Source: Bacteroidia bacterium
Lineage (GTDB): Bacteria > Bacteroidota > Bacteroidia > SpSt-205
Assembly: GCA_026003215.1 (NCBI GenBank)
Contig: BPGV01000001.1
Span: 2,013,729 to 2,077,728, forward strand
Length of the DNA: 64,000 nt
Reading direction: 5' to 3'
Below the pieces are notes generated by a model. It made no database searches. It was not told the DNA's origin and saw nothing but the letters and a program-made list of their open reading frames with translations. Shown here in pieces: positions 1 through 64,000 of the stretch. A program made the position numbers and the translations under genes. Every line of letters begins with the position of its first letter. Position 1 is the stretch's first letter.

Positions 1-1593
1 ATAGGGCAAAAGGTAGCGGTGCGTTTCCGCTCTTGGGGGCTCAAGTATCCTGTGGGCGAGGTGGTGCGTGTGCTGGGTACCCCGCGCCAGCACCATACCG
101 AGATACACGCTATCCTCTTTGAGTATGACCTTCCTGAAGGCTTCCCCCCCGAAGTCCTCGCCGAAGCCGAAGCCCTCCCCGCTACCATCCCCCCAGCCGA
201 AATAGAGGTCCGGCACGACTTCCGGGGTATACCTACTTTTACCATTGACCCAGAGGATGCCAAGGATTTTGATGATGCGCTTTCTTTTCGCATTTTACCC
301 TCCGGACTCTACGAAGTAGGCATACATATCGCGGACGTAAGCTACTACGTCCAGCCAGATACCGTCTTAGATAGAGAGGCTTATGCCAGAGGCACCAGCG
401 TGTACCTGGTAGATAGGACCCTACCCATGCTCCCAGAGCGCCTCAGCGCTGACCTTTGTTCGCTAAAGCCCCATACCGATAGACTAACCTTCTCTGTCGT
501 CTGCCAAATGGACCATAAAGGCAAGGTCCATAGCGTATGGATGGGTAAGACCCTCATCCACAGCCAATACCGCTTTTCTTATGAAGAAGCCCAAAAGATT
601 TTAGAAACGGGTAAGGGGCCCTTTGCCGAAGCCTTGCAAACCCTGAACGCCCTCGCCCAAAAACTGCATGCCCAGCGCATGAAAGAAGGCGGCATCCGCT
701 TTGAAACCCCCGAAGTGAAGTTTCGGCTGGATGAAGCCTTCCGGCCCGTAGAACTCTTTGTCAAAGAAAGAAAAGAGGCGCACAAGCTCATAGAGGAGTT
801 TATGCTCCTGGCTAATCGGCAGGTAGCCTTTTTTCTCTCTAAGCAACGGGGCCTCCCCACGATTTATCGGGTCCATGACATCCCCAAGCCCGAGAAGCTA
901 AAAGCCTTACAGCTTTTTTTAGAGGGTTTTGGGTATGAGCTGGACATACGCAACGCACGCACCCTCACGCGTTCGCTTAACGCCTTGGTAGATGAGATTG
1001 AGGGTAGGCCGGAAGCACATATTATCCAGTCTGTGGCTATCCGGACCATGCCCAAAGCCCTTTATACCACTTACAATATTGGCCATTATGGGCTGGGCTT
1101 TCCGTATTATACGCACTTTACCAGTCCGATTCGGCGGTATCCGGACCTTTTGGTACATCGCATTTTAGCGGTTGTATTGGCCGGAGAGCCTACGCCCTAT
1201 CCGGAGCAGCAGCGCCTCGAGGAGATGTGCCGCCAAGCTTCCCAGCGGGAAAAAATCGCCGAGCAGGCCGAACGAGCTTCCATCCGGTATAAGCAGCTTG
1301 AGTACCTTGCCCGCTTAGAAGGGGCCGAACTCGAAGGCATCATTGTCGGCATAGAGTCCTGGGGACTCTATGTAGAGCTGACTGAGTTTCATGCTGAGGG
1401 GCTTATTCCCATGCGTACGCTTCCCGCAGACGTGTATGAGCGCGATGCCTACGGCCATACTTTGAAAGGGCGTTACACCCATCGCAAGTATCGTTTGGGA
1501 GATGCCGTGCGCGTGCGAATCACCGGTATAGACTTTGACCGGCGGCTGGTAGCTCTCTCTCTGATTGCGCACGAGGGCGAGCTGGTGCGGTGA
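1..1593 (+). CDS. rnr: Ribonuclease R (RNB-family 3'-5' exoribonuclease), 5' end cut by window
   Basis: Degrades structured RNA processively from the 3' end in the cytoplasm. The frame is open from base 1, so the start lies upstream of the window; the GTG at 19 is internal. The RNB catalytic core begins around base 190 with a HDFRG stretch, and the acidic metal-binding motif DPEDAKDFDDA lies at about 247-279. The HFTSPIRRYPDL signature of RNase II/R enzymes lies near 1110-1150. A C-terminal S1 RNA-binding domain (GIIVGIESWGLYVEL, then a VRVRITGID strand) occupies about 1330-1560. The protein ends right after S1 without the long basic tail of the E. coli enzyme. The missing N-terminal part should hold the cold-shock-like domains. 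The stop codon is followed at once by the promoter of the next gene. Confidence 0.93.
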   Translation: MGQKVAVRFRSWGLKYPVGEVVRVLGTPRQHHTEIHAILFEYDLPEGFPPEVLAEAEALPATIPPAEIEVRHDFRGIPTFTIDPEDAKDFDDALSFRILPSGLYEVGIHIADVSYYVQPDTVLDREAYARGTSVYLVDRTLPMLPERLSADLCSLKPHTDRLTFSVVCQMDHKGKVHSVWMGKTLIHSQYRFSYEEAQKILETGKGPFAEALQTLNALAQKLHAQRMKEGGIRFETPEVKFRLDEAFRPVELFVKERKEAHKLIEEFMLLANRQVAFFLSKQRGLPTIYRVHDIPKPEKLKALQLFLEGFGYELDIRNARTLTRSLNALVDEIEGRPEAHIIQSVAIRTMPKALYTTYNIGHYGLGFPYYTHFTSPIRRYPDLLVHRILAVVLAGEPTPYPEQQRLEEMCRQASQREKIAEQAERASIRYKQLEYLARLEGAELEGIIVGIESWGLYVELTEFHAEGLIPMRTLPADVYERDAYGHTLKGRYTHRKYRLGDAVRVRITGIDFDRRLVALSLIAHEGELVR

Positions 1594-1594
1594 G

Positions 1595-1602
1595 TACCTT
1601 TG
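1595..1602 (+). promoter_or_regulatory. -7 box TACCTTTG for the prenyl synthase
   Basis: Exact TAnnTTTG match. Five bases separate it from the GTG at 1608, so the message should be leaderless. It decides for GTG 1608 over the GTG at 1590 that overlaps the rnr stop codon. Confidence 0.7.
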
Positions 1603-1607
1603 TCTCG

Positions 1608-2552
1608 GTGTGGGATATACAAGCTTACGAGGAAAGCCTCCGCGCGCTCGCTTGGCCTGAGCTTACGGCTTGGGAAGGTTGGATGCATTATGCTTTGGCT
1701 GGGGGGGGGAAGCGTCTCCGGCCCTGGCTGGCCTGGGAAGCCTACGCTTTCTACGCACAGGATAAGGCTTCTTGGCCCCATGCGCTCCCTGTCCTGCAGG
1801 CCATAGAACTCCTGCATACGTTCACCCTCGTCCATGACGATGTCATGGACAAATCGGCGCTGCGACGCGGCCGTCCTACCGTGTACCGGCAGACCGACGA
1901 AAACACCGCTATTCTTATCGGGGATGCCCTTTTGATTGCGGTGTATCAGCAACTGGCGGCCGTGCCGGCCCCTCACAACGCCCGGCTTATTCAGCTCCTC
2001 TCGCAGGCAGCCCTGCGCGTGTGCCATGGCCAGCTTTTGGATTTGGCTTTGGCAGCTAAACCCACCGCCGAGGTCTCCTTAGACGACTATCTGCGCATGA
2101 TTACCGAAAAAACCGGCGCCCTCATAGGGGCCTCGTTGGAAATGGGTGCCGCCCTGGCAGACGTGCCCCCGCCTGAGTTAGCCGCTCTGCGTGCCGCAGG
2201 TGAGGCCATCGGACGCTTCTTTCAGCTCCAAGACGATTACTTAGACGCTTTTGGGCAGGAAACCGGCAAAGTGCCCGGCGGCGATATCGCCGAGGGAAAA
2301 AAAACCTTTCTCTGGCTATGGGCCTGGCAAGAAGCCGCCCCGACCGAAAAACGACTTTTAGATGACCCTAATACCCCCCCAGAACAGCGCCGAGAAGTCG
2401 GCCTCCACCTCTACATGCGCTTAGGCCTCAAAAGCCGGGCGGAGGCTTTTTTGGCGGAGGCTTTCAAAGAGCTGCACGAAAAAATCGCTGCGGTACGCAT
2501 GGCGCCTGTACTTAAGGAACTCACAGAAAAGCTGCTCGGGCGCCAGCGATAA
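1608..2552 (+). CDS. Short-chain trans-prenyl diphosphate synthase (farnesyl/geranylgeranyl type)
   Basis: Condenses IPP with allylic diphosphates to give C15/C20 prenyl diphosphates for quinones and other isoprenoids. It is 314 residues from GTG 1608. The substrate-binding GGGKRLRP lies near residues 32-39. The first aspartate-rich motif DDVMD is at 77-81 and the second DDYLD at 209-213, followed by GDIAEGKKT. The fifth residue before the first motif is Phe; in this family a bulky residue there limits chain length, which supports a short-chain product. An in-frame GTG at 1590 overlaps the rnr stop, but the -7 box at 1595-1602 lies inside that extension, so 1608 is preferred. A second synthase at 28577-29551 has Ala at the same place and is probably the long-chain enzyme. 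Confidence 0.88.
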   Translation: MWDIQAYEESLRALAWPELTAWEGWMHYALAGGGKRLRPWLAWEAYAFYAQDKASWPHALPVLQAIELLHTFTLVHDDVMDKSALRRGRPTVYRQTDENTAILIGDALLIAVYQQLAAVPAPHNARLIQLLSQAALRVCHGQLLDLALAAKPTAEVSLDDYLRMITEKTGALIGASLEMGAALADVPPPELAALRAAGEAIGRFFQLQDDYLDAFGQETGKVPGGDIAEGKKTFLWLWAWQEAAPTEKRLLDDPNTPPEQRREVGLHLYMRLGLKSRAEAFLAEAFKELHEKIAAVRMAPVLKELTEKLLGRQR

Positions 2553-2558
2553 AAAGCT

Positions 2559-2566
2559 TATTTTTG
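2559..2566 (+). promoter_or_regulatory. -7 box TATTTTTG for aldehyde dehydrogenase
   Basis: Exact TAnnTTTG match, four bases before GTG 2571. It lies in the 18-base gap after the prenyl synthase stop codon. Confidence 0.7.
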
Positions 2567-2570
2567 CTTC

Positions 2571-3944
2571 GTGCAGGCGGTAGAATCCTTTACGTCGGTA
2601 CTCATGCCGATGCGCCAGTTTTTTGCGGAAGGGGTTACCCGTCCTCTACCGGTACGTCTGAGATACTTAGAAGCTCTGGAAAAAGCTATCCGTGCCCGAG
2701 AGTCGGCTATCTTAGAGGCGCTGCGTCAAGACTTAGGCAAGGTTCCCTTTGAGGGCTACGCCACCGAGGTAGGCCTGGTATTAGAAGAGATAGCTTACCA
2801 GCGGCGGAACCTCAAAAAATGGGTCCGGCCGCAGCGGGTATGGCCCAGCTTGGCCCAGCTCCCCGGCCAAGCCTACATCCGCTATGAACCGCGCGGCCTT
2901 GTGCTCATCCTGGCCCCGTGGAACTACCCTTTCCAGCTGTTGCTCCTGCCCTTAGCGGGGGCCTTAGCTGCAGGCAATGTCGTCGTCCTCAAACCCTCCG
3001 AATATGCTCCAGCTACGGCGCACATTATAGAGGAGATTATTGGGTCGGTCTTCCCACCCGAATACGTACGAGTAATCCAAGGCGATGCTCAAGTAGCTGC
3101 GCAGCTTTTGGAGGAAGATTGGGATTATATTTTCTTCACAGGCAGCACTCGGGTGGGGCGTCTGGTGGCGGAGTCGGCTGCACGGCGCCTTATTCCGTAT
3201 ACCTTGGAGCTTGGCGGCAAATCTCCCGCTATCATAGAAGCCGACGCTGACTTAGATATAGCGGCCCGACGCATCGCCTGGGGCAAGTGGATAAATGCCG
3301 GGCAAACTTGTATTGCGCCAGATTACCTCCTGGTACATGAAAGTATCCAGTCTCCCTTCTTAGAAGCCTTGGAAAAAGCCGTAAAAAAACTCTATGGCGA
3401 TATCACGCAGCCCCCCCCAGAATACGCGCGGATTATACACAAAGCTCACTATGATCGCCTAATGGCTCTCCTCCAGGAAGGGGACATAGTCTTTGGCGGC
3501 TATACAGCCCCGGAACGCTTATACCTTAGTCCCACCGTGGTGCGTTCTCCTCGCGGCAAGCTCTTGGAAGAAGAGATATTTGGTCCTATTCTCCCCGTGC
3601 TCCAGTACAAAACTCCCGAAGAAGCCGTGGCTTTCGTGCGGAAGCTCCCGCCACCTTTGGCGTTGTATGTGTTTTCGGAGGATAAAGGCAAGCAGATGTT
3701 CTATTTAGATATGCTTCCTTCGGGGGGCGCGTGTATCAATGATACGCTCCTGCATATTGGTTCTTCTCGCCTGCCTTTTGGAGGGGTGCGGGAGAGCGGG
3801 ATAGGTCGGTATCACGGGTGGTATTCTTTTGAAACTTTTTCTCATGCCCGCGCTTTGGTCAAAACGCCTACCTGGGTGGATTTACCGCTTAGGTATCCCC
3901 CTTATGGCAAAAAACTCTCGCTTATACGCCGGCTATTGGGCTGA
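2571..3944 (+). CDS. Aldehyde dehydrogenase (class 3 / fatty-aldehyde type)
   Basis: NAD(P)-dependent oxidation of an aldehyde to the acid. It is 457 residues, the short length usual for class 3/fatty aldehyde dehydrogenases. Visible are PWNYP (residues 116-120, with the oxyanion-hole Asn), KPSE (141-144), FFTGST (188-193) of the nucleotide site, ELGGKSP with the general-base Glu213, and the nucleophile Cys247 in NAGQTC. EEIFGPILPV lies further downstream. The start is GTG four bases after a TATTTTTG box, so the message is predicted leaderless. The substrate cannot be read from the sequence. The following genes at 3947 and 4185 are packed with a 2-base gap and an overlap and are probably co-transcribed. 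Confidence 0.9.
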   Translation: MQAVESFTSVLMPMRQFFAEGVTRPLPVRLRYLEALEKAIRARESAILEALRQDLGKVPFEGYATEVGLVLEEIAYQRRNLKKWVRPQRVWPSLAQLPGQAYIRYEPRGLVLILAPWNYPFQLLLLPLAGALAAGNVVVLKPSEYAPATAHIIEEIIGSVFPPEYVRVIQGDAQVAAQLLEEDWDYIFFTGSTRVGRLVAESAARRLIPYTLELGGKSPAIIEADADLDIAARRIAWGKWINAGQTCIAPDYLLVHESIQSPFLEALEKAVKKLYGDITQPPPEYARIIHKAHYDRLMALLQEGDIVFGGYTAPERLYLSPTVVRSPRGKLLEEEIFGPILPVLQYKTPEEAVAFVRKLPPPLALYVFSEDKGKQMFYLDMLPSGGACINDTLLHIGSSRLPFGGVRESGIGRYHGWYSFETFSHARALVKTPTWVDLPLRYPPYGKKLSLIRRLLG

Positions 3945-3946
3945 TT

Positions 3947-4207
3947 ATGCGGTTTTATCTCTTGAAGGTAAAGGGTGTGGCTAAGATACCCGATTATGTG
4001 CAGATACGGGATGAGCAGTTTTCGTTGGTGTGTTATGTTCGGCCGGATCGGACAGAGAAGCGTACGATGCTACCCCAAGGGTTTTTAGAGCAAGTTTCCC
4101 CAATTTTTCCCCAGCTTCCGTATGGAGCGGTGTGGGCGGTGGAGTGGGACCCAGAAAACCAACGATTAGCCCTACTTTCCGGCGATGACAGTGGTGCTTC
4201 GACTTGA
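3947..4207 (+). CDS. Small conserved-looking protein of unknown function (86 aa)
   Basis: I do not recognise this protein. It is 86 residues, starts 2 bases after the aldehyde dehydrogenase stop, and its last 23 bases overlap the start of the FtsE-like gene, so it should be translated as part of that operon. It has no signal peptide or membrane segment. The first half alternates hydrophobic and charged residues (FYLLKVKGVAKIPDY, then FSLVCYVRP) as a small beta-rich domain would. No cysteine pair or catalytic motif is visible. The tight coupling to the ATPase suggests a related job, but nothing in the sequence proves it. Confidence 0.7.
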   Translation: MRFYLLKVKGVAKIPDYVQIRDEQFSLVCYVRPDRTEKRTMLPQGFLEQVSPIFPQLPYGAVWAVEWDPENQRLALLSGDDSGAST

Positions 4208-4868
4208 GAAGGTCTCCCTATCGTATGGGGAAAGGGTGGTTCTTTCCGAAGTTTCTCTTGTCATGGGGAAAGGCGATTTCGCTTATCTCACGGGGCGTAC
4301 GGGAGCGGGCAAGACCTCTCTCCTGCGATCCCTTTATGGAGATTTGCGTCCTACATCTGGAGCGATATATGTAGGAGATACACGGGTAGATACCCTTTCC
4401 CCTAAGGAACTTCCCTTTCTTCGGCGTAAGTTGGGTATAGTTTTTCAAGATTTTCAGCTTCTCCCGTATAGGACGGTCTTTGAGAATGTGGCGCTAACCC
4501 TGGAAGTGACAGGGTGGCGAGATCGGCGTAAGGTTCGGGAGCGGGTCATGGATACCCTTATGCGGGTAGGCCTTTCTGCACGAAAAGATGCCTATCCCCA
4601 TGAGTTATCCGGCGGAGAGCAGCAGCGTACCTGTATCGCGCGTGCGCTGGTAGGAGCGCCCCTTCTTCTACTGGCGGATGAACCCACCGGTAACCTGGAC
4701 CCCGAGGTAGGCGCCCAGATCCTGGTACTCTTTCATCAGATAGCTCGCTGGGGTACAGCGGTACTTTTAGCTACCCATAATCCCCAGCACTTGCGCGATA
4801 TGCCGGCACCTACTTACCTTTGTCAGGATGGGAAGCTTGTGCAACTCCCCTCGGTCTCTCCGGCGTAA
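4185..4868 (+). CDS. ftsE: FtsE-like ABC transporter ATP-binding protein
   Basis: ATPase of the FtsE/LolD/MacB family. FtsE partners with FtsX to control peptidoglycan hydrolases during division. It has 227 residues: Walker A GRTGAGKTS (37-45), Q-loop in VFQDFQLLP (about 87-94), signature LSGGEQQR (141-148), Walker B with LLLADEPTGNLDP ending in Asp-Glu 165-166, and the switch histidine in ATHN. The short length and the Leu-rich C terminus fit FtsE. No FtsX gene is adjacent; the nearest MacB/FtsX-type permease in the window is at 42502, without an ATPase of its own. ATG 4185 lies inside the preceding gene; GTG 4191 or 4194 are possible alternatives. Confidence 0.8.
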   Translation: MTVVLRLEKVSLSYGERVVLSEVSLVMGKGDFAYLTGRTGAGKTSLLRSLYGDLRPTSGAIYVGDTRVDTLSPKELPFLRRKLGIVFQDFQLLPYRTVFENVALTLEVTGWRDRRKVRERVMDTLMRVGLSARKDAYPHELSGGEQQRTCIARALVGAPLLLLADEPTGNLDPEVGAQILVLFHQIARWGTAVLLATHNPQHLRDMPAPTYLCQDGKLVQLPSVSPA

Positions 4869-4874
4869 AATATG

Positions 4875-4882
4875 TACCTTTG
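4875..4882 (+). promoter_or_regulatory. -7 box TACCTTTG upstream of the TPR protein
   Basis: Exact TAnnTTTG match. It overlaps an in-frame ATG at 4872, which therefore cannot be the start of a message made from here. The signal-peptide start at 4908 lies 25 bases downstream, so this is one of the few genes here with a short leader. Confidence 0.6.
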
Positions 4883-4907
4883 CCTCGTCTCAAAATACCT
4901 ACTGGAT

Positions 4908-6209
4908 ATGTGGTATCGTATAATCATACTAAGTGCTTGCTGGGCGCTTCTTCTGGCCCAAAGTGGAAGGGCAGCCTTCCAAGAAGGAGAGCAGTACAGA
5001 AAAAATAAGCAATACGAGTTAGCTATCCAGAAATACGATGAAGCTATTCGGTTAGAGCCCACCAAGGCCATTTATTATGTGCGCAAAGGAGATGCGCTGG
5101 TCGCTTCTAAGAAAGCCAACGAAGCCATCTCCGTGTATCAAAAAGCTTTGGAGCTCAACCCAGGTCTAAGTGCTGTATATATCCGGTTGTATCGCATTTA
5201 CGTACAGCAGAAAAACTACCCCGCAGCCATAGATGTGCTCAATCAGGCCTATGCCAAAGAGCAAGATGTGAATAAGCGTCTCTTATATAAGACGCAGGTG
5301 ATTCGTCTGCTGACGGCCCAGGGGCGTGCGCAAGAGGCGCTGGCGGAGCTGGGAGCGCTTAAGTCGCAAGTGCCGCAAGCCGCAGATGACCCGCGAGTAC
5401 TCTATGTGGAGGGGGATGTTCAACTCGCCCTGAACAACTATCAAGCAGCGATTGCGGCTTTTCAGCGGGCCTACGACAAAACTCGGGACCTGCCGATTGC
5501 CCAAAATGCCAAATATACTTATGGGCTGGCCCTGGCCTATTACAAAGCAGGCAATACGGCGGAATATGAACGCTTAGCCAAGCAGTTGGAAAACCATCCT
5601 TATGGGCGTCGCCTTAAAGCGGCCGTAGCGCGCAGTGGGGCCGTCTATAATCTCCGTATTGCACAAGCCTACTATAAGATAGGTGCCTTAGATGAGGCCA
5701 TGGAATATGTGAATGAAGCCGCTAAGACCAAGGACCGTTTGAACCAGGTCTACCAAATGCAAGGCCTCATTTTGTATAAGAAAGGGCGGGTAGCGGAAGC
5801 AGCCCAAAGCCTTCTCCAAGCAGCCGCTAACGAGCCAGATGAGAAAAAGCGAGCTTTATTGTATAGCCGTACTATCAAGCTCCAGTTCAATGCGGGAGAT
5901 TATGCTGGGGTAGTAAATACCGCTGACCGCATCTTGGAGAAAAACCCCACCGATGCCACAGCTCTCCTTCTCAAAGCGCAATCTCTTTATCTCTTAGGAC
6001 GCTACGGAGAAGCTATCTCCACGGTGGAACGGCTTATTCCTACCTTAGGTACGGATGCGGCTCGTTTATCGCAGGCGTACTTCCTGATGGGCTTGGCTGC
6101 GCGTAAAGCAGGACAAATAGATAAGGCTCGCGAAGCTTTTGGAAAAGTCGCTCATCCTGGGTTCAAAGTCGCAGCCAAGGTGGAGCTGGATAAACTTTCC
6201 GCCCGCTAA
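4908..6209 (+). CDS. Exported tetratricopeptide-repeat (TPR) protein
   Basis: Predicted periplasmic or outer-membrane-associated TPR scaffold, 433 residues. An N-terminal signal peptide (MWYRIIILSACWALLLAQS) is followed by tandem TPR units with the usual pattern of Tyr/Ala/Gly/Pro spaced by about 34 residues, for example QYELAIQKYDEAIRLEP, NEAISVYQKALELNP, YQAAIAAFQRAY and YGEAISTVERLIP. At least eight units can be seen and they cover nearly the whole chain. ATG 4908 is chosen because it gives a clean signal peptide and lies downstream of the -7 box; ATG 4872 would add 12 residues and put the box inside the gene. Partner unknown. The gene ends at an intrinsic terminator. Confidence 0.82.
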   Translation: MWYRIIILSACWALLLAQSGRAAFQEGEQYRKNKQYELAIQKYDEAIRLEPTKAIYYVRKGDALVASKKANEAISVYQKALELNPGLSAVYIRLYRIYVQQKNYPAAIDVLNQAYAKEQDVNKRLLYKTQVIRLLTAQGRAQEALAELGALKSQVPQAADDPRVLYVEGDVQLALNNYQAAIAAFQRAYDKTRDLPIAQNAKYTYGLALAYYKAGNTAEYERLAKQLENHPYGRRLKAAVARSGAVYNLRIAQAYYKIGALDEAMEYVNEAAKTKDRLNQVYQMQGLILYKKGRVAEAAQSLLQAAANEPDEKKRALLYSRTIKLQFNAGDYAGVVNTADRILEKNPTDATALLLKAQSLYLLGRYGEAISTVERLIPTLGTDAARLSQAYFLMGLAARKAGQIDKAREAFGKVAHPGFKVAAKVELDKLSAR

Positions 6210-6251
6210 CTGTCTGTCTTGAGTTTGTCTCCCTTGCCCGGCCGCCCTCAC

Positions 6252-6276
6252 ACCGAGGGTCGGCTCGGTTTTTTTT
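6252..6276 (+). terminator. Intrinsic terminator between convergent TPR and M20D genes
   Basis: Perfect 6-bp stem ACCGAG/CTCGGT with a 6-base loop at 6252-6269, followed by an uninterrupted T tract to 6276. It is oriented for the plus strand. The T tract also supplies the stop codon (TAA, read on the minus strand) of the M20D gene. It is the only textbook intrinsic terminator I found in the window. Confidence 0.85.
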
Positions 6277-7465
6277 ATGGATGTCTTTGGAAATACCGCA
6301 GTGCCTCCACAGCAATCGTAGCTAATACCGCTGTGCCGATAGGTAGGGCCCGTTCATCTATGTCGAAGCGGCTGGTGTGTACGGGCTGTTGGGTCTCGGG
6401 TAAGTTACCCGCTGTGCCCAGCCGTATAAAGCAAGCGGGGATGCGGTGACTATAGAAGGCAAAGTCCTCCGAGCTCATCCATAAAGGGAGTGCTTCTATG
6501 TGGGCTGGGCCGAGCAGTTGGCTTAGCCAGGTGTGGGTGAGAGCCGTGAGTTCGGGGTCGTTTATGAGAACGGGATACCCCGGCCGAAACTCCACAGCTG
6601 CTTCAAGCTGCCAGGTGGCCGCTATGCCTTCGGTGGTACGGGTGATGAGGGCTTTGGCTTGGCTGCGCCAGCTTTCATCAAAAGTGCGAAGGGTTCCAAC
6701 GAGGGTGACCTGCTCGGGTATAATATTGGGCGCACGGCCGCCATTTATGTGCCCGAAGGTGAGCACGGTAGGGGCGCGTGGGTCGGCCCAGCGACTGCTA
6801 AGTGCCTGTAACTGCGTAAGGAGATAAGCGGCTGCCGTCACCGGATCCGGAGTCAAGTGGGGATAAGCCGCATGACCGCCTGGCCCCCGTAAGAGTACCT
6901 GGACCTCATCGCTGGCAGCCATGAAAGGGCCAGGCCGTAGTCCTACTTTCCCCACGGGCAGCTGAGGGGTCACATGCTGGGCCCATATCGCTCGGATGGG
7001 CTTTTCTTCCAAAATACCTTCTTGGATAAGGAGCGTCGCTCCCCCAGGGGATTTTTCCTCGCCTGGTTGGAAGATAAAGCGTATGCCCCCGCGCCATAAA
7101 GCTCGGTTTTCCCACAGTACGAAGGCCGCGCCTAATAGCATGGCTGTGTGCGCATCATGGCCACAGGCATGCATCCAGCCCGGCCTCTCCGAAGCATACG
7201 CTCGCTCCACCTCTTGAATAGGGAGCGCATCCATGTCTGCCCGTAAGGCTATCCACGGGCCCTTGGGGTCTGTGCTTAAGTCGGCTATTATGCCAGTGCC
7301 TCCCGCAGGACGGCGGGCTATCTCAGGCAGATGCCCAAGCTCCTTTAGGATGAACTGTTGCGTGGCCTGTTCGGCAAAGGAAGGCTCAGGGTGCCTGTGT
7401 AGGTGCCTTCGCCAAGCTATGAGTTGGGGGGTTAAGGCCTGCGCGCTTTCCCAGAGAACTTCCAT
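6275..7465 (-). CDS. M20D family metallo-amidohydrolase (N-acyl amino acid / hippurate hydrolase type)
   Basis: Zinc/manganese-dependent hydrolase that removes acyl groups from N-acyl amino acids or similar amides. It is 396 residues, normal for the family. Visible are RRHLHRHPE near the N terminus, RADMDALPI, the metal ligands in HACGHDAHTAM, QPGEE with the catalytic Glu pair, GGHAAYPH in the dimerisation domain, and SSEDFAFY near the C terminus. No signal peptide, so cytoplasmic. ATG 7465 lies four bases after a CATTTTTG box on the minus strand, predicting a leaderless message. Substrate not predictable. It is divergent from the DUF445 gene and convergent with the TPR gene. Confidence 0.9.
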   Translation of the reverse strand: MEVLWESAQALTPQLIAWRRHLHRHPEPSFAEQATQQFILKELGHLPEIARRPAGGTGIIADLSTDPKGPWIALRADMDALPIQEVERAYASERPGWMHACGHDAHTAMLLGAAFVLWENRALWRGGIRFIFQPGEEKSPGGATLLIQEGILEEKPIRAIWAQHVTPQLPVGKVGLRPGPFMAASDEVQVLLRGPGGHAAYPHLTPDPVTAAAYLLTQLQALSSRWADPRAPTVLTFGHINGGRAPNIIPEQVTLVGTLRTFDESWRSQAKALITRTTEGIAATWQLEAAVEFRPGYPVLINDPELTALTHTWLSQLLGPAHIEALPLWMSSEDFAFYSHRIPACFIRLGTAGNLPETQQPVHTSRFDIDERALPIGTAVLATIAVEALRYFQRHP

Positions 7466-7469
7466 TTTG

Positions 7470-7477
7470 CAAAAATG
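7470..7477 (-). promoter_or_regulatory. -7 box CATTTTTG for the M20D gene
   Basis: One mismatch to TAnnTTTG; four bases before ATG 7465. It is back-to-back with the box of the divergent gene, with two bases between them. Confidence 0.55.
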
Positions 7478-7479
7478 GG

Positions 7480-7487
7480 TACTTTTG
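7480..7487 (+). promoter_or_regulatory. -7 box TACTTTTG for the DUF445 gene
   Basis: Exact TAnnTTTG match, four bases before GTG 7492. Any upstream recognition element must lie inside the coding sequence of the divergent M20D gene. Confidence 0.65.
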
Positions 7488-7491
7488 CTTG

Positions 7492-8580
7492 GTGCGAGGG
7501 TTTCTGGAGCGGTACCTCAGTCGGCATTTTCGGTTGGAGGAGGTTTTGGCTTTGCCGGGGCTGAGTGAGCCGGCCCCAGCACCTCCCCTGCGGTTGCGTT
7601 ATCGCATCATGGCGCGTTTCCTCCGGTATTCGCCCCATGTCTTAGGCCTCATCGTCATTTTGTACCTGGTGAATCAACAATGGCCGTTTTTTCCGGCGGA
7701 ATATGCCCGATGGTATGAGATAGCTTATATCCTTTCGGTTACAGGATTAGTAGGCTATGGTACAAACTGGCTGGCAATTAAGATGCTCTTTCATCCAAGG
7801 AAGCCTCGGCCTATTTGGGGCCAAGGCCTTGTGCCGGCCTACAAGATGCGGATTGTAGAACGGTTTGCGGATGCTATTTCTACCCATATCTTGAATGAAA
7901 CCGTATTACACACTGTGCTCCATGAAGCAGGAGTTGCTCAGAAGCTGGCTGCCGCGCTCACCGAGGGTACCTCTAATCTACTTAATGACCCTGAGTTTCG
8001 CGAAGAAGTTATCGCCACAGGTAAAAAAGCCCTCAAAAGTTTGGTAGAAGACCCTATCCAACAGCGCAAACTTATTCGTGTTATTGATGCCAGGCTCTTG
8101 CAGGTGGTTCCCGCAGGGATTGCGGGGAGCCTTTTCCGCTCCTACCGCCAGCTGAATGAAAAAGGCTATAAAGAGGTACTCGCGCGTACGGTGCTTTCGC
8201 TGCCAGATGCTTTTGAAGAAGCTATGCGTAGCATAGAAATATCGCCTACTGAAGTGCAGGCTTTTATTCTTTCACATACCCAAGAGTTAGAAGATTTACT
8301 GGCGGAAGTTATCCGGCATGTAATCAGCCGCATTCCGCTTCATCCGATTATTTATAATCAGCTCAGTGGCTTTGATGAGAGGCAGCTTGAGCAACTTTTT
8401 CTTTATACTACCAGCGAACATTTAGAGTTTATTGAGAATCTGGGAGCGCTTTTAGGAGTGCTTGCAGGGGTGTTTCTCATGAATCCCTGGCTTTCGCTCA
8501 CGGGGGCGGCTGTCACCATAGGGGGCTTGTGGGTGCTTGACGAGCTTTTATATCGTTGGCAAAATCGCCGTCGTGCGTAA
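7492..8580 (+). CDS. DUF445 family membrane protein
   Basis: Member of the DUF445 family, widespread in bacteria but without a firmly assigned function. It is 362 residues. After a basic N-terminal segment there are two membrane helices around residues 45-85, with the family signature GTNWLAIKMLFHP at the end of the second. A long helical soluble region follows, then a hydrophobic hairpin (LGALLGVLAGVFLMNPWLSLTGAAV) near the C terminus. GTG 7492 is chosen over the TTG at 7489 because it lies four bases after the TACTTTTG box. The last 8 bases overlap the bshC start, so the two are probably co-translated. Confidence 0.82.
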   Translation: MRGFLERYLSRHFRLEEVLALPGLSEPAPAPPLRLRYRIMARFLRYSPHVLGLIVILYLVNQQWPFFPAEYARWYEIAYILSVTGLVGYGTNWLAIKMLFHPRKPRPIWGQGLVPAYKMRIVERFADAISTHILNETVLHTVLHEAGVAQKLAAALTEGTSNLLNDPEFREEVIATGKKALKSLVEDPIQQRKLIRVIDARLLQVVPAGIAGSLFRSYRQLNEKGYKEVLARTVLSLPDAFEEAMRSIEISPTEVQAFILSHTQELEDLLAEVIRHVISRIPLHPIIYNQLSGFDERQLEQLFLYTTSEHLEFIENLGALLGVLAGVFLMNPWLSLTGAAVTIGGLWVLDELLYRWQNRRRA

Positions 8581-10048
8581 TCTGTGGGCGCGGTATGTAG
8601 CTGGGGACCCGGCCCTTGTGCCGTTGTGCCCCTGGCCTTGGCCTGAAGTGCCGTGGGACGCTGTATTGGCCCGAAAGGCTCTCTCCCCAATAGATAGAAA
8701 ACCCCTGGTGGAAGCTCTCTTAGCCCAAAATACCGCTCTGGCTGCTGAGGATCCCGCATTACGCAGGGCTATTGAGAAGCTGGCCGACCCTACTACTTTC
8801 ACCGTTACCACAGGCCAGCAGTTAGGCTGGCTTACGGGCCCCCTTTATACCGTCATTAAGGCCATTCATGCCCTCCAGCTGGCTCGGGATTTGGAGGCGC
8901 TTTTCGCGGGCAGGTATCAGTTTGTGCCTGTTTTCTGGTTAGCCTCCGAAGATCATGATGCAGCAGAGGTCGTTCAGGCCGAGATAGGCTGGGGGAAGGT
9001 CCTCCAGTATGGGGGGCGGTTTATGGGACCAGTAGGGCGTCACCGGATAGAGGCGGCTTTTCCGCGTGAAGCGCAAGCGCTTGCTTTGCAAACGTATTGG
9101 GTACCTGGCCGTTCATGGGAGGAGGCTTTTCGGGAGGCGATGCAAGCCCTCTTTCGTGGAACGGGCTTGGTGTGGCTTTCAGGCGATGATCCCGTCCTAA
9201 AAGCGCGAGCGGCCCCCCTCTGGCAAAGGGAAGTCCAGCATAAGCTGACCTTTGCTGCGCACCAACTGGCCACTTCTTACCTACAGAAGCTCCATATCCA
9301 GCCGCGTCTCCATGCCAGGGCGATAAATCTCTTTTGGCTCTCGGATACCGAGCGACGGTATCCTACCCCAGAAGAGGAGGCGCTTCTGCGGGAAGCAGCC
9401 TACACAGCGCCTGAGCGCCTTAGCCCCAATGTGCTCTTAAGGCCGCTCTATCAAGAATACCTCCTCCCCAACGCAGCGTATGTAGCTGGTCCGGCCGAGG
9501 TCGCTTACTGGTTAGAGCTTACGCCTGTGTTTTCCGCTTTTGGCATAGAGATGCCGGTGGTATATCCCCGAGGACACCTAAGGGTATTATTTCCAGGGGC
9601 ACCGCCTCTGCCCGAAGGGATAACATGGAAGGAGGTATGGTCCCTTTCTCAGAGTCGCCTCAGGACGCTCTTAACCCAGTTATACGAACCGCACCTTTGG
9701 ACGGAGATCCACGCCTGGTGGGCAAAGCATCGGCCGCCTTGGGAGGAGCTCTGCGAGAAGCCATTCTTAGGCCAGGCAGCACGTGCTCTGGAACGCTTTT
9801 GGCAAAAATGGTATGAAACCTTAGCACGCGCTACCCACAAAACCGCTTATGCTAAGCATCGTGCCCATATAGAACAAATCTTAGCCTATAGGCGTCAAGT
9901 AGAGCCTGAGGGCACTTTCCAAGAAAGACGCCTGAATATCCATACTTTCTCGCCTGAGAATCCTACAAGCTGGGTGTATCGGTGGCTTTCTACCTTAAGA
10001 CTCAGACCCGCAGAATGGATAATAGATACTTACCCTATTGAAGGGTAA
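8573..10048 (+). CDS. bshC: Bacillithiol biosynthesis cysteine-adding enzyme BshC
   Basis: Putative cysteine ligase that completes bacillithiol, the low-molecular-weight thiol of Firmicutes, Deinococcus and many Bacteroidota, from glucosaminyl malate. It has 491 residues from GTG 8573. The Rossmann-like core shows TVTTGQQLGWLTGPLYT near residue 80 (the TGQQ.G..TGP pattern of BshC) and PVFWLASEDHDAAEV (the W.A.EDHD.AE pattern), both diagnostic of the family. A long helical C-terminal half follows. GTG 8573 overlaps the DUF445 stop by 8 bases. bshA and bshB are not in the window. The 3' end overlaps glpD on the other strand by 14 bp. Confidence 0.9.
   Translation: MRNLWARYVAGDPALVPLCPWPWPEVPWDAVLARKALSPIDRKPLVEALLAQNTALAAEDPALRRAIEKLADPTTFTVTTGQQLGWLTGPLYTVIKAIHALQLARDLEALFAGRYQFVPVFWLASEDHDAAEVVQAEIGWGKVLQYGGRFMGPVGRHRIEAAFPREAQALALQTYWVPGRSWEEAFREAMQALFRGTGLVWLSGDDPVLKARAAPLWQREVQHKLTFAAHQLATSYLQKLHIQPRLHARAINLFWLSDTERRYPTPEEEALLREAAYTAPERLSPNVLLRPLYQEYLLPNAAYVAGPAEVAYWLELTPVFSAFGIEMPVVYPRGHLRVLFPGAPPLPEGITWKEVWSLSQSRLRTLLTQLYEPHLWTEIHAWWAKHRPPWEELCEKPFLGQAARALERFWQKWYETLARATHKTAYAKHRAHIEQILAYRRQVEPEGTFQERRLNIHTFSPENPTSWVYRWLSTLRLRPAEWIIDTYPIEG
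10030..10048. terminator. 7-bp inverted repeat over convergent bshC/glpD stop codons (possible bidirectional terminator)
   Basis: Perfect TTACCCT/AGGGTAA stem with a 5-base loop. It spans both the bshC stop (10046-10048) and the glpD stop (10035-10037). There is no T tract on either side, so an ordinary intrinsic terminator is doubtful. Confidence 0.3.
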
Positions 10049-11450
10049 AAGTTTCCCATCTTTCTTTGAGGATATTCAAGAGTTTTTGGGCTCTTTTTTG
10101 GCTGATAAGGTGTAGCTGCCATCGTCCTTCTACGATATCTTCTGGAGTTTGGGCCCAGCCTTTCTCTCGCCAAAAGCGCACTTCTCCTTCGGTAAAGGAT
10201 TCATTTGGGGCTATGGGAAGGGGGTATTTGGTTTTGTAGGTTTCCAGCTCGGTGAGGTCGGGGACGATAGCAGAGAGTGGCTCTGGGGGGGGGAGGGAAA
10301 GGCTTAAGGCTTGAGCTATGGCGGCTACAGCGTCTGCCCCCATTTTGCGGAAGGTGGTCCATTTACCGCCCATAAGGTGGAGGGTACGGTGTTGGGGCCA
10401 TACTTCTATTACATGGGTGCGAGCGATGCGTGCCGTGGGGGTGGCTTTGGTCGCTACTAAGGGCCGGTATCCTGCAAAGGCGGCTTCTATGGGGAAGTCT
10501 TGGGGTAGGTCAAAATACCTATGCAGGTATGCTCGGAGGTACGCTTCTTCTTTTTCGGGGACAGTGGGATTCCATTCAGGCGAGGGCGCTTCCTCATCGG
10601 TAGTGCCTACCAGGGCGGTGTTTTCTAACCAGGGGAGTACAAAGAGCACCCGGCCATCGTGGGTTTTAGGTATCAAAAAGCCACTTTCAAGGGGCAGGTA
10701 CTGGCGGGAGAGGACCAGGTGGCTACCCCGGCTGAGGCGCAACCGAGGAGGAACCCCCGGTCGGATTCGTTGGCGTAAGGTATCTATCCACGGTCCTGTA
10801 GCATTTACAAAGAAATCCGCTTCTTCCTCGTACGAGATCCCCTCTTTGGGTTGTATTTGAACGATTACTTTATTAGCATATGCTCGTATTCCTGTTACTT
10901 GGTGACGCGTGCGTATGTCTACTGCGTACCTTTGGTGTAGAAATAGCGCTAAGTGTACAGCATACAAGCGGTCTTGAAACTGCCCGTCCCAATATTCCCA
11001 TGCGCCAGAGAAGCCGGCCTTAAGAGAAGGGAATAAGGTATAGAGGTCTTCTTTTTTTATCCAGGTAGTTTTGGGTAGATTTTTGGGGGAGCTAAGTTTT
11101 TCGTAAAGAGAGAGACCCAAGCCATAATAGAGCTTTTGGAGGGGGGAGCGTGTGGGTAAGAGGATGGGGAGGGGATGGCAGAGGGCAGGGTGGCTTTGGA
11201 GCATCCAGGCGCGCTCATGGAGGGCTTCTTGGACGAGGTGCCAGTCCGCATAGCTTAGCCGTTTGAGGGCAGATTCCAAATAGCGCACGCCGCCGTGGAT
11301 GAGCTTAGTAGAGGCAGTAGAGGTTCCGCTGGCAATGTCTTGAGCTTCTATCAGGAGGACTTGCCAGCCGCAGCGAGCTGCAGCTAACGCTACGCCTAAC
11401 CCACTACAGCCTGCGCCGGCGATTACGAGCTTCACGGGCGATTTCCTCAT
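10035..11450 (-). CDS. glpD: FAD-dependent glycerol-3-phosphate dehydrogenase
   Basis: Membrane-associated flavoenzyme that oxidises glycerol-3-phosphate to dihydroxyacetone phosphate and passes electrons to the quinone pool. It is 471 residues. The N-terminal FAD-binding Rossmann motif GAGCSGLGVALAAARCG is followed by the STKLIHGGVRYLE signature of GlpD. VNATGPWID, RLSRGSHLVL and GGKWTTFRKM are further family motifs. ATG 11450 overlaps the end of the AT-rich upstream gene by 47 bases; GTG 11435 is a plausible alternative that would start directly at the FAD fold and shorten the overlap to 32. It appears to be the last gene of a minus-strand operon that starts with the M1 peptidase. Confidence 0.9.
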   Translation of the reverse strand: MRKSPVKLVIAGAGCSGLGVALAAARCGWQVLLIEAQDIASGTSTASTKLIHGGVRYLESALKRLSYADWHLVQEALHERAWMLQSHPALCHPLPILLPTRSPLQKLYYGLGLSLYEKLSSPKNLPKTTWIKKEDLYTLFPSLKAGFSGAWEYWDGQFQDRLYAVHLALFLHQRYAVDIRTRHQVTGIRAYANKVIVQIQPKEGISYEEEADFFVNATGPWIDTLRQRIRPGVPPRLRLSRGSHLVLSRQYLPLESGFLIPKTHDGRVLFVLPWLENTALVGTTDEEAPSPEWNPTVPEKEEAYLRAYLHRYFDLPQDFPIEAAFAGYRPLVATKATPTARIARTHVIEVWPQHRTLHLMGGKWTTFRKMGADAVAAIAQALSLSLPPPEPLSAIVPDLTELETYKTKYPLPIAPNESFTEGEVRFWREKGWAQTPEDIVEGRWQLHLISQKRAQKLLNILKERWETFTLQ

Positions 11451-12861
11451 AAGTACAGAAAAATATAAGATAGAAGAAAAAGGTACCAGGCAATCTATAT
11501 CGCACTAAGTTTCCAAAATTTCCCGATGTTAATCCTGTTATATATATAAATATTATAGAGAATAGGATAAAATAAAAACTGAAGTTATTTGATAGTATCT
11601 TCCGTAAGAAACTCAAAATACCATAAGAGAATACATAGTAAAGTATCAGTGAGGAGAAGAGCAGAGTTTCGATAGAGGCTAATAATATGATAGGTTTATG
11701 TGCCTCCCAAAAAAAAGGTCTAAATAAACCCGTAATAAAAGAGATAGGAAACTTGCTAATCATTCCAGAAAAAGTGGGTTCTATTTCGCCGATGTCGTAC
11801 CTACTTCCGCCTGTTTCAGAATAGTAACTTTCATTGTATTTTAGGTCAGTATAGATTAGATATACTTGATAAGGTATATTTTCTATGCTATATTTTTTGT
11901 TTTTTGAAGCCAATATGCTAACGATAAGATAAGAAAAAATAGAAAAAAGAATAATCATCAAATAATAGAGTGGTCTAAATTTGCTTATAAGTGTATTTGT
12001 TTTGGGGTTTTTACTAATGGCAAATAACAGTAAGAATGGTAGAAAAGATAATGCTACATAAGGCTTTATGCTATAGCATAGGTATAATGCCAGTATGGCT
12101 GAGCTAAGTCTATATAAGATGTTTTTCTTACTATGAAATAGTATAAGTAAGGTATGCATAATAAATACCAGTGAGAAAGCCTCCTTAAATGGGGTGCTTG
12201 TCCAAGATAATAGTGATGGCATAAAAAATAATATAAATACAGATGTTGTTGTAGAGTTTGGATATATTTTTCGTATAAGATGCAGAAATTGTATAGATAT
12301 AGAAAAAAATAACATATCGAATACTAATATAGAGGCGGGTATAGAGCCTAAGGCTATTACTAAGAACGGAATATATAAAATACTGACAAACTCCGAAATA
12401 GGGTCGTATAGGTAGTTTAACCTTAATTGTATGCCAAGCCAGTAAGAGTAAAACGAAGGGTTCTCTATAAAATAAGAATAAAAGTCTTGATTATAAATAG
12501 AATGTAGTATATATTTTGTGGTATTTATTGGATTGTATATTAGGCATATCAGGAAACTTTTTGCATCATTCATGTAATTTATTGTGTCACCTCCGTTGTA
12601 ATAATACTTAAATAATACATATATGAGCAGTGAGCTGACTACCCTTGAATACCATGCTATATTGAGTATTTTTCGTGTATTTTGGTCTAAGTTATATATC
12701 TTTCTGTTAGCAAAAATACTTAATATTAGTATATATGCTACAAATATAACCCACTCAATCTGTATAAATACCGTATCTACTCTATGAGGTGGGAAGACTT
12801 GGGTTATCCATTCTAAATACTTTGTATTACTTGTTCGGTATATATCACTCAGAATAGGCAT
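11404..12861 (-). CDS. AT-rich polytopic membrane protein, possibly O-antigen-polymerase/GT-C-like
   Basis: 485 residues with about eleven or twelve hydrophobic segments, so an inner-membrane protein. I cannot name the family firmly. A loop motif GDTINYMND after the third segment, PSLLSWTSTPFKEA in the middle, KPYVALSFLP, and GNLVRYRLPGTFF near the C terminus resemble, from memory, Bacteroidota membrane proteins of the Wzy-like/GT-C type involved in surface polysaccharide assembly; treat this as a hypothesis. The base composition is sharply different: roughly 30% GC against the mid-50s around it, with Ile/Phe/Tyr/Asn/Lys-rich codon use. ATG 12861 lies 17 bases inside the end of hemW, and the last 47 bases lie inside glpD, so translation should be coupled on both sides. 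A signature of lateral transfer is likely. Confidence 0.8.
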   Translation of the reverse strand: MPILSDIYRTSNTKYLEWITQVFPPHRVDTVFIQIEWVIFVAYILILSIFANRKIYNLDQNTRKILNIAWYSRVVSSLLIYVLFKYYYNGGDTINYMNDAKSFLICLIYNPINTTKYILHSIYNQDFYSYFIENPSFYSYWLGIQLRLNYLYDPISEFVSILYIPFLVIALGSIPASILVFDMLFFSISIQFLHLIRKIYPNSTTTSVFILFFMPSLLSWTSTPFKEAFSLVFIMHTLLILFHSKKNILYRLSSAILALYLCYSIKPYVALSFLPFLLLFAISKNPKTNTLISKFRPLYYLMIILFSIFSYLIVSILASKNKKYSIENIPYQVYLIYTDLKYNESYYSETGGSRYDIGEIEPTFSGMISKFPISFITGLFRPFFWEAHKPIILLASIETLLFSSLILYYVFSYGILSFLRKILSNNFSFYFILFSIIFIYITGLTSGNFGNLVRYRLPGTFFFYLIFFCTYEEIAREARNRRRRL

Positions 12862-12950
12862 TTGTAATATATTTCACTATATTGTCTATAATAAGTGCGC
12901 CTTGTTTTGATATTGTTATCTTTTCATTTTGTACTGAGAGCCATCCTTTG
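11460..12950. other. AT-rich segment of probable foreign origin
   Basis: About 1.5 kb of roughly 30% GC inside a mid-50s genome. It covers almost all of the membrane-protein gene and also about the last 30 codons of hemW, so the composition break does not coincide with gene borders. I saw no flanking direct repeats, integrase or transposase. Confidence 0.75.
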
Positions 12951-14038
12951 GTAGTCCATTCAGAGAGTTTCGGGTGTAAAGATGCTGTGGAGGCATGCGA
13001 TAGGAATGATATCGGCACTCCTGCGCGAGTACGTAGAAAAGTGAGCCATATTTCTTCCCAAACTTCCTGCTGTGATAGTTGTTCGTGCATAGCCCATGGG
13101 CGCGTTCCCTGGTTTTTGAGGGCAAGAAGATAGCTTGGTAGGTGGCGAATGTTAGCCCAGCGCACCTCGGGAATGTAACTATGTGCGCTGGGTCCTAATC
13201 CAAGATAAGGTCGTCTAAGCCAGTAGCGCCAGTTATGTTGGCATTCATGGCCATGCTGAGCCCAGTTAGAAATCTCATACCATATAAAACCCCTTTTCTC
13301 CAAGAAGTCATGTATAAACAAGTATTGCTCAGTGTAGATATCATCTTCAACAGGCTCAAACATTTTTCGCTTATATTTTTTATATAAAGCTGTGCCTTTT
13401 TCTATCGTGAGGCCATATAGGGAAAGGTGCGGGACGCCCAGCTCTACCAAATATTGTAGGTCTTCTGCTAAATCCGACACGGTTTGTTCTGGTACAGCAA
13501 AGATAATATCCGCATTCCAGGAAGGAAAACCTGCCCGAGCTATAAGTTCGGTAGCTTGTCGGGCTTGATTAGGCGTATGCCAGCGTCCTAAACGCTGGAG
13601 TACCTTTTCGGAGAAACTCTGTATCCCTACGCTGATCCGTGTGATTCCTAAATCTTTCCAAAAATGTAGCTTTTCAGCGCTAATGTCTTCGGGGTTAGCT
13701 TCTAAGGTGACCTCTATGGGGAAAAAAGTTGGCAGTTGGCTAAGGGCTCGCCAAATCTTTTCCCACAAAGGCGATGGCAGCCAACTGGGGGTTCCTCCGC
13801 CGAAAAATACTGTTTCTATGCGGGTAGCGGCGAGAAGGGGTTTATACAGTTCTATTTCGAGTAGAAGTGCTTCTACATAAGAGTCCATGAGGCTGGCTCG
13901 GGGGGTAAAGTAAAAATCGCAGTAGTGGCAGGCTCTTCTACAGAAAGGAACGTGGATATATAACCCCAGGGTTTCTTCGGGAGGTAGAGGCGGCCAAGGA
14001 GCTTTTAGGGCCGGCGCGAGCGGCCTATCAGGAAGCAT
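12845..14038 (-). CDS. hemW: HemW-like radical SAM protein (coproporphyrinogen III oxidase family)
   Basis: Radical SAM protein of the HemN/HemW family. HemW-type proteins act as heme chaperones rather than as the dehydrogenase. It is 397 residues. The N terminus has YIHVPFCRRACHYCDF with the three cluster cysteines, then FFGGGTPS, EANPED and RISVGIQSF, all conserved in the family. The C-terminal HemN domain includes EISNWAQHGHECQHNWRYW and LGLGPSAHS. HemW members usually lack the N-terminal extension of true HemN; only about 25 extra residues precede the core here. ATG 14038 overlaps the end of rlmE by 34 bases. The last 30 or so codons have the AT-rich composition of the next gene. Confidence 0.85.
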   Translation of the reverse strand: MLPDRPLAPALKAPWPPLPPEETLGLYIHVPFCRRACHYCDFYFTPRASLMDSYVEALLLEIELYKPLLAATRIETVFFGGGTPSWLPSPLWEKIWRALSQLPTFFPIEVTLEANPEDISAEKLHFWKDLGITRISVGIQSFSEKVLQRLGRWHTPNQARQATELIARAGFPSWNADIIFAVPEQTVSDLAEDLQYLVELGVPHLSLYGLTIEKGTALYKKYKRKMFEPVEDDIYTEQYLFIHDFLEKRGFIWYEISNWAQHGHECQHNWRYWLRRPYLGLGPSAHSYIPEVRWANIRHLPSYLLALKNQGTRPWAMHEQLSQQEVWEEIWLTFLRTRAGVPISFLSHASTASLHPKLSEWTTKGWLSVQNEKITISKQGALIIDNIVKYITNAYSE

Positions 14039-14586
14039 TCTGAGCTGCCTTTGCGCGTGCTTTTAGGACGAAATACGGCTACTTCTCGGAAAATCTGACG
14101 CGCAGAAACTACCAAGCTATCGCGCGCGGGGCTTTCTAAGAGCTTAGCTACCCACACACCGCCCGGACTGAGGTACTTCTCAGCTAAGTAGAAACTCCGC
14201 TCTGCGAGGGCTGCGGAACGGGCCTGGTCCGTGGTTCGGCTGCCTGTAGTAGCCGGCGCCATATCCGAGAGAATCGCATCCCACGCCGAAGAAGCTAAAA
14301 ATGCCTCCACTTGAGCGGAAAAGACATCCATTTGCAGAAACTGTACCCGAGGGTCATGGATGCGCAATGGTTGAAGGTCTATGGCCAATATAATGGCCGA
14401 ATCCCCCCCTTTTTCTAAAAGGTATTGGGTCCATGACCCGGGGGCGGCGCCTAAATCTACTATCCGCATGCCTGCCCGAAAGAGCTTATAACGCCTATCT
14501 AACTCCTTGAGCTTATATACAGAGCGAGCTACGTACCCTTCGGCTTTGGCTTGCAAAAAATAGGGATCCCTCGGGTTATAGTTCAT
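14005..14586 (-). CDS. rlmE: 23S rRNA 2'-O-methyltransferase RlmE (FtsJ/RrmJ)
   Basis: Methylates the 2'-OH of a uridine in the A-loop of 23S rRNA (U2552 in E. coli). It has 193 residues, the normal length. The catalytic K-D-K-E set can be placed: Lys in ARSVYKLKELDRR, SAM-binding DLGAAPGSWTQYL, Asp in AILSDMAP, Lys in VWVAKLLESP and Glu in KGSSECFLIG. The start overlaps the stop of the M1 peptidase C-terminal frame by 4 bases, and hemW begins inside its 3' end. Confidence 0.92.
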   Translation of the reverse strand: MNYNPRDPYFLQAKAEGYVARSVYKLKELDRRYKLFRAGMRIVDLGAAPGSWTQYLLEKGGDSAIILAIDLQPLRIHDPRVQFLQMDVFSAQVEAFLASSAWDAILSDMAPATTGSRTTDQARSAALAERSFYLAEKYLSPGGVWVAKLLESPARDSLVVSARQIFREVAVFRPKSTRKGSSECFLIGRSRRP

Positions 14587-15527
14587 AGCATTTTTTGGTA
14601 AATTTCTTTGAGTTGGGGATGGGTTTCCTCTTCTTTAAGCTTTTTAAGGAGTGCTTTTACTTCTGGATCTCGGCTGAGGCGGGCTTTTAGGTATTGTGCC
14701 ATATATAAGCGAAGGTACCAGGGGTTTTCTGTCTGGGCGATTGTGCGCATTTGCTGGAGAAGGGCAGGGCGTAGCGCTGGAAACTCGCTATATGCTTGCA
14801 CCAGTAAGCTCATGGCCCGTACTCGGCTGGAGGGAGAAAGGAGGCAGGGATACCGCGTAAGGAGCTCAGCTGCTGTGACGCTGTCTTTCCCTCGCGTAAT
14901 CAGTAAAGCGGTAGCTAAAAGCGCTAACTCTTCGGAACGGTTAGAGGTGAAGCTTCGCGCGGCTTGCATGGCAGCAGCCGAGTCGGCATAAAAAAGCCCG
15001 ATGAGGGCTATGCCTTTGACAGCGGCGCTGCTGTCTTTGAGGGCCTGCTGAATCTCTGCTTGCCAGAGCTGGGGAGCGGTCACCTCTTGTTGAATAGCTC
15101 CCACGAGAAACTCCCACGCTGCCTTACGTACCCGTGCCGAAGGATCTTTTAGGGCTTCACGGGTAAGGGAAAGCACCTGTGCTACTGCCTCCGAGTCGGC
15201 CAAAAGCATAAAGGCTTCCCAGACGCGTCCCTTCCAATACACCCCGCCTTGACGATAGTTCTCAAGGGTACGCGCTAAAAGCGCGCTTTCGCCGCTGAGA
15301 TAGGGCTGGATTTCCTCCAAGGCCTGGGTCCGGGCCCAGAAGTATTTCCCATGCGGTGAGGAGATGTTCCCACCATTTCCTTGGGATAGGTGCGAGACAC
15401 GCGGCCAATCAAAGAGCCTTTCCGGATCTGCGTCTGCGAATCGTATGCCTTTTCGTACATATAGGGTCAGGACCGTATCCCCTACCAGCCAGAAGGGCAG
15501 CTCTTCGTAGCCGGCTTCGGAGAGCAC
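14583..15527 (-). CDS. M1 aminopeptidase, C-terminal fragment (HEAT-like domain)
   Basis: Second open frame of the split gene. Read alone it would be a 314-residue protein without a start signal. Its beginning (EELPFWLVGDTVLTLYV) fits the beta-sandwich domain that follows the M1 catalytic domain, and the rest is paired helices of the HEAT-like C-terminal domain. No -7 box precedes its first ATG, so it is not expected to be an independent gene. Confidence 0.75.
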   Translation of the reverse strand: MLSEAGYEELPFWLVGDTVLTLYVRKGIRFADADPERLFDWPRVSHLSQGNGGNISSPHGKYFWARTQALEEIQPYLSGESALLARTLENYRQGGVYWKGRVWEAFMLLADSEAVAQVLSLTREALKDPSARVRKAAWEFLVGAIQQEVTAPQLWQAEIQQALKDSSAAVKGIALIGLFYADSAAAMQAARSFTSNRSEELALLATALLITRGKDSVTAAELLTRYPCLLSPSSRVRAMSLLVQAYSEFPALRPALLQQMRTIAQTENPWYLRLYMAQYLKARLSRDPEVKALLKKLKEEETHPQLKEIYQKML

Positions 15528-17175
15528 GGCTACGCGTGTCCAGTAGCGGTAAGGGCCCTTGTAGGGTATCGTACCCCCGCTGGAAGATTTTCACTACAGC
15601 GGTATCGCTGTGCGCTTCACCTACTATAAAAAAGCGCACTTCATCGGCACGGTGGAAGTGCTGGTCAAAAAACCAAGTCCAATCTTGACCCGTGACTTTT
15701 TCAAAAGCATGGCGCAAATGGTCAATGTCGGCGGCTTTGTAGGCGTTGGTGGTGAGATATTCTTTGAGGGAAAGAAAAAACGCGGAGTCGCCTACGGTTT
15801 TTCGCAAAAGGTGCAGCGTAAGGCCGCCTTTTTGATAGCTGTGCGCATCAAACATATCCATAGGCGTGGCATAATCATAGCGAATGAGGGGTACTTTCTT
15901 TTCGCGTGCTTCGGAGCCGTAGGTGGAAAAAGCTTCTTGGCGGTGGGTCTCAGCGGCTTCTACGCCGCGGCTGTGTTCTAACCACAGGTACTCACTATAA
16001 TCGGCGAAGCTTTCATTCAGGGGGAGCTGAGCCCAGCTCTCACAGGTCACCAGATCCCCAAACCAATGGTGGAAAAGCTCGTGGGCAATCACCTCCTCGT
16101 GGTCGTCGGTAAGCGCTTGGGCGCGGTCATAAAAGAGCATATCCCCATGCACTACAGCCGTGGTATTTTCCATGGCGCCGGAGACAAAGTCCCGTACGAT
16201 TACTTGGCCATATTTAGGCCAGGGGAAAGGTACCCCTAACTTTTGTGAGAAAAACGCTATCATTTTAGGGGTGTTGCCGAAAATCGCCTGGGCTTCGGAG
16301 GCCCAGCCGGGCTCCATGTAGTACAAGACTTCTTTTCCTTGCCAAGTGTCTTTGACTACCTGAAAAGGCCCTACAATGAGCGCGAAAAGGTAGGGAGAGT
16401 GCGGTTGATTGAGTTCCCAGCAGTCCTCGCGCAGGCCATTGGGGAGTTTTTTCTGGGAAACTAACAGGCCGTTAGATAAGGAGACCAGCGAATCTTCTAA
16501 GGTGATGCAGAGGCGCTGGGTAGTTTTTTGGTTAGGGCTGTCTAAGGTAGGGAACCAAGCTGAGGCGGATTCGGGTTCGCCTTGGGTCCAAAACTCGCGC
16601 GGCTTACAGGGCTGACTCCCCTCCGCATTGATAAAATAAGCCCCTTTTCTGCCGCTGATAGCGAGGGAGCCTTCTCCTTCTACCCTTTCGGGTTGGGCGC
16701 GATACCGGATATACACGATGAGGGTTTCCTGGGCGGTGTAGGGACGGTCTAAGTGTAGAGTGAGTTTTAGGGTATCGTACTCTTGGCGGAGGATTCGGCC
16801 CGCAGAGGGGCGTATAAGCCGCACTCCCTCAATCTGGAAGGATTTGGCGTCTATGGTGAGGATTTGCTGCGGGGCGAAGTAGGGACGTACGGTAAGCCAG
16901 GCTTCGCCGGGGACTTCCTTTTTAGTCCAGTCTAAGCTCAGGCGGAGTTCGGTGTGGATAAGTTGCCAGTAGAGCGGGGCGCTGCCCTTGTAGGTTTTAG
17001 CTTGGTGAGGCTTGGGCTGGAGGGAGTCGGGGGAGGCCAGTAAGTCGCCGTAAATGGCCTGTAAATCTGCTTCTATGAGGCTATCGCTGCGGGGCTGGGT
17101 GACTTTTAGACGGGCTTTGGGGGTACAAGCCCCCCATATACTCAACGCCAGACAAAGTGCCAGGGCTAAACGCAT
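15409..17175 (-). CDS. M1 aminopeptidase, N-terminal fragment (catalytic domain)
   Basis: First open frame of the split gene. The real sequence runs to about base 15579; the roughly 56 codons after that are an Arg-rich out-of-frame tail (for example RSRALRSRLRRAALL) with no relation to the family. The catalytic zinc site is intact in this part. Confidence 0.8.
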   Translation of the reverse strand: MRLALALCLALSIWGACTPKARLKVTQPRSDSLIEADLQAIYGDLLASPDSLQPKPHQAKTYKGSAPLYWQLIHTELRLSLDWTKKEVPGEAWLTVRPYFAPQQILTIDAKSFQIEGVRLIRPSAGRILRQEYDTLKLTLHLDRPYTAQETLIVYIRYRAQPERVEGEGSLAISGRKGAYFINAEGSQPCKPREFWTQGEPESASAWFPTLDSPNQKTTQRLCITLEDSLVSLSNGLLVSQKKLPNGLREDCWELNQPHSPYLFALIVGPFQVVKDTWQGKEVLYYMEPGWASEAQAIFGNTPKMIAFFSQKLGVPFPWPKYGQVIVRDFVSGAMENTTAVVHGDMLFYDRAQALTDDHEEVIAHELFHHWFGDLVTCESWAQLPLNESFADYSEYLWLEHSRGVEAAETHRQEAFSTYGSEAREKKVPLIRYDYATPMDMFDAHSYQKGGLTLHLLRKTVGDSAFFLSLKEYLTTNAYKAADIDHLRHAFEKVTGQDWTWFFDQHFHRADEVRFFIVGEAHSDTAVVKIFQRGYDTLQGPLPLLDTRSRALRSRLRRAALLAGRGYGPDPICTKRHTIRRRRSGKAL

Positions 17176-17179
17176 CGGG

Positions 17180-17187
17180 CAAAGGTA
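17180..17187 (-). promoter_or_regulatory. -7 box TACCTTTG for the M1 aminopeptidase operon
   Basis: Exact TAnnTTTG match on the minus strand, four bases before ATG 17175. It fixes the start and drops a 14-residue upstream extension. Confidence 0.7.
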
Positions 17188-17226
17188 AAGATTGCTTACC
17201 CTCCATAAAAGGGCCAAGAGATTCCC

Positions 17227-17234
17227 GACCTTTG
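17227..17234 (+). promoter_or_regulatory. -7 box GACCTTTG for dnaE
   Basis: One mismatch to TAnnTTTG; six bases before the dnaE ATG. Divergent from the M1 promoter, 39 bases away. Confidence 0.55.
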
Positions 17235-17240
17235 TAGGGT

Positions 17241-20200
17241 ATGTGTGACCTGGTGCACCTCCATGTGCATACCGAATATAGCCTTTTAGATGGGGCCTCC
17301 AGAGTGGCGGACCTCATGCGCCGCGCCCAAGAACTCGGTATGTGCGCTATAGCCCTCTCCGACCACGGTAACCTCTTTGCTGTGCCCAGCTTTTATACCG
17401 AGGCCGAAAAAGCCGGACTTAAGCCTATTATCGGATGCGAGTTTTATATTGTAGAAGGCGATACCTTCACCAGAGATAAAACCCTCTATCACCAGCTCCT
17501 TTTGGCTAAAAATGAAGAGGGTTGGCAAAACCTTTTGTATCTTTCTTCCATCAGCTACTTAGAAGGTTTCTATTACAAGCCCCGCATTCATAAGAAGCTT
17601 TTGGCAGAGCACAAAAATGGTCTTATAGCTACAAGCGGCTGCCTGGCCAGTGAAATAAATCAAAAAATACTCTTGGGACAGGTCTCCGAAGCAGAGGCGG
17701 TTTTCCGCTGGTATGTGGAGCTTTTTGGGGAAGATTTTTATGTAGAGCTACAAGACCATGGCCTCAAAGACCAATATACCACGGCCAAGTATCTTTTGGA
17801 TTGGGCCCAAAAGTACGGTGTAAAAGTTATTGGGACTAACGATGTGCATTATACCTGTGAAGCAGATGCAGACCTGCATGATTTGCTTTTAGCGATACAG
17901 ACGGGCAGTGATTACGATGACCCGAAACGTTTCCGGTTTACAGACGATGAAGGGCGGCTAAATAGGCACTTTTACCTTAAGAGTCAAGCAGAGATGGCGG
18001 CCATGCCGCTTTTTAGAGCGCGCCCGGAAGCGCTTATCCGCACGCGAGAGGTGGCGGAGAAGTGTGAGCTAAAGTTAGACTTTAATCGGCCGCTATTACT
18101 GCCGCGGTATCCGATTCCGCCGGAGTTTCCGGATATGGATGCGTATTTATCGCATTTGGCCTATGAAGGGGCCCGCCGGCGCTATGGCGAACTCTCCCCG
18201 GCGATTCAGGAGCGATTAGACCATGAGCTCCGGATTATTCGGCAGATGGGGTTTGCGGGGTACTTTTTGATAGTGCAAGACTTTGTAGCTGAGGCTCGAC
18301 AGGGGGGCGTATGGGTAGGCCCTGGACGCGGTTCGGCGGCGGGGAGTTTGGTAGCCTACGTGCTCGGCATCACCAATGTAGACCCGCTCCAGTACCAGCT
18401 GCTTTTTGAACGGTTTCTCAATCCTGAGCGGGTAAGCCCACCGGACATAGATATAGATTTTGATGATGAAGGGCGCGAAGAGGTGATTCGCTATGTGCAG
18501 GAGAAATATGGTAAGGAAAATGTCGCGCAGATTATTACCTACGGGACGATGGGAATCAAAACCGCTATTCGAGATGTGGGCCGGACTCTCAAGGTACCTC
18601 TTAGCGAAGTCAATACCTTGGCCAGTCTCATCCCGAATAAGCCTAATATTACCTGGGGCGCAGCTCTGGAGGCTGAAGAAAATCCTAAGGCCTACCTGCT
18701 CAAAGAATATCTCCAGCGAGAAGGGACGATTCAGAAAAAACTTTTGGAGACAGCGGCGCAGCTGGAGGGGATTACACGGCATACTGGGGTACATGCCGCA
18801 GGGGTGATTATTGCGCCCGACAAGCTCTGGAAGTATGTTCCCTTAGCTATCGCTACGCGGGAGGAAACCCAGCGACAAGTGATTACGCAGTGGGATGGCC
18901 CTGATTGTGAGCGGGTAGGCCTCCTTAAGATGGACTTTCTGGGGCTGAAGACCCTTTCTATCCTCAAGACGGCGGTGGCTCTCATTCAGAAGCTGGAGGG
19001 TACGGAAATGCCCTTAGATTTAGAGAAAATCCCGCTGGATGATGAGAAAACTTGGCGGCTTTTTCAGGAGGGACAAACCATAGGGATATTCCAGTTTGAG
19101 TCGGAAGGCATGCAAAAGTATCTCCGGATGCTTCGTCCTACCTGTATGGAAGACCTTATAGCGATGAATGCCCTGTATCGGCCGGGGCCCATGGATAACA
19201 TTCCTACTTTCGTGCGGCGCAAGCATGGAGAAGAGGAAGTCACTTATCCTGACTCGCGCCTCAGGCCTATTTTAGAAAATACATACGGTATCATGGTCTA
19301 TCAAGAGCAGATTATGCAGATAGCGCAGGTAATGGCGGGCTATTCCTTGGCAGAAGCGGACCTTTTGCGGCGTGCCATGGGTAAAAAGAAAAAAGAAATC
19401 ATGGAAGAGCAGCGCGCTATCTTCATACAGCGGGCTATAGCGCATGGCACCGACCCTAAGGTAGCCGAAGAGGTTTTTGATACTATGGCCCGTTTTGCGG
19501 AATATGGTTTCAATAAATCCCATGCAGCGGCTTATAGCCTCTTAGCTTATCGGACCGCTTACCTTAAGGCTAACTACCCCGCAGCTTACCTGGCTGCCGT
19601 ACTTACCCATCACTCGGAAGACTCGGAAAAGGTGGGCTTTTTCCTTCAGGAGGTGCGGGCTTTGGGCATAGAGGTGCTGCCTCCTTGTGTGAATGAAAGT
19701 GAGGTGAGCTTTTCTGTGCCCTCCGCTACGCAAATCCGGTTTGGACTGGGGGGGATAAAACATCTGGGGGAGAAAATGGCTCAGCTTATTGTGGAGGAGC
19801 GCAGGCAGGGCGGTAAGTTTAAAGATGTTTTTGACTTTGCGGTGCGGATGACACGACAGGGTATGCATAAAAAAGCCTTTGAGAGTTTGTGTTTTGCGGG
19901 GGCGCTGGATAGTCTGGTAGGTGGGCAGCGGGAATATCTTTTAGAGGAGGGGAATCGGCAGGTTATTTTAGAATACGCTGCGTCGGTGAATAAGCCGCAA
20001 GTGGTGGCGCAAGCTTCACTTTTTGATGCGGTGAGCTTTGCGCCGCCGCCTCCGCCGGCGCTGCGTCCCCCTGCTCGGCGTCTTTCCTTGCCTGAGAAGT
20101 TACGTCAAGAGCGCGATTTTATTGGCTACTACCTCTCCTCGCATCCGTTGGATGAATATCGGGAACTTATTCGGGTGGCGCAGCTTACGTCCGAAGCCAG

Positions 20201-20741
20201 TCTTCTGCTGAATGCAGAAGTGCCGGAGCTTCGGCTGGTGCGGGCGGCCGCCCTTCTGATAGATGCGGATGAGCGGCGTTCTCGGCAGGGGCGGCCTTAT
20301 GCTCGGCTCCTTTTTGAGGACAAGGCCGGCACCTATACCCTTACGGTATTTTCGCCCCAGTGGGAGCAGGTAGCACCGAAGGTGCGCGGCCGGATGGGGG
20401 ATGCTTTTTTCTTGGAGGTAGAATATGTCGTACGAGCCGAGGGCGGCGCTGAATGGCGCTTGCGTACCATAGATGCCCTACAGGCTGCGGCTGATATGGC
20501 TTTCTCCGCCATCGTCTTAGAATGGGATCTCCAGACGGTAGAAGAGCGCCAAAGCTTGGAAGATTTGGCTTTTCTGGTAGAGCAGCAAAAAGGGCATATT
20601 CCCGTTTATCTCCTCTTGCATTATGCCCAGGCCATGCCGGTCCTGGTACAGACGGATTGGAAGCTGCGTTATACCCCGGACTTAGCGGAGAAGTTTCGGC
20701 CCTTAGGGGTGCGGGTGCGCACCGACATTCCTGTCCGTTAA
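17241..20741 (+). CDS. dnaE: DNA polymerase III alpha subunit
   Basis: Catalytic subunit of the replicative polymerase, 1166 residues, normal for DnaE1. The N-terminal PHP domain shows HLHVHTEYSLLDGA and ALSDHGNLFA. The polymerase core shows GPGRGSAAGSLVAYVLGIT and PDIDIDFDDEGR with the catalytic aspartates, then FEYGF-type motif FAEYGFNKSHAAAYS and the helix-hairpin-helix region LRFGL-like near residue 830. An OB-fold segment follows around residues 980-1070. ATG 17241 is used; it lies six bases after the -7 box. It heads a long same-strand run with trxA, accA and redox genes. Confidence 0.96.
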   Translation: MCDLVHLHVHTEYSLLDGASRVADLMRRAQELGMCAIALSDHGNLFAVPSFYTEAEKAGLKPIIGCEFYIVEGDTFTRDKTLYHQLLLAKNEEGWQNLLYLSSISYLEGFYYKPRIHKKLLAEHKNGLIATSGCLASEINQKILLGQVSEAEAVFRWYVELFGEDFYVELQDHGLKDQYTTAKYLLDWAQKYGVKVIGTNDVHYTCEADADLHDLLLAIQTGSDYDDPKRFRFTDDEGRLNRHFYLKSQAEMAAMPLFRARPEALIRTREVAEKCELKLDFNRPLLLPRYPIPPEFPDMDAYLSHLAYEGARRRYGELSPAIQERLDHELRIIRQMGFAGYFLIVQDFVAEARQGGVWVGPGRGSAAGSLVAYVLGITNVDPLQYQLLFERFLNPERVSPPDIDIDFDDEGREEVIRYVQEKYGKENVAQIITYGTMGIKTAIRDVGRTLKVPLSEVNTLASLIPNKPNITWGAALEAEENPKAYLLKEYLQREGTIQKKLLETAAQLEGITRHTGVHAAGVIIAPDKLWKYVPLAIATREETQRQVITQWDGPDCERVGLLKMDFLGLKTLSILKTAVALIQKLEGTEMPLDLEKIPLDDEKTWRLFQEGQTIGIFQFESEGMQKYLRMLRPTCMEDLIAMNALYRPGPMDNIPTFVRRKHGEEEVTYPDSRLRPILENTYGIMVYQEQIMQIAQVMAGYSLAEADLLRRAMGKKKKEIMEEQRAIFIQRAIAHGTDPKVAEEVFDTMARFAEYGFNKSHAAAYSLLAYRTAYLKANYPAAYLAAVLTHHSEDSEKVGFFLQEVRALGIEVLPPCVNESEVSFSVPSATQIRFGLGGIKHLGEKMAQLIVEERRQGGKFKDVFDFAVRMTRQGMHKKAFESLCFAGALDSLVGGQREYLLEEGNRQVILEYAASVNKPQVVAQASLFDAVSFAPPPPPALRPPARRLSLPEKLRQERDFIGYYLSSHPLDEYRELIRVAQLTSEASLLLNAEVPELRLVRAAALLIDADERRSRQGRPYARLLFEDKAGTYTLTVFSPQWEQVAPKVRGRMGDAFFLEVEYVVRAEGGAEWRLRTIDALQAAADMAFSAIVLEWDLQTVEERQSLEDLAFLVEQQKGHIPVYLLLHYAQAMPVLVQTDWKLRYTPDLAEKFRPLGVRVRTDIPVR

Positions 20742-20753
20742 CCAGAAGTGCCG

Positions 20754-20761
20754 TATTTTTG
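20754..20761 (+). promoter_or_regulatory. -7 box TATTTTTG upstream of trxA
   Basis: Exact TAnnTTTG match, twelve bases before ATG 20774, so a short leader of perhaps 6-8 bases is expected. Confidence 0.6.
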
Positions 20762-20773
20762 TTGTAGTTCGGT

Positions 20774-21121
20774 ATGCAAGAGGAAAGGAAGCCCCTGGAC
20801 AAGCCGGTAGAAGTGACTGACTCTACTTTTCCGCAGGAAGTATTGCAGAGCCCTATCCCCGTACTGGTGGATTTTTGGGCGCCTTGGTGTGGCCCGTGTC
20901 GCATGATAGCCCCCGTATTGGAGCAGTTAGCTCAAAAGTACGCCGGCAAGGTAAAAATCGCTAAGATGAATGTAGATGAAAACTCGTTTATTCCGATGCA
21001 GTATTACATTCAGGCGATACCGACCCTTATTTTGTATCGGGGCGGGCAGCCTGTCGATAAAATCGTGGGGGCGCTGCCGGGGCCAGCGCTGGAAAAGCGA
21101 CTCTTAGCCCATATCTCGTAA
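20774..21121 (+). CDS. trxA: Thioredoxin
   Basis: Cytoplasmic protein disulfide reductase, 115 residues. The active site is FWAPWCGPCRMIAP and the cis-proline lies in QAIPTLILYRGG. There is no signal peptide. It has its own -7 box but sits tightly before accA (3-base gap), so accA and the following genes may be transcribed from here. The matching reductase TrxB is encoded at 25785, at the end of the same gene run. Confidence 0.95.
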   Translation: MQEERKPLDKPVEVTDSTFPQEVLQSPIPVLVDFWAPWCGPCRMIAPVLEQLAQKYAGKVKIAKMNVDENSFIPMQYYIQAIPTLILYRGGQPVDKIVGALPGPALEKRLLAHIS

Positions 21122-21124
21122 GGG

Positions 21125-22093
21125 ATGGAGGTGGTTCTGGACTTTGAGAAGCCTATCATTGAGTTAGAGGATCGCATCGCCGAGACCAAACGGCTGGCAG
21201 AAGAGAATGGTATAGACATCTCGGATAGTTTGGCGGCGCTGGAGGCGCGGTTAGAGGCTTTACGACAGGATATCTACAAAAACCTCACGCCCTGGCAGCG
21301 GGTGCAACTGGCCCGCCATCCTGCCCGGCCGTATTCGTTAGATTATATTCATGCGATTTGTGAGGACTTTATAGAGTTACATGGGGATAGGTGTGCTGGG
21401 GATGATAAAGCTATCGTGGGGGGGGTGGCCCGCATAGGTCCTTATGGAGCCGTAGTGATTGGCCAGCAAAAGGGACGGGATACTAAGAGCCGCCAATACC
21501 GGAACTTTGGTATGCCTAATCCTGAGGGGTACCGTAAGGCGCGGCGTTTGATGCTGCTGGCAGAAAAGCTCCGAAAGCCTGTGATTACCTTCATAGATAC
21601 CCCTGGAGCACACCCGGGCATGCATGCCGAGGAGTTTGGCCAAGCCGAAGCCATTGCCCGAAACCTCTACGAGATGGCCCAACTGCGGGTCCCTATCTTA
21701 ATTTTTATCATAGGCGAGGGGGCTTCTGGGGGGGCTTTGGGGATAGGGGTAGGCGACAAGATATACATGCTGGAAAATAGCTGGTATTCGGTGATTTCGC
21801 CGGAGAGCTGTGCGAGCATTTTGTGGCGTTCATGGGAGTATAAGGAGCAGGCGGCGGAAGCCCTGCACCTCTCGGCCCAAGATAACCTCAAACTGGGGAC
21901 CATAGATGAGATTATCCCTGAGCCGTTGGGGGGGGCCCATAAAAATCCTACACAGGTCTTTAAACTGGTGCGGGAAAAGATATTAGCGGATTTGCCAGGG
22001 TTATTTGCGCTCTCGTCAGAAGAACTGGTTCAGCGGCGGTTAGAGAAATATAGCCGCATGGGCCGCTGGCAAGAAAGAGCTATCTCTGCATGA
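21125..22093 (+). CDS. accA: Acetyl-CoA carboxylase carboxyltransferase subunit alpha
   Basis: Transfers CO2 from carboxybiotin to acetyl-CoA together with AccD, the first step of fatty acid synthesis. It is 322 residues, normal length. Visible are the N-terminal coiled segment, [51 protein letters not shown], and [15 protein letters not shown] with the oxyanion-hole glycines. It starts 3 bases after trxA and its stop overlaps the next start (ATGA). accD is not in the window. Confidence 0.95.
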
Positions 22094-23139
22094 GCCGGTA
22101 TGCCCCCCTTCTCATAAGGGCGCTACGCCCCGAGACGCCGGATGCCTATTCTCTGGTATTGGAAAAGCCCGCCTCAGGGTATGAGTACCTTCCCGGCCAG
22201 TACTTGACTCTGCGGGTGGAGATTGACGGGAAGAAGTATCCACGGGCCTACTCCCTCTCCAGTAGCCCGTACTTGGATAGCGACCTGCAGGTGACTATCA
22301 AACGGCTACCTCATGGCTTGGTTTCTAACTACATCTGGCAGAATCTCCGTCCAGGCGATAAAATAGAAGTTTTTCCTCCGCTGGGGAACTTTACCGTGCA
22401 ACCGCAAGCGGGCCGGGCCATACAGTACTTTTTCATTGCGGCGGGGAGTGGCATTACGCCTATTTTTAGCATGATACGCTCTATTTTGTTTGCAGAACCG
22501 AAGAGTCGTATCACGCTGCTGTATGGGAGTCGGGATGAGGAACATATTATCTTTCGGGAGGCGCTGAGTAAGCTTGGGGCGGAGTATGGGGAGCGGATAG
22601 AGGTGCTCCATACGCTCAGTCGGCCTTCGGCGCAGTGGTCTGGGCGGCAGGGCCGCATCTCCGCCGAATGGATCGTAGAAGAACTGGGACGGGTGCGGCG
22701 TCGGCTCCTGCCGATAGAAGCCTATATCTGTGGCCCCAGCGATATGATGGCGATGGCGGTGGAGACCCTACTGCAGCAACGCCTCCCTAAGGAAAAGGTT
22801 CATACAGAGTACTTTACGGCACCTCTGCCCGAGGCCGTGACGGCCGATACGCCCACCTCTACCCAAGAAGCTTTGGCGATTATCAAGCTGGATGGCAAAG
22901 TCTATCAGGTGAAGGTAAAACCCGGCCAGGCTATTCTGCACGCGGCCCAAGAGGCTGGCTTAGATCCCCCATACGCTTGTGAGGAGGGTATCTGCTGTAC
23001 CTGCCGAGCTAAGCTCTATAAAGGCCAAGTGCACATGGCTGTGCGAGAAGCCCTGTCCGATTGGGAGATTGAAAAGGGCTATATCTTAACCTGCCAAGCG
23101 GTGCCCCTCACGCCTGAAGTAGAGCTGGAATACGGATGA
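22090..23139 (+). CDS. PaaE-type ferredoxin-NAD(P)H reductase (FAD + 2Fe-2S)
   Basis: Flavin reductase with a C-terminal plant-type ferredoxin domain, as in PaaE and related oxygenase or desaturase reductases; 349 residues. The FAD domain shows RAYSLSSSP (RxYS motif). The NAD-binding domain shows [13 protein letters not shown] and ICGPSDMM. The 2Fe-2S cysteines are in [15 protein letters not shown] with the last one in YILTCQA. No oxygenase partner is encoded nearby, so the electron acceptor is unknown; fatty acid desaturation is one possibility given accA next door, but that is inference. It overlaps both neighbours by 4 bases. Confidence 0.87.
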
Positions 23140-23663
23140 GAAAACTCTTTACTCGGTGGCTGAGGCGGCGCCTTCGGCCTCGACCCTATCCCGCAGAAAA
23201 AGTGCTCCGCTACTTACGGTTGTATCCCCCGCTACTGGCCCAAGGGATTGTCCCTTTGTCTATATCAGATGATTTTTTGACAGCTCATGTCAAAATCCGT
23301 AAATCCTTGCTAAACTATAATCTGAATGGGGCCATTTTTGGGGGTACTATTTTGTCGGCCGTGGATCCTTGGTATGGGGTTCTCCTCTGGCAGAAGTGCC
23401 TCCATGAGGGCATCCCGTTGGAGGTGTGGGTGGAGCGGTTAGAGATACAGTTTTTACGGGCGGGACGAGGAGATATGTATCTTACTTGTCATATCACCCC
23501 AGCCGTCTGGGAGGAAATACGGGGGGCTCTCCTGACTGAAGGGAAGCTGCGCTACACTTTTCCGTATGCTGTGTACGGTGGTGAGGGTGCGGTGTGTGCA
23601 GAAGGCACCCAGACGCTGTATATGCGTAACTTACGCTTGCGCCCACGGAAAAAGACCTCCTAA
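23136..23663 (+). CDS. DUF4442-like hotdog-fold (thioesterase-type) protein
   Basis: 175 residues. A basic N-terminal segment is followed by a hotdog-like core: LTAHVKIRKSLLNYNLNGAIFGGTILSAVDPWYGVLLW fits the DUF4442 pattern in which a long helix is wrapped by the sheet, and EVWVERLEIQFLRAGRGDMYLTC the strands. Family members are thought to act on acyl thioesters, but no activity is fixed and I see no clear catalytic acid or histidine. It overlaps the preceding reductase by 4 bases and is likely co-translated. Confidence 0.65.
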   Translation: MRKLFTRWLRRRLRPRPYPAEKVLRYLRLYPPLLAQGIVPLSISDDFLTAHVKIRKSLLNYNLNGAIFGGTILSAVDPWYGVLLWQKCLHEGIPLEVWVERLEIQFLRAGRGDMYLTCHITPAVWEEIRGALLTEGKLRYTFPYAVYGGEGAVCAEGTQTLYMRNLRLRPRKKTS

Positions 23664-23669
23664 CTTTTG

Positions 23670-23677
23670 TAACTTTG
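23670..23677 (+). promoter_or_regulatory. -7 box TAACTTTG for the DsbD-like gene
   Basis: Exact TAnnTTTG match, eight bases before ATG 23686. A near-copy (TAACTTTTG) sits directly before it at 23661-23669. Confidence 0.6.
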
Positions 23678-23685
23678 CAGCAAAT

Positions 23686-25788
23686 ATGCGGTGGCTTTGG
23701 GTGAGTGTGGTGTGGGCGCAGTCGGCTATTTCATGGCAGATCGTGCCCGAGGGACCTTCGCCAGCGAAGGTAGGCGATACCGTAGCTTTACACTTTCGGG
23801 CGCAGATACCAGCCCCCTATCACTTATACTCCAGCCGAAAACCTGCCATAGAAGCTAACCTCCCCACGCAGTTTTATATAGAAAAGCTCAGCGGGCTTCG
23901 GCCAGTGCCAGGTATCTTGGAAAAAGGTCACCTCAAGACCGTTTATGACTCCATTTTTGGCACGCAGGTGTACTATTATGAAAAGGAAGCCACCTTTATT
24001 CAACGATTTGTGGTAGAAGGCTCGCCGGCTGAGGTGGCAGGGTATATCCATTATCAGTACTGTGACGAGGAGCAGTGCTTTACCTTCAAAGAGGAAGTAC
24101 AGGCACAGTTTGTAGTAGAAGGCGGAGGAAAAGCTGGAAAAGGGACTCCAGCTAAGCCGGAGGCTCACGCGCCTTCACCGCAGGGAAAGGCACCGGCTTC
24201 TCCTACGGGAGCACCAGCCGACTCACTCCCAGGAGCCCCCCCTCTCCCTACCGTGGCTGCCGCGCCCTCGGCGTCCCTCACAAATCGGGGGGACTCTCCC
24301 GGCGAAGCCTCTCTCTCAGAACAGGGCCAGGGCAATTCTTTGTGGTGGACTTTTCTGAAGGCTTTTCTTTTTGGACTGGCAGCGGTTTTTACGCCCTGTA
24401 CCTTCCCGATGATACCCCTTACCGTAAGCTATTTCACCAAGGCCCAGGAAGGGCGAAAGGGTTTCCCGTATTTGGCTCTGTGGTATGCTTTTTCGGTGCT
24501 TTTGATATTTTGGCTGTTGGGATTAGGGCTTACCCTATTTTTTGGGGCAAGTGCCGCTTATAACCTCGCAACTAATCCCTGGCTAAACTTCCTGTTTTTT
24601 GCGATATTGCTAACATTTGGTTTGTCTTTCTTAGGAGCGTTTGAGATTACTCTGCCGGCGAGCTGGGGTACGGCTACGAGCCGCTATGCCAGCCCGAGAA
24701 GCTTGGCAGGGGTATTTTTCATGGCGCTTACCTTGGTGCTGGTGAGCTTCTCGTGTATCGGCCCGCTGGTGGGTACGCTGATGATAGATATGGTAGGAGG
24801 GCGGGTATGGGAACCTCTCGTGGGGATGACGGGTTTTGGGTTAGCGTTTGCTTTGCCATTTGGTCTGCTGGCAGGGGTGCCTCAGCTCCTCCATAAGCTC
24901 CCTCGCGCCGGGGAATGGATGGAGACTTTCAAGGTAACCCTGGGCTTTATAGAGCTGGCCTTAGCGCTTAAGTTTCTCAGCAACGCCGACCTGGTATGGC
25001 ATCTGGGCCTTCTGGACCGAGAAGTGTATTTGGTGCTCTGGATTACGCTATTTCTCTTTTTGGCGTTATACCTTTTGGGGAAGATCCCCCTCAAAGGGGC
25101 AGCGCCTACGGAGATTGGCGTAGGGCGGCTTTTGCTGGGTATGGCCAGCTTTGCGCTTGCGTTGTATCTTTTTACGGGGCTTTGGGGCGCACCGCTTAAG
25201 TTTTTTTCAGGACTATTGCCGCCTATTCACGAAGAGATGGGGGTGCGTCTCGTGGGGGGCACTAAGGCTTCTTCTGCTCAGGAGCCCTGCCCTTTGCCCC
25301 CAAATCGCAAGCATGCCGATAAACTGCGTAAATATACCCCCCCTGATTTTTGTGCCTTTTACGATATAGACGAGGCGAAGCAGTATGCTATCCAAGTGCA
25401 GAAGCCGCTCCTTATAGACTTTACGGGCCATACTTGCACAAACTGCCGGCAAGTCGAAGCCAGCGTGTGGAGCCATCCGGAGGTAAAGGCGCTCATGCAA
25501 CAGGAGTTTGTGCTGGTGTCTCTCTTTGTAGACGATGGGACGCCCCTTTCGGAACCCATCGTCACTTCCTCTGGGGAGAAGCTCCGCACCGAAGGGGACC
25601 GCTGGCTGTACTTTGAAAAGCACCAGTATGGCGTGCAGGCCCAGCCGTACTATGTGGTCACAGACAGTAGCCTGCAGCCCCTCGTACCACCCCGAGGTTT
25701 TACCTTGGATGTGCAGGCGTACAGGGCTTTCCTACAAGAAGGCCTCCAAAACTTCCGCAAGAAATATAATCTTATCAAGCCGATATGA
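23686..25788 (+). CDS. dsbD: DsbD-like thiol:disulfide interchange protein
   Basis: Carries reducing power from cytoplasmic thioredoxin across the inner membrane to periplasmic thiols; 700 residues. A signal peptide (MRWLWVSVVWAQ) is followed by the periplasmic immunoglobulin-like DsbD-alpha domain with the pair CDEEQC, an Ala/Pro/Ser-rich linker, and eight or so membrane segments with the redox cysteines in TPCTFPMIPLTVSYF and SFSCIGPLVG. The chain ends in a thioredoxin-like domain with DFTGHTCTNCRQVE (CTNC). ATG 23686 gives the signal peptide and lies 8 bases after a -7 box; an in-frame upstream ATG at 23566 would overlap the previous gene. With trxA and trxB in the same gene run, the complete electron path is encoded together. 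Confidence 0.9.
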   Translation: MRWLWVSVVWAQSAISWQIVPEGPSPAKVGDTVALHFRAQIPAPYHLYSSRKPAIEANLPTQFYIEKLSGLRPVPGILEKGHLKTVYDSIFGTQVYYYEKEATFIQRFVVEGSPAEVAGYIHYQYCDEEQCFTFKEEVQAQFVVEGGGKAGKGTPAKPEAHAPSPQGKAPASPTGAPADSLPGAPPLPTVAAAPSASLTNRGDSPGEASLSEQGQGNSLWWTFLKAFLFGLAAVFTPCTFPMIPLTVSYFTKAQEGRKGFPYLALWYAFSVLLIFWLLGLGLTLFFGASAAYNLATNPWLNFLFFAILLTFGLSFLGAFEITLPASWGTATSRYASPRSLAGVFFMALTLVLVSFSCIGPLVGTLMIDMVGGRVWEPLVGMTGFGLAFALPFGLLAGVPQLLHKLPRAGEWMETFKVTLGFIELALALKFLSNADLVWHLGLLDREVYLVLWITLFLFLALYLLGKIPLKGAAPTEIGVGRLLLGMASFALALYLFTGLWGAPLKFFSGLLPPIHEEMGVRLVGGTKASSAQEPCPLPPNRKHADKLRKYTPPDFCAFYDIDEAKQYAIQVQKPLLIDFTGHTCTNCRQVEASVWSHPEVKALMQQEFVLVSLFVDDGTPLSEPIVTSSGEKLRTEGDRWLYFEKHQYGVQAQPYYVVTDSSLQPLVPPRGFTLDVQAYRAFLQEGLQNFRKKYNLIKPI

Positions 25789-26747
25789 CCGTACATGAAG
25801 TAGTGATTTTAGGGTCAGGTCCGGCGGGCTATACGGCAGCTATTTATGCGGCCCGGGCTGGCTTAGCACCAGTAGTAGTAGCTGGCCTCAAACCCGGTGG
25901 GCAGCTTACAAAGACCACGGATGTCGAAAACTTCCCGGGCTATCCGCAAGGTATCTTAGGGCAGGAGATGATGGAGGATTTGCGTAAGCAGGCTGAGCGC
26001 TTCGGCACGCAGATTATTTACGATGTGGTGGAGAAGGTAGAGCTCCGTACGCATCCCAAACGCCTCTGGCTCAGTGGGGGCGAGGAGCTTCTGGCAGAAG
26101 CGGTGATTATTGCTACGGGTTCCTCCCCGAAGGAGTTAGGGCTGGAGGCAGAGAAGCGGCTGTATGGCGCTGGCGTCAGCGCTTGTGCCGTATGTGACGG
26201 GTATTTCTTCCGAGAGCAGCCGGTGGCTGTGGTAGGCGGGGGCGACACCGCTTGCGAAGAGGCCCTCTACTTGTCCAAGCTCTGTAGCGAGGTGCATATG
26301 CTGGTGCGCCGAGATGAAATGCGTGCCTCCAAGATTATGCAAGAACGAGTGAAGAGCACCCCCAATATCCACATTCATTGGAATACCGTGACGGTAGATG
26401 TGATAGGAGAGAAGTATGTAGAGGCCGTGCGTGTGCGTAACCGCATCACAGGCGAGGAGAAAGAAATACCTATCCGAGGATTTTTTGTGGCGATTGGCCA
26501 TCAGCCTAATACCGAGATTTTCCGGGGGCAGTTGGAGCTGGATCCGCAGGGGTATATCATTACTCAGCCGAAAAGCACCCGTACGAACATAGAGGGGGTG
26601 TTTGCTGCCGGCGATGTGCAAGATCCGGTGTATAGGCAAGCGGTGACGGCGGCGGGCACGGGTTGCATGGCGGCCTTAGATGCGGAGCGCTGGCTCTCGG
26701 AACGGAAGTACCTTTTAGCGCAGGGGGAGGGGCGTTCAGCTTCCTGA
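25785..26747 (+). CDS. trxB: Thioredoxin reductase
   Basis: NADPH-dependent flavoprotein that reduces thioredoxin; 320 residues. FAD motif LGSGPAGYTAAIYAARAG at the N terminus, the redox pair in ACAVCDGYFF, NADPH motif VVGGGDTACEEALYL, and the C-terminal FAD segment GVFAAGDVQDP are all in place. ATG overlaps the dsbD stop by 4 bases. The 3' end overlaps the convergent gene by 12 bp. Confidence 0.95.
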   Translation: MTVHEVVILGSGPAGYTAAIYAARAGLAPVVVAGLKPGGQLTKTTDVENFPGYPQGILGQEMMEDLRKQAERFGTQIIYDVVEKVELRTHPKRLWLSGGEELLAEAVIIATGSSPKELGLEAEKRLYGAGVSACAVCDGYFFREQPVAVVGGGDTACEEALYLSKLCSEVHMLVRRDEMRASKIMQERVKSTPNIHIHWNTVTVDVIGEKYVEAVRVRNRITGEEKEIPIRGFFVAIGHQPNTEIFRGQLELDPQGYIITQPKSTRTNIEGVFAAGDVQDPVYRQAVTAAGTGCMAALDAERWLSERKYLLAQGEGRSAS

Positions 26748-27548
26748 GAAGAGCGCCGCTACCTCGGCTTGGAGGGGGCGTAGATAATGGGCGGCTTCTA
26801 CCATGCGCACGCCGTACCAGCTGAAATAATCCCCGCGTACGCGGCGTAGGTGGGCCAAAGGCCACAGCTGTTGTATCTCGGGAAAGTGCTTTTCGGTGAA
26901 GGGGTACGGTTCGTCTGAGAGGAGTACAAGGTCAGGGGCGAGGGCAGCCGGGTCAGTGAGGGTGGGGTAGCGGCTGGGGAGCGTTGCGGCTATGTTTTCC
27001 CAGCCGAGCCGCGTCAGGAGGCCATGAATGTAAGTGGAAGCGCCGGCAGCCATGTACGGTTTGCGCCAGATCAGGTAAAGCACGCGCAGCGGGAGGGAGC
27101 TGCGGGGTAGGGTAGCAAAGGCCGCTTCAATCTTTTCTACCCACTGCCGGGCTACTTCCTGGGTGCCGGTAATCTCGCCTAAACGTAGGATGCTGTCTAA
27201 GGCACTGGCGTAATCTTCTACCCGCGTGACATACACGGGCGCGACCGAGGAGAGTTGTTCTACGTCTTCGGGGGTATTTTCTTCCATTTGGGCGATGATG
27301 AGGTCCGGCTCAAGCTGGGCGATAAGGGGATGGTCTATTTTTTTGGTGCCTCCCACTACGGGTACAGCGGCTACCTTCTCAGCGGGGTGGATGCAATAGC
27401 GGGTGCGTCCCACGATGCGGCCTTCTAACCCCAAGGCGAAAAGGGTTTCGGTTTGGGAGGGACAGAGGGAAATGATTCGCTGCGGGGCAGTGGAGATAGT
27501 AAGGGAACGTCCTAAGCTATCGGTGACGGTACGGAAGGGGGGAGCCAT
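26736..27548 (-). CDS. Helical-backbone metal receptor / BtuF-like protein, apparently cytoplasmic
   Basis: 270 residues with the fold of class III periplasmic binding proteins (BtuF, FecB): PQRIISLCPSQTETLFALGL near the N terminus, VVGGTKKIDHPLIAQLEPDLIIA, and a C-terminal lobe with LAPDLVLLSDEPYPF. There is no signal peptide or lipobox, so unlike BtuF it should stay in the cytoplasm or be exported another way. No permease or ATPase partner is adjacent. The start is 28 bases after the phoH stop, consistent with an operon. Ligand unknown: a corrinoid or heme-type metal chelate is a family-based guess. Confidence 0.75.
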   Translation of the reverse strand: MAPPFRTVTDSLGRSLTISTAPQRIISLCPSQTETLFALGLEGRIVGRTRYCIHPAEKVAAVPVVGGTKKIDHPLIAQLEPDLIIAQMEENTPEDVEQLSSVAPVYVTRVEDYASALDSILRLGEITGTQEVARQWVEKIEAAFATLPRSSLPLRVLYLIWRKPYMAAGASTYIHGLLTRLGWENIAATLPSRYPTLTDPAALAPDLVLLSDEPYPFTEKHFPEIQQLWPLAHLRRVRGDYFSWYGVRMVEAAHYLRPLQAEVAALFSGS

Positions 27549-27576
27549 TTATGGAGAGGGAAGCATACAGGCTGGC

Positions 27577-28557
27577 TCAGGAGCGTTGATGGGCCTTTCG
27601 GGTATCTTCTTCGTAGAGGCGGACGATTTCGGTGACGAGGGGATGGCGTACAATGTCTGTCTCGGTCATCCGCACGACAGCTATGCCGGGGACGCCTTCT
27701 AAGAGCTGGATCGCGTGCAGGAGCCCCGAAGTTTCAGGGCGAGGTAGGTCTATTTGACTCAGGTCGCCTGTGATGACGATTTTGGACCCGTGACCGAAGC
27801 GGGTGAGAAACATTTTCATTTGGAGGCGGGTAGCATTTTGGGCTTCATCTAAGATAATGAAGGCTTGATTGAGGGTGCGTCCCCGCATGTAGGCCAAGGG
27901 CGCAATCTCTATGACATTTTGTTCCAGAAGCTGTTGGAGTTTTTCGGAGGAGAGCATTTCTTCCAAGGAGTCGTAGAGGGGACGGAGGTAAGGGGCGACT
28001 TTTTCTTTGAGGTCGCCGGGGAGGAAGCCGAGGCTTTCACCGGCTTCTACGGCGGGGCGGGTGAGGATGATTTTACGGATGAGTCGTTCTTTGAGGGCTT
28101 TTACAGCGAAGGCCACGGCGGTATAGGTTTTTCCCGTACCGGCAGGCCCTACGGCGAAGGTAATATCGTGGGTCTCTATGGCTTGGGCTAACTGTTTTTG
28201 GCCTTCGGTCCGAGGGGCTATGGTTTGGCCAGAGAGGGTGCGGAGGATAGTAGGGCCGCTTTCTGGGGAAGGCGCTTTTTCTCCGCTGCGGAGGCGCCCT
28301 ACGATCTCACGCACACGCTGGCTGGGGAGGCGTCCTTGCTGGCGCACCTCATGGACCATAGCAGCGATGATTTCCTCTAAGCGGGCTATAGCCTCTGGAT
28401 CTCCAGAAGCTTTTATGCTGCTTCCTCGAGCGACCAGCTTTACCGAAGGATAAGCATTGCGTAGCAGTTGCAAGTTTTCGTTGCCGACCCCATAGAAGCT
28501 CAGCAGGTCTACGCCTTCCAAGAGAATTTCGCTTTCGGCTATGGGTTTATCTTCCAT
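27577..28557 (-). CDS. phoH: PhoH-like ATPase (YbeZ type)
   Basis: PhoH/YbeZ family ATPase linked to RNA metabolism, often paired with the RNase YbeY; 326 residues. An N-terminal KH-like segment precedes Walker A GPAGTGKTYTA. ILTRPAVEAGESLGFLPGD is the family signature and FIILDEAQNAT holds Walker B. ATG 28557 is used because it lies six bases after the -7 box; a TTG inside that box is in frame three codons upstream but cannot be the start of a message from this promoter. ybeY is not adjacent. Confidence 0.92.
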   Translation of the reverse strand: MEDKPIAESEILLEGVDLLSFYGVGNENLQLLRNAYPSVKLVARGSSIKASGDPEAIARLEEIIAAMVHEVRQQGRLPSQRVREIVGRLRSGEKAPSPESGPTILRTLSGQTIAPRTEGQKQLAQAIETHDITFAVGPAGTGKTYTAVAFAVKALKERLIRKIILTRPAVEAGESLGFLPGDLKEKVAPYLRPLYDSLEEMLSSEKLQQLLEQNVIEIAPLAYMRGRTLNQAFIILDEAQNATRLQMKMFLTRFGHGSKIVITGDLSQIDLPRPETSGLLHAIQLLEGVPGIAVVRMTETDIVRHPLVTEIVRLYEEDTRKAHQRS

Positions 28558-28563
28558 CTGTGA

Positions 28564-28571
28564 CAAAGATA
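28564..28571 (-). promoter_or_regulatory. -7 box TATCTTTG for phoH
   Basis: Exact TAnnTTTG match on the minus strand, six bases before ATG 28557. Confidence 0.65.
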
Positions 28572-28576
28572 AGGTT

Positions 28577-29551
28577 TCACTGAGAACGGTAAGCTAAGAG
28601 GTGGAGGAGCTGGGTAAGCGGGACTGTGTGGTGGTGGGGGAGGGAGGCCGCTAAGGTTTGGGCCTGCTGGGTATACTCTCTTAGGCGTTCCTCGGCATAA
28701 GCAAAAGCGCCCATTTCATGGAGGCGGCGCTGGGCTTCCCGAAAGGGCGCTCGGAAAAGTGCTCTTCTTTCGGTGGGAGAAAGCCGCTGAGCTGCCCAGA
28801 GGAGGGGAAGGGTAAAACGTTTCTGGGTTCTATCGGTGTCGGTGGGCTTGCCGGTGAGGGTGCTCTCGCTCCAGTCTAAGAGGTCATCGCGGATTTGGAA
28901 AGCTATCCCGATAGCGCGTCCGATAGCTTGGGCGGTCAGGAGGCGGTCGGCTGAGGCGCCGCTCGTCCATGCCCCCATGGCGCAGGCGGCCTCAAAGAGC
29001 GCCGCGGTTTTTTTCTCTATGACGGTGAAATAGCTTTCCAGGGAGAGGTTGGCTTCACGCATCCGTTTTAGCTGGAGGAGTTCGCCTTCTGAGAGGGCTT
29101 CTACGGCTTGGGCGGTATAATGGAGGAGTTCGGGCACTTGGTAGCGCAGCGCAATAAGTAGCCCCCGCGCCAATAGCCAATCCCCGAAAAGCACAGCGAT
29201 ACGATTGCCCCACAGCGCCCGAAGGGAGAAAAAGCCTCGCCGGTAGTCGGAGTCATCTACTACATCGTCATGAACGAGGGTAGCATTGTGGAGGAGCTCT
29301 ACAAGGGTACCGGCTACAAAGGTTTTTTCTGTAATCTGGCCGCAAGCCTTAGCCGTGTATAAGAGCAGGAGTGGTCGTATTTTTTTCCCGCCTCTACGCA
29401 GGAGGAAGGCGCCCAGTTTGGCTAAGAGCCAGTTTTCGCGATAGACTTCGCGGTAGAGCGTTTCTTGATAAAAGGCCTCAAAAGCGGGCCACTCTGGGAG
29501 GGTTTGTTGGAGGGCGCGTACAGTGGACGGCGCTTCGGTAATGAAGGTCAT
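28577..29551 (-). CDS. Long-chain trans-polyprenyl diphosphate synthase
   Basis: Elongates prenyl diphosphates with IPP to a long chain, probably the menaquinone side chain; 324 residues. GGKKIRPLLLL near residue 55, first aspartate motif in LVHDDVVDDSDYRRG, second in FQIRDDLLDW. The fifth residue before the first motif is Ala, the small residue typical of long-chain enzymes, in contrast to Phe in the synthase at 1608-2552. The start lies immediately after the stop of the ABC gene, within an operon that starts at relA. Confidence 0.88.
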   Translation of the reverse strand: MTFITEAPSTVRALQQTLPEWPAFEAFYQETLYREVYRENWLLAKLGAFLLRRGGKKIRPLLLLYTAKACGQITEKTFVAGTLVELLHNATLVHDDVVDDSDYRRGFFSLRALWGNRIAVLFGDWLLARGLLIALRYQVPELLHYTAQAVEALSEGELLQLKRMREANLSLESYFTVIEKKTAALFEAACAMGAWTSGASADRLLTAQAIGRAIGIAFQIRDDLLDWSESTLTGKPTDTDRTQKRFTLPLLWAAQRLSPTERRALFRAPFREAQRRLHEMGAFAYAEERLREYTQQAQTLAASLPHHHTVPLTQLLHLLAYRSQ

Positions 29552-29552
29552 C

Positions 29553-32348
29553 TCAGGGTTTGCCTCCTAAAAACAAATAGTTGAGCATGCGAAGCATCAA
29601 TAAAAGCCATAGCCCAAACCCCATAAGTAGGAGAATGGCCAGGTTGTACCAGGGGGTAGGAATGCAGGTATCTATCACACATTTGGTTGCGGCAAAGAAA
29701 GGAAGATAGCCGCGTGCGTCGCTGGTGATGTAGGCAGGCTCGTAAAGACGATAGAGCTGCCCCCGGGTGATGAGGATCTTTTGGGGCGATTGAGAGGCTA
29801 AGGCGATTTTTTCTAAAGCTTCGTTATGGTAAGCGAGGCGGGTCTCCGCGGGGATAGCACTCTCACGCAGGAGTACTTGGGTATTTACTTTTTGGAGTTC
29901 TTGGCGGAGGAAGGCTTCTAAGCTCCGGAGGGAAGGGAACTGAGAGCCCCAGCTGCGTAGATAAGCCAGGGTATCTCCTTCGGCTTGCACGGCAGGTAAG
30001 GCATAGAGGAGATGATACCGCAGGTGGGATTGGTGCGCTTTGAGGGGATAGAGGGCGCGTATGTAGGGATTTTGGGTGAAGTGGAGGACGACTTGGCTTT
30101 CGTAGGCCCACCGGGTGAAGGAAAGGTCCGCAAGCCAGGGTACGGGCCGCTCACCACGCAAAGCGGGATTGAAGCGGTCAAAAGGGATTACCGCACCGCT
30201 AAGCACCAGTTGCGGGATAATCAAGATAGGGATGAGTACATACACCGGCACGGGCTGGGTGAAGGTATCGGAGAGGTTGAGGGCCAGCAGGTTACTGAGA
30301 AGGGCTACTACAAAGAGCAGGAGCCAAGTGGGCCACCACAGTGCATGAATGCTGAGGAGAAGGGAGACCACCCCCCAATACAGGGTCACTTGTAAAGCGG
30401 AGAAAAGCGCTACCCAGAAGAGCTTGGCGTGCAGGTAGCTGGTCCAGCTCAGGTGTAGGAAGGCCTCGCGCAGGCGTATCTTCCGGTCGCGCAGAAGCTC
30501 CTCGGCTGGCGAGAGCATGCCTAAAAAAAGCACGGCGAGGATATTGGTGAAAAGGGCCGTGGGCAAGTTCTCGTTTTCGTAGAGGGCATAGGGCTGATTA
30601 GGCGGGTGATACCGTAGGATAAAGCCCACAATAAGGCCTAAGGCTGGGGCCGCAAAGAGGAGCATAAGGGTAGCGAGGCGATTTTTCCATTTACGCAGGC
30701 CTTCTCGGCTCCAAAGCACTGCAAACTGGCGCCACCGGGAGGCAGGCGGGTGAGGTGTGAGCTTAGGTACCTCTATTTGGGTCTTCGGGGGGCTGTAGTC
30801 ACGCCAGAAGATTTGATACCATCTCTCTGGCGGTACGTGGCGCTGCTCGGTGGGAAGGCCGCTTTCATCCAATCGCCGCTGCTGGATAATGTCAAAAAGA
30901 GCCTCCGGTTCTACGCGGCGGCAAGAGGGACATTCTACCTGCTCACTCTCAGCCAGGCCGGCAGCTCTGCGGAAGTGTTGTAGCGCTGCAATGGGCGAAC
31001 CCCAAAAAATCGTATAGCCCCCCTCATCCAGGAAAAGTAAGTAGTCTAACTTTTTATAAATGTCGGATGAAGGTTGATGCAGTGTGAAGAAAACAATCCG
31101 TCCTTCGCGAGCGAGCGCTTGGAGGATTTCTACCACTTGGAGGGCATCAGAAGAGGAGAGGCCAGAGGTGGGTTCATCTACAAAGAGCACCAGCGGCTGT
31201 CGCACCAGCTCCAAGGCGATATTTACGCGCTTGCGCTGCCCCCCGCTGATCGTGGGATGGAGGGGCGAGCCTACGGGCAAGTCCGCGATAGGCAGGAGCC
31301 CCAACTTTTTTAGCGTTTCTTCTGTGGCTTGATGGGCTTCTGTATCAGTTTTATAAGCCAGACGCGCCGCATAATAAATATTTTCTCGCACGGTAAGCTC
31401 TTCAATCAGGAGGTCTTCTTGGGGCACGTACCCGAGGAGGCCTTGGATGCGCCTGCTTTCGGCATGTATGTCGGTGCCGTTGAGATACACGCGTCCAGAA
31501 GCAGGTCGCAACTGACCACTTAGGAGCCGCAGGAGGGTACTTTTCCCTGCGCCACTGGGGCCCATAATTCCCACCAGCCGGCCTTGTACGACTTCAAAAC
31601 TCACGGGATGAATGGCCATTCGGCCGTCTTTGAACTTATAAGTTAGGCGGCGTACTTCCCAGAGCAAGCGCTGCGCAAAAGGTGCCGGCCGAAACTGCTC
31701 TACAACCTCTTTGTAGGTAAGCGTGTAGCCTTTTACCCGCAAAAGCGACCCCTCCGGAAAGACCCGAATCACATCCCCATGTACCCACTGGCCATTCAGA
31801 TGAGCCTCCATGTGGGGGCCTATAAGCCGCAGGAGAATAAGATCAACAGTAGGTAAATACAGAAAGGCGACATACCCTGGCATGGGCAGCTGAATATGGC
31901 GTGCAGAAGGCGCTACTTCCTTATCCGAGGCGCCGACGATTAGCAGGCATGGACTATCTATGCTACGCAGCTTGGTGGTCTGGGCAAACTGACTCAAAAG
32001 AAAGCGATCTTCCGGGTCTATCTCAAAAAGACGCCCCATCTCTTCTAAGAAGCGTTCCTCCTCGGGGTGATAGCGCTTATCGGCGTGGGCTAACTGCATC
32101 ACATACGCATACAGGAGGTAACGCAAGGAACGCGGCAGCTGCTGGGCCACCGAACGCAATAAGATGGAAGGCTGGAGATCGATAGGGCGGCTTACATACT
32201 GTTGAATCTTTTGTAGCTCTTGATAGGGATCTACCCCCAGCTCATGTAGAAGCTGCCGTAAAACCGCCTCTTCTTTTGCGGTGAAACTGCCCTGGAGTGT
32301 AAAATAAGCTAATATACGGGTAAGCCCATCTAATAAAACTTCCTGCAT
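29553..32348 (-). CDS. TerB-like domain fused to ABCG-type ABC exporter (ATPase + permease)
   Basis: 931-residue single-chain half-transporter. The N-terminal 150 residues are helical and acidic, with YVMQLAHADKRYHPEEERFLEEM resembling TerB-like domains. A short beta-rich FHA-like or linker region follows, then the ATPase: GPSGAGKSTLL, YVPQEDLLIEELTVREN, ISGGQRKRVNIALEL and LFVDEPTSGL, the ABCG-type signatures. A Cys pair in VECPSCRRVEPE sits between ATPase and membrane part. The C-terminal region has ABC-2 type membrane segments (about six) with a large extracytoplasmic loop. Substrate unknown. It starts 12 bases after relA and is followed directly by the prenyl synthase. Confidence 0.82.
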   Translation of the reverse strand: MQEVLLDGLTRILAYFTLQGSFTAKEEAVLRQLLHELGVDPYQELQKIQQYVSRPIDLQPSILLRSVAQQLPRSLRYLLYAYVMQLAHADKRYHPEEERFLEEMGRLFEIDPEDRFLLSQFAQTTKLRSIDSPCLLIVGASDKEVAPSARHIQLPMPGYVAFLYLPTVDLILLRLIGPHMEAHLNGQWVHGDVIRVFPEGSLLRVKGYTLTYKEVVEQFRPAPFAQRLLWEVRRLTYKFKDGRMAIHPVSFEVVQGRLVGIMGPSGAGKSTLLRLLSGQLRPASGRVYLNGTDIHAESRRIQGLLGYVPQEDLLIEELTVRENIYYAARLAYKTDTEAHQATEETLKKLGLLPIADLPVGSPLHPTISGGQRKRVNIALELVRQPLVLFVDEPTSGLSSSDALQVVEILQALAREGRIVFFTLHQPSSDIYKKLDYLLFLDEGGYTIFWGSPIAALQHFRRAAGLAESEQVECPSCRRVEPEALFDIIQQRRLDESGLPTEQRHVPPERWYQIFWRDYSPPKTQIEVPKLTPHPPASRWRQFAVLWSREGLRKWKNRLATLMLLFAAPALGLIVGFILRYHPPNQPYALYENENLPTALFTNILAVLFLGMLSPAEELLRDRKIRLREAFLHLSWTSYLHAKLFWVALFSALQVTLYWGVVSLLLSIHALWWPTWLLLFVVALLSNLLALNLSDTFTQPVPVYVLIPILIIPQLVLSGAVIPFDRFNPALRGERPVPWLADLSFTRWAYESQVVLHFTQNPYIRALYPLKAHQSHLRYHLLYALPAVQAEGDTLAYLRSWGSQFPSLRSLEAFLRQELQKVNTQVLLRESAIPAETRLAYHNEALEKIALASQSPQKILITRGQLYRLYEPAYITSDARGYLPFFAATKCVIDTCIPTPWYNLAILLLMGFGLWLLLMLRMLNYLFLGGKP

Positions 32349-32360
32349 GCCCGGGCAAGT

Positions 32361-34577
32361 TTAGGCATTTAGCTGCGCTTGGTAGCGTTCTATTTTGAGT
32401 AGCCCCCGCACTTCCCCTAAGGCTTTGATAAGGCTGAGGAGCTCGGGTTCGTTATATACATACAGCTCGATGATGCCTTTGAAGTAGGAAGCCTGCCCTT
32501 CTATACGAATAGAGCGTATATTTTTGTTTTTTTTGAGGGATATTACTTTGACGATATCTAAGAGCATGCCTTGGCGGTCTTCGCCTTCCAGTAGGAGCGC
32601 GGCTAAGAAGGGTTTTTGTGGCGTAGGTGCCCAGCGTAGGGGCTTTACTTTGGCGCTATCTAAGGAAAGAAGGCGTTGGATCTCTCTGCAGGTGGTGCGG
32701 TGAATGACGAGCCCTTCCGCGGTCATATAGCCCATGATAGAGTCAAAGGGAATAGGATAGCAGCAAGGCGCATAGGTGTGCTTTTCTTCGGGGTAGCCTA
32801 CCTCCAAAGCCCCGCTTAGCAGGCCCAGTTGCTGAGAAAGCTGGTCTATGAGGGGGGTAGTACCTTGGGAGAGCCGCTTGAGCCGAATAAAATCTTGAAT
32901 CTGGCCCAGGTCTAAGGTGTGGGTGCCCAGCCGGTACCACAGCTCTTCCAGGGAAGGCAAACGCAGGTACCACAGGAGCTCTCGGATGACGGGATCTTCG
33001 GGGCGTATGCCTAAATGACGCAGCCGCCACTCAAAGATCTGCCGGCCTTTTTCCATGGCTTGTTTGCGCTGCTGCTTGAGGTATTCGCGGATTTTGAGGC
33101 GGGCACGCCCGGTTTTGACGAAGGAAAGCTGCTCCTCGGTGGGTTCGGCGCGCTCACTGGTGATAATCTCTACTTGGTCGGCGTTTTGGAGAACGTAGTT
33201 GAGGAGGACCGGACGACCATTGACTTTGGCGGCGATGGCATGCCGTCCAATCTCCGAGTGGATCTCATACGCAAAATCCAGCGCCGTGGCGCCTGCGGGG
33301 AGGACTTTTAGCTCCCCTTTGGGGGTGAAGACATATACCTCGTCGTGGGCGATATCGGGATGGAGCTCGTGTAGCAGGTCTATGCTGGAGAGGTCAGGGT
33401 TTTCCAAGAGGCTGCGTATGCGATTGAGCCAGCGTTCTAAGGCTTCATCGTAAGCGGAGGGGTGGCCATTTTGGGTGCTTTTGTAGCGCCAATGGGCTAC
33501 CAGGCCGTATTCGGCGGCTTCGTGCATGCGCCGAGAACGGATTTGCACTTCTACCCATTTGCCTTCGGGACCCATCACCGTGATATGCAGGGCTTCGTAG
33601 CCAGTCGGCCGCGGCTGAGATATCCAATCCCGCAGCCGGCTGAGATTGGGCCGATACAGGCTGGTTACAATAGAGTAAGTGCGCCAACAATCCGCTTTTT
33701 CTGTCTCTATCGGCGAATCTAAAATAATCCGCACAGCAAAAATATCATATACTTCTTCAAAGGGTACGCCTTGTCTGCGCATTTTGTGATAGATAGAGCT
33801 TATGCTTTTTACGCGGCTTTCTATCTTGTAGGGTACACCTATCTCTTTTTTGAGTTTTTCTTCTATGGGCTGGATGAAGCGTTGGATGTAGCGCTCGCGC
33901 TCGCGGGCGGTCTCTTGGAGTTTGCGCTCCAGTTCTGCATAGACTTCGGGTTCTCGGTAGCGCAGGATAAGGTCTTCCATTTCGGATTTGATGGGGTAGA
34001 GGCCGAGGCGATGGGCGATAGGTACGTAGATAAACTCAGTTTCTGCCAGAATTTTGGCTTGTTTTTCGGGTTTCATGCCGGTGAGGGTGCGGAGGTTATG
34101 GAGGCGGTCGGCCAGCTTGATGAGGGCGACTCGGATGTCATCCGCCATCGTGAGGAGGATCTTGCGGAAGGTTTCGGCTTGGACCGAGTCCAGGGGACTT
34201 TGCACGCGCGTAATCTTGGTGAGGGCTTCCACGAGATGACCTACCGTATCGCCAAACTCCCAGCGGAGGGTCTCTATTTCGGTGTCGGTATCTTCTACCA
34301 CATCGTGGAGGAGGGCTGCCATGACGGCGTATTTGTCGCGCAGGCCAATCTCCCTTACGAGGATAAGGGCTACGGCGATAGGGTGTAGAATGTACGGTTC
34401 GCCGGTGCGGCGGCGGGTCGCGCCATGCTGCTCCAGCGCGAAGCGAAACGCCTTTCGTACCTCGGCACGCCCTTTCTTATCCAAAAAGTCGGCGCAGGCT
34501 CGCAGGAGTCGGCGGTAAGCATTCAAAATAGCCTTTTTCTCTGACTCCGAAAAAGTGACTTCCCACGTCTGCTGCAT
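32361..34577 (-). CDS. RelA/SpoT bifunctional (p)ppGpp synthetase/hydrolase
   Basis: Makes and breaks the stringent-response alarmone (p)ppGpp; 738 residues, the normal length of long RSH proteins. HD hydrolase domain: ILHPIAVALILV and ALLHDVVEDTD, intact. Synthetase domain: YHKMRRQGVPFEEVYDIFAVRII and RPTGYEALHITVMGP. TGS domain: VYVFTPKGELKVLPAGATALDFAY. A zinc-finger-like Cys pair (YAPCCYPIP) and an ACT domain close the protein. Both enzymatic motifs look functional. The start is ATG 34577; a weak TATTTTTC box lies upstream at 34587-34594. Confidence 0.95.
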   Translation of the reverse strand: MQQTWEVTFSESEKKAILNAYRRLLRACADFLDKKGRAEVRKAFRFALEQHGATRRRTGEPYILHPIAVALILVREIGLRDKYAVMAALLHDVVEDTDTEIETLRWEFGDTVGHLVEALTKITRVQSPLDSVQAETFRKILLTMADDIRVALIKLADRLHNLRTLTGMKPEKQAKILAETEFIYVPIAHRLGLYPIKSEMEDLILRYREPEVYAELERKLQETARERERYIQRFIQPIEEKLKKEIGVPYKIESRVKSISSIYHKMRRQGVPFEEVYDIFAVRIILDSPIETEKADCWRTYSIVTSLYRPNLSRLRDWISQPRPTGYEALHITVMGPEGKWVEVQIRSRRMHEAAEYGLVAHWRYKSTQNGHPSAYDEALERWLNRIRSLLENPDLSSIDLLHELHPDIAHDEVYVFTPKGELKVLPAGATALDFAYEIHSEIGRHAIAAKVNGRPVLLNYVLQNADQVEIITSERAEPTEEQLSFVKTGRARLKIREYLKQQRKQAMEKGRQIFEWRLRHLGIRPEDPVIRELLWYLRLPSLEELWYRLGTHTLDLGQIQDFIRLKRLSQGTTPLIDQLSQQLGLLSGALEVGYPEEKHTYAPCCYPIPFDSIMGYMTAEGLVIHRTTCREIQRLLSLDSAKVKPLRWAPTPQKPFLAALLLEGEDRQGMLLDIVKVISLKKNKNIRSIRIEGQASYFKGIIELYVYNEPELLSLIKALGEVRGLLKIERYQAQLNA

Positions 34578-34630
34578 AGGGGATGGGAAAAATACAAAAA
34601 AGTCACCGATACAGGCTGGAGGGAAAACGC

Positions 34631-34638
34631 CATCTTTG
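34631..34638 (+). promoter_or_regulatory. -7 box CATCTTTG for the 34643 gene
   Basis: One mismatch to TAnnTTTG, four bases before GTG 34643. It lies inside a longer in-frame extension from ATG 34583 and so argues against that start. Confidence 0.5.
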
Positions 34639-34642
34639 TGGG

Positions 34643-35305
34643 GTGTGGTATTGGGGATGGCTGGGGATGGGGATCAGCTTTTTATGGGGGCAAGCGCACC
34701 TGCCCTATGAAGCGTTACACCAACGGCTCTTTCCACTTGTCCGAGATACGACTCAACGGGCGTGGTTACCCCGTCTGCGGGAAGTGATGGAAGAAAACCG
34801 CCATATTGAATGGAATGACCGCTTTTTCCGAGAAATCGTACAGTTGTATTTGGCTCAATCCGATAGTTTGCCTGTGTTGCTGGGCACCATAGGCCGATAT
34901 GTGCATATAGATAGCGCTACTGTCGCTACGGTTTTCCGGCCTGTTGAAGATATCACGGCGGAGGCTTCGGCGCTTCTTACGGCTTTTGACCTACTGTACC
35001 GCCAGTATCAGAAGGATACTTCGCAGGTTGGGTATGTGGTAAGGCAAATGAGCTTACTAGCGCAGGACGCTATCCAGAGCTGGCTGCCGGCGGGCCAGGT
35101 GCCTTTTTCTTTGTTGGTAGCGGCCGCGCTGCAGGGCTACTTAAAGGCGTTGGCGGCCGGGTATGCTTTTTTTGGGTTTGATGCTTCACCGGAGCCGTGG
35201 CCGCAGAAAATGCAAGTGATTGAAGCCATCGGCCTCTTAGAGTACTATGCGTATGGCGAGAGCGCTAATGCTTACCGGGCATGGCTGCGGGGATTGAAGC
35301 GCTAA
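34643..35305 (+). CDS. Unknown secreted protein (220 aa)
   Basis: I do not recognise it. From GTG 34643 the chain begins with a Trp/Gly-rich hydrophobic stretch (VWYWGWLGMGISFLWGQA) that works as a signal peptide, followed by about 200 residues of mostly helical, mixed-charge sequence without cysteines or obvious repeats. The start is supported by the -7 box four bases upstream. The 3' end overlaps meaB by 25 bases. Its location directly before meaB gives no functional hint. Confidence 0.65.
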   Translation: MWYWGWLGMGISFLWGQAHLPYEALHQRLFPLVRDTTQRAWLPRLREVMEENRHIEWNDRFFREIVQLYLAQSDSLPVLLGTIGRYVHIDSATVATVFRPVEDITAEASALLTAFDLLYRQYQKDTSQVGYVVRQMSLLAQDAIQSWLPAGQVPFSLLVAAALQGYLKALAAGYAFFGFDASPEPWPQKMQVIEAIGLLEYYAYGESANAYRAWLRGLKR

Positions 35306-36246
35306 GAGAGGGGGTTCTTCGCGGCGATAGGGTGGCGTTGGCCCGGGCCCTTTCTTTGATAGAGAGCGTGCGCGATGAGGATAGGCGGGCTCGGCTGGCT
35401 ATGCTTAGGGGATTGCAGCCGCCCCAAAAGCCTATTTATCGGGTCGGTTTTACGGGCGCCCCCGGGGCTGGGAAAAGTACCCTCATAGATAGCCTGGGGG
35501 CGTACTTGCTGGAGCAGTACCCTACAGCGCGCTTGGCGGTGCTCACCGTGGATCCGAGCAGTTGGCGCAGTGGCGGGAGCCTCTTAGCGGACCAGACGCG
35601 TATGCGGCACCTGGCGAGCCATCCCCGGGCTTTTATTCGTACGTTTGCTTCTGGCGGACACTTGGGGGGGCTGCATCCCCGCATATACGAGGCTATCACC
35701 CTCTGCGAAGCCGCCGGCTTTGATTGGCTTTTCATAGAGAGCGTAGGCACCGGCCAAAGCGAAGTAGAACTCCGCTATGCCTGCGACTTTCTCTTGTATG
35801 TGGCGCTTCCCTATGCGGGCGATGAGGTCCAAGGCATCAAGCGTGGCCTTATGGAGGCGCTCGATGGCATAGCCCTCAACAAAGCCGATACCGTGCCCCC
35901 TGATGCCCTCAGGCGGGCGCAGTTTCAGTTAGAGACGGCTCTACACTTTCTGCGGGGGCATGAAACCCCTTTCCCTTTTGTCTTGCCCGTATCGGCACTC
36001 ACCGCCTCGGGCCTGCCCGAACTCTGGGAAAAAATCTTCGCGGCCTTTTCCCTCGAAAGCTTAGAACCCCAACGGCAGGCGCAGCTCCGCTATTGGATCA
36101 CCAAATATTGGGAGGAAGCCCTGCATGCCTGGCTTGAGCGTTCCCCCTACGGCATAACCTACGCTTCCATACAAGCACGGGCAGACACAACCCCACTCTG
36201 GCAGCTCGTAGAGGAGATATACGCGGTTTTCGGGCTTATTTCTTAG
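35281..36246 (+). CDS. meaB: MeaB/ArgK-type G3E GTPase (methylmalonyl-CoA mutase chaperone family)
   Basis: GTPase that protects and reloads B12-dependent acyl-CoA mutases; 321 residues. Walker A GFTGAPGAGKSTLIDSL, the LAVLTVDPSSWRSGGSLLADQTRM segment, FIRTFASGGHLGGL, and FIESVGTGQSE (the family reads ETVGVGQSE) are characteristic. NKAD gives guanine specificity. No mutase gene lies in the window. It overlaps the preceding unknown gene by 25 bases and convergent pheT by 4. Confidence 0.9.
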   Translation: MAAGIEALREGVLRGDRVALARALSLIESVRDEDRRARLAMLRGLQPPQKPIYRVGFTGAPGAGKSTLIDSLGAYLLEQYPTARLAVLTVDPSSWRSGGSLLADQTRMRHLASHPRAFIRTFASGGHLGGLHPRIYEAITLCEAAGFDWLFIESVGTGQSEVELRYACDFLLYVALPYAGDEVQGIKRGLMEALDGIALNKADTVPPDALRRAQFQLETALHFLRGHETPFPFVLPVSALTASGLPELWEKIFAAFSLESLEPQRQAQLRYWITKYWEEALHAWLERSPYGITYASIQARADTTPLWQLVEEIYAVFGLIS

Positions 36247-38627
36247 GCTTTGCGGACCTGGGCGCCTGTTTTTTCTATGGCCTGAATAGCCTCTGCTAAA
36301 AACGTGTGTATCTCTGCATCGGTGAGGGTATGGTCTGCTTGCAGGTATAAGCGCAGGCCGTAGCTTTTTTGCCCTTCATGGCGAAAGTGGTCAAAGGGCT
36401 CTATTTTTTGCAAGTAAGGGTACTGTAAGTTTTGCAGGGCTTCTACGAGAGTTGTGTAAGGGAGGTCATCGGGGACGAATACGCTGAGGTCTTTCACGAC
36501 GACGGGGTGATACGACAGTCCGGTAAAGGTGGGCAGGAGCCGAGGCGGGGTATGTAAGAAAAGCGGGACCAGTTCGGCGGAGGCTATGGTTTCCTGGGCG
36601 AGCCGGAAGCGCTTAAGGTATTCCGGGCGGAGGAGGCCCACCGTGCCTAAGTAGGTTTCTCCGGCGTGTAGGTGGAGACCGTAGAGCCATGGGCCCGTAG
36701 GCGTGGTAAAGGGCTTTTCGTGGAAGGGCACACGGGCACGCTGCAAAAGCGCGCGTACCACTCCTGCGAGGTAGGCGTAGGGAGCGGGCCCCAGTCGTCC
36801 GACTTCCCAGGCAGGCGGCCGTCCCCAACCCCATAAGGTGAGCCGTTCTTCCTCTCCGTCCTGGTGGTAGATTCGGCCCCACTCGTAGGCCCAGAAGGAC
36901 TGAGCGCCGTGGTTGCGGTTATGGAGGAGCACCTCCAGCCCAGAGCCTATCAGCGTGGGCCGCAGGTAGGCCAGTTCTTCATACAGGGGATTAGCCAAGC
37001 GGAGGGGCGTGACCCCCAAGTCAGGGGGGAAGTGGTGCGCGCCTACGAGAGAGTTCGTTCGTATTTCCATCAGCCCCATGCCCGTGAGAAACTCCGAGAG
37101 GTTCTCGCGCAAAAGGTACTGGATATCGGTTGGGCTGGGGTGCGGATAGGAGCCCAAAGGTGCAGGTGGCTTTTGGGGGAGCGCATCCCATCCCTCCAGG
37201 CGTAGAAGCTCTTCCGCGATATCAGCTGGGCGGGTCACATCCAAGCGGTAGCGCGGTACCGTTACCTGCCAGCGGTCTTCGGTTTCGGGGGTGATGGTGA
37301 TATCCAGGGCTTCCAAGCGCTTTTGGGTCGCCTCCGGGGGAAGGGGTAGGCCCGTGATGGCCCGTAAGTGCGCCAAAGAGAAGGTGAAGCGGTAGGGGGC
37401 AGTGTGGGCAGGGTCATGTTTTTCGGCGTAGAGGGACACCTCAGCGGAGGGGTAAAGCTGTTGGAGGAGGGAGGCAGCCATCTCGGCGGCCCAAGGCACG
37501 CGCTGGGGGTCAGTGCCCCGCATGAAGCGGTAGCCACTCTCGGTATGTAGGCGCAGGCGGCGCCCCGTGCGCCGAATATCTGCCGGGGAAAAGTACGCCG
37601 ACTCTATAAACACCGTTGAGGTAGTAGCCGAGACGCCGGTGCGTTTTCCCCCAATCAGCCCTGCTAAGCATGCGGGACCTTCGGCATCGGCAATCACGAG
37701 GTCGCCTGGGGCAAGAGCCAGCGTCTCTCCTTGTAGGGTATCAAACGAAGTGGGGGCTGAGAGGGGAGCGATAATTAGGGTGTTCCCTATTAGCTTTTTG
37801 GCGTCAAAAGCGTGGAGCGGCTGCCCAAAGCCGAGGAGGATATAGTTTGTTACATCTACAATCGGGTGGATAGCCCGAAGGCCCGCTGCTTCTAAGCGGT
37901 AGCGGAGCCAAGGAGGACTTTGTGAGAGGCCCGTAAGGCCCCGTACATATATGCCGCCGTAGCGAGGGCAGGCCTGGGTATCGGGGACTTTCAGTTGGAG
38001 AGGGAAGGGGAAGCGTTCTCCTATTACGTGCGGCGTGGGTACATGGAGCTTAGCCTCAGTGAGGGCGGCGTATTCACGGGCTATCCCTAAATGGCTCAGG
38101 GCATCGCCGCGGTTGGGCGTGACACTGATTTCCAGCACGATATCGGAGTAGTCTTCCAGCACCTGCGTAAGAGGGGCTCCTATGGGGGTCTCAGGGGGGA
38201 GGAGGTAGATTCCGTCGGCGTCAGGGCCGAGTCCGAGTTCTACTTCGGAGCAGAGCATGCCTTCGGAGAGGATGCCGCGGAAAGGCCGGGCTTCTAAGGT
38301 AGTCCAGCGCCCTTGCAGGCGTACTTGACTGCCCGGCAGGGCTACGGGCACCTTCGCCCCTACGTAGGTGTTGGTAGCTCCTGTAACGATGGTCGCGTGG
38401 GTTTCGGGGCTGAGGCGTACGGTGCATATAAGGAGCTTGTCGGCGTTGGGGTGTTTCTCCTGAGCGATAATCTCCCCTACATAGATACGCTGAAGGGCTT
38501 CTGGGAGGCGGTGGTAGGGTTCTATGCTTTCTACTTCCAAGCCGGCGCGGGTGAGGCGTTCGGCTACGGCTTCAGGGCTTTCGGAGAGCGAGACAAGCTC
38601 CTTTAGCCAGCTCCAAAGGATGCGCAC
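36243..38627 (-). CDS. pheT: Phenylalanine-tRNA ligase beta subunit
   Basis: Beta subunit of the alpha2-beta2 phenylalanyl-tRNA synthetase, 794 residues, normal length. The N terminus has WSWLKELVSL, then the EMAP/tRNA-binding domain with YVGEIIAQEKHPNADKLLIC, the B3/B4 editing domain with PRYGGIYVRGL and HAFDA, SVTPNRGDALSHLGIAREY, the B5 domain, and the C-terminal anticodon-binding FDX-ACB domain (HPVVVKDLSVFVPDD). GTG 38627 is preferred over an ATG 18 codons upstream because a TATTTTTG box lies five bases before it. pheS is not adjacent. Confidence 0.95.
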   Translation of the reverse strand: MRILWSWLKELVSLSESPEAVAERLTRAGLEVESIEPYHRLPEALQRIYVGEIIAQEKHPNADKLLICTVRLSPETHATIVTGATNTYVGAKVPVALPGSQVRLQGRWTTLEARPFRGILSEGMLCSEVELGLGPDADGIYLLPPETPIGAPLTQVLEDYSDIVLEISVTPNRGDALSHLGIAREYAALTEAKLHVPTPHVIGERFPFPLQLKVPDTQACPRYGGIYVRGLTGLSQSPPWLRYRLEAAGLRAIHPIVDVTNYILLGFGQPLHAFDAKKLIGNTLIIAPLSAPTSFDTLQGETLALAPGDLVIADAEGPACLAGLIGGKRTGVSATTSTVFIESAYFSPADIRRTGRRLRLHTESGYRFMRGTDPQRVPWAAEMAASLLQQLYPSAEVSLYAEKHDPAHTAPYRFTFSLAHLRAITGLPLPPEATQKRLEALDITITPETEDRWQVTVPRYRLDVTRPADIAEELLRLEGWDALPQKPPAPLGSYPHPSPTDIQYLLRENLSEFLTGMGLMEIRTNSLVGAHHFPPDLGVTPLRLANPLYEELAYLRPTLIGSGLEVLLHNRNHGAQSFWAYEWGRIYHQDGEEERLTLWGWGRPPAWEVGRLGPAPYAYLAGVVRALLQRARVPFHEKPFTTPTGPWLYGLHLHAGETYLGTVGLLRPEYLKRFRLAQETIASAELVPLFLHTPPRLLPTFTGLSYHPVVVKDLSVFVPDDLPYTTLVEALQNLQYPYLQKIEPFDHFRHEGQKSYGLRLYLQADHTLTDAEIHTFLAEAIQAIEKTGAQVRKA

Positions 38628-38632
38628 GAGCG

Positions 38633-38640
38633 CAAAAATA
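38633..38640 (-). promoter_or_regulatory. -7 box TATTTTTG for pheT
   Basis: Exact TAnnTTTG match on the minus strand, five bases before GTG 38627. Confidence 0.7.
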
Positions 38641-38771
38641 GCGGGTGAAGCTTCATACTGTATTTCTCTGTCACGAAGCAAATCCCTCTTACGTGCAAAG
38701 CATATTGCCTACGGTGCCCCTGGGCAAGTCCCACTGGAACAGTAGGAACCGCAAAAAAGTTATCCTGCAAC

Positions 38772-39245
38772 ATGTGGCGTCTGGGGATACTCAGCCTGGT
38801 GTATGCGCAAAGCTTGCCGGTGCGCTCGTGGGCCGAGATAGAAGCGCACCTTCAGGCGCACCCGGAGACCTTGTATGTGCTTAACTTTTGGGCCACCTGG
38901 TGCCGACCCTGTGTAGCCGAACTGCCCCATCTACAAGCAGCTTACGAGCAGCTAAGGGACACCCTGCCTGTGCAAATCTGGCTAATAAGCTTGGATTTCC
39001 CGCCCCAGGGCGCCCAACAAGCAGCTGCACTTCTCCAGAGAAAAGGGATTACCCTGCCGGCTTTTTGGCTCAGCGAAAAAGACCCCAATACTTGGATTCC
39101 TCGGCTGAATGCCTCCTGGGATGGGGCCATTCCCTACACGCAGGCCGGGCTATCGGGCCCTTCGCATGGCGCCTTTCCGGACGCCACAACGGTGCACAAT
39201 TTTGTTATTTCCGGCTATGCTGAGACTCGCAAGCCTACTCGGTAG
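38772..39245 (+). CDS. TlpA-like exported thioredoxin-fold protein
   Basis: Periplasmic thiol oxidoreductase of the TlpA/ResA type, 157 residues. A short signal peptide (MWRLGILSLVYAQS) precedes the domain; the active site is NFWATWCRPCVAELPHL (CRPC) and the cis-proline is in GAIPYT. The segment after the cis-proline is shorter than usual for the family and ends in an atypical tail that overlaps the next gene by 29 bases, so the last strand and helix may be truncated. Electron donor could be the DsbD-like protein. No clear -7 box upstream; a weak TATCCTGC sits 3 bases before the start. Confidence 0.78.
   Translation: MWRLGILSLVYAQSLPVRSWAEIEAHLQAHPETLYVLNFWATWCRPCVAELPHLQAAYEQLRDTLPVQIWLISLDFPPQGAQQAAALLQRKGITLPAFWLSEKDPNTWIPRLNASWDGAIPYTQAGLSGPSHGAFPDATTVHNFVISGYAETRKPTR
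39197..39204 (+). promoter_or_regulatory. -7 box CAATTTTG for the exported thioredoxin-like gene
   Basis: One mismatch to TAnnTTTG, twelve bases before ATG 39217, inside the end of the TlpA-like gene. Confidence 0.4.
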
Positions 39246-39804
39246 CGCCTGGCTCCTGCTGGGCGGCGTAAAGGTCGGCGATAAAGCTCCGACGTTTTCC
39301 CTCAAAAATGTAGATGGGAAAGTCGTAAGCCTGGCTGACTATCAAGACAAGAAGGGGGTTATTGTGGTATTTACCTGCAACCACTGCCCCTTTGCGAAAC
39401 TGTATGAAGAACGCATCATTGCTTTGCACAAGGAGTTTGCGCCAAAGGGCTTCCCGGTCGTGGCCATAAATCCGAACGCCCCAGAGATTGAGCCCGAGGA
39501 CAGCTATGAAAACATGCAAAAGCGCGCCAAAGAAAAGAAGTACCCCTTCCCGTATCTCTTTGATGAGACGCAGGCGGTAGCGAAAGCCTATGGCGCCACC
39601 AAGACCCCCCATGTCTTCCTACTGGTCAAAGAAGGGCAAGACTTTAAAGTAGCGTATATTGGCGCCATAGACGACAGCCCGAATGACCCGCAGAAGGTCC
39701 AAAAACGTTATGTAGCCGAAGCGATTGAAGCCCTCTTAGCTGGCAAACCTGTACCTGTCCCTGAAACTAAAGCTATCGGCTGCAGCGTCAAGTATCGCAA
39801 ATAA
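39217..39804 (+). CDS. Exported thioredoxin-like (AhpC/TSA-type) protein
   Basis: 195 residues with a signal peptide (MLRLASLLGSAWLLLGG) and a peroxiredoxin/thioredoxin-like domain: VGDKAPTFSLKNVDGKVVSL, VVVFTCNHCPFAKLYEERI with a CNHC pair, YLFDETQAVAKAYGATKTPHVFLL with the cis-proline, and a conserved C-terminal end GCSVKYRK. The same architecture returns without signal peptide at 41926-42483, so the two are paralogues for two compartments. The exact redox role is not known; members of the family are often annotated only as thioredoxin family proteins. ATG 39217 gives the signal peptide. Confidence 0.82.
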   Translation: MLRLASLLGSAWLLLGGVKVGDKAPTFSLKNVDGKVVSLADYQDKKGVIVVFTCNHCPFAKLYEERIIALHKEFAPKGFPVVAINPNAPEIEPEDSYENMQKRAKEKKYPFPYLFDETQAVAKAYGATKTPHVFLLVKEGQDFKVAYIGAIDDSPNDPQKVQKRYVAEAIEALLAGKPVPVPETKAIGCSVKYRK

Positions 39805-39837
39805 TAACCGCTTTTGGACGGGTATAGCCCTTGCTTT

Positions 39838-40833
39838 ATGGAAGAAGAAGGGGTATTGGGTTTCCACCATGCCACAGGCTTTGCGGGAGAAGCCCAAAAG
39901 AATGTAGATTTTTATACGGGGGTATTAGGCCTGCGATTGGTGAAGCGATCTGTGAATCAAGATGAACCTCATATTTATCACCTTTTTTATGCAGACAAGG
40001 TAGGTTCGCCGGGCACGGAGGTAACGTTCTTTCCGTGGCCGGGCATGGCCCGGCGGCGTATCGGCACAGGCCTTATTACGGAGGTAGCGTTAGCGGTGCC
40101 TGAGGGAAGCCTTCCTTACTGGCAGAAACGGTTAGAGTCGGCCGGTTTTTCTGGGGAGCTAAGCACTGAGGCGGGCAGGGCTGCGTTACGCTTGGCTGAC
40201 CCTGAGGGTTTGCCCCTTCTCCTGGTAGAGGAGCCGGCGGAGAATCGTCCTTTTGGGGCGTGGGCGGAGGGTCCCGTACCCGTAGAGTATCAAATACGAG
40301 GCATTTGTGGGGTTCAGATGGTAGTAAGCCAGGTAGGACAGACAGATAGGCTACTCACAGCGGTCCTGGGCTTTGAGCAGGTAGCGGGTGACAAAGACTT
40401 TTACCCGTATCGCATTGGGCGAAAAGGGGACTGGGGCTATGGGTTTTTAGCGGTGAAGGTGGCCCCTGACCTTTTACCGGGGCGATGGGGCCGAGGGAGC
40501 TTACACCATGTAGCGTGGCGAGTACGTGACGAAGCCCATCTGCTCGCGCTCCGCTCGCGTTTAGAAGCGGTGGGCCTTCATCCTACGCCTGTAATAGATC
40601 GGTTTTGGTTCAAGTCGGTGTATTTTCGGGAGCCGGGGGGGGTGATTTTTGAGCTGGCTACCGATGGGCCCGGCTTTACGGTGGATGAAGACCCGCAAGC
40701 TTTGGGGGAAAAGTTGGTTTTGCCGCCGTGGTTAGAGCCGTACCGAGCCGAGATAGAAGCGCACCTCCCCCCGCTGGAATATCCGCCCGCTTATTTGAGG
40801 GAGGTCAGCTCGGGGAAAAGACTCCAGGGATAG
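39838..40833 (+). CDS. Glyoxalase-fold (vicinal oxygen chelate) protein, ring-cleaving dioxygenase-like
   Basis: 331 residues with two vicinal-oxygen-chelate modules. The first has GFHHATGFAGEAQKNVDFY and LGLRLVKRSVNQDEPHIYHLFY, the second SLHHVAWRVRDEAHLLALR and YFREPGGVIFELATDGPGF. This layout matches the MhqO/YkcA-type putative hydroquinone dioxygenases; the His/His/Glu metal ligands are plausible (FHHAT, LHHVA, FELATD). ATG 39838 starts just before the first module; an ATG at 39814 is also in frame. Substrate unknown. Its 3' end overlaps the convergent pseudouridine synthase by 43 bp. Confidence 0.83.
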   Translation: MEEEGVLGFHHATGFAGEAQKNVDFYTGVLGLRLVKRSVNQDEPHIYHLFYADKVGSPGTEVTFFPWPGMARRRIGTGLITEVALAVPEGSLPYWQKRLESAGFSGELSTEAGRAALRLADPEGLPLLLVEEPAENRPFGAWAEGPVPVEYQIRGICGVQMVVSQVGQTDRLLTAVLGFEQVAGDKDFYPYRIGRKGDWGYGFLAVKVAPDLLPGRWGRGSLHHVAWRVRDEAHLLALRSRLEAVGLHPTPVIDRFWFKSVYFREPGGVIFELATDGPGFTVDEDPQALGEKLVLPPWLEPYRAEIEAHLPPLEYPPAYLREVSSGKRLQG

Positions 40834-41471
40834 GCGTGCAGGGGGGGAAGCGCCGCCCAGTTTTCCAACTTCCAGGCCCATAGGGCTATGCTGCGGGGGT
40901 CGGGGGCTGGGGGCGGGTAACCGTACTTCACATCACCCACGATAGGACTGCCTAACTCCGAGAGTTGGGCGCGAATCTGATGGAAGCGGCCCGTTTGCGG
41001 TTCTACCACCACCAAGCTTTTGCCGTCGCGCACAGCTAAGGTTTGGTACCGAAGGATAGCGAGGGCAGCATTGGGGTGGGTTTTATAGTACACTTTGGCG
41101 CGGTGGCGTTTGGCGTCTTTTTCTATATAGTGGCGCAGCTCCCCAAAAGGGGGATACACTTCGGGCTCGGTAATAGCTAAGTAGGTTTTGCGGACCTGGC
41201 TATTCTTGAAGCGGCGGGTCCACTCGGCGGCACTGCGAGGCCCTCGTGCGAAAAGCATCACGCCGCCCACCGGCCTGTCTATCCTATGGACGAGGTGTAG
41301 CCTTTCCCTAAGCTGGGCTTCAGCCCAGCGCAGCATATCTACATCGCCGGTTTCATCCGCTTGAGCCGGCATGCCCGGTGGCTTGAGAACGACCACTTCT
41401 TTTTCCGTGAGGGCCAAAATCTGCGGCTCAAGCGCCTCGCTGGATCTTTTCCCTAAGTCTAAGGAGGCCAT
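40791..41471 (-). CDS. RluA-family RNA pseudouridine synthase
   Basis: Isomerises a uridine in rRNA or tRNA; 226 residues, a short member without an N-terminal S4 domain. [12 protein letters not shown], the catalytic aspartate in [17 protein letters not shown] (HRxDR motif), KTYLAI and [21 protein letters not shown] are the family motifs. ATG 41471 lies 44 bases inside the end of nuoB, an unusually long same-strand overlap; a TTG about 18 codons later is the only obvious alternative and would leave very little before the core. Target position not predictable. Confidence 0.88.
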
Positions 41472-41886
41472 CTATGAGGGCTTCGGGGCGTGGCGGACAG
41501 CCCGGGACATAAATATCCACGGGGATGATTTTATCTACGCCTTTGACCACATGGTAGCCGTATTGCCAGTAGGGGCCGCCGGCCGTGGCACACGAACCCA
41601 TAGAAATCACATACTTGGGGGCAGGCATTTGGTCGTAAAGCCGTTTGATGCGTTCGGCCATCTTAGCGGTGACGGTACCGGACACAATCAGGAGGTCGGC
41701 CTGCCGCGGTGTAGCCCGCGGGAAGATCCCAAACCGTTCCAGGTCAAAGTGGCTGGCAAAAGTCCCCATCATCTCAATCGCGCAGCAGGCCAGCCCAAAG
41801 GTAAGCGGCCATACCGAGCGGCTCTCAGCCCAGCGCAAGGCCTCTTCTACGCGCCACAAGACTACCCCACCGCTGCCGTCTTTCAT
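41428..41886 (-). CDS. nuoB: NADH-quinone oxidoreductase subunit B (isolated gene)
   Basis: Peripheral-arm subunit of complex I that binds cluster N2 next to the quinone site; 152 residues. The four cluster cysteines are visible: the adjacent pair in [11 protein letters not shown], one in [18 protein letters not shown], and one in [13 protein letters not shown]. It has its own leaderless promoter (box five bases before ATG 41886). Unlike most genomes no nuoA, nuoC or nuoD is adjacent; it is followed by a pseudouridine synthase. Confidence 0.93.
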
Positions 41887-41891
41887 CTTAG

Positions 41892-41899
41892 CAAAAGTA
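41892..41899 (-). promoter_or_regulatory. -7 box TACTTTTG for nuoB
   Basis: Exact TAnnTTTG match on the minus strand, five bases before ATG 41886. Confidence 0.7.
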
Positions 41900-41913
41900 A
41901 GCGCTTTCGGTTG

Positions 41914-41921
41914 TATCTTTA
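41914..41921 (+). promoter_or_regulatory. -7 box TATCTTTA for the cytoplasmic thioredoxin-like gene
   Basis: One mismatch (last base) to TAnnTTTG, four bases before ATG 41926; 14 bases from the divergent nuoB box. Confidence 0.5.
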
Positions 41922-41925
41922 CGGC

Positions 41926-42483
41926 ATGCCGACTTACGGAAGTGAAGTAGCTCTCTCTACGCCGCTGCCGACCTTTGAGCTGGTGAGCGTGTGTGGTGAG
42001 GTCGTGCGTAGCCAGGACTTAGCGGGTCAGCCCGTAGTGGTAGTTTTTACCTGCGGGCACTGCCCGTACGTACAAGCCGTAGAAGGTCGTATGCTGGCGC
42101 TGGCGCGCGAGTTTATCCCTAAGGGCATCCGCTGGATAGGGATTGCCGCTAATGACCCTTCCCTGTATCCAGATGAGGATTCCCCCGAGGCTCTTTGTCG
42201 GCGAGTGCATGAGAAAGGCTATCCCTTCCCCATTCTTTTTGATGAGACGCAGGAGGTAGCCAAGCGCTTCGGGGCGGTATGTACGCCCGAGTTTTTTGTG
42301 TATGATGCTCAGCATCGCCTATATTATCACGGCCGACTGGATGATAACTGGAAAGACCCTGCGGCCGTGACGCGCCGAGAGCTCCGAGAAGCTTTGGAAG
42401 CGCTTTTGGCAGGGCAGCCCGCTCCTCAGCCCCAATATCCGGCCATGGGCTGCTCTATCAAGTGGAAGGGTAGCCTGGCCTAA
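41926..42483 (+). CDS. Cytoplasmic thioredoxin-like (AhpC/TSA-type) protein
   Basis: 185 residues, paralogue of the exported protein at 39217. [31 protein letters not shown] with a CGHC pair, [25 protein letters not shown] with the cis-proline, and the C-terminal GCSIKWKG end match it segment by segment. There is no signal peptide, so it should act in the cytoplasm. ATG 41926 is supported by the box four bases upstream; a far longer open frame upstream is antisense to nuoB and not real. It is followed after 18 bases by the MacB-like permease. Confidence 0.83.
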
Positions 42484-42501
42484 GATAGCTTCCCCCTCTC
42501 C

Positions 42502-43716
42502 ATGATAGCCGAAGCGCTTAAGGCGCTGTGGGAATATCGCCTGCGAGCGATACTTACCCTAAGCATTTTGGCTTTTGGTATCACAGCGCTGGTCGGCATC
42601 TTGACCACCTTAGAGGCGCTGCGGGGGTTCATTGCCCATAAGCTCTTGGGATTTGGGCCACATACCTTCGTGGTGACAGGAGGGGACATCCGCATCCAAG
42701 TAGGACGCAAGAAAATGCTCTCGCTCAAGGGGCGTGACCTGCGCTTATGGGAGGTGAATGCTTTTATGGAGCGCTATTCGTTGGCGGGGGCGGTGCTTTC
42801 CCGCCAAGTGCTGGTAACCTATAGCGGACAAGCGTGGTATAAGGGACGCAAGACCCCGGCGCAGGTGCGCCTTTTCGGCGTAGATGTCCCCTACTTCTCT
42901 ATACATGAACTGCAGCTGGCTCAAGGACGCTTTTTTACGCCGGTGGAGATCAAGCAGGCTTTACCTGGGGTAGTGATAGGCTCGGCCGTCGCTCAAGAGC
43001 TTTTTCCCCATGAAAGTCCCTTAGGGAAGTGGATACGGATTGGAGGAGGACTTTACCGGGTGGTGGGGGTGCTTTCCCCCCGTGGAAGCCTTTTTGGGAT
43101 GAACTTAGATATGGAGTGCTTCATCCCCTGGAGCATCGCCTACGCAGATGCCGCTACGCCCCGCGTGGATGTGGAAGTAGGAGCCCCTTCGGTGGAAGCG
43201 GTGCCTACAGCCATGCAAGAAGCTCGCAAGGTCATGCGACAGGTACGCCGCCTTGCTCCTCGCCAGCCGGAGGATTTTTCGCTCTTCCGTGGGGAGCAGA
43301 TAGCCGACCTGCTTTTAGACCAGCTTCAATTGGTCACCCTGGCTACCATTGGAATCAGCCTCATCACGCTTTTAGGGGCTACTATCAGCTTGGCCAATAT
43401 TTTACTGGTGGCAGTGAAAGAGCGCACGCAAGAGATAGGCCTGCGGATGGCGCTTGGCGCGACTCGGCGAGCTATCCAGCAACAGTTTTTAGGGGAAGCG
43501 TTGGTGATAGCGGTGGTGGGGGGCGGTGCGGGCATCCTTTTGGGCCTCCTCTTGGGAAATGGAGTAGCTCTCTATATTGGGGCCGACTTTGTGATGCCGT
43601 GGAAGTGGGTGCTCTTGGCTACGCTCCTGAGTGGAGGGGTAGGCCTCATAGCGGGATATCAGCCTGCTCGGGAGGCCGCCCAGCTGGAGCCGGTGGAGGC
43701 CCTTCGCTATGAGTAA
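42502..43716 (+). CDS. MacB/FtsX-type ABC transporter permease
   Basis: 404 residues with the four-segment layout of MacB: one N-terminal membrane helix (AILTLSILAFGITALVGILTTL), a periplasmic core of about 240 residues (with LFGVDVPYFSIHELQLAQGRFF and VVIGSAVAQELFP), and three C-terminal helices with the conserved cytoplasmic loop VKERTQEIGLRMALGATRRAIQQQFLGEAL. No ATPase gene is adjacent; the FtsE-like protein at 4185 or another ATPase elsewhere must serve it. Such proteins drive export or mechanotransmission for lipoproteins, peptides or antibiotics; the substrate here is unknown. Confidence 0.88.
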   Translation: MIAEALKALWEYRLRAILTLSILAFGITALVGILTTLEALRGFIAHKLLGFGPHTFVVTGGDIRIQVGRKKMLSLKGRDLRLWEVNAFMERYSLAGAVLSRQVLVTYSGQAWYKGRKTPAQVRLFGVDVPYFSIHELQLAQGRFFTPVEIKQALPGVVIGSAVAQELFPHESPLGKWIRIGGGLYRVVGVLSPRGSLFGMNLDMECFIPWSIAYADAATPRVDVEVGAPSVEAVPTAMQEARKVMRQVRRLAPRQPEDFSLFRGEQIADLLLDQLQLVTLATIGISLITLLGATISLANILLVAVKERTQEIGLRMALGATRRAIQQQFLGEALVIAVVGGGAGILLGLLLGNGVALYIGADFVMPWKWVLLATLLSGGVGLIAGYQPAREAAQLEPVEALRYE

Positions 43717-43727
43717 GGGTTCCCTGC

Positions 43728-43735
43728 TACCTTTG
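43728..43735 (+). promoter_or_regulatory. -7 box TACCTTTG for the alpha/beta hydrolase
   Basis: Exact TAnnTTTG match, five bases before ATG 43741. Confidence 0.72.
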
Positions 43736-43740
43736 CTTGC

Positions 43741-44577
43741 ATGGAGTTTCATGCCCACTCCGTAGCGGGCTACCAAGGCGAAAGGCTCTACACCGCATGG
43801 TATCCCCCTATCGCTTCACCGAGAGGCAGTATTGTATGGGTTCATGGGTATGCTGAGCATAGTGGCCGCTATCAAGAAGTAGTGGAGTTTCTGGGCCAGC
43901 AGGGATGGGGTAGCTTGCTGTGGGACCTGCGGGGACATGGCCGTTCTACGGGGCGGCGGGGCTTCGCCACGGACTTAGAGGAGTACTTGTATGACCTTAC
44001 GGCGGTATGGACACATTGGCGAGAAAAGCTCCCGAAGCCGGTCGTACTTTTTGGGCATTCCTTAGGGGGGCTGATAGCGCTGCGCTATAGGCAGAAGTAC
44101 GACGAGGTTTGGTCGCCGGCGGCTACTATGATCAGCGCACCGCTTCTTCAGCTGCGGTTGGAGGTGCCGGCATGGAAGCGTGCCATGGGACAGGTGGCCG
44201 CTCGGCTCTTCCCTACGCTGAGCCTACCTTCGGGGTTGGAACCCTCCCAGCTGACCCACGACCCGGCAGAAGCCCAAGCCTATGCTACCGATCCCCTGGT
44301 GTTCCGCACGGCTACGGCGGGCTGGTTTGCCGCTGTCCAGCGCGCCCAGGCCGAAGCCTGGAAAGACCTTCCCAAACTCACCACGGGCCGCTACCTCTTC
44401 CTTCTCCCCGAAGCTGACCCCGTGTGTGACACGCCCACAGCACAGCGCTTTTATGCGCATCTCCCCGCTTCTCAAAGGGCCTTGCGCTTGTATCCTGAGG
44501 CGTATCATGAGCTGCTGCATGAGACCTTCCGCACAAAAGTTTTTCAAGACATAGCCGAGTACCTTAGCGCTCTATGA
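43741..44577 (+). CDS. Alpha/beta hydrolase, monoacylglycerol-lipase type (serine aminopeptidase S33 fold)
   Basis: 278 residues. IVWVHGYAEHSGRY (oxyanion hole), LLWDLRGHGRSTGRRG, the nucleophile elbow in LFGHSLGGLIALRY, an Asp in LLPEADPVCDT and the catalytic His in YPEAYHELLHE give the full Ser-Asp-His triad. The HGYAEHSGRY and GHGRSTGRRG pair is typical of monoacylglycerol lipases and lysophospholipases. No signal peptide. The stop overlaps the lgt start (ATGA), so the two are translationally coupled. Confidence 0.88.
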   Translation: MEFHAHSVAGYQGERLYTAWYPPIASPRGSIVWVHGYAEHSGRYQEVVEFLGQQGWGSLLWDLRGHGRSTGRRGFATDLEEYLYDLTAVWTHWREKLPKPVVLFGHSLGGLIALRYRQKYDEVWSPAATMISAPLLQLRLEVPAWKRAMGQVAARLFPTLSLPSGLEPSQLTHDPAEAQAYATDPLVFRTATAGWFAAVQRAQAEAWKDLPKLTTGRYLFLLPEADPVCDTPTAQRFYAHLPASQRALRLYPEAYHELLHETFRTKVFQDIAEYLSAL

Positions 44578-45353
44578 ACTGGCTGTACCTGCACTGGAAC
44601 GCCTCCCCAGATATTGCCCATATAGGGCCGCTTACGCTGCGGTGGTATGGGCTCCTGTTTGCGGCTGGTTTTTTTATCGGCTTTTACCTGATGCGCTGGG
44701 TGTATCGCCGAGAAGGGCGCCCCGAAGCCGACTTAGATACCCTCCTCTGGTATTTGCTCTTGGGGACGGTCATAGGCGCTCGGTTGGGCCACTGTCTCTT
44801 TTATGAGCCCGAGTACTACCTGGCCCACCCCATAGAGATTGTAAAAATATGGGAGGGCGGGTTAGCCAGCCATGGTGGCACCATAGGCGTATTGCTGGCC
44901 CTGTATCTTTACACACGCAAGCGGCCCAATCAGCCCTTCCTTTGGTTGGCCGATCGGCTTACGGTGCCTACCGCATTGACCGCTACTTTTATACGAATAG
45001 GCAACTTTTTCAACTCGGAGATTTATGGCAAAATCACTACGGTGCCTTGGGCTGTTGTTTTTGCGCGCGTAGATCCCCATCCCCGTCATCCTACGCAGTT
45101 ATATGAAGCTCTGGTGTATCTTGCCCTCTTTATGTTGCTTCTGACGCTATACAAACGGGGAGTTTATTTTCGGTGGCCTATGGGGCGTCCTTTGGGGGTG
45201 TTTCTGCTATGGGTATTTGGCTGGCGTTTTGTGATAGAGTGGGTGAAAGAACCGCAAGAAGCCTTTGCTCTGGGGCTTCCCCTCAACATGGGCCAACTGC
45301 TGAGCTTACCTTTCCTCGCTATGGGCCTCTATCTTTTACTTCGGAAACGGTAG
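44574..45353 (+). CDS. lgt: Prolipoprotein diacylglyceryl transferase
   Basis: Attaches diacylglycerol from phosphatidylglycerol to the lipobox cysteine of prolipoproteins in the inner membrane; 259 residues with about seven membrane helices. Visible are LRWYGLLFAAGFFIG, GARLGHCLFYEPEYY, GGLASHGGTIG, RIGNFFNSEIYG (Lgt signature) and HPTQLYEAL with the essential His. Overlaps the hydrolase by 4 bases. Lipoproteins such as the M1 peptidase in this window would be substrates. Confidence 0.95.
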   Translation: MNWLYLHWNASPDIAHIGPLTLRWYGLLFAAGFFIGFYLMRWVYRREGRPEADLDTLLWYLLLGTVIGARLGHCLFYEPEYYLAHPIEIVKIWEGGLASHGGTIGVLLALYLYTRKRPNQPFLWLADRLTVPTALTATFIRIGNFFNSEIYGKITTVPWAVVFARVDPHPRHPTQLYEALVYLALFMLLLTLYKRGVYFRWPMGRPLGVFLLWVFGWRFVIEWVKEPQEAFALGLPLNMGQLLSLPFLAMGLYLLLRKR

Positions 45354-45360
45354 GTTTCTG

Positions 45361-45368
45361 TATTTTTG
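45361..45368 (+). promoter_or_regulatory. -7 box TATTTTTG for the 45374 gene
   Basis: Exact TAnnTTTG match, five bases before ATG 45374, directly after the lgt stop. Confidence 0.7.
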
Positions 45369-45373
45369 GCTGA

Positions 45374-46018
45374 ATGCGTTGGCTTACTGCTATACTCTGT
45401 TTGGGGTTATGGGGGCAAGTGCGGGTGCGGATAGGGCATACTTTGTCTGCCAGTAGCGGACTGGTGGGCATAGATACGGTGTTTCGGTTACAAAAGGCTC
45501 CCTTGTATTTATGGGTGGAGGCGCGATTCCGTTCGCCCGTGGAATGGGATACCTTATGGGTAGCCCTGCGTACAGTCGATAGAATACAGGGCATATATCT
45601 CCTCATACGGACAAAAACCGATAGAAACTTATATCGGGGGCGGATGGCTTTTCGGCAGTCAGGGATATATCTGCTTACTTTTATACCACCTCGGCAGGCT
45701 CGGCTGGTTTTAGGGCGGTCAAGGGTATATATTACGGATGCAAACTATCCCACAGTTATAGCATTACGGGCTCGGGCCAGAGGGTTAGCTTCCGCCTCTC
45801 CTACCAATCCCGAAGCGGCCCTCACGGTCATAGATACGGTCGCCTTAGAGGTACTGGATCTTCCTGAGGAAGCGCTCTCTCTCCCTGAATCCAGTGTGCC
45901 TGCGCTGGAAGAGCCCTTGGAAGAAGATCTGGACTCCCTCTTAGAGGTACCTGACGAGGATATAGGGCCGGAGGAGGATTTGGACTTGGAAGAGTTAGAT
46001 TTCGGAGACGATTTGTGA
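45374..46018 (+). CDS. Unknown secreted protein with acidic C-terminal tail (214 aa)
   Basis: I do not recognise the family. A signal peptide (MRWLTAILCLGLWGQ) is followed by about 115 residues that alternate like a beta-sandwich and resemble the N-terminal part of BatD/oxygen-tolerance-type domains (VRIGHTLSASSGLVGIDT, then WVEARFRSPVEWDTLWV); that comparison is from memory and weak. The last 55 or so residues are dominated by Asp, Glu and Leu (LEEPLEEDLDSLLEVPDED). The stop overlaps the DUF58 start by 4 bases, which fits a BatD-like role because Bat operons pair such proteins with DUF58/VWA proteins. Confidence 0.65.
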   Translation: MRWLTAILCLGLWGQVRVRIGHTLSASSGLVGIDTVFRLQKAPLYLWVEARFRSPVEWDTLWVALRTVDRIQGIYLLIRTKTDRNLYRGRMAFRQSGIYLLTFIPPRQARLVLGRSRVYITDANYPTVIALRARARGLASASPTNPEAALTVIDTVALEVLDLPEEALSLPESSVPALEEPLEEDLDSLLEVPDEDIGPEEDLDLEELDFGDDL

Positions 46019-46920
46019 TTCGGCCAGAAGAAGTAGCCGCTTTAGCGAACTTAGAGCTTATCGCTCGGCAGATTGTAGAAGGATTTTTAGTGGGGCTGCA
46101 TCGTAGCCCGTATCAAGGGTTTTCGGTAGACTTTTCGGAGTATAGGCCTTACCAGCCCGGCGAGAGCTTAGACAAGATAGATTGGCGGGTCTTTGCCCGT
46201 ACAGAACGGCTCTACACCCGCCGTTACGAGGAAGAAACCAACCTCCAAGCGTACCTCCTCATAGACATTAGCGGTTCTATGCGTTATCCCCTGCGGGTCA
46301 CCCCTACAAAGCTGGATTATGCGCTCTTTTTGGGGGCGGCTTTGGCGTATTTGCTTATTCAGCAGCGGGATGCGGTGGGCTTGTATCTTTTTGATGAGGA
46401 GATACGGGCCTATTTGCCGGCGCGGTCGCGGCGCTCCTGGCTTCGCCGGCTTTTCTTGACCTTAGAACCCTTGCGGGGGGGGCCTCCCATGCCTGCCCGC
46501 ACCCATATTGCTAAGGCTCTACACACGATTGCTCAACGCCTAATGCGCCGTAGCCTCATACTGCTTCTAAGTGATGGTTTTGTTTTACCTGAAGAGGAAC
46601 GCCCCTTCCAGCAAGCGCTGGCGCGTCTGCGACATGCTGGGCATGAGGTGCTTTTTCTACGCATCTGGGACGAAGCCACCGAAAGGCGCTTTGAGCTGCC
46701 CTTAGAACCGCTACGCCTCATAGACATAGAGACCCGCCGCGAGGTGAAAATCCACCCTTTAGAAATGCAAGCCCTTTACCAGCAGCACTTCTCCGCATGG
46801 GCGCAAAGGCTCTATAGGTTTTGCCAGCTTCACCGCATTGACTGGGTAGAGGTGGACCGGGCCGGAAGTTTCTTTGAACCTTTGCGCCGGTATCTCCTCA
46901 AACGGCAGCACCTCCCATGA
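46015..46920 (+). CDS. DUF58 protein with VWA-like domain
   Basis: 301 residues. The DUF58 signature (FSEYRPYQPGESLDKIDWRVFARTERLY, shortened here in discussion to YRPYQPGESLDKIDWR) is followed by a von Willebrand A-like fold with the metal site DISGSMRY. DUF58 proteins usually work with a MoxR AAA ATPase as a chaperone-like system; no MoxR gene lies in this window. GTG 46015 overlaps the stop of the preceding gene, and the stop overlaps ispE (ATGA), so the three are translated as a unit. Confidence 0.88.
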   Translation: MIRPEEVAALANLELIARQIVEGFLVGLHRSPYQGFSVDFSEYRPYQPGESLDKIDWRVFARTERLYTRRYEEETNLQAYLLIDISGSMRYPLRVTPTKLDYALFLGAALAYLLIQQRDAVGLYLFDEEIRAYLPARSRRSWLRRLFLTLEPLRGGPPMPARTHIAKALHTIAQRLMRRSLILLLSDGFVLPEEERPFQQALARLRHAGHEVLFLRIWDEATERRFELPLEPLRLIDIETRREVKIHPLEMQALYQQHFSAWAQRLYRFCQLHRIDWVEVDRAGSFFEPLRRYLLKRQHLP

Positions 46921-47699
46921 AACGACTGTATGCGCTATCTCCTGCAAAGCTCAATATTGGCCTGCATGTACTGGGCCGATGGCCTGAGGGCTATCACATC
47001 ATAGAAACTTTGCTGGTCCCTTATCCAGCCCTCTATGACGACATAGAGATAAAGCTCTTGCCGGGCCTCAATCGGCTGGAGCTGCGCCTCACGGGCATAG
47101 AAATCCCTCCAAGCGAGGAAAACTACCTACAAACCAGTTATCGGCTATTGCGAGAAGGGCTGGGGACCTCTTTGCCGGCCTTGGAAGTGCGCCTCCATAA
47201 ACGCATCCCGGTAAGCGCAGGGTTGGGCGGCGGGTCCAGCAATAGTGGGGTATTCCTTCGGCTGATGCGGGATATTTTGGACCCTCCCCCCTCTTGGGAA
47301 ACCCTACATAAAATAGCGGCTGAAATCGGAAGTGATGTGCCTTTTTTCCTCTATGAGCGGCCTATGCTGGCCCGAGGCACCGGCACAGAACTGGTACCGT
47401 ATGATTTTTCCTTGGACGCGTTTGAGGTATTTATGGCCACACCGCCTTTCCCCTGCTCTACCAAGCATATCTATCGGGGCTTGCGCCCTTCTCATTGGAG
47501 CCGCGTAAGCATAGAACCTATCATAGCTACAGGACCAGCTACCTGGCGTGAAAAACTTCACAATGATTTAGAGCAAGTGAGCTTCCAGGTGTATCCGCAA
47601 CTCTTGATAGTGAAAAAGTCTTTTTATGAATTCGGTGCCATCTATGCCAGTATGAATGGCAGCGGAAGCAGTGTATATGGCCTTTTTCCTAAGAGATGA
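46917..47699 (+). CDS. ispE: 4-diphosphocytidyl-2-C-methyl-D-erythritol kinase
   Basis: GHMP kinase of the MEP pathway to IPP and DMAPP; 260 residues. SPAKLNIGLHVLGRWPEGYH at the N terminus, the ATP-binding PVSAGLGGGSSNSGVF, SDVPFFL and the C-terminal MNGSGSSVYGLF are the family motifs. It feeds the two prenyl diphosphate synthases also found in the window. ATG overlaps the DUF58 stop by 4 bases. Confidence 0.94.
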   Translation: MKRLYALSPAKLNIGLHVLGRWPEGYHIIETLLVPYPALYDDIEIKLLPGLNRLELRLTGIEIPPSEENYLQTSYRLLREGLGTSLPALEVRLHKRIPVSAGLGGGSSNSGVFLRLMRDILDPPPSWETLHKIAAEIGSDVPFFLYERPMLARGTGTELVPYDFSLDAFEVFMATPPFPCSTKHIYRGLRPSHWSRVSIEPIIATGPATWREKLHNDLEQVSFQVYPQLLIVKKSFYEFGAIYASMNGSGSSVYGLFPKR

Positions 47700-47721
47700 A
47701 AGGTAGGCGGGCGGCGCTCTC

Positions 47722-47729
47722 TACCTTTG
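47722..47729 (+). promoter_or_regulatory. -7 box TACCTTTG for carB
   Basis: Exact TAnnTTTG match, four bases before GTG 47734. Confidence 0.72.
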
Positions 47730-47733
47730 CCTT

Positions 47734-50550
47734 GTGGAGCAGATACTCATCATAGGGAGCGGCCCCATCGTCATAGGGCAAGCCGCCGAGTTTGACTATT
47801 CTGGCTCACAGGCAGCACGAGCCCTGCGCGCGCAGGGCTACACCGTGCATCTCCTCAACTCTAATCCCGCCACTATCATGACTGACCCCGTGACCGCCGA
47901 TTATGTACATCTTTTGCCCCTCACCGTAGAAAGCGTGGAGCACATTCTCGCTACGCATAAGATAGAAGCGGTACTTCCTACGATGGGGGGGCAGACAGCG
48001 CTAAACTTAGCGATGGCCTGTGCTAAGCGCGGCTTGTGGGAAAAATACGGGGTCCAGGTGATAGGGGCTTCGCTTACAGCGATTGAAGTGGCTGAGGATA
48101 GGGAGAAGTTTCGGCAGTGGGGGGAAGCGTTGGGTCTGCCGATGCTACCGGCGGGGATTGCTCGTTCCTATCTGGAAGCCAAAGACTTGGCTCATAAGCT
48201 GGGGTATCCCGTGGTACTGAGGCCTTCTTTTACCTTAGGGGGGGCGGGGGCCCAGCTGGTTGCCTCCAAAGCCGAGCTGGAAAAAGCTGTGGGCCGCGCC
48301 CTGGCCCTCAGCCCCGTCCATGAAGTGCTCGTGGAAAAAAGCATTGCGGGCTGGAAAGAGTTTGAGCTGGAGGTCATGCGCGACAAGGACGGTAACTTTA
48401 TCGTGGTATGCACCATAGAAAACTTTGACCCAATGGGCATACACACCGGCGATTCCATTACGGTCGCGCCAGCGATGACTCTGCCCGATAGCGCCATGCA
48501 GCGCCTGCGGGAATATGCTAAGGTGCTCTTGCGTTCTTTCTCGGACTTTGCTGGGGGGTGTAATGTGCAGTTTGCCCTTAGCCCCCACACCGAAGAAATC
48601 TACCTGATTGAAATCAATCCCCGTGTATCGCGTTCTTCTGCGCTGGCTTCTAAGGCCACAGGCTATCCTATCGCTAAGATTGCTGCCCTTCTCGCCGTAG
48701 GTAAGCGCCTGGATGAAATCATCAATCCCGTCACAGGCACTACTTCGGCTTTCTTTGAGCCCAGCATAGACTATGTGGTTGTAAAGGTCCCGCGCTGGAA
48801 CTTTGATAAGTTTCCGGGGGCTAATCGCCAGCTGGGCATGCAGATGCGCAGCGTAGGCGAAGCGATGGGGATAGGCCGTTCTTTCATAGAGGCGCTGCAA
48901 AAAGCCGTGCAATCATTGGAGCTTCGTCGGAATGGGCTGGGGGCCGATGGCCGTGAAGTCCAAGACCTGGCCCAACTCCTCCACGGCTTAGAACACCCCA
49001 GTTGGAACCGCATCTTCTATATCCATGACGCTTTTTTAGCGGGGGTCCCTTTGCGCACTATCCACAAGCTTACCGGTATTGATGAGTGGTTTCTCCATGA
49101 GATACAAGCCTTAGTAGAGGTTGAGCAGGAGCTAATGAGACATACGCCAGAAACCCTTATGCCAGAGCTGCTCTGGAAGGCTAAGCGCATGGGGTTGGGC
49201 GACCGCCAGATTGCGCACCTGGTCCAGAGCGTAGAGAGCCAAATCTATAAACTGCGTGAAAAATGGGGTATCCGGCGTGTGTATAAGCGCGTGGATACTT
49301 GTGCAGCGGAGTTTGAGGCCCAGACGCCGTACTACTATTCTACTTTTGAGCCCGGCGGCGAGGATGAAGGAAAAGTATTTACCTCTGAGCGGGAGGGCAA
49401 ACCGCGGCTACTTATTTTAGGCTCTGGCCCTAATCGGATTGGGCAGGGGGTAGAGTTTGATTACTGCTGTGTGCATGGGGTGTTGGGGGCCCAACGCTTG
49501 GGCTATGAAGCTATCATGCTGAACTGCAATCCCGAGACCGTCTCTACGGATCCGGACATTTCTGACCGCCTGTACTTTGAGCCGGTGTTTTGGGAACAGG
49601 TGTATGAAGTCATCCAGCGAGAAAAGCCGGTCGGGGTACTGGTGCAGCTGGGCGGGCAGACACCGCTCAAGCTCGCAGAAAAGCTTCATCGCTATGGCAT
49701 ACCCCTTATCGGCACCGACTACGAAGCCATAGATATTTCTGAGGATAGGGGCAAGTTTTCGGCGCTTTTGGAGGAGCTGGGGATACCGTATCCGCCATTT
49801 GGCGTGGCGCATACGCCAGATGAAGCGCTATCGCTGGCGGAAAAGCTCAAGTATCCGGTGTTGGTGCGGCCCAGCTATGTGCTGGGGGGACAGCGCATGC
49901 GCATCGTCGTGGATGAGGAAGAACTGGTAGAGCAGATGGTGGCTATCCTGCGGGAAATGCCCGGAAACCGCATCCTCATAGATAGGTTCTTGGCCGGAGC
50001 TGTGGAAGCAGAGCTGGATGCTATCTCCGATGGAGAAGAGATAGGGGTGATAGGGCTTATGGAACACATAGAGCCAGCGGGGGTGCATTCTGGGGACTCT
50101 ACGGCGATGCTTCCGCCGTTCTCGCTCCCGCCCGAAGCCCAAGAGGCCATGCGTCTGTATGCCGAAAAAATTGCTCGGCGCTTGCGGGTGCGCGGCTTCC
50201 TGAATGTCCAATACGCCTACCATGAAGGTACCGTCTATGTGATTGAAGCAAACCTCCGGGCCTCTCGTACCGTGCCCTTCCTGTGCAAGGCCTACAATAA
50301 ACCCTTTGTCCAATGGGCCATGGAAATCCTCTTAGGCGGCAAACGCGTAAAAGACTTTACCTTCCCCACGGCGTTGGAAGGGTATGCGCTCAAACTCCCC
50401 GTGTTTTCTTTTGACCGCTTCCCCGAGGTGGATAAGACCCTGGGCCCCGAGATGCGTTCTACGGGGGAAGAGATACGCTTTATTCGGAGTTTAGAGGATC
50501 CCCTCTTCCAGGAGCTTTATGCTTTACGCACTGTGTATTTGAGCCGATGA
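47734..50550 (+). CDS. carB: Carbamoyl-phosphate synthase large subunit lacking the MGS regulatory domain
   Basis: Makes carbamoyl phosphate from bicarbonate, ammonia and two ATP for pyrimidine and arginine synthesis. It has 938 residues against about 1070 in E. coli. The two ATP-grasp halves are complete: IGSGPIVIGQAAEFDYSG and LNSNPATIMTDP open the first, LGSGPNRIGQGVEFDYCC and NCNPETVSTDP the second. The chain stops about where the C-terminal MGS-like domain, which binds UMP, IMP and ornithine in E. coli, would begin. Shorter CarB proteins of this kind occur in other Bacteroidota. GTG 47734 is the start, four bases after the -7 box. carA is not adjacent. Confidence 0.95.
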   Translation: MEQILIIGSGPIVIGQAAEFDYSGSQAARALRAQGYTVHLLNSNPATIMTDPVTADYVHLLPLTVESVEHILATHKIEAVLPTMGGQTALNLAMACAKRGLWEKYGVQVIGASLTAIEVAEDREKFRQWGEALGLPMLPAGIARSYLEAKDLAHKLGYPVVLRPSFTLGGAGAQLVASKAELEKAVGRALALSPVHEVLVEKSIAGWKEFELEVMRDKDGNFIVVCTIENFDPMGIHTGDSITVAPAMTLPDSAMQRLREYAKVLLRSFSDFAGGCNVQFALSPHTEEIYLIEINPRVSRSSALASKATGYPIAKIAALLAVGKRLDEIINPVTGTTSAFFEPSIDYVVVKVPRWNFDKFPGANRQLGMQMRSVGEAMGIGRSFIEALQKAVQSLELRRNGLGADGREVQDLAQLLHGLEHPSWNRIFYIHDAFLAGVPLRTIHKLTGIDEWFLHEIQALVEVEQELMRHTPETLMPELLWKAKRMGLGDRQIAHLVQSVESQIYKLREKWGIRRVYKRVDTCAAEFEAQTPYYYSTFEPGGEDEGKVFTSEREGKPRLLILGSGPNRIGQGVEFDYCCVHGVLGAQRLGYEAIMLNCNPETVSTDPDISDRLYFEPVFWEQVYEVIQREKPVGVLVQLGGQTPLKLAEKLHRYGIPLIGTDYEAIDISEDRGKFSALLEELGIPYPPFGVAHTPDEALSLAEKLKYPVLVRPSYVLGGQRMRIVVDEEELVEQMVAILREMPGNRILIDRFLAGAVEAELDAISDGEEIGVIGLMEHIEPAGVHSGDSTAMLPPFSLPPEAQEAMRLYAEKIARRLRVRGFLNVQYAYHEGTVYVIEANLRASRTVPFLCKAYNKPFVQWAMEILLGGKRVKDFTFPTALEGYALKLPVFSFDRFPEVDKTLGPEMRSTGEEIRFIRSLEDPLFQELYALRTVYLSR

Positions 50551-51713
50551 ACTGGGGCGCGTATGTACAGCCGGCGGGGTTTTTCCCGATGCATTCGCAG
50601 CGGCTCTCGGTGGTGACGAGCTTTCCGGCAGGTACCCTCGCCGTAGAAGAATCCCTCAGCCGTAAGCCTACCGTTGTGCTTCTGGGATTTCCGTACTATC
50701 AGCGAGGGGAGAAAGCCTATTACTGGCCTTCGGCTACAGCACGGGTGCGCCGTCGGCTCTATCGTCTCGCTATACCCAGTCTGGCGCTCAGCTTAGTAGA
50801 TATAGGAGACCTATTCGTAGCGGAACCTAACCCGCAGGAGGTGTCTTCGGCTCTGGAGGAGGTCGTGTCGGCCCTTTTGCGGCAAGGACATACCGTGGTG
50901 CTCTTTGGAGGTGGACAAGAAGCGGCCCATCCCTTATACCGAGCGCTGGCGGCCCAGGAGACGCCTTTCACCTATACGCTCATAGACAAAAAGTTAGACC
51001 TTTTTGACGCCATCTCAGCTGAAGAGGCGCCCCATCGCCGCTATCACAGTAGTATGCTCTTAGACGAAGAGCTGTGGGTACCTACGTGGGGACATGTGAT
51101 CGGGTTAGCGTGGCATTGGGTCAGTCCGGAGGAGGAGAGCCTCATCCATGAGCGCCTAAACTTGCTCTATGTACGGCTCCATGAGGTCCTCAGTAACCCC
51201 GATAGGGCAGAGCCACTTTTGCGTATGGCTTCGCTCATTTCCATGGACTTAGGGGTTTTACGGGGAGCGGATGCGCCAGCGGTATTAGACCCTGAACCGG
51301 AAGGGCTGCCCATAGAGGTCGCCGCTAAACTCATGCGTTTCGCCGGCATGGGCTACCGCTCCGAAGTGCTCCACATAGCCAACTACTTCGCCCCCAGAGA
51401 CAAAGATGGTCGCTCCGCCGCCGCAGTGGCGGTCTTACTCTGGTACTTTTTAGAGGGGCGGATTAATCCGCAGGACGATTTTCCTCGGCCCGACCGCAGC
51501 AACTTAGAACGGTACGAGGTCTCCCTCAGCGAACCCGAGCCCTCGGAAGTAGTCTTTTATCGCCATCCGCTCACGGGGCGCTGGTGGATGGAGGTGGTGC
51601 CTCTGACGGAAGGGCACCCCCCGCGGCTTTTCCCTTGTACACAGGAAGACTACCAGCAAGCACTGGAAGGCGAGCTGTCACGCTTGTGGTATGTCGCTCA
51701 CTGGCGTATGTGA
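50547..51713 (+). CDS. Arginase-fold protein with degenerate metal site (Bacteroidota formimidoylglutamase-like)
   Basis: 388 residues of the ureohydrolase fold. VLFGGGQEAAHPLY stands where active enzymes have GGDH or GGNH, IDKKLDLFDA where they have DAHxD, and SMDLGVLRGADAPA where they have SxDxDxxDP. So the His of the first motif is Gln, the His of the second Lys, and the second Asp of the third Gly: most manganese ligands are lost. The C-terminal part (RFAGMGYRSEVLHIANYF, VLLWYFLEGRIN, GRWWMEVVPL) matches, from memory, a family found across Bacteroidota and usually annotated formimidoylglutamase or arginase. A non-catalytic role is likely. Start overlaps carB stop (ATGA). Confidence 0.78.
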   Translation: MNWGAYVQPAGFFPMHSQRLSVVTSFPAGTLAVEESLSRKPTVVLLGFPYYQRGEKAYYWPSATARVRRRLYRLAIPSLALSLVDIGDLFVAEPNPQEVSSALEEVVSALLRQGHTVVLFGGGQEAAHPLYRALAAQETPFTYTLIDKKLDLFDAISAEEAPHRRYHSSMLLDEELWVPTWGHVIGLAWHWVSPEEESLIHERLNLLYVRLHEVLSNPDRAEPLLRMASLISMDLGVLRGADAPAVLDPEPEGLPIEVAAKLMRFAGMGYRSEVLHIANYFAPRDKDGRSAAAVAVLLWYFLEGRINPQDDFPRPDRSNLERYEVSLSEPEPSEVVFYRHPLTGRWWMEVVPLTEGHPPRLFPCTQEDYQQALEGELSRLWYVAHWRM

Positions 51714-51743
51714 AGAAGAAGCCTTTTTCCCTAAAGATTTTTG

Positions 51744-51751
51744 TACCTTTG
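51744..51751 (+). promoter_or_regulatory. -7 box TACCTTTG for the PKD/T9SS protein
   Basis: Exact TAnnTTTG match, five bases before ATG 51757. It excludes a 22-codon upstream extension that runs through the box. Confidence 0.72.
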
Positions 51752-51756
51752 TTGAG

Positions 51757-54700
51757 ATGAGCCGCAGAATATGGCTTTTGGGGCTTGCGCTGGTGGGCTT
51801 AGGCATCTTTCCGCTGTATGGGAGCCATTATTTGGGAGGCGATTTGACTTATACCTGCTTAGGTCCCGGCCCCGGAAATACCATGCGCTATTTGGTGCGT
51901 TTCACCCTGTATAGAGATTGTAATGGCATAGAGGCGGATAATCCCATACAAATCAACTACCGTTCTGTCCAGTGTGGGGTGGATACTTCCGTTCTTGTGC
52001 CGCGTAGTTCGGTCATTCCCGGGTCCGGTCAAGATGTGACTCCCGTGTGTAGCAGCTCGCCTACAGCTTGTTCAGGTGGGGGGACATATGGGATCCAGCG
52101 ATGGATTTATGAAATTACGATTAATCTGCCTGCGGGATGCGGCAATGATTGGATTATTTGGCATGATAACTGCTGCCGCTCAAACAGTATAGATAACCTT
52201 ACTAACCCCGGTAGTACTGGTTCTACCTTTTACGTCACACTGGATAATACCTTGGTACCGTGCAATAACTCTCCCCAGTTTACCAATCTCCCCCAGTTTT
52301 TCAACTGTACAGGGCGTCCTACGTTGCTTAACTTGGGTCTCACGGATCCCGACGGAGACTCGTTGGTAATCACGCTGACCAACTGCTTGAATAACAACGC
52401 AAATCCTCCTACTCTGCCTCCAGTAACTTACGCAGGCTCTTACAGCGGCATCAATCCCTTTCCCACCTCTACCGGGATACTTATTCAGAGTGGGGGGTTA
52501 TTTAGTTATATTGCTACGACGCCTTTTAGGGCCGCTTTTTGCTATAAAGTGGAGGAGTATCGAAATGGTGTGAAGATAGGCGAGACTATTCAGGATGTGT
52601 ATTTGATTATTCAAAACTGCCCTGCGCCTGCGCCGCCAGCGGCGACATCTACTACGCCCTCGCGCCCTAATGTGGTGTATGACGAGACGAATGCAAACTC
52701 TTTCACTTTTACGGTGCCTTTATGCCCGGGGCAGGCAAGCCAGACATACTGTGTAGATTTCAGGTATCAAGATAACACTAATCCTCCGCCTCAAAATCAA
52801 CTACGGGTGACTGTGGTCCAGGTACCTCCTGGCGCTACGGTAAATGTAACCGGAAATAATACTAATAACGCGCAGGTTCAGCTGTGTTGGGCGCCTACGT
52901 TTGCGGATATTGGGGACCATACGGTAGTGATTACGGTAGAGAATAATGCGTGTCCTATTCGGGGGCGGTGGGATTATACTTATGTGCTGCGGGTACGGCC
53001 GGCACTCTATCATGATGGGCTGATCGCGGTGATACGGCAGCCAGGCGACACAATTCCGACACGGGATACGACGGTATGTGTCGGTACGCAGCTGCGTTTG
53101 CGCCTCACGGTGCGGGACTCGGTGCCTAATGTTTCAGATATTAGTTCTATCCAGTGGACGACGACGGGAGGGTTAGCGGCCCCGCCGTCTTTTCCGCCCA
53201 ATCCGCTTACCCAGGCGGTTTCACCGCTTGTCACGGTCACAGGCCCGGGTCAGTATATCGCGGTGGTAACCTTCCGCGGGGGGTGTGTAGATAGGGATAC
53301 GCTCCGGGTCAATATCTTCCCGCCGGACACGGTGCGTATTCAAGAGCCGCTTCAAGCGTGTGCGGGGGATAGCCTGCTTTTGGTTGCTTCCTCGGTATTG
53401 GGCCTCCCTATCCAGTGGTATACGGGGGCACCGCTAATGGGTACTTTGATTGGTACAGGAGATACCGTGCGCTATCCTGTAACTTTCCCCGGCAACTTTC
53501 CTGTATATGCGGTTACTACTGACACAAATGGCTGTATCTACATAGATACGGCTCAGGCCACGGTCTTGGACCTTCCGCTCTTTTCGGCTACTGTAACGGC
53601 TGCGCTTTGTCGCGGGCAGAATAATGGCACGATTACCCTTACCCCTAATACGTCGGGTACTTACACCTTTACCCTATATGACGCGGGAGGAGGCGTAGTG
53701 GCCGGGCCGCAACCTTCTGGGAGTTTCTCTAATCTGACCCCTGGCTGGTATATCGCCGCCGTACAAGGTCCTGCGCCCAATCCTTGTATTGGCTATGATA
53801 CTTTATATGTCGGACAGGGCGATAGTGTGAGCTTGGTGATTTTGGGGGATAGTATCCGCTATGCGTGTCCGCCCTATCAAGCAACCTTCCAAGCGCAGGC
53901 TTCTACTACCCTCAATGCTGCCCTCTCTTTCCTGTGGAACTTTGGCGACGGGAATACCCAACTCACAACCACGCCTTCTATTACGTACACCTACACTACG
54001 CCTGGTGTGTATGTGGTAGTAGTGCAAGCCTCTACACCGCAAGGGTGTTATGCCACTGATACCGCCGTTGTTAATACCCTCAATCCGTTGGGCCTGATAG
54101 CTCAGCCAGCCAGGGTTTGTAAGGAAGCTTTAGGAGGGGGCGTTACCCTGACTACCCAGGGAAATACATTCCCTCCTATTTCATATCAGGCGGTGCCCGT
54201 CGTGCCCGGTAGTGGTCCTACCTTCGGCCCGCAAAGTAGCCCTACCTTCCCGAGTATTCCGGTGGGGGTTGCCTATGAGTTTATCGCCCAAGATTCTTTG
54301 GGTTGCCAAGGCCGAGATACCCTAACCCTGGTCCCCACAGATAGTGTGGAAGGGTTGTCCCTTACCCATGACCCTATCCCGACTTGCTATCCTGTGGCCG
54401 TTAACTTCACCGCCCAAGCCCAAGGTACAGGCACGCTTACTTACTACTGGGACTTTGGGAATGGCGGCTATGATACCACCTCGACACCGACGGCAGTGGG
54501 TATCTATACCGCCGGCGGAAACTATGTAGCCACGCTGATTGTGCGCAATGAAATCGGGTGTGCTGATACACTTATAGTGCCGCTATTTATCCCAGCTACG
54601 GGCGAGCGTATAGATGCGCAAATCCTCTCTGCCGGGCCAGCGACCGCAGGATGTGCGCCCTTGACGGTCAGTTTTGAAGGTACAGGTACCAGCAGTATAG

Positions 54701-55404
54701 GGACGCCTTTGCTTTTCCGGTGGGAGTTTGGCGACGGGAATAGCGCTACGGGCACCCAAGCTACGCATACCTACACACAGCCAGGGTATTATTGGGCCGT
54801 GTTTTATGCCCAAAATCCCTCTTCGCCTCAGTGCTTAGATACTGCTCGGGTGCGTATATGGGTAGATGGACAGCCTACCGCCCAAATCCAAGCCCCGCCC
54901 CCGCCCAGTAGCATAGGGTATTATGTGGCTTCCCCGATTACTTTTACGGCCGCGCCCGGTCCCTATAATGTGCGCTTCTACTGGCGAGCGGACAGCCAAG
55001 CCGCTGGCATTGGCCCTACCTATACTATTTCCTACCTCCAAAAAGGCACCTTCTGCGTGTACCTCACCGTAGAAAGCGAGTTAGGGTGCTTAGACTCGAC
55101 TTCTTATTGCTTTGATGTGAGTGGCTACGTACTGCTCATCCCGAATGTCTTTACCCCCAATGCCGATGGCCTGAATGACCTCCTCACGATTACCGGGTAC
55201 GGCATGGAGTACATAGAGGCGCAGATTTATGACCGATGGGGTGGGCTTATTTATACCGCTCGGGGTACCGAACGCGTCACTTGGGATGGGACCAAGGGCG
55301 GCCAGCCCGTCCCAGAGGGGGTCTATACCTACATCGTGCGGTATAAGCTCATAGATAAACCCGGCGTAGAGTACCGTACGGGTACCGTGACCCTCCTGCG
55401 GTGA
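51757..55404 (+). CDS. Large secreted PKD-repeat adhesin with gliding-motility-associated C-terminal (type B T9SS) domain
   Basis: 1215 residues, predicted exported by the type IX system to the cell surface. Signal peptide MSRRIWLLGLALVGLGIFP, then a Cys-rich N-terminal region starting SHYLGGDLTYTCLG that is common in Bacteroidota surface proteins. Four PKD-like domains follow in the second half, recognisable by FLWNFGDGNT, YYWDFGNGGY, FRWEFGDGNS and FYWRADSQ. The last 90 residues are the CHU_C domain: IPNVFTPNADGLNDLLTI, IYDRWGGLIY, and WDGTKGGQPVPEGVYTY. Composition is rich in Thr, Pro, Asn and Cys as in secreted proteins. Target unknown: adhesion or gliding are the family themes. Confidence 0.9.
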   Translation: MSRRIWLLGLALVGLGIFPLYGSHYLGGDLTYTCLGPGPGNTMRYLVRFTLYRDCNGIEADNPIQINYRSVQCGVDTSVLVPRSSVIPGSGQDVTPVCSSSPTACSGGGTYGIQRWIYEITINLPAGCGNDWIIWHDNCCRSNSIDNLTNPGSTGSTFYVTLDNTLVPCNNSPQFTNLPQFFNCTGRPTLLNLGLTDPDGDSLVITLTNCLNNNANPPTLPPVTYAGSYSGINPFPTSTGILIQSGGLFSYIATTPFRAAFCYKVEEYRNGVKIGETIQDVYLIIQNCPAPAPPAATSTTPSRPNVVYDETNANSFTFTVPLCPGQASQTYCVDFRYQDNTNPPPQNQLRVTVVQVPPGATVNVTGNNTNNAQVQLCWAPTFADIGDHTVVITVENNACPIRGRWDYTYVLRVRPALYHDGLIAVIRQPGDTIPTRDTTVCVGTQLRLRLTVRDSVPNVSDISSIQWTTTGGLAAPPSFPPNPLTQAVSPLVTVTGPGQYIAVVTFRGGCVDRDTLRVNIFPPDTVRIQEPLQACAGDSLLLVASSVLGLPIQWYTGAPLMGTLIGTGDTVRYPVTFPGNFPVYAVTTDTNGCIYIDTAQATVLDLPLFSATVTAALCRGQNNGTITLTPNTSGTYTFTLYDAGGGVVAGPQPSGSFSNLTPGWYIAAVQGPAPNPCIGYDTLYVGQGDSVSLVILGDSIRYACPPYQATFQAQASTTLNAALSFLWNFGDGNTQLTTTPSITYTYTTPGVYVVVVQASTPQGCYATDTAVVNTLNPLGLIAQPARVCKEALGGGVTLTTQGNTFPPISYQAVPVVPGSGPTFGPQSSPTFPSIPVGVAYEFIAQDSLGCQGRDTLTLVPTDSVEGLSLTHDPIPTCYPVAVNFTAQAQGTGTLTYYWDFGNGGYDTTSTPTAVGIYTAGGNYVATLIVRNEIGCADTLIVPLFIPATGERIDAQILSAGPATAGCAPLTVSFEGTGTSSIGTPLLFRWEFGDGNSATGTQATHTYTQPGYYWAVFYAQNPSSPQCLDTARVRIWVDGQPTAQIQAPPPPSSIGYYVASPITFTAAPGPYNVRFYWRADSQAAGIGPTYTISYLQKGTFCVYLTVESELGCLDSTSYCFDVSGYVLLIPNVFTPNADGLNDLLTITGYGMEYIEAQIYDRWGGLIYTARGTERVTWDGTKGGQPVPEGVYTYIVRYKLIDKPGVEYRTGTVTLLR

Positions 55405-55406
55405 TT

Positions 55407-55414
55407 TATATTTG
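55407..55414 (+). promoter_or_regulatory. -7 box TATATTTG for the 48-aa membrane protein
   Basis: Exact TAnnTTTG match, three bases before ATG 55418. Its first base lies three bases after the stop codon of the PKD gene. Confidence 0.6.
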
Positions 55415-55417
55415 CGT

Positions 55418-55564
55418 ATGAAGGAATGGCTGTTAGCCCACGATAAGCTCAATACCGTTATCCTCGTGATGTTCATCATCTGGGGCGCTATAGCGGTACA
55501 GCTATGGCGCCTCACCCGCCGCATAGAAAAAATAGAGCGCCAGCAAACCTCACCTACCGCTTAG
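55418..55564 (+). CDS. 48-aa single-pass membrane protein, CcmD-like
   Basis: Small gene of 48 codons plus stop. After a short polar N terminus there is one membrane helix (TVILVMFIIWGAIAVQLW) followed by a basic amphipathic stretch RLTRRIEKIERQ. This is the layout of CcmD-family proteins (helix, then L.R..R.I..LE), small subunits of the heme exporter used in cytochrome c maturation. The assignment rests on the pattern only; other single-helix proteins look similar, and no other ccm gene is in the window. It has its own exact -7 box three bases before the ATG and fills the gap between two T9SS surface proteins. Confidence 0.62.
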   Translation: MKEWLLAHDKLNTVILVMFIIWGAIAVQLWRLTRRIEKIERQQTSPTA

Positions 55565-55574
55565 CTTTTATTCT

Positions 55575-55582
55575 TATTTTTG
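55575..55582 (+). promoter_or_regulatory. -7 box TATTTTTG for the T9SS amidase
   Basis: Exact TAnnTTTG match, four bases before ATG 55587. Confidence 0.72.
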
Positions 55583-55586
55583 CTCT

Positions 55587-58500
55587 ATGCGGTGGGCTTA
55601 TACATTATTCCTATCCCTGGTGTGGGCGCAAGCATCCCGATGGCCCGAGAATCCCTATCAACCCTTATTTGACGCAGCTTACCAAAATCACTCCCATGTA
55701 CCCCGGGGGACGTTAGAGGCCATGGCCTATGTCCAAAGCCGTTTCTCTCCCCTTGAACCCCAAGCGGCCTGTACAGGCATACCCCAAGGCTGGGGACTCT
55801 TTGGCTGGATAGAAAACGGTAAAGGCTATTTTAGAGAAAACCTTTTCACCATAGCGAGCCTTGCGCAAGTAGATGCCCAGCTCCTGAAAAAATCCCCTGC
55901 CCTGCAAATAGAAGCCTTGGCCCGGGCTTATGAGGTGCTTGTACTTACCCGCCGTGTAGCCCCACAAGATTGGCAAGCTCACGCGCAAATATTCATAGAC
56001 TTGGGTTATTTGCCGCTCCGCCCAGACCCTGTAAATGACTTTGCCCAGCAAAGCGAGTTATTTGAAATCTTTCGCTTCCTTACCAGCCCAGAAGCGGCCT
56101 ATAAATACCATTTCACCACATGGCCAGTTTCCCTGGAAAAGCTTTTCGGCGAAAACTATCCTGTGCTTTCGGCCACCCAAGTGCGGATTACCGCGGATGA
56201 AATCCGTACCTTGGACGGCCATACCTACCGCACCACGAATAACACCGATTACTCTGGAGCGATATGGAACCCTGCAGCCAGCTGCAACTACAGCAGCCGC
56301 GCTTCCGGCAGTGTCGTAAGCCATGTCACTATTCATACTATCCAGGGTACGTATGCTGGCTGTATCTCGTGGTTCAAAAACTGTAATGCAGGGGTTTCGG
56401 CCCATTACGTCTTACGCTCTTCGGATGGGCAGGTTACCCAAATGGTGCGTGAAGCCGACAAAGCCTGGCATGTAGGTTCTGAAAATAACTACACCATCGG
56501 CCTGGAACATGAAGGCTATATCAACAATCCGAGTTGGTATACCGTAGCGATGTATCAATCCTCTGCGGCCTTAGTACGGGATATTTGCCAGCGTAGGAGT
56601 ATCCCTCGTACCTCTGTATGGTTTGGGGATGCTTGCTCAGGGAGTACTTCCAGTTGTCTGGTGAAGAGCTGCATACGTATCAAAGGTCACCAACAATATC
56701 CTAATCAGACCCACACAGACCCCGGTCCGAACTGGAACTGGAACTATTATTATCAGCTTATTGCTGGGCCGACTTATACTGTCAATCAAACGCTGACTGC
56801 CGCCAGCGGCACCGTGTATGATCCCGGTGGAGCTTCGGGCGATTACAGCAATAATCAGCGATATTTCATCAAGATAGCGCCGCCGGGGGCTACGAGTATT
56901 ACTCTGACCTTCCAGCAGTTTAACTTAGAGAATAACTTCTCTGCCAGCACAAAGGGGGGCGATTACCTGTACATTTACGACGGGGATACCACTACGGCGC
57001 CGCTGTTGCGCCGATTGACAGGCACTACGCTGCCTAATCCTGTCACCAGTACGGGGGGCGTGGTCCTTTTAGAGTTGCGCACGGACTGTTCTATGCCGAT
57101 GGCGGGGTGGCAGCTGTCTTATACCGCTGCGGGCGGGAGCGGGGGTAGTACAGACACTATCCCGCCTACGACCAGTATGGGCCCTGTGCCCGACTGGGTC
57201 ACAGGAAACTTCCCTGTGACTTTCCAAGACGAGGATGATGGCGGGCGCGCCGTGGAAAAAGCCTTCTATCTCGTGATGTATGACAGTGCGGGGGATTGGC
57301 GCGCCAATGCCGAACGCGGCTTTTTTAGCGATAACTTCGTTGGACCGGTTATCCATCCCGACTGGACTCCGGTCAAAGGCCAGTGGCTCATCTTGGACCC
57401 GGGCAATGGCGACCCTGTCCTCCGCCAAAACGATGAGAGCAGCGCTGATGCCAGCAACACCAACCTTTATGCTTACCTAAGACAAGACCTTTCCAACCGA
57501 TATCTCTACCATTGGGTAGGCCGATTCGTAGGAGGAACCTCTACCAATCGTCGCATGGGCCTGCATATCTTCTCGGATAACCCCACCGCTACCAACCGAG
57601 GCAACTCTTACTTTGTGTTCTTCCGCCTGGATAACCAAGCTGTGCATCTATATAAGGTAGTGAATGACTCATGGGGTTCAGGGCCTGTAGCACAGGTAAC
57701 TTATCCTTTTCAGGCAGGGGTGTGGTATGACTTCAAGTGGAGTTATGATAGGATTACCGGGGACCATCGCATGTATATAAATAACCAGTTGGTTCTTAGC
57801 TGGAAAGATAGTAGCCCTATTCAGTCGGGCAGTTACATATCGCTGCGTACGGGGAATGCGCTGGTAGAGTATAATAACTTCAAAGTGTATCGGAGCCGTT
57901 CTAATAGCGGTGCGGTGACTATACGTGTAGGCCCCGGGCTTACGGACGATATTCGTCGGCAGTCGGAGACGCCTGCCCACTATGTGGGGCGAATTCGGAG
58001 TATTGTGCAGGATAGCGCAGGAAATCTCTCCAGTACCTCAGCGCGCGATGTGCGGGTAGATTGGACCCCGCCTACGGCGCCTTCGTATGTCTGGGATGGA
58101 AGCGACCTCCTGCAAGATGCCGACCAAGTGGCCCAAGATACGGTACTGGCGGCCTCTTGGGGTATGGCAGAAGACCCGCACTCCGGCGTAGGAGACTATG
58201 AACACACCTTGGCTACTGCGCCCGGCGACTCGAACGTGCTGGGATGGACCGCTACGCCTGCTACAAGCTACCTTATCGTGCCTCTCCCTCCAGGGACTAT
58301 ACAAGCAGGCACGACTTACTATGTGGGGATTCGGGCGGTGAATGGTGCTGGGCTGCGCGGGCCTGCTACGTATTCGGATGGTTTTGTATATCAGCCTATT
58401 ACTACGGGCATGGGGCAGTGGGCCGGCGAAGCGCGCCTGTATCCGAATCCCAGCAGAGGACCAGCTCATCTGTGGCTGGCCTCCCCAGGGCGAGAAGGAG

Positions 58501-58670
58501 AGCCCTACGAGGTACGCATCTTCTCCAGTACAGGGCAAGAGGTTTTTGTAGGGGCCGGTGCCGTGGGCAAAGTATGCTACCTACCCGCTCTGGCTCAGGG
58601 GCTATATGTGGTGGAGGCTCGGGTAGGCCAAGCCGTACCTATTCGGTTTCGGTGGGTAGTGGCGGAGTGA
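55587..58670 (+). CDS. Secreted N-acetylmuramoyl-L-alanine amidase with CUB, LamG-like and T9SS type A domains
   Basis: 1027 residues. Signal peptide MRWAYTLFLSLVWAQA; a helical N-terminal region (about 20-190). An amidase_2/PGRP domain follows at about 235-390 with zinc ligands in VTIHTIQGTY and HTDPGPNWNW and the supporting AHYVLRSSDGQV and TIGLEHEGY. A CUB domain at about 400-520 (GTVYDPGGASGDYSNNQRYF). A concanavalin-like (LamG/DUF1080-type) domain at about 590-780 (WVGRFVGGTSTNRRMGLHIF, MYINNQLVLSW). A fibronectin-like stretch, and a type A T9SS sorting domain at the end (YPNPSRGPAHLWL, LAQGLYVVEA). It should cleave peptidoglycan outside the cell, its own or that of other bacteria. Confidence 0.9.
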   Translation: MRWAYTLFLSLVWAQASRWPENPYQPLFDAAYQNHSHVPRGTLEAMAYVQSRFSPLEPQAACTGIPQGWGLFGWIENGKGYFRENLFTIASLAQVDAQLLKKSPALQIEALARAYEVLVLTRRVAPQDWQAHAQIFIDLGYLPLRPDPVNDFAQQSELFEIFRFLTSPEAAYKYHFTTWPVSLEKLFGENYPVLSATQVRITADEIRTLDGHTYRTTNNTDYSGAIWNPAASCNYSSRASGSVVSHVTIHTIQGTYAGCISWFKNCNAGVSAHYVLRSSDGQVTQMVREADKAWHVGSENNYTIGLEHEGYINNPSWYTVAMYQSSAALVRDICQRRSIPRTSVWFGDACSGSTSSCLVKSCIRIKGHQQYPNQTHTDPGPNWNWNYYYQLIAGPTYTVNQTLTAASGTVYDPGGASGDYSNNQRYFIKIAPPGATSITLTFQQFNLENNFSASTKGGDYLYIYDGDTTTAPLLRRLTGTTLPNPVTSTGGVVLLELRTDCSMPMAGWQLSYTAAGGSGGSTDTIPPTTSMGPVPDWVTGNFPVTFQDEDDGGRAVEKAFYLVMYDSAGDWRANAERGFFSDNFVGPVIHPDWTPVKGQWLILDPGNGDPVLRQNDESSADASNTNLYAYLRQDLSNRYLYHWVGRFVGGTSTNRRMGLHIFSDNPTATNRGNSYFVFFRLDNQAVHLYKVVNDSWGSGPVAQVTYPFQAGVWYDFKWSYDRITGDHRMYINNQLVLSWKDSSPIQSGSYISLRTGNALVEYNNFKVYRSRSNSGAVTIRVGPGLTDDIRRQSETPAHYVGRIRSIVQDSAGNLSSTSARDVRVDWTPPTAPSYVWDGSDLLQDADQVAQDTVLAASWGMAEDPHSGVGDYEHTLATAPGDSNVLGWTATPATSYLIVPLPPGTIQAGTTYYVGIRAVNGAGLRGPATYSDGFVYQPITTGMGQWAGEARLYPNPSRGPAHLWLASPGREGEPYEVRIFSSTGQEVFVGAGAVGKVCYLPALAQGLYVVEARVGQAVPIRFRWVVAE

Positions 58671-59412
58671 GGTATCCCAAAGCTCCAGCCGTCACTAAGG
58701 CAAAATCATACCGCAGCGGGTCTCCGGGAGAGAGCGTACGAAATACGCTTGTGAGCGCACATACCGCTCTCCACGAGAGACTTCGATAGGGGATAAGGCT
58801 GTGGGCCCGCATCCAGCGGAAAACGTGTACATCTATGGGGGTAAATAGCCATGCAGGCGAAAACCCCTCCCAGGGGCCGGGGTCTATGCAATCTCTGCGT
58901 ATCATCCAGCGTAACCATAGAAGGAGCCGTTTGCTGGCGCTCCCCTTCCGTAGATAGCCTATGTGTCGTTGAAGGTGGGGCGCTTCCCGCAAAATAGCTT
59001 CTTGAAAGGCGGCTATGGCCCCTTCCCAATCGTGGCGCCGTTTCCAGAAAAAGTTTGCCAGCGAGTGCTCTCGTTTATAAAGGAGGTGCAGGGCTTGCCA
59101 GAGATCTTGTATATCTGTCGGGCTCCATGTGCGATGCGCCCAAGGAATGGGCGGTAAGCGTTGTAGTTCGCGGACGGCTCTCCCCGGCGAAGGGTCTATC
59201 AAGCTCAGGAGCTGGCGCACTTTGCGCAGGGCTACTTCCCGCCGGCCCCAAGCAAAAAGGGCCGCCCATAACCCTACTATCTCCTGGTCGGCGGGATGGA
59301 TATAGGCCCATACAATGCTTACGGGGTCATGTGCTCTAAAAGCCTCTTGATGAAAGGTGCTATAAAGGCTCCCGAGCTGGGCTTTCAAGACTGGAAGCGG
59401 GAGAGCACCCAC
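58639..59412 (-). CDS. DUF2400 / TIGR02757 family protein
   Basis: 257 residues, the normal length of TIGR02757 proteins, which are widespread in Bacteroidota and lack a firm function. Family features: DPVSIVWAYIHPADQEIVGLWAALFAWGRRE near the N terminus, and KGSASKRLLLWLRWMIRRD with DVHVFRWMRAH in the second half; the last two recall helix-hairpin-helix DNA glycosylases. GTG 59412 overlaps the upstream gene by 28 bases; TTG 59388 (TTGA overlap) is an alternative. The 3' end overlaps the amidase gene by 32 bp. Confidence 0.82.
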   Translation of the reverse strand: MGALPLPVLKAQLGSLYSTFHQEAFRAHDPVSIVWAYIHPADQEIVGLWAALFAWGRREVALRKVRQLLSLIDPSPGRAVRELQRLPPIPWAHRTWSPTDIQDLWQALHLLYKREHSLANFFWKRRHDWEGAIAAFQEAILREAPHLQRHIGYLRKGSASKRLLLWLRWMIRRDCIDPGPWEGFSPAWLFTPIDVHVFRWMRAHSLIPYRSLSWRAVCALTSVFRTLSPGDPLRYDFALVTAGALGYLTPPLPTETE

Positions 59413-60464
59413 TTTTCAAACTCTTGGAAGGCTTGAGGGTCTGTTTTGGAAGTTTGCCAGGCGGTGAGTAAGGCTTGGGCCTCCTCGGGAGAATGAATAG
59501 TATTGAGCCGCTCTATGGCTTCTCGGAAGGCTACGGGGTCGCCATCAAACACCCGCTGGATAAATACAAACTGCTTATGAATCGGGATAGCTTCTAAATC
59601 AAAGCGCCGTAGCGTATCGGCCCGGCGCGGTGTAGAAGAAAAACGCTGGGAAATCACCTGGCGCGGTTCATAATCTACTGCAGAGAGGAGCGGATTGCGG
59701 GCCCGGCTGCTCTGCGGGTGCGAACCCTCGCCCTCAGGAGAAGTTCCAAAAAGATTTTTAAGGAGGGTGTCTGACTCTTTTGTGTCATCCTCTACCACAG
59801 ACCCAATTAGGTCCTCCGACTCTTGGCTAAGTCTTTGCCAGTGCACTTGGATTTTTTCCCAGCTCTGCTGAGTTATTTCTTGGAGTAAACGTTTTTGGTA
59901 GGCCTCCAGGCTTTCTTGGGTTTCTTCTTCATAGACTTCAAGGATACGGGGTACCTTCTCTTCCCAGAGGGTTTTGTCAATCGTAGCCAGCGAATGTTTC
60001 TGAGCATACGACAAGAGCGCCGCCGGAATAAACTCAAAATAGCTTATGTAGCGGGCATAAAAAGCAAACTCTTCTTGCATCAGGGTGGCACGCTGCCCAA
60101 AGAAAAACTGCGCCAAGGTTTCCTTAGGCTTCAATACAATATGCAGCGTATGATATATGGCGTTATAGAGCAAGGGCGATAGCTGGACATGGCTAATGGC
60201 TACCTTATTTTGCGCGTGGGAAAGAAAATCCGCCATCCATACATTAAGCTGTCCATCTTGCCAATCCCAATAGCCAAGCTCTTGCATGCTTTGAAGTAGG
60301 CGAGTTTCTACCTGAAAAAATATCAGTTGTATGACTTGCTCAGAAGGGATATTCTCGCGCAGTATAGGTAAGGTCCACGCAGGATATACCTTGCCAGTAA
60401 GCCAAGTACGCTGAAGCTCTCGGGCGTGAGCCTCTACCACCGAAGAAGAAGGTACCTGAAGCAT
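59385..60464 (-). CDS. Unknown cytoplasmic protein (359 aa), conserved-looking C terminus
   Basis: I do not recognise a named family. The chain has no signal peptide or membrane segment. Residues 1-240 are mostly helical with many Gln/Glu; a low-complexity acidic and Ser-rich linker (about 215-265) follows. The C-terminal 80 residues (IPIHKQFVFIQRVFDGDP, AFREAIERLNTI) resemble, from memory, the end of uncharacterised Bacteroidota proteins. ATG 60464 lies five bases after an exact -7 box. It is co-directional and overlapping with the DUF2400 gene. Confidence 0.75.
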   Translation of the reverse strand: MLQVPSSSVVEAHARELQRTWLTGKVYPAWTLPILRENIPSEQVIQLIFFQVETRLLQSMQELGYWDWQDGQLNVWMADFLSHAQNKVAISHVQLSPLLYNAIYHTLHIVLKPKETLAQFFFGQRATLMQEEFAFYARYISYFEFIPAALLSYAQKHSLATIDKTLWEEKVPRILEVYEEETQESLEAYQKRLLQEITQQSWEKIQVHWQRLSQESEDLIGSVVEDDTKESDTLLKNLFGTSPEGEGSHPQSSRARNPLLSAVDYEPRQVISQRFSSTPRRADTLRRFDLEAIPIHKQFVFIQRVFDGDPVAFREAIERLNTIHSPEEAQALLTAWQTSKTDPQAFQEFEKWVLSRFQS

Positions 60465-60469
60465 CCCTC

Positions 60470-60477
60470 CAAAGATA
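60470..60477 (-). promoter_or_regulatory. -7 box TATCTTTG for the 59385-60464 gene
   Basis: Exact TAnnTTTG match on the minus strand, five bases before ATG 60464. Confidence 0.7.
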
Positions 60478-60489
60478 CGATTAAGCGCG

Positions 60490-60497
60490 TTACTTTG
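60490..60497 (+). promoter_or_regulatory. -7 box TTACTTTG for the Omp85-like gene
   Basis: One mismatch to TAnnTTTG, five bases before ATG 60503; 12 bases from the divergent box. Confidence 0.5.
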
Positions 60498-60502
60498 AGC
60501 GG

Positions 60503-61879
60503 ATGCGGTATGTGTGGGGTATGGTTTTTCTCTGTTGGGGGCAGGAGCCCCTTTCCCTAACGGACACTTTTACGATAGATCCCCGGAAGCGGCTTCGTCC
60601 TTATGAGCTTACACGGAAAAAAGAAGGCTGGATCCTTGTGGGTTATCCTGCTGTGGGATACGACCCCTTGCGTAGTATAGGGGCCGCCGTAGCCCTTACC
60701 CTGGCGTATAACGGCCGTAAGAGCGACCCTCTCTTTGCCTTCCAACCCTATCGGTACTATTTTTTCGCGCAAGTGGGCTTTTACCTGCGAGAAAGTCGGT
60801 ATGCCCGTGCTTTTATAGACATGCCTTGGTTGGGAAACCGTCCGTATCGGCTTACTTTGCGGTTTAGCTGGCGCGAGGAAACCCAAGGCCAGTTTTGGGG
60901 GATAGGGGAGCCGTTCTTGGGGAGCTACCTGGCTACGCCCCTGAAAGAATATGAGAAGAAGCTGCTCACCCCTTTCCTTCAGCCCTCTGGCCAGTGGGGC
61001 ACCCGGGTAGCCCACCATTACTTTCATACGACGCAGCTACAAGGGTGGTTGGTAGGCGAACGGATTGCATGCAGAGGACTTTTGCGGCTTTTGGGCGGGG
61101 CTCGCTGGACCACCGAACGCGCCACCTCTCTTCAAGGCAAAAGCTATACCCTCACTACTTCTGATGGCCAAAAAGTCTCCGCTACACAAGGGCCTACTTT
61201 ATTGGACAGTGCTGCGCAAGCGTATATCCCTTCGCCTCGGGGCGTTGCTTACGCCTTAGGGCGTTGGCAGCATCGCCTATTCGCAGGAGGGGCCCTCGTG
61301 TGGGATAGCCGCGACTTTGAACTCAACCCTAACGCAGGCTTCCTCCTGGAAGCCGGGCACGAAAGCCAACTCCCTACTTTTTCCGCGCATAAGTCGTATG
61401 TGGCTCTCCGCCAGTATCATACCCTCTACCAAAGCCCTTCTGAAAAAATCCAGCTCACAGGCGCTGCTCATGTCCTTTTCTCGGCGGTGTATGGGCAGTC
61501 GGTGTTTTTTACGGAGTTTTACACGTATAGCCGCTGGTCGGAAGGTCGTACGATAAACCTCCTAAGCGGGCCTTCTACGGTGCGGGCCTTCCGAGAGAAC
61601 CGTTTTGTGGTGCCCTTCACCCTGCTTGTGCAGTATGAGCTGCGCAGCCGCGTGGCTGAAGTGCGCATCCTTCGGCAGCACTTCATTGGGGGGCCGGTGG
61701 TGTTTGTGGATTGGGCCAGCGGGCGCGATAAACTGGCCTTTCCCTCGGTGAGGCGTAGCATTACAGGCGTGGGTTTGGGCGCGCGAGTCCTCTGGAATAT
61801 GGCTACGGTGTTGCGCGCCGATATAGCCTATGGGCGGGAGGGATGGCAGATGCATATCAGCACAGGACACGCTTTTTAG
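60503..61879 (+). CDS. Omp85/BamA-superfamily outer-membrane barrel without POTRA domains
   Basis: 458 residues. A short signal peptide (MRYVWGMVFLCWGQE) is followed by a beta-barrel with alternating aromatic strands and an Omp85-like end: GGGLVWDSRD-type GALVWDSRDFELNPNAGFLLEAG, then STVRAFRENRFVVP (the VRGF/LRGYR loop motif), and a final strand ending in Phe (MHISTGHAF). No POTRA repeats precede the barrel, so it is not BamA itself. Proteins like this are frequent in Bacteroidota and often annotated BamA/TamA family. Start supported by a box 5 bases upstream. It overlaps cdsA by 4 bp at the 3' end. Confidence 0.8.
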   Translation: MRYVWGMVFLCWGQEPLSLTDTFTIDPRKRLRPYELTRKKEGWILVGYPAVGYDPLRSIGAAVALTLAYNGRKSDPLFAFQPYRYYFFAQVGFYLRESRYARAFIDMPWLGNRPYRLTLRFSWREETQGQFWGIGEPFLGSYLATPLKEYEKKLLTPFLQPSGQWGTRVAHHYFHTTQLQGWLVGERIACRGLLRLLGGARWTTERATSLQGKSYTLTTSDGQKVSATQGPTLLDSAAQAYIPSPRGVAYALGRWQHRLFAGGALVWDSRDFELNPNAGFLLEAGHESQLPTFSAHKSYVALRQYHTLYQSPSEKIQLTGAAHVLFSAVYGQSVFFTEFYTYSRWSEGRTINLLSGPSTVRAFRENRFVVPFTLLVQYELRSRVAEVRILRQHFIGGPVVFVDWASGRDKLAFPSVRRSITGVGLGARVLWNMATVLRADIAYGREGWQMHISTGHAF

Positions 61880-62646
61880 AAGAGCTTGTGAAAAAGGTAC
61901 CAAAACGGGGCTACCCACAAAAGCGCATCTACTCTATCCAAGAGGCCCCCATGGCCAGGTAAAAGGGCCCCCGAGTCTTTTAGCCCCAGGGCGCGTTTCC
62001 ACGCCGACTCCCAGGCATCCCCAAAGAAGCCCACTACCGCCGTAAGCGCCCCTATACCCACCCCAGCCCATCCCGTAAAAGGACTGCCAGCCCAGCCCAC
62101 AGCCCAGTAACCCCACACAGCTGTACCCACTAACGCAGCCCCAAAGCCTTCCCACGTCTTATTCGGGCTTATGCGGGGGAGGATGCGGTGGCGACCGAAA
62201 AACTTCCCCACGAAGTACGCACTCGTATCCGCTACCCACACTAAGGACAGAAATGCCAATAACTTCTCTGGGGCATAATCCTTCCAAAATAACCCAAGCA
62301 AACTACCCCAGCCGCCCCCTATCCAAAACCAGGCCCCCATTATCCGATAGGCCCAGAAAAACCCTGCCTTCGGCTCCATAAAAAGAAGCCAGCCCCCCAA
62401 AAAAGCCATTACGCCTAATACCCAGCCATAAAATAACCCCGTCGCCAAGGGAATAAACCACAACAAACCCGTGCTTACGGTGAAGCAAAATACCAGCGAG
62501 GTCGGAAGCTTTTCGGCTTCGGCCCATTCGTACAGCAAGAGCCCCCCCACGACAAACCATAACCCCAAAAACCCTACCTTGCCTATCCCCAAGAGCCCGC
62601 CTACGATAATAAGGCCGATTATCGCAGTGAGGATGCGCTTAGCCAC
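61876..62646 (-). CDS. cdsA: Phosphatidate cytidylyltransferase (CDP-diglyceride synthase)
   Basis: Makes CDP-diacylglycerol from CTP and phosphatidic acid in the inner membrane; 256 residues, about eight membrane helices. The C-terminal signature is clear: ISPNKTWEGFGAALVG, then GDAWESAWKRALGLKDSG and LPGHGGLLDRVDALLWVAP. The start overlaps the end of the CPBP gene by 8 bases, so the pair is co-translated. Confidence 0.95.
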   Translation of the reverse strand: MAKRILTAIIGLIIVGGLLGIGKVGFLGLWFVVGGLLLYEWAEAEKLPTSLVFCFTVSTGLLWFIPLATGLFYGWVLGVMAFLGGWLLFMEPKAGFFWAYRIMGAWFWIGGGWGSLLGLFWKDYAPEKLLAFLSLVWVADTSAYFVGKFFGRHRILPRISPNKTWEGFGAALVGTAVWGYWAVGWAGSPFTGWAGVGIGALTAVVGFFGDAWESAWKRALGLKDSGALLPGHGGLLDRVDALLWVAPFWYLFHKLF

Positions 62647-63478
62647 GGAGTTTTTTATAGACTTGAAAGCCGGCGGCCCCCGCTATGGCTGCACCTACAA
62701 TAGCCAGCACAAAAGGCGGCCGATACGTAGAGGCTATCCATTCGGGATGTCCCAGCCAATGCACGCCGGCATACGCTACTACGGTCGCATAGGCATTATT
62801 GAGGAAGTGGGCCCATGCCGCTGGCCATAGCCGCCCACTCCATAAAGTTAGATACCCCATGACCACGCCTAAAAGCCACCGCGGTACCAATCCATACACT
62901 TGTAGATGCACTAAACTGAAAATAAGTCCAGTTAGCCAGACCGCAAGATGGGGATTCATCAGACGGCGAAGCTGGTACTGAAAAGCTCCCCTAAAGAAAA
63001 ACTCCTCACAAAAGCCCGGCGCCACCGCCATAAAAAGCAATAGTAAAGGGAGTGAACCGTAGGTGATGAGCTTTTGCATAATCTCTTCTACGCGGGCTTC
63101 TTGGGCTTCCAAGGCTACTTCTACCTCGTGCAGAGAAGGGGGCAGGCGAAAGGACTCCTCGTCTAATCCCAGCCAAGGGAGCACCAAAAAGAGCCCCGCC
63201 ATAAAAAGCGCAATCCACCCGTAGGTAGCTCCATCCGCGCCCACCCCTCGCAAAAGGTTCCAGCCTTCTGCTCGTCCTAATAAAGCAAAATACAAGTAAG
63301 CTGCGCCGCCAAAGGTCACCAAAAGCACAAAGGCATTCCCGCCAGCGGCTTTGTGGGCCGTAGCTGCATCCTGAATATCGGTAACCGCAAACCCCAATAA
63401 CCCGCTCAAAAGGCTGGCTACTACCAGCATAACGCCCCACAGCATGAGCAGGGCTGCTAAGCGCAAAAACTCTCGCAC
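62639..63478 (-). CDS. CPBP family intramembrane glutamic endopeptidase
   Basis: 279 residues with about eight membrane segments. The conserved CPBP motifs are present: the catalytic Glu pair in APGFCEEFFFRGAFQYQL, a His in LIFSLVHLQVYG, and the C-terminal AHFLNNAYA. Family members cleave prenylated or membrane proteins or act as bacteriocin-immunity proteins. GTG 63478 is preferred over a TTG two codons upstream because that TTG is part of the -7 box, three bases before the GTG. Confidence 0.87.
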   Translation of the reverse strand: MREFLRLAALLMLWGVMLVVASLLSGLLGFAVTDIQDAATAHKAAGGNAFVLLVTFGGAAYLYFALLGRAEGWNLLRGVGADGATYGWIALFMAGLFLVLPWLGLDEESFRLPPSLHEVEVALEAQEARVEEIMQKLITYGSLPLLLLFMAVAPGFCEEFFFRGAFQYQLRRLMNPHLAVWLTGLIFSLVHLQVYGLVPRWLLGVVMGYLTLWSGRLWPAAWAHFLNNAYATVVAYAGVHWLGHPEWIASTYRPPFVLAIVGAAIAGAAGFQVYKKLRG

Positions 63479-63481
63479 AAG

Positions 63482-63489
63482 CAAAAGTA
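63482..63489 (-). promoter_or_regulatory. -7 box TACTTTTG for the CPBP gene
   Basis: Exact TAnnTTTG match on the minus strand, three bases before GTG 63478. One base separates it from the divergent box of the ABC gene. Confidence 0.65.
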
Positions 63490-63490
63490 C

Positions 63491-63498
63491 TACCTTTG
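63491..63498 (+). promoter_or_regulatory. -7 box TACCTTTG for the ABC ATPase gene
   Basis: Exact TAnnTTTG match, six bases before GTG 63505, in back-to-back arrangement with the CPBP box. Confidence 0.65.
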
Positions 63499-63504
63499 CT
63501 TCCA

Positions 63505-64000
63505 GTGCTTATAGAACTGCGGGAAGTCAGTAAAGTTTTTTCCACGCCGCGGGGACCTGTGGTGGCCTTAGATGCGGTGGAGGCCGCTCTCCCCGAAGGA
63601 AAGGTCATAGGGTTGTTAGGGCCAAACGGTTCAGGCAAGACCACGCTCTTGCGCATTTTGGTGGGGCTTCTGCAGCCGGACAGCGGGGAGGTTCGGTATG
63701 CAGGGCAGCCCTTGTCTCGAGAAGTGTGCCGCCGCTTCGGGTACATGCCGGAGGAACGCGGCCTCTATCCCAAAACTGCTGCTAAAGACCAACTGCGCTA
63801 CCTTTTGCAGCTACGCGGCTTTAGCCGCTCGGACGCCGAAAAAGAGATTCGCTACTGGGCAGAAAGGCTGCACATGCCTTGGCTGGATAGGCCCGCCCGA
63901 GCCCTCTCTAAAGGCATGCAACAAAAAGTACAGCTCACCTTGGCCCTGGCAGGCAGCCCCGAACTCCTGCTCTTAGATGAACCTTTTTCGGGGTTAGACC
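63505..64000 (+). CDS. ABC transporter ATP-binding protein (NatA/CcmA type), 3' end cut by window
   Basis: Open frame from GTG 63505 to the window end, 165 codons visible. VLIELREVSKVFS starts the domain; Walker A LLGPNGSGKTTLLRIL, the Q-loop region YMPEERGLYPK, the signature ALSKGMQQKVQL (SKGM instead of SGGM/Q, common in this subfamily) and Walker B LLLLDEPFSGLD can all be read. PEERGLYP is typical of NatA/YhaQ-like exporters whose partner is an ABC-2 permease, which should follow outside the window. The start has no ATG and rests on the box six bases upstream. Confidence 0.88.
   Translation, partial: MLIELREVSKVFSTPRGPVVALDAVEAALPEGKVIGLLGPNGSGKTTLLRILVGLLQPDSGEVRYAGQPLSREVCRRFGYMPEERGLYPKTAAKDQLRYLLQLRGFSRSDAEKEIRYWAERLHMPWLDRPARALSKGMQQKVQLTLALAGSPELLLLDEPFSGLD

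Follow-up and report, generated by a model that had tools for sequence, protein, structure and literature searches.

Two divergent genes in the window, by which we mean the whole 64,000-nucleotide stretch that was analysed, have GTG start codons separated by only 26 bases. This raises the question of how both genes are transcribed from so small a space and whether their packing couples their expression.

Start codons and promoter boxes at the junction

On the reverse strand is a gene predicted to encode a CPBP (Rce1-like) intramembrane protease 279 aa long (62639..63478, -; PF02517, E 1.4e-20). Downstream of it is a gene for a CTP_transf_1 (CdsA-like) cytidylyltransferase (61876-62646, -; PF01148, E 3.6e-49). 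On the forward strand is a gene predicted to encode a DrrA-like ABC transporter ATPase 300 aa long (63505..64000, +; PF00005, E 1.6e-28; PF13732, E 3.7e-9). This gene exceeds the end of the window; the whole gene is at L002:3234-4136, and downstream of it is a gene for an ABC-2 type permease (L002:4133-5320; PF12698, E 7.2e-23). Scans of the window with Rfam and for tRNAs gave no matches. There are 29 matches to a type IX secretion tail, which support assignment to the Bacteroidota.

The N-termini of CPBP orthologues have M or V at or near the residue encoded by the GTG at 63476..63478 (-), and orthologues of the ABC ATPase begin near the residue of the GTG at 63505..63507 (+). The TTG start codons in a mechanical list of open reading frames fall inside the promoter boxes and were rejected on the basis of these orthologue N-termini.

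Between 63470 and 63510 the window reads ...CTCTCGCAC AAG CAAAAGTA C TACCTTTG CTTCCA GTG CTT.... Two exact copies of TAnnTTTG, the -7 box of Bacteroidota sigma-A promoters, are located here back to back. The box for CPBP, TACTTTTG (63482..63489, -), is 3 nt 5' of the GTG at 63478 and the box for the ABC ATPase, TACCTTTG (63491..63498, +), is 6 nt 5' of the GTG at 63505, with a single C at 63490 as the spacer between them. Together they form a 17-bp near-palindrome, CAAAAGTAcTACCTTTG. The sequence CAAAAGTANTACCTTTG occurs only once in the 2.27-Mb genome. An initial annotation of this DNA had described these boxes with their strands and coordinates, the one-base gap and the 26-base separation, and every letter of that description is exact. 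From the geometry of the boxes, together with the orthologue N-termini, transcription is predicted to start at or within the GTG codon of CPBP and at 63504-63505 for the ABC ATPase (leader of 0-1 nt). The initial annotation had further called the site two divergent leaderless promoters. The near-abutting -7 boxes and the leaderless geometry in this claim stand at the level of sequence, with leaders of 0-2 nt as a prediction.

The -7 box as a general gene start

A bare match to TAnnTTTG means little, since its raw count in the window barely exceeds that expected by chance (40 versus 29.4, with 3 of 100 shuffles reaching 40). The significance of the box comes from its position relative to start codons and from back-to-back pairing rather than from its raw count. 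We sampled 464 kb of the genome, consisting of the window and 20 evenly spaced stretches, with 396 ORF-based gene calls. The box is present within 60 nt 5' of the start in 115 of the 396 genes; the distance is 3-8 nt in 94 of these and most often 4 nt. For two control patterns similar to the box in composition, the totals over the whole 60 nt were 6 and 5 of the 396 genes, with no peak. Across the genome, TAnnTTTG-N4-ATG occurs 223 times versus 16 for the reversed pattern, and this ratio is similarly high across the family and low in most of the class. A box next to the start codon was the commonest promoter position found in the family and declines outside it. As far as sequence can tell, TAnnTTTG at 3-8 nt before the start is the general gene start of this genome.

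In Flavobacterium psychrophilum the same box is found at -12 to -5 (PMC9723704), so with a 4-nt spacing +1 would coincide with the first base of the start codon. The boxes of the CPBP/ABC pair, at 3 and 6 nt, are placed for transcription to start at the start codon, and both transcripts are probably leaderless judging from this geometry.

Promoters of Bacteroides fragilis also carry a -33 element, and the initial annotation had reasoned that the upstream element of each promoter must lie inside the coding sequence of the other gene. When 218 distinct leaderless promoters of the genome were aligned on the box, a -33 consensus was absent from them, unlike in B. fragilis. Neither was there a TTG or TTTG signal roughly 20 bp 5' of the box; TTG was present within -27..-15 in 12% of the 218 promoters versus 10% and 6% in control stretches. 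Thus, no element inside the other gene is needed and that claim is unsupported. Because the -33 element is weak in the Bacteroidota, its absence does not remove these promoters from the box-based class. The information outside the box in the 218 promoters is limited to a mild preference for A 6-8 bases upstream, small biases before the TA, and the start codon. An apparent T bias seen with 96 promoters was gone when the set was enlarged to 218. When the gap is a single base, the positions with this mild A preference in each promoter coincide with the AAA of its neighbor's box, and the close spacing may cost nothing.

Conservation and frequency of back-to-back boxes

We compared the junction with 11 relatives in the family, using ORF-based gene calls. 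The initial annotation had made its proposal depend on both boxes being conserved in close relatives, and they are. CPBP orthologues are present in 10 other family genomes and, including that in the window, 11 of 11 have TAnnTTTG without a mismatch 3-5 nt 5' of the start. An exact box is present 2-6 nt before the start in seven of eight ABC orthologues, including the one from G001. Seven of the 12 family genomes retain the two genes in divergent orientation, and both boxes are exact in six of these seven, the exception being G005, where the ABC box is degenerate. The one-base spacing, for which a survey of the lineage had been proposed, is not conserved; the gaps in the six junctions with both boxes exact are 1 (window), 6, 4, 12, 4, and 11.

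In G004, G008, and G010 the CPBP gene has no adjoining ABC gene and the CPBP box is still present. In G001 (L053) the ABC gene is elsewhere in the genome, divergent to a gene that by eye resembles superoxide dismutase, and carries a separate box 4 nt 5' of its start. Each box thus survives without the partner gene, indicating that it belongs to its own gene and that the junction contains two autonomous promoters. This does not agree with the suggestion in the initial annotation that the two genes might be expressed from one shared site. For the superoxide dismutase-like gene of G001 there is likewise a box, TATCTTTG, 4 nt 5' of the ATG. In G008 (L005), a gene read by eye as a YifB/ComM-like Mg-chelatase is divergent to CPBP in the place of the ABC gene.

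Back-to-back boxes were counted with the pattern CAAAnnTA-N0-25-TAnnTTTG and compared with a reversed control. The genome contains 60 such pairs versus 2 for the control, and a further 47 versus 1 at gaps of 26-55. In 41 of the 60 pairs, each box has within 9 nt the start codon of an ORF 60 or more codons long. Our 464-kb sample contains 66 divergent gene pairs; by extrapolation, roughly one fifth of the divergent gene pairs in the genome (60 of roughly 320) have back-to-back boxes no more than 25 bp apart. The 12 family genomes contain 26-60 pairs each, for a total of 480 versus 14 for the control. In most other families of the class the counts are near those of the controls. Two distant genomes of the same class and other families, G051 and G059, have 122 versus 19 and 92 versus 32 back-to-back boxes, and G051 has 356 copies of TAnnTTTG-N4-ATG versus 75 for the control. 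The clear excess in these two genomes raises the possibility that leaderless packing of divergent genes evolved on more than one occasion.

Pooled over the 12 genomes, gaps of 0, 1, 2, 3, and 4 bases occur 2, 9, 23, 12, and 14 times, and gaps of 5-25 have a mean of 20 per base. Poisson probabilities are 5e-7 for gap 0 and 0.005 for gap 1, values that ignore shared ancestry and treat orthologous pairs as independent although they are not. Pairs with gap 0 are clearly scarce, and those with gap 1 probably are as well, which puts the pair in the window near the lower limit. The scarcity of gaps of 0-1 suggests a physical floor on promoter spacing. The genome contains two more one-base gaps, at 775478 and 1458867, and one of these has both starts in place. 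A preference for tight gaps was considered and rejected, since the number of pairs per base stays level above gap 1 and drops at gaps of 0-1. The pair in the window is an ordinary example of gene packing in this family and no special switch.

Boxes that overlap through a shared TA were also counted; there are 4 in the genome versus 3 for the control, and with no enrichment they were rejected as a class.

A second abutting junction was observed at L066:7283-7301 (G000:C1:947283-947301), between a PIG-L/BshB1-like deacetylase gene with an HPDD motif and a gene for a secreted PKD-type protein, both named by eye. This junction is also found at L123, L127, L129, L136, and L137, with a gap of 3-4 and the near-identical letters CAAATCTAC..GTAGCTTTG. 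It is kept in the six genomes checked and in about nine by a list of pattern matches, and its box variants are rare elsewhere. From these letters, tight spacing at the BshB1-like junction does look conserved.

Interpretation of the pair and relation to known promoters

We consider it likely that the junction holds two independent promoters of the Bacteroidota primary-sigma (sigma-A) type, placed back to back and giving rise to leaderless mRNAs for both operons. Each promoter would consist of little beyond the TAnnTTTG box, and RNA would start at, or no more than 2 bases from, the GTG start codon. The outputs would be a leaderless mRNA for the CPBP protease operon on one side and one for the ABC exporter operon on the other. 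Such promoters need neither a leader nor a distant upstream element, which leaves divergent genes free to lie so close together that their boxes touch. Two observations count against this explanation: the 6-nt distance from box to start on the ABC side in the window is off the genome mode of 4 nt, and one relative that keeps the divergent arrangement has the degenerate ABC box noted above. From their spacing, a polymerase on one box would be expected to block the other box. This exclusion should apply to every such pair with a gap in the 0-25 range, and would have little effect on output at ordinary promoter strengths unless one side were strongly activated. Dedicated co-regulation of the pair is probably absent.

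An unlikely extension of this explanation to the family would hold that a promoter amounts to nothing more than its -7 box and that divergent promoters whose boxes abut, at gaps of about 1-4 bp, are a recurrent and obligately exclusive class with a physical floor of about one base. Tight spacing would then have been selected for coupling at certain junctions, among them the BshB1-like one with its gap of 3-4 in many genomes, and the pair in the window would be an extreme member whose spacing is not conserved. It is more doubtful still that the CPBP/ABC junction is a selected regulatory switch, in which a polymerase going one way silences transcription the other way and the two operons, for the protease and the exporter, alternate as a result. 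Steric exclusion of two polymerases is what the geometry leads one to expect, and the divergent arrangement has been kept in more than half of the family genomes. However, the gap drifts between 1 and 12 bases, the pair is broken in G001, G004, G008, and G010, and the same architecture is found at dozens of functionally unrelated pairs. In addition, five bidirectional promoters of Escherichia coli showed no competition at basal activity and competed only upon strong activation of one side (PMC12825309). The expression in alternation expected by the initial annotation does not follow from steric exclusion, then; it is possible and not implied.

These E. coli promoters provide a model for a single symmetric promoter used in two orientations, a reading that we regard as highly improbable at this locus. 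Many E. coli promoters fire both ways off one shared or overlapping -10 element, where the commonest distance between starts is 18 bp and distances of 10 and 23 bp also occur (PMC12825309), and the 17-bp site in the window is nearly palindromic. The bidirectional promoters described by Warman, Grainger, and co-workers in E. coli and other prokaryotes likewise have their divergent starts only some tens of bases apart and expected polymerase exclusion. By contrast, the junction has two complete, separate boxes rather than a shared or overlapping core element, with a gap of 1 here and of 4-12 in relatives, and shared-TA overlaps are not enriched. Each box is conserved singly, and the predicted starts are about 26-28 bp apart, and farther apart in relatives, rather than at the preferred distances. 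Of all these readings, we give the least credence to the idea that the palindrome is an operator through which a dimeric protein regulates the two operons and that its likeness to -7 boxes is secondary. Its dyad symmetry is located exactly between the divergent genes. Yet both halves fit the genome-wide start box at the spacing seen before start codons, and the separation of the half-sites among relatives, 1-12 bp, is one that a fixed dimer would not tolerate. We therefore retain two autonomous, probably leaderless promoters as the explanation.

Many genes in the leaderless transcriptomes of mycobacteria and Deinococcus-Thermus have a core box a few bases 5' of the start codon. The placement near the start is the same there, in a different phylum and with a different box (compare PMC3898074). 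The sigma-A promoters of B. fragilis and Flavobacterium have the same TAnnTTTG box as the promoters described here, and at the same position relative to the predicted start (PMC9723704). In F. psychrophilum only 5.5% of mRNAs are leaderless (PMC9723704), whereas a box next to the start, from which we infer leaderless transcription, is the most frequent promoter position here. A 2011 survey that searched only for a Pribnow-type box found leaderless genes in 1 of 37 Bacteroidetes/Chlorobi genomes (2.4%) (PMC3160421), and other authors have suspected leaderless mRNAs in the phylum (PMC5397173). In the literature available to us, our search found no direct precedent for leaderless divergent pairs in the Bacteroidetes. 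The -7 box itself is a known Bacteroidota element; what appears to be new is its widespread, probably leaderless, back-to-back use at the level of a family. These results point to a family of Bacteroidota with widespread leaderless transcription from promoters consisting of a -7 box only. They also provide a natural series of spacings, one-base gaps included, for testing when neighboring polymerases interfere. If the leaderless starts predicted here are correct, low use of leaderless mRNAs would not be a property of the whole phylum.
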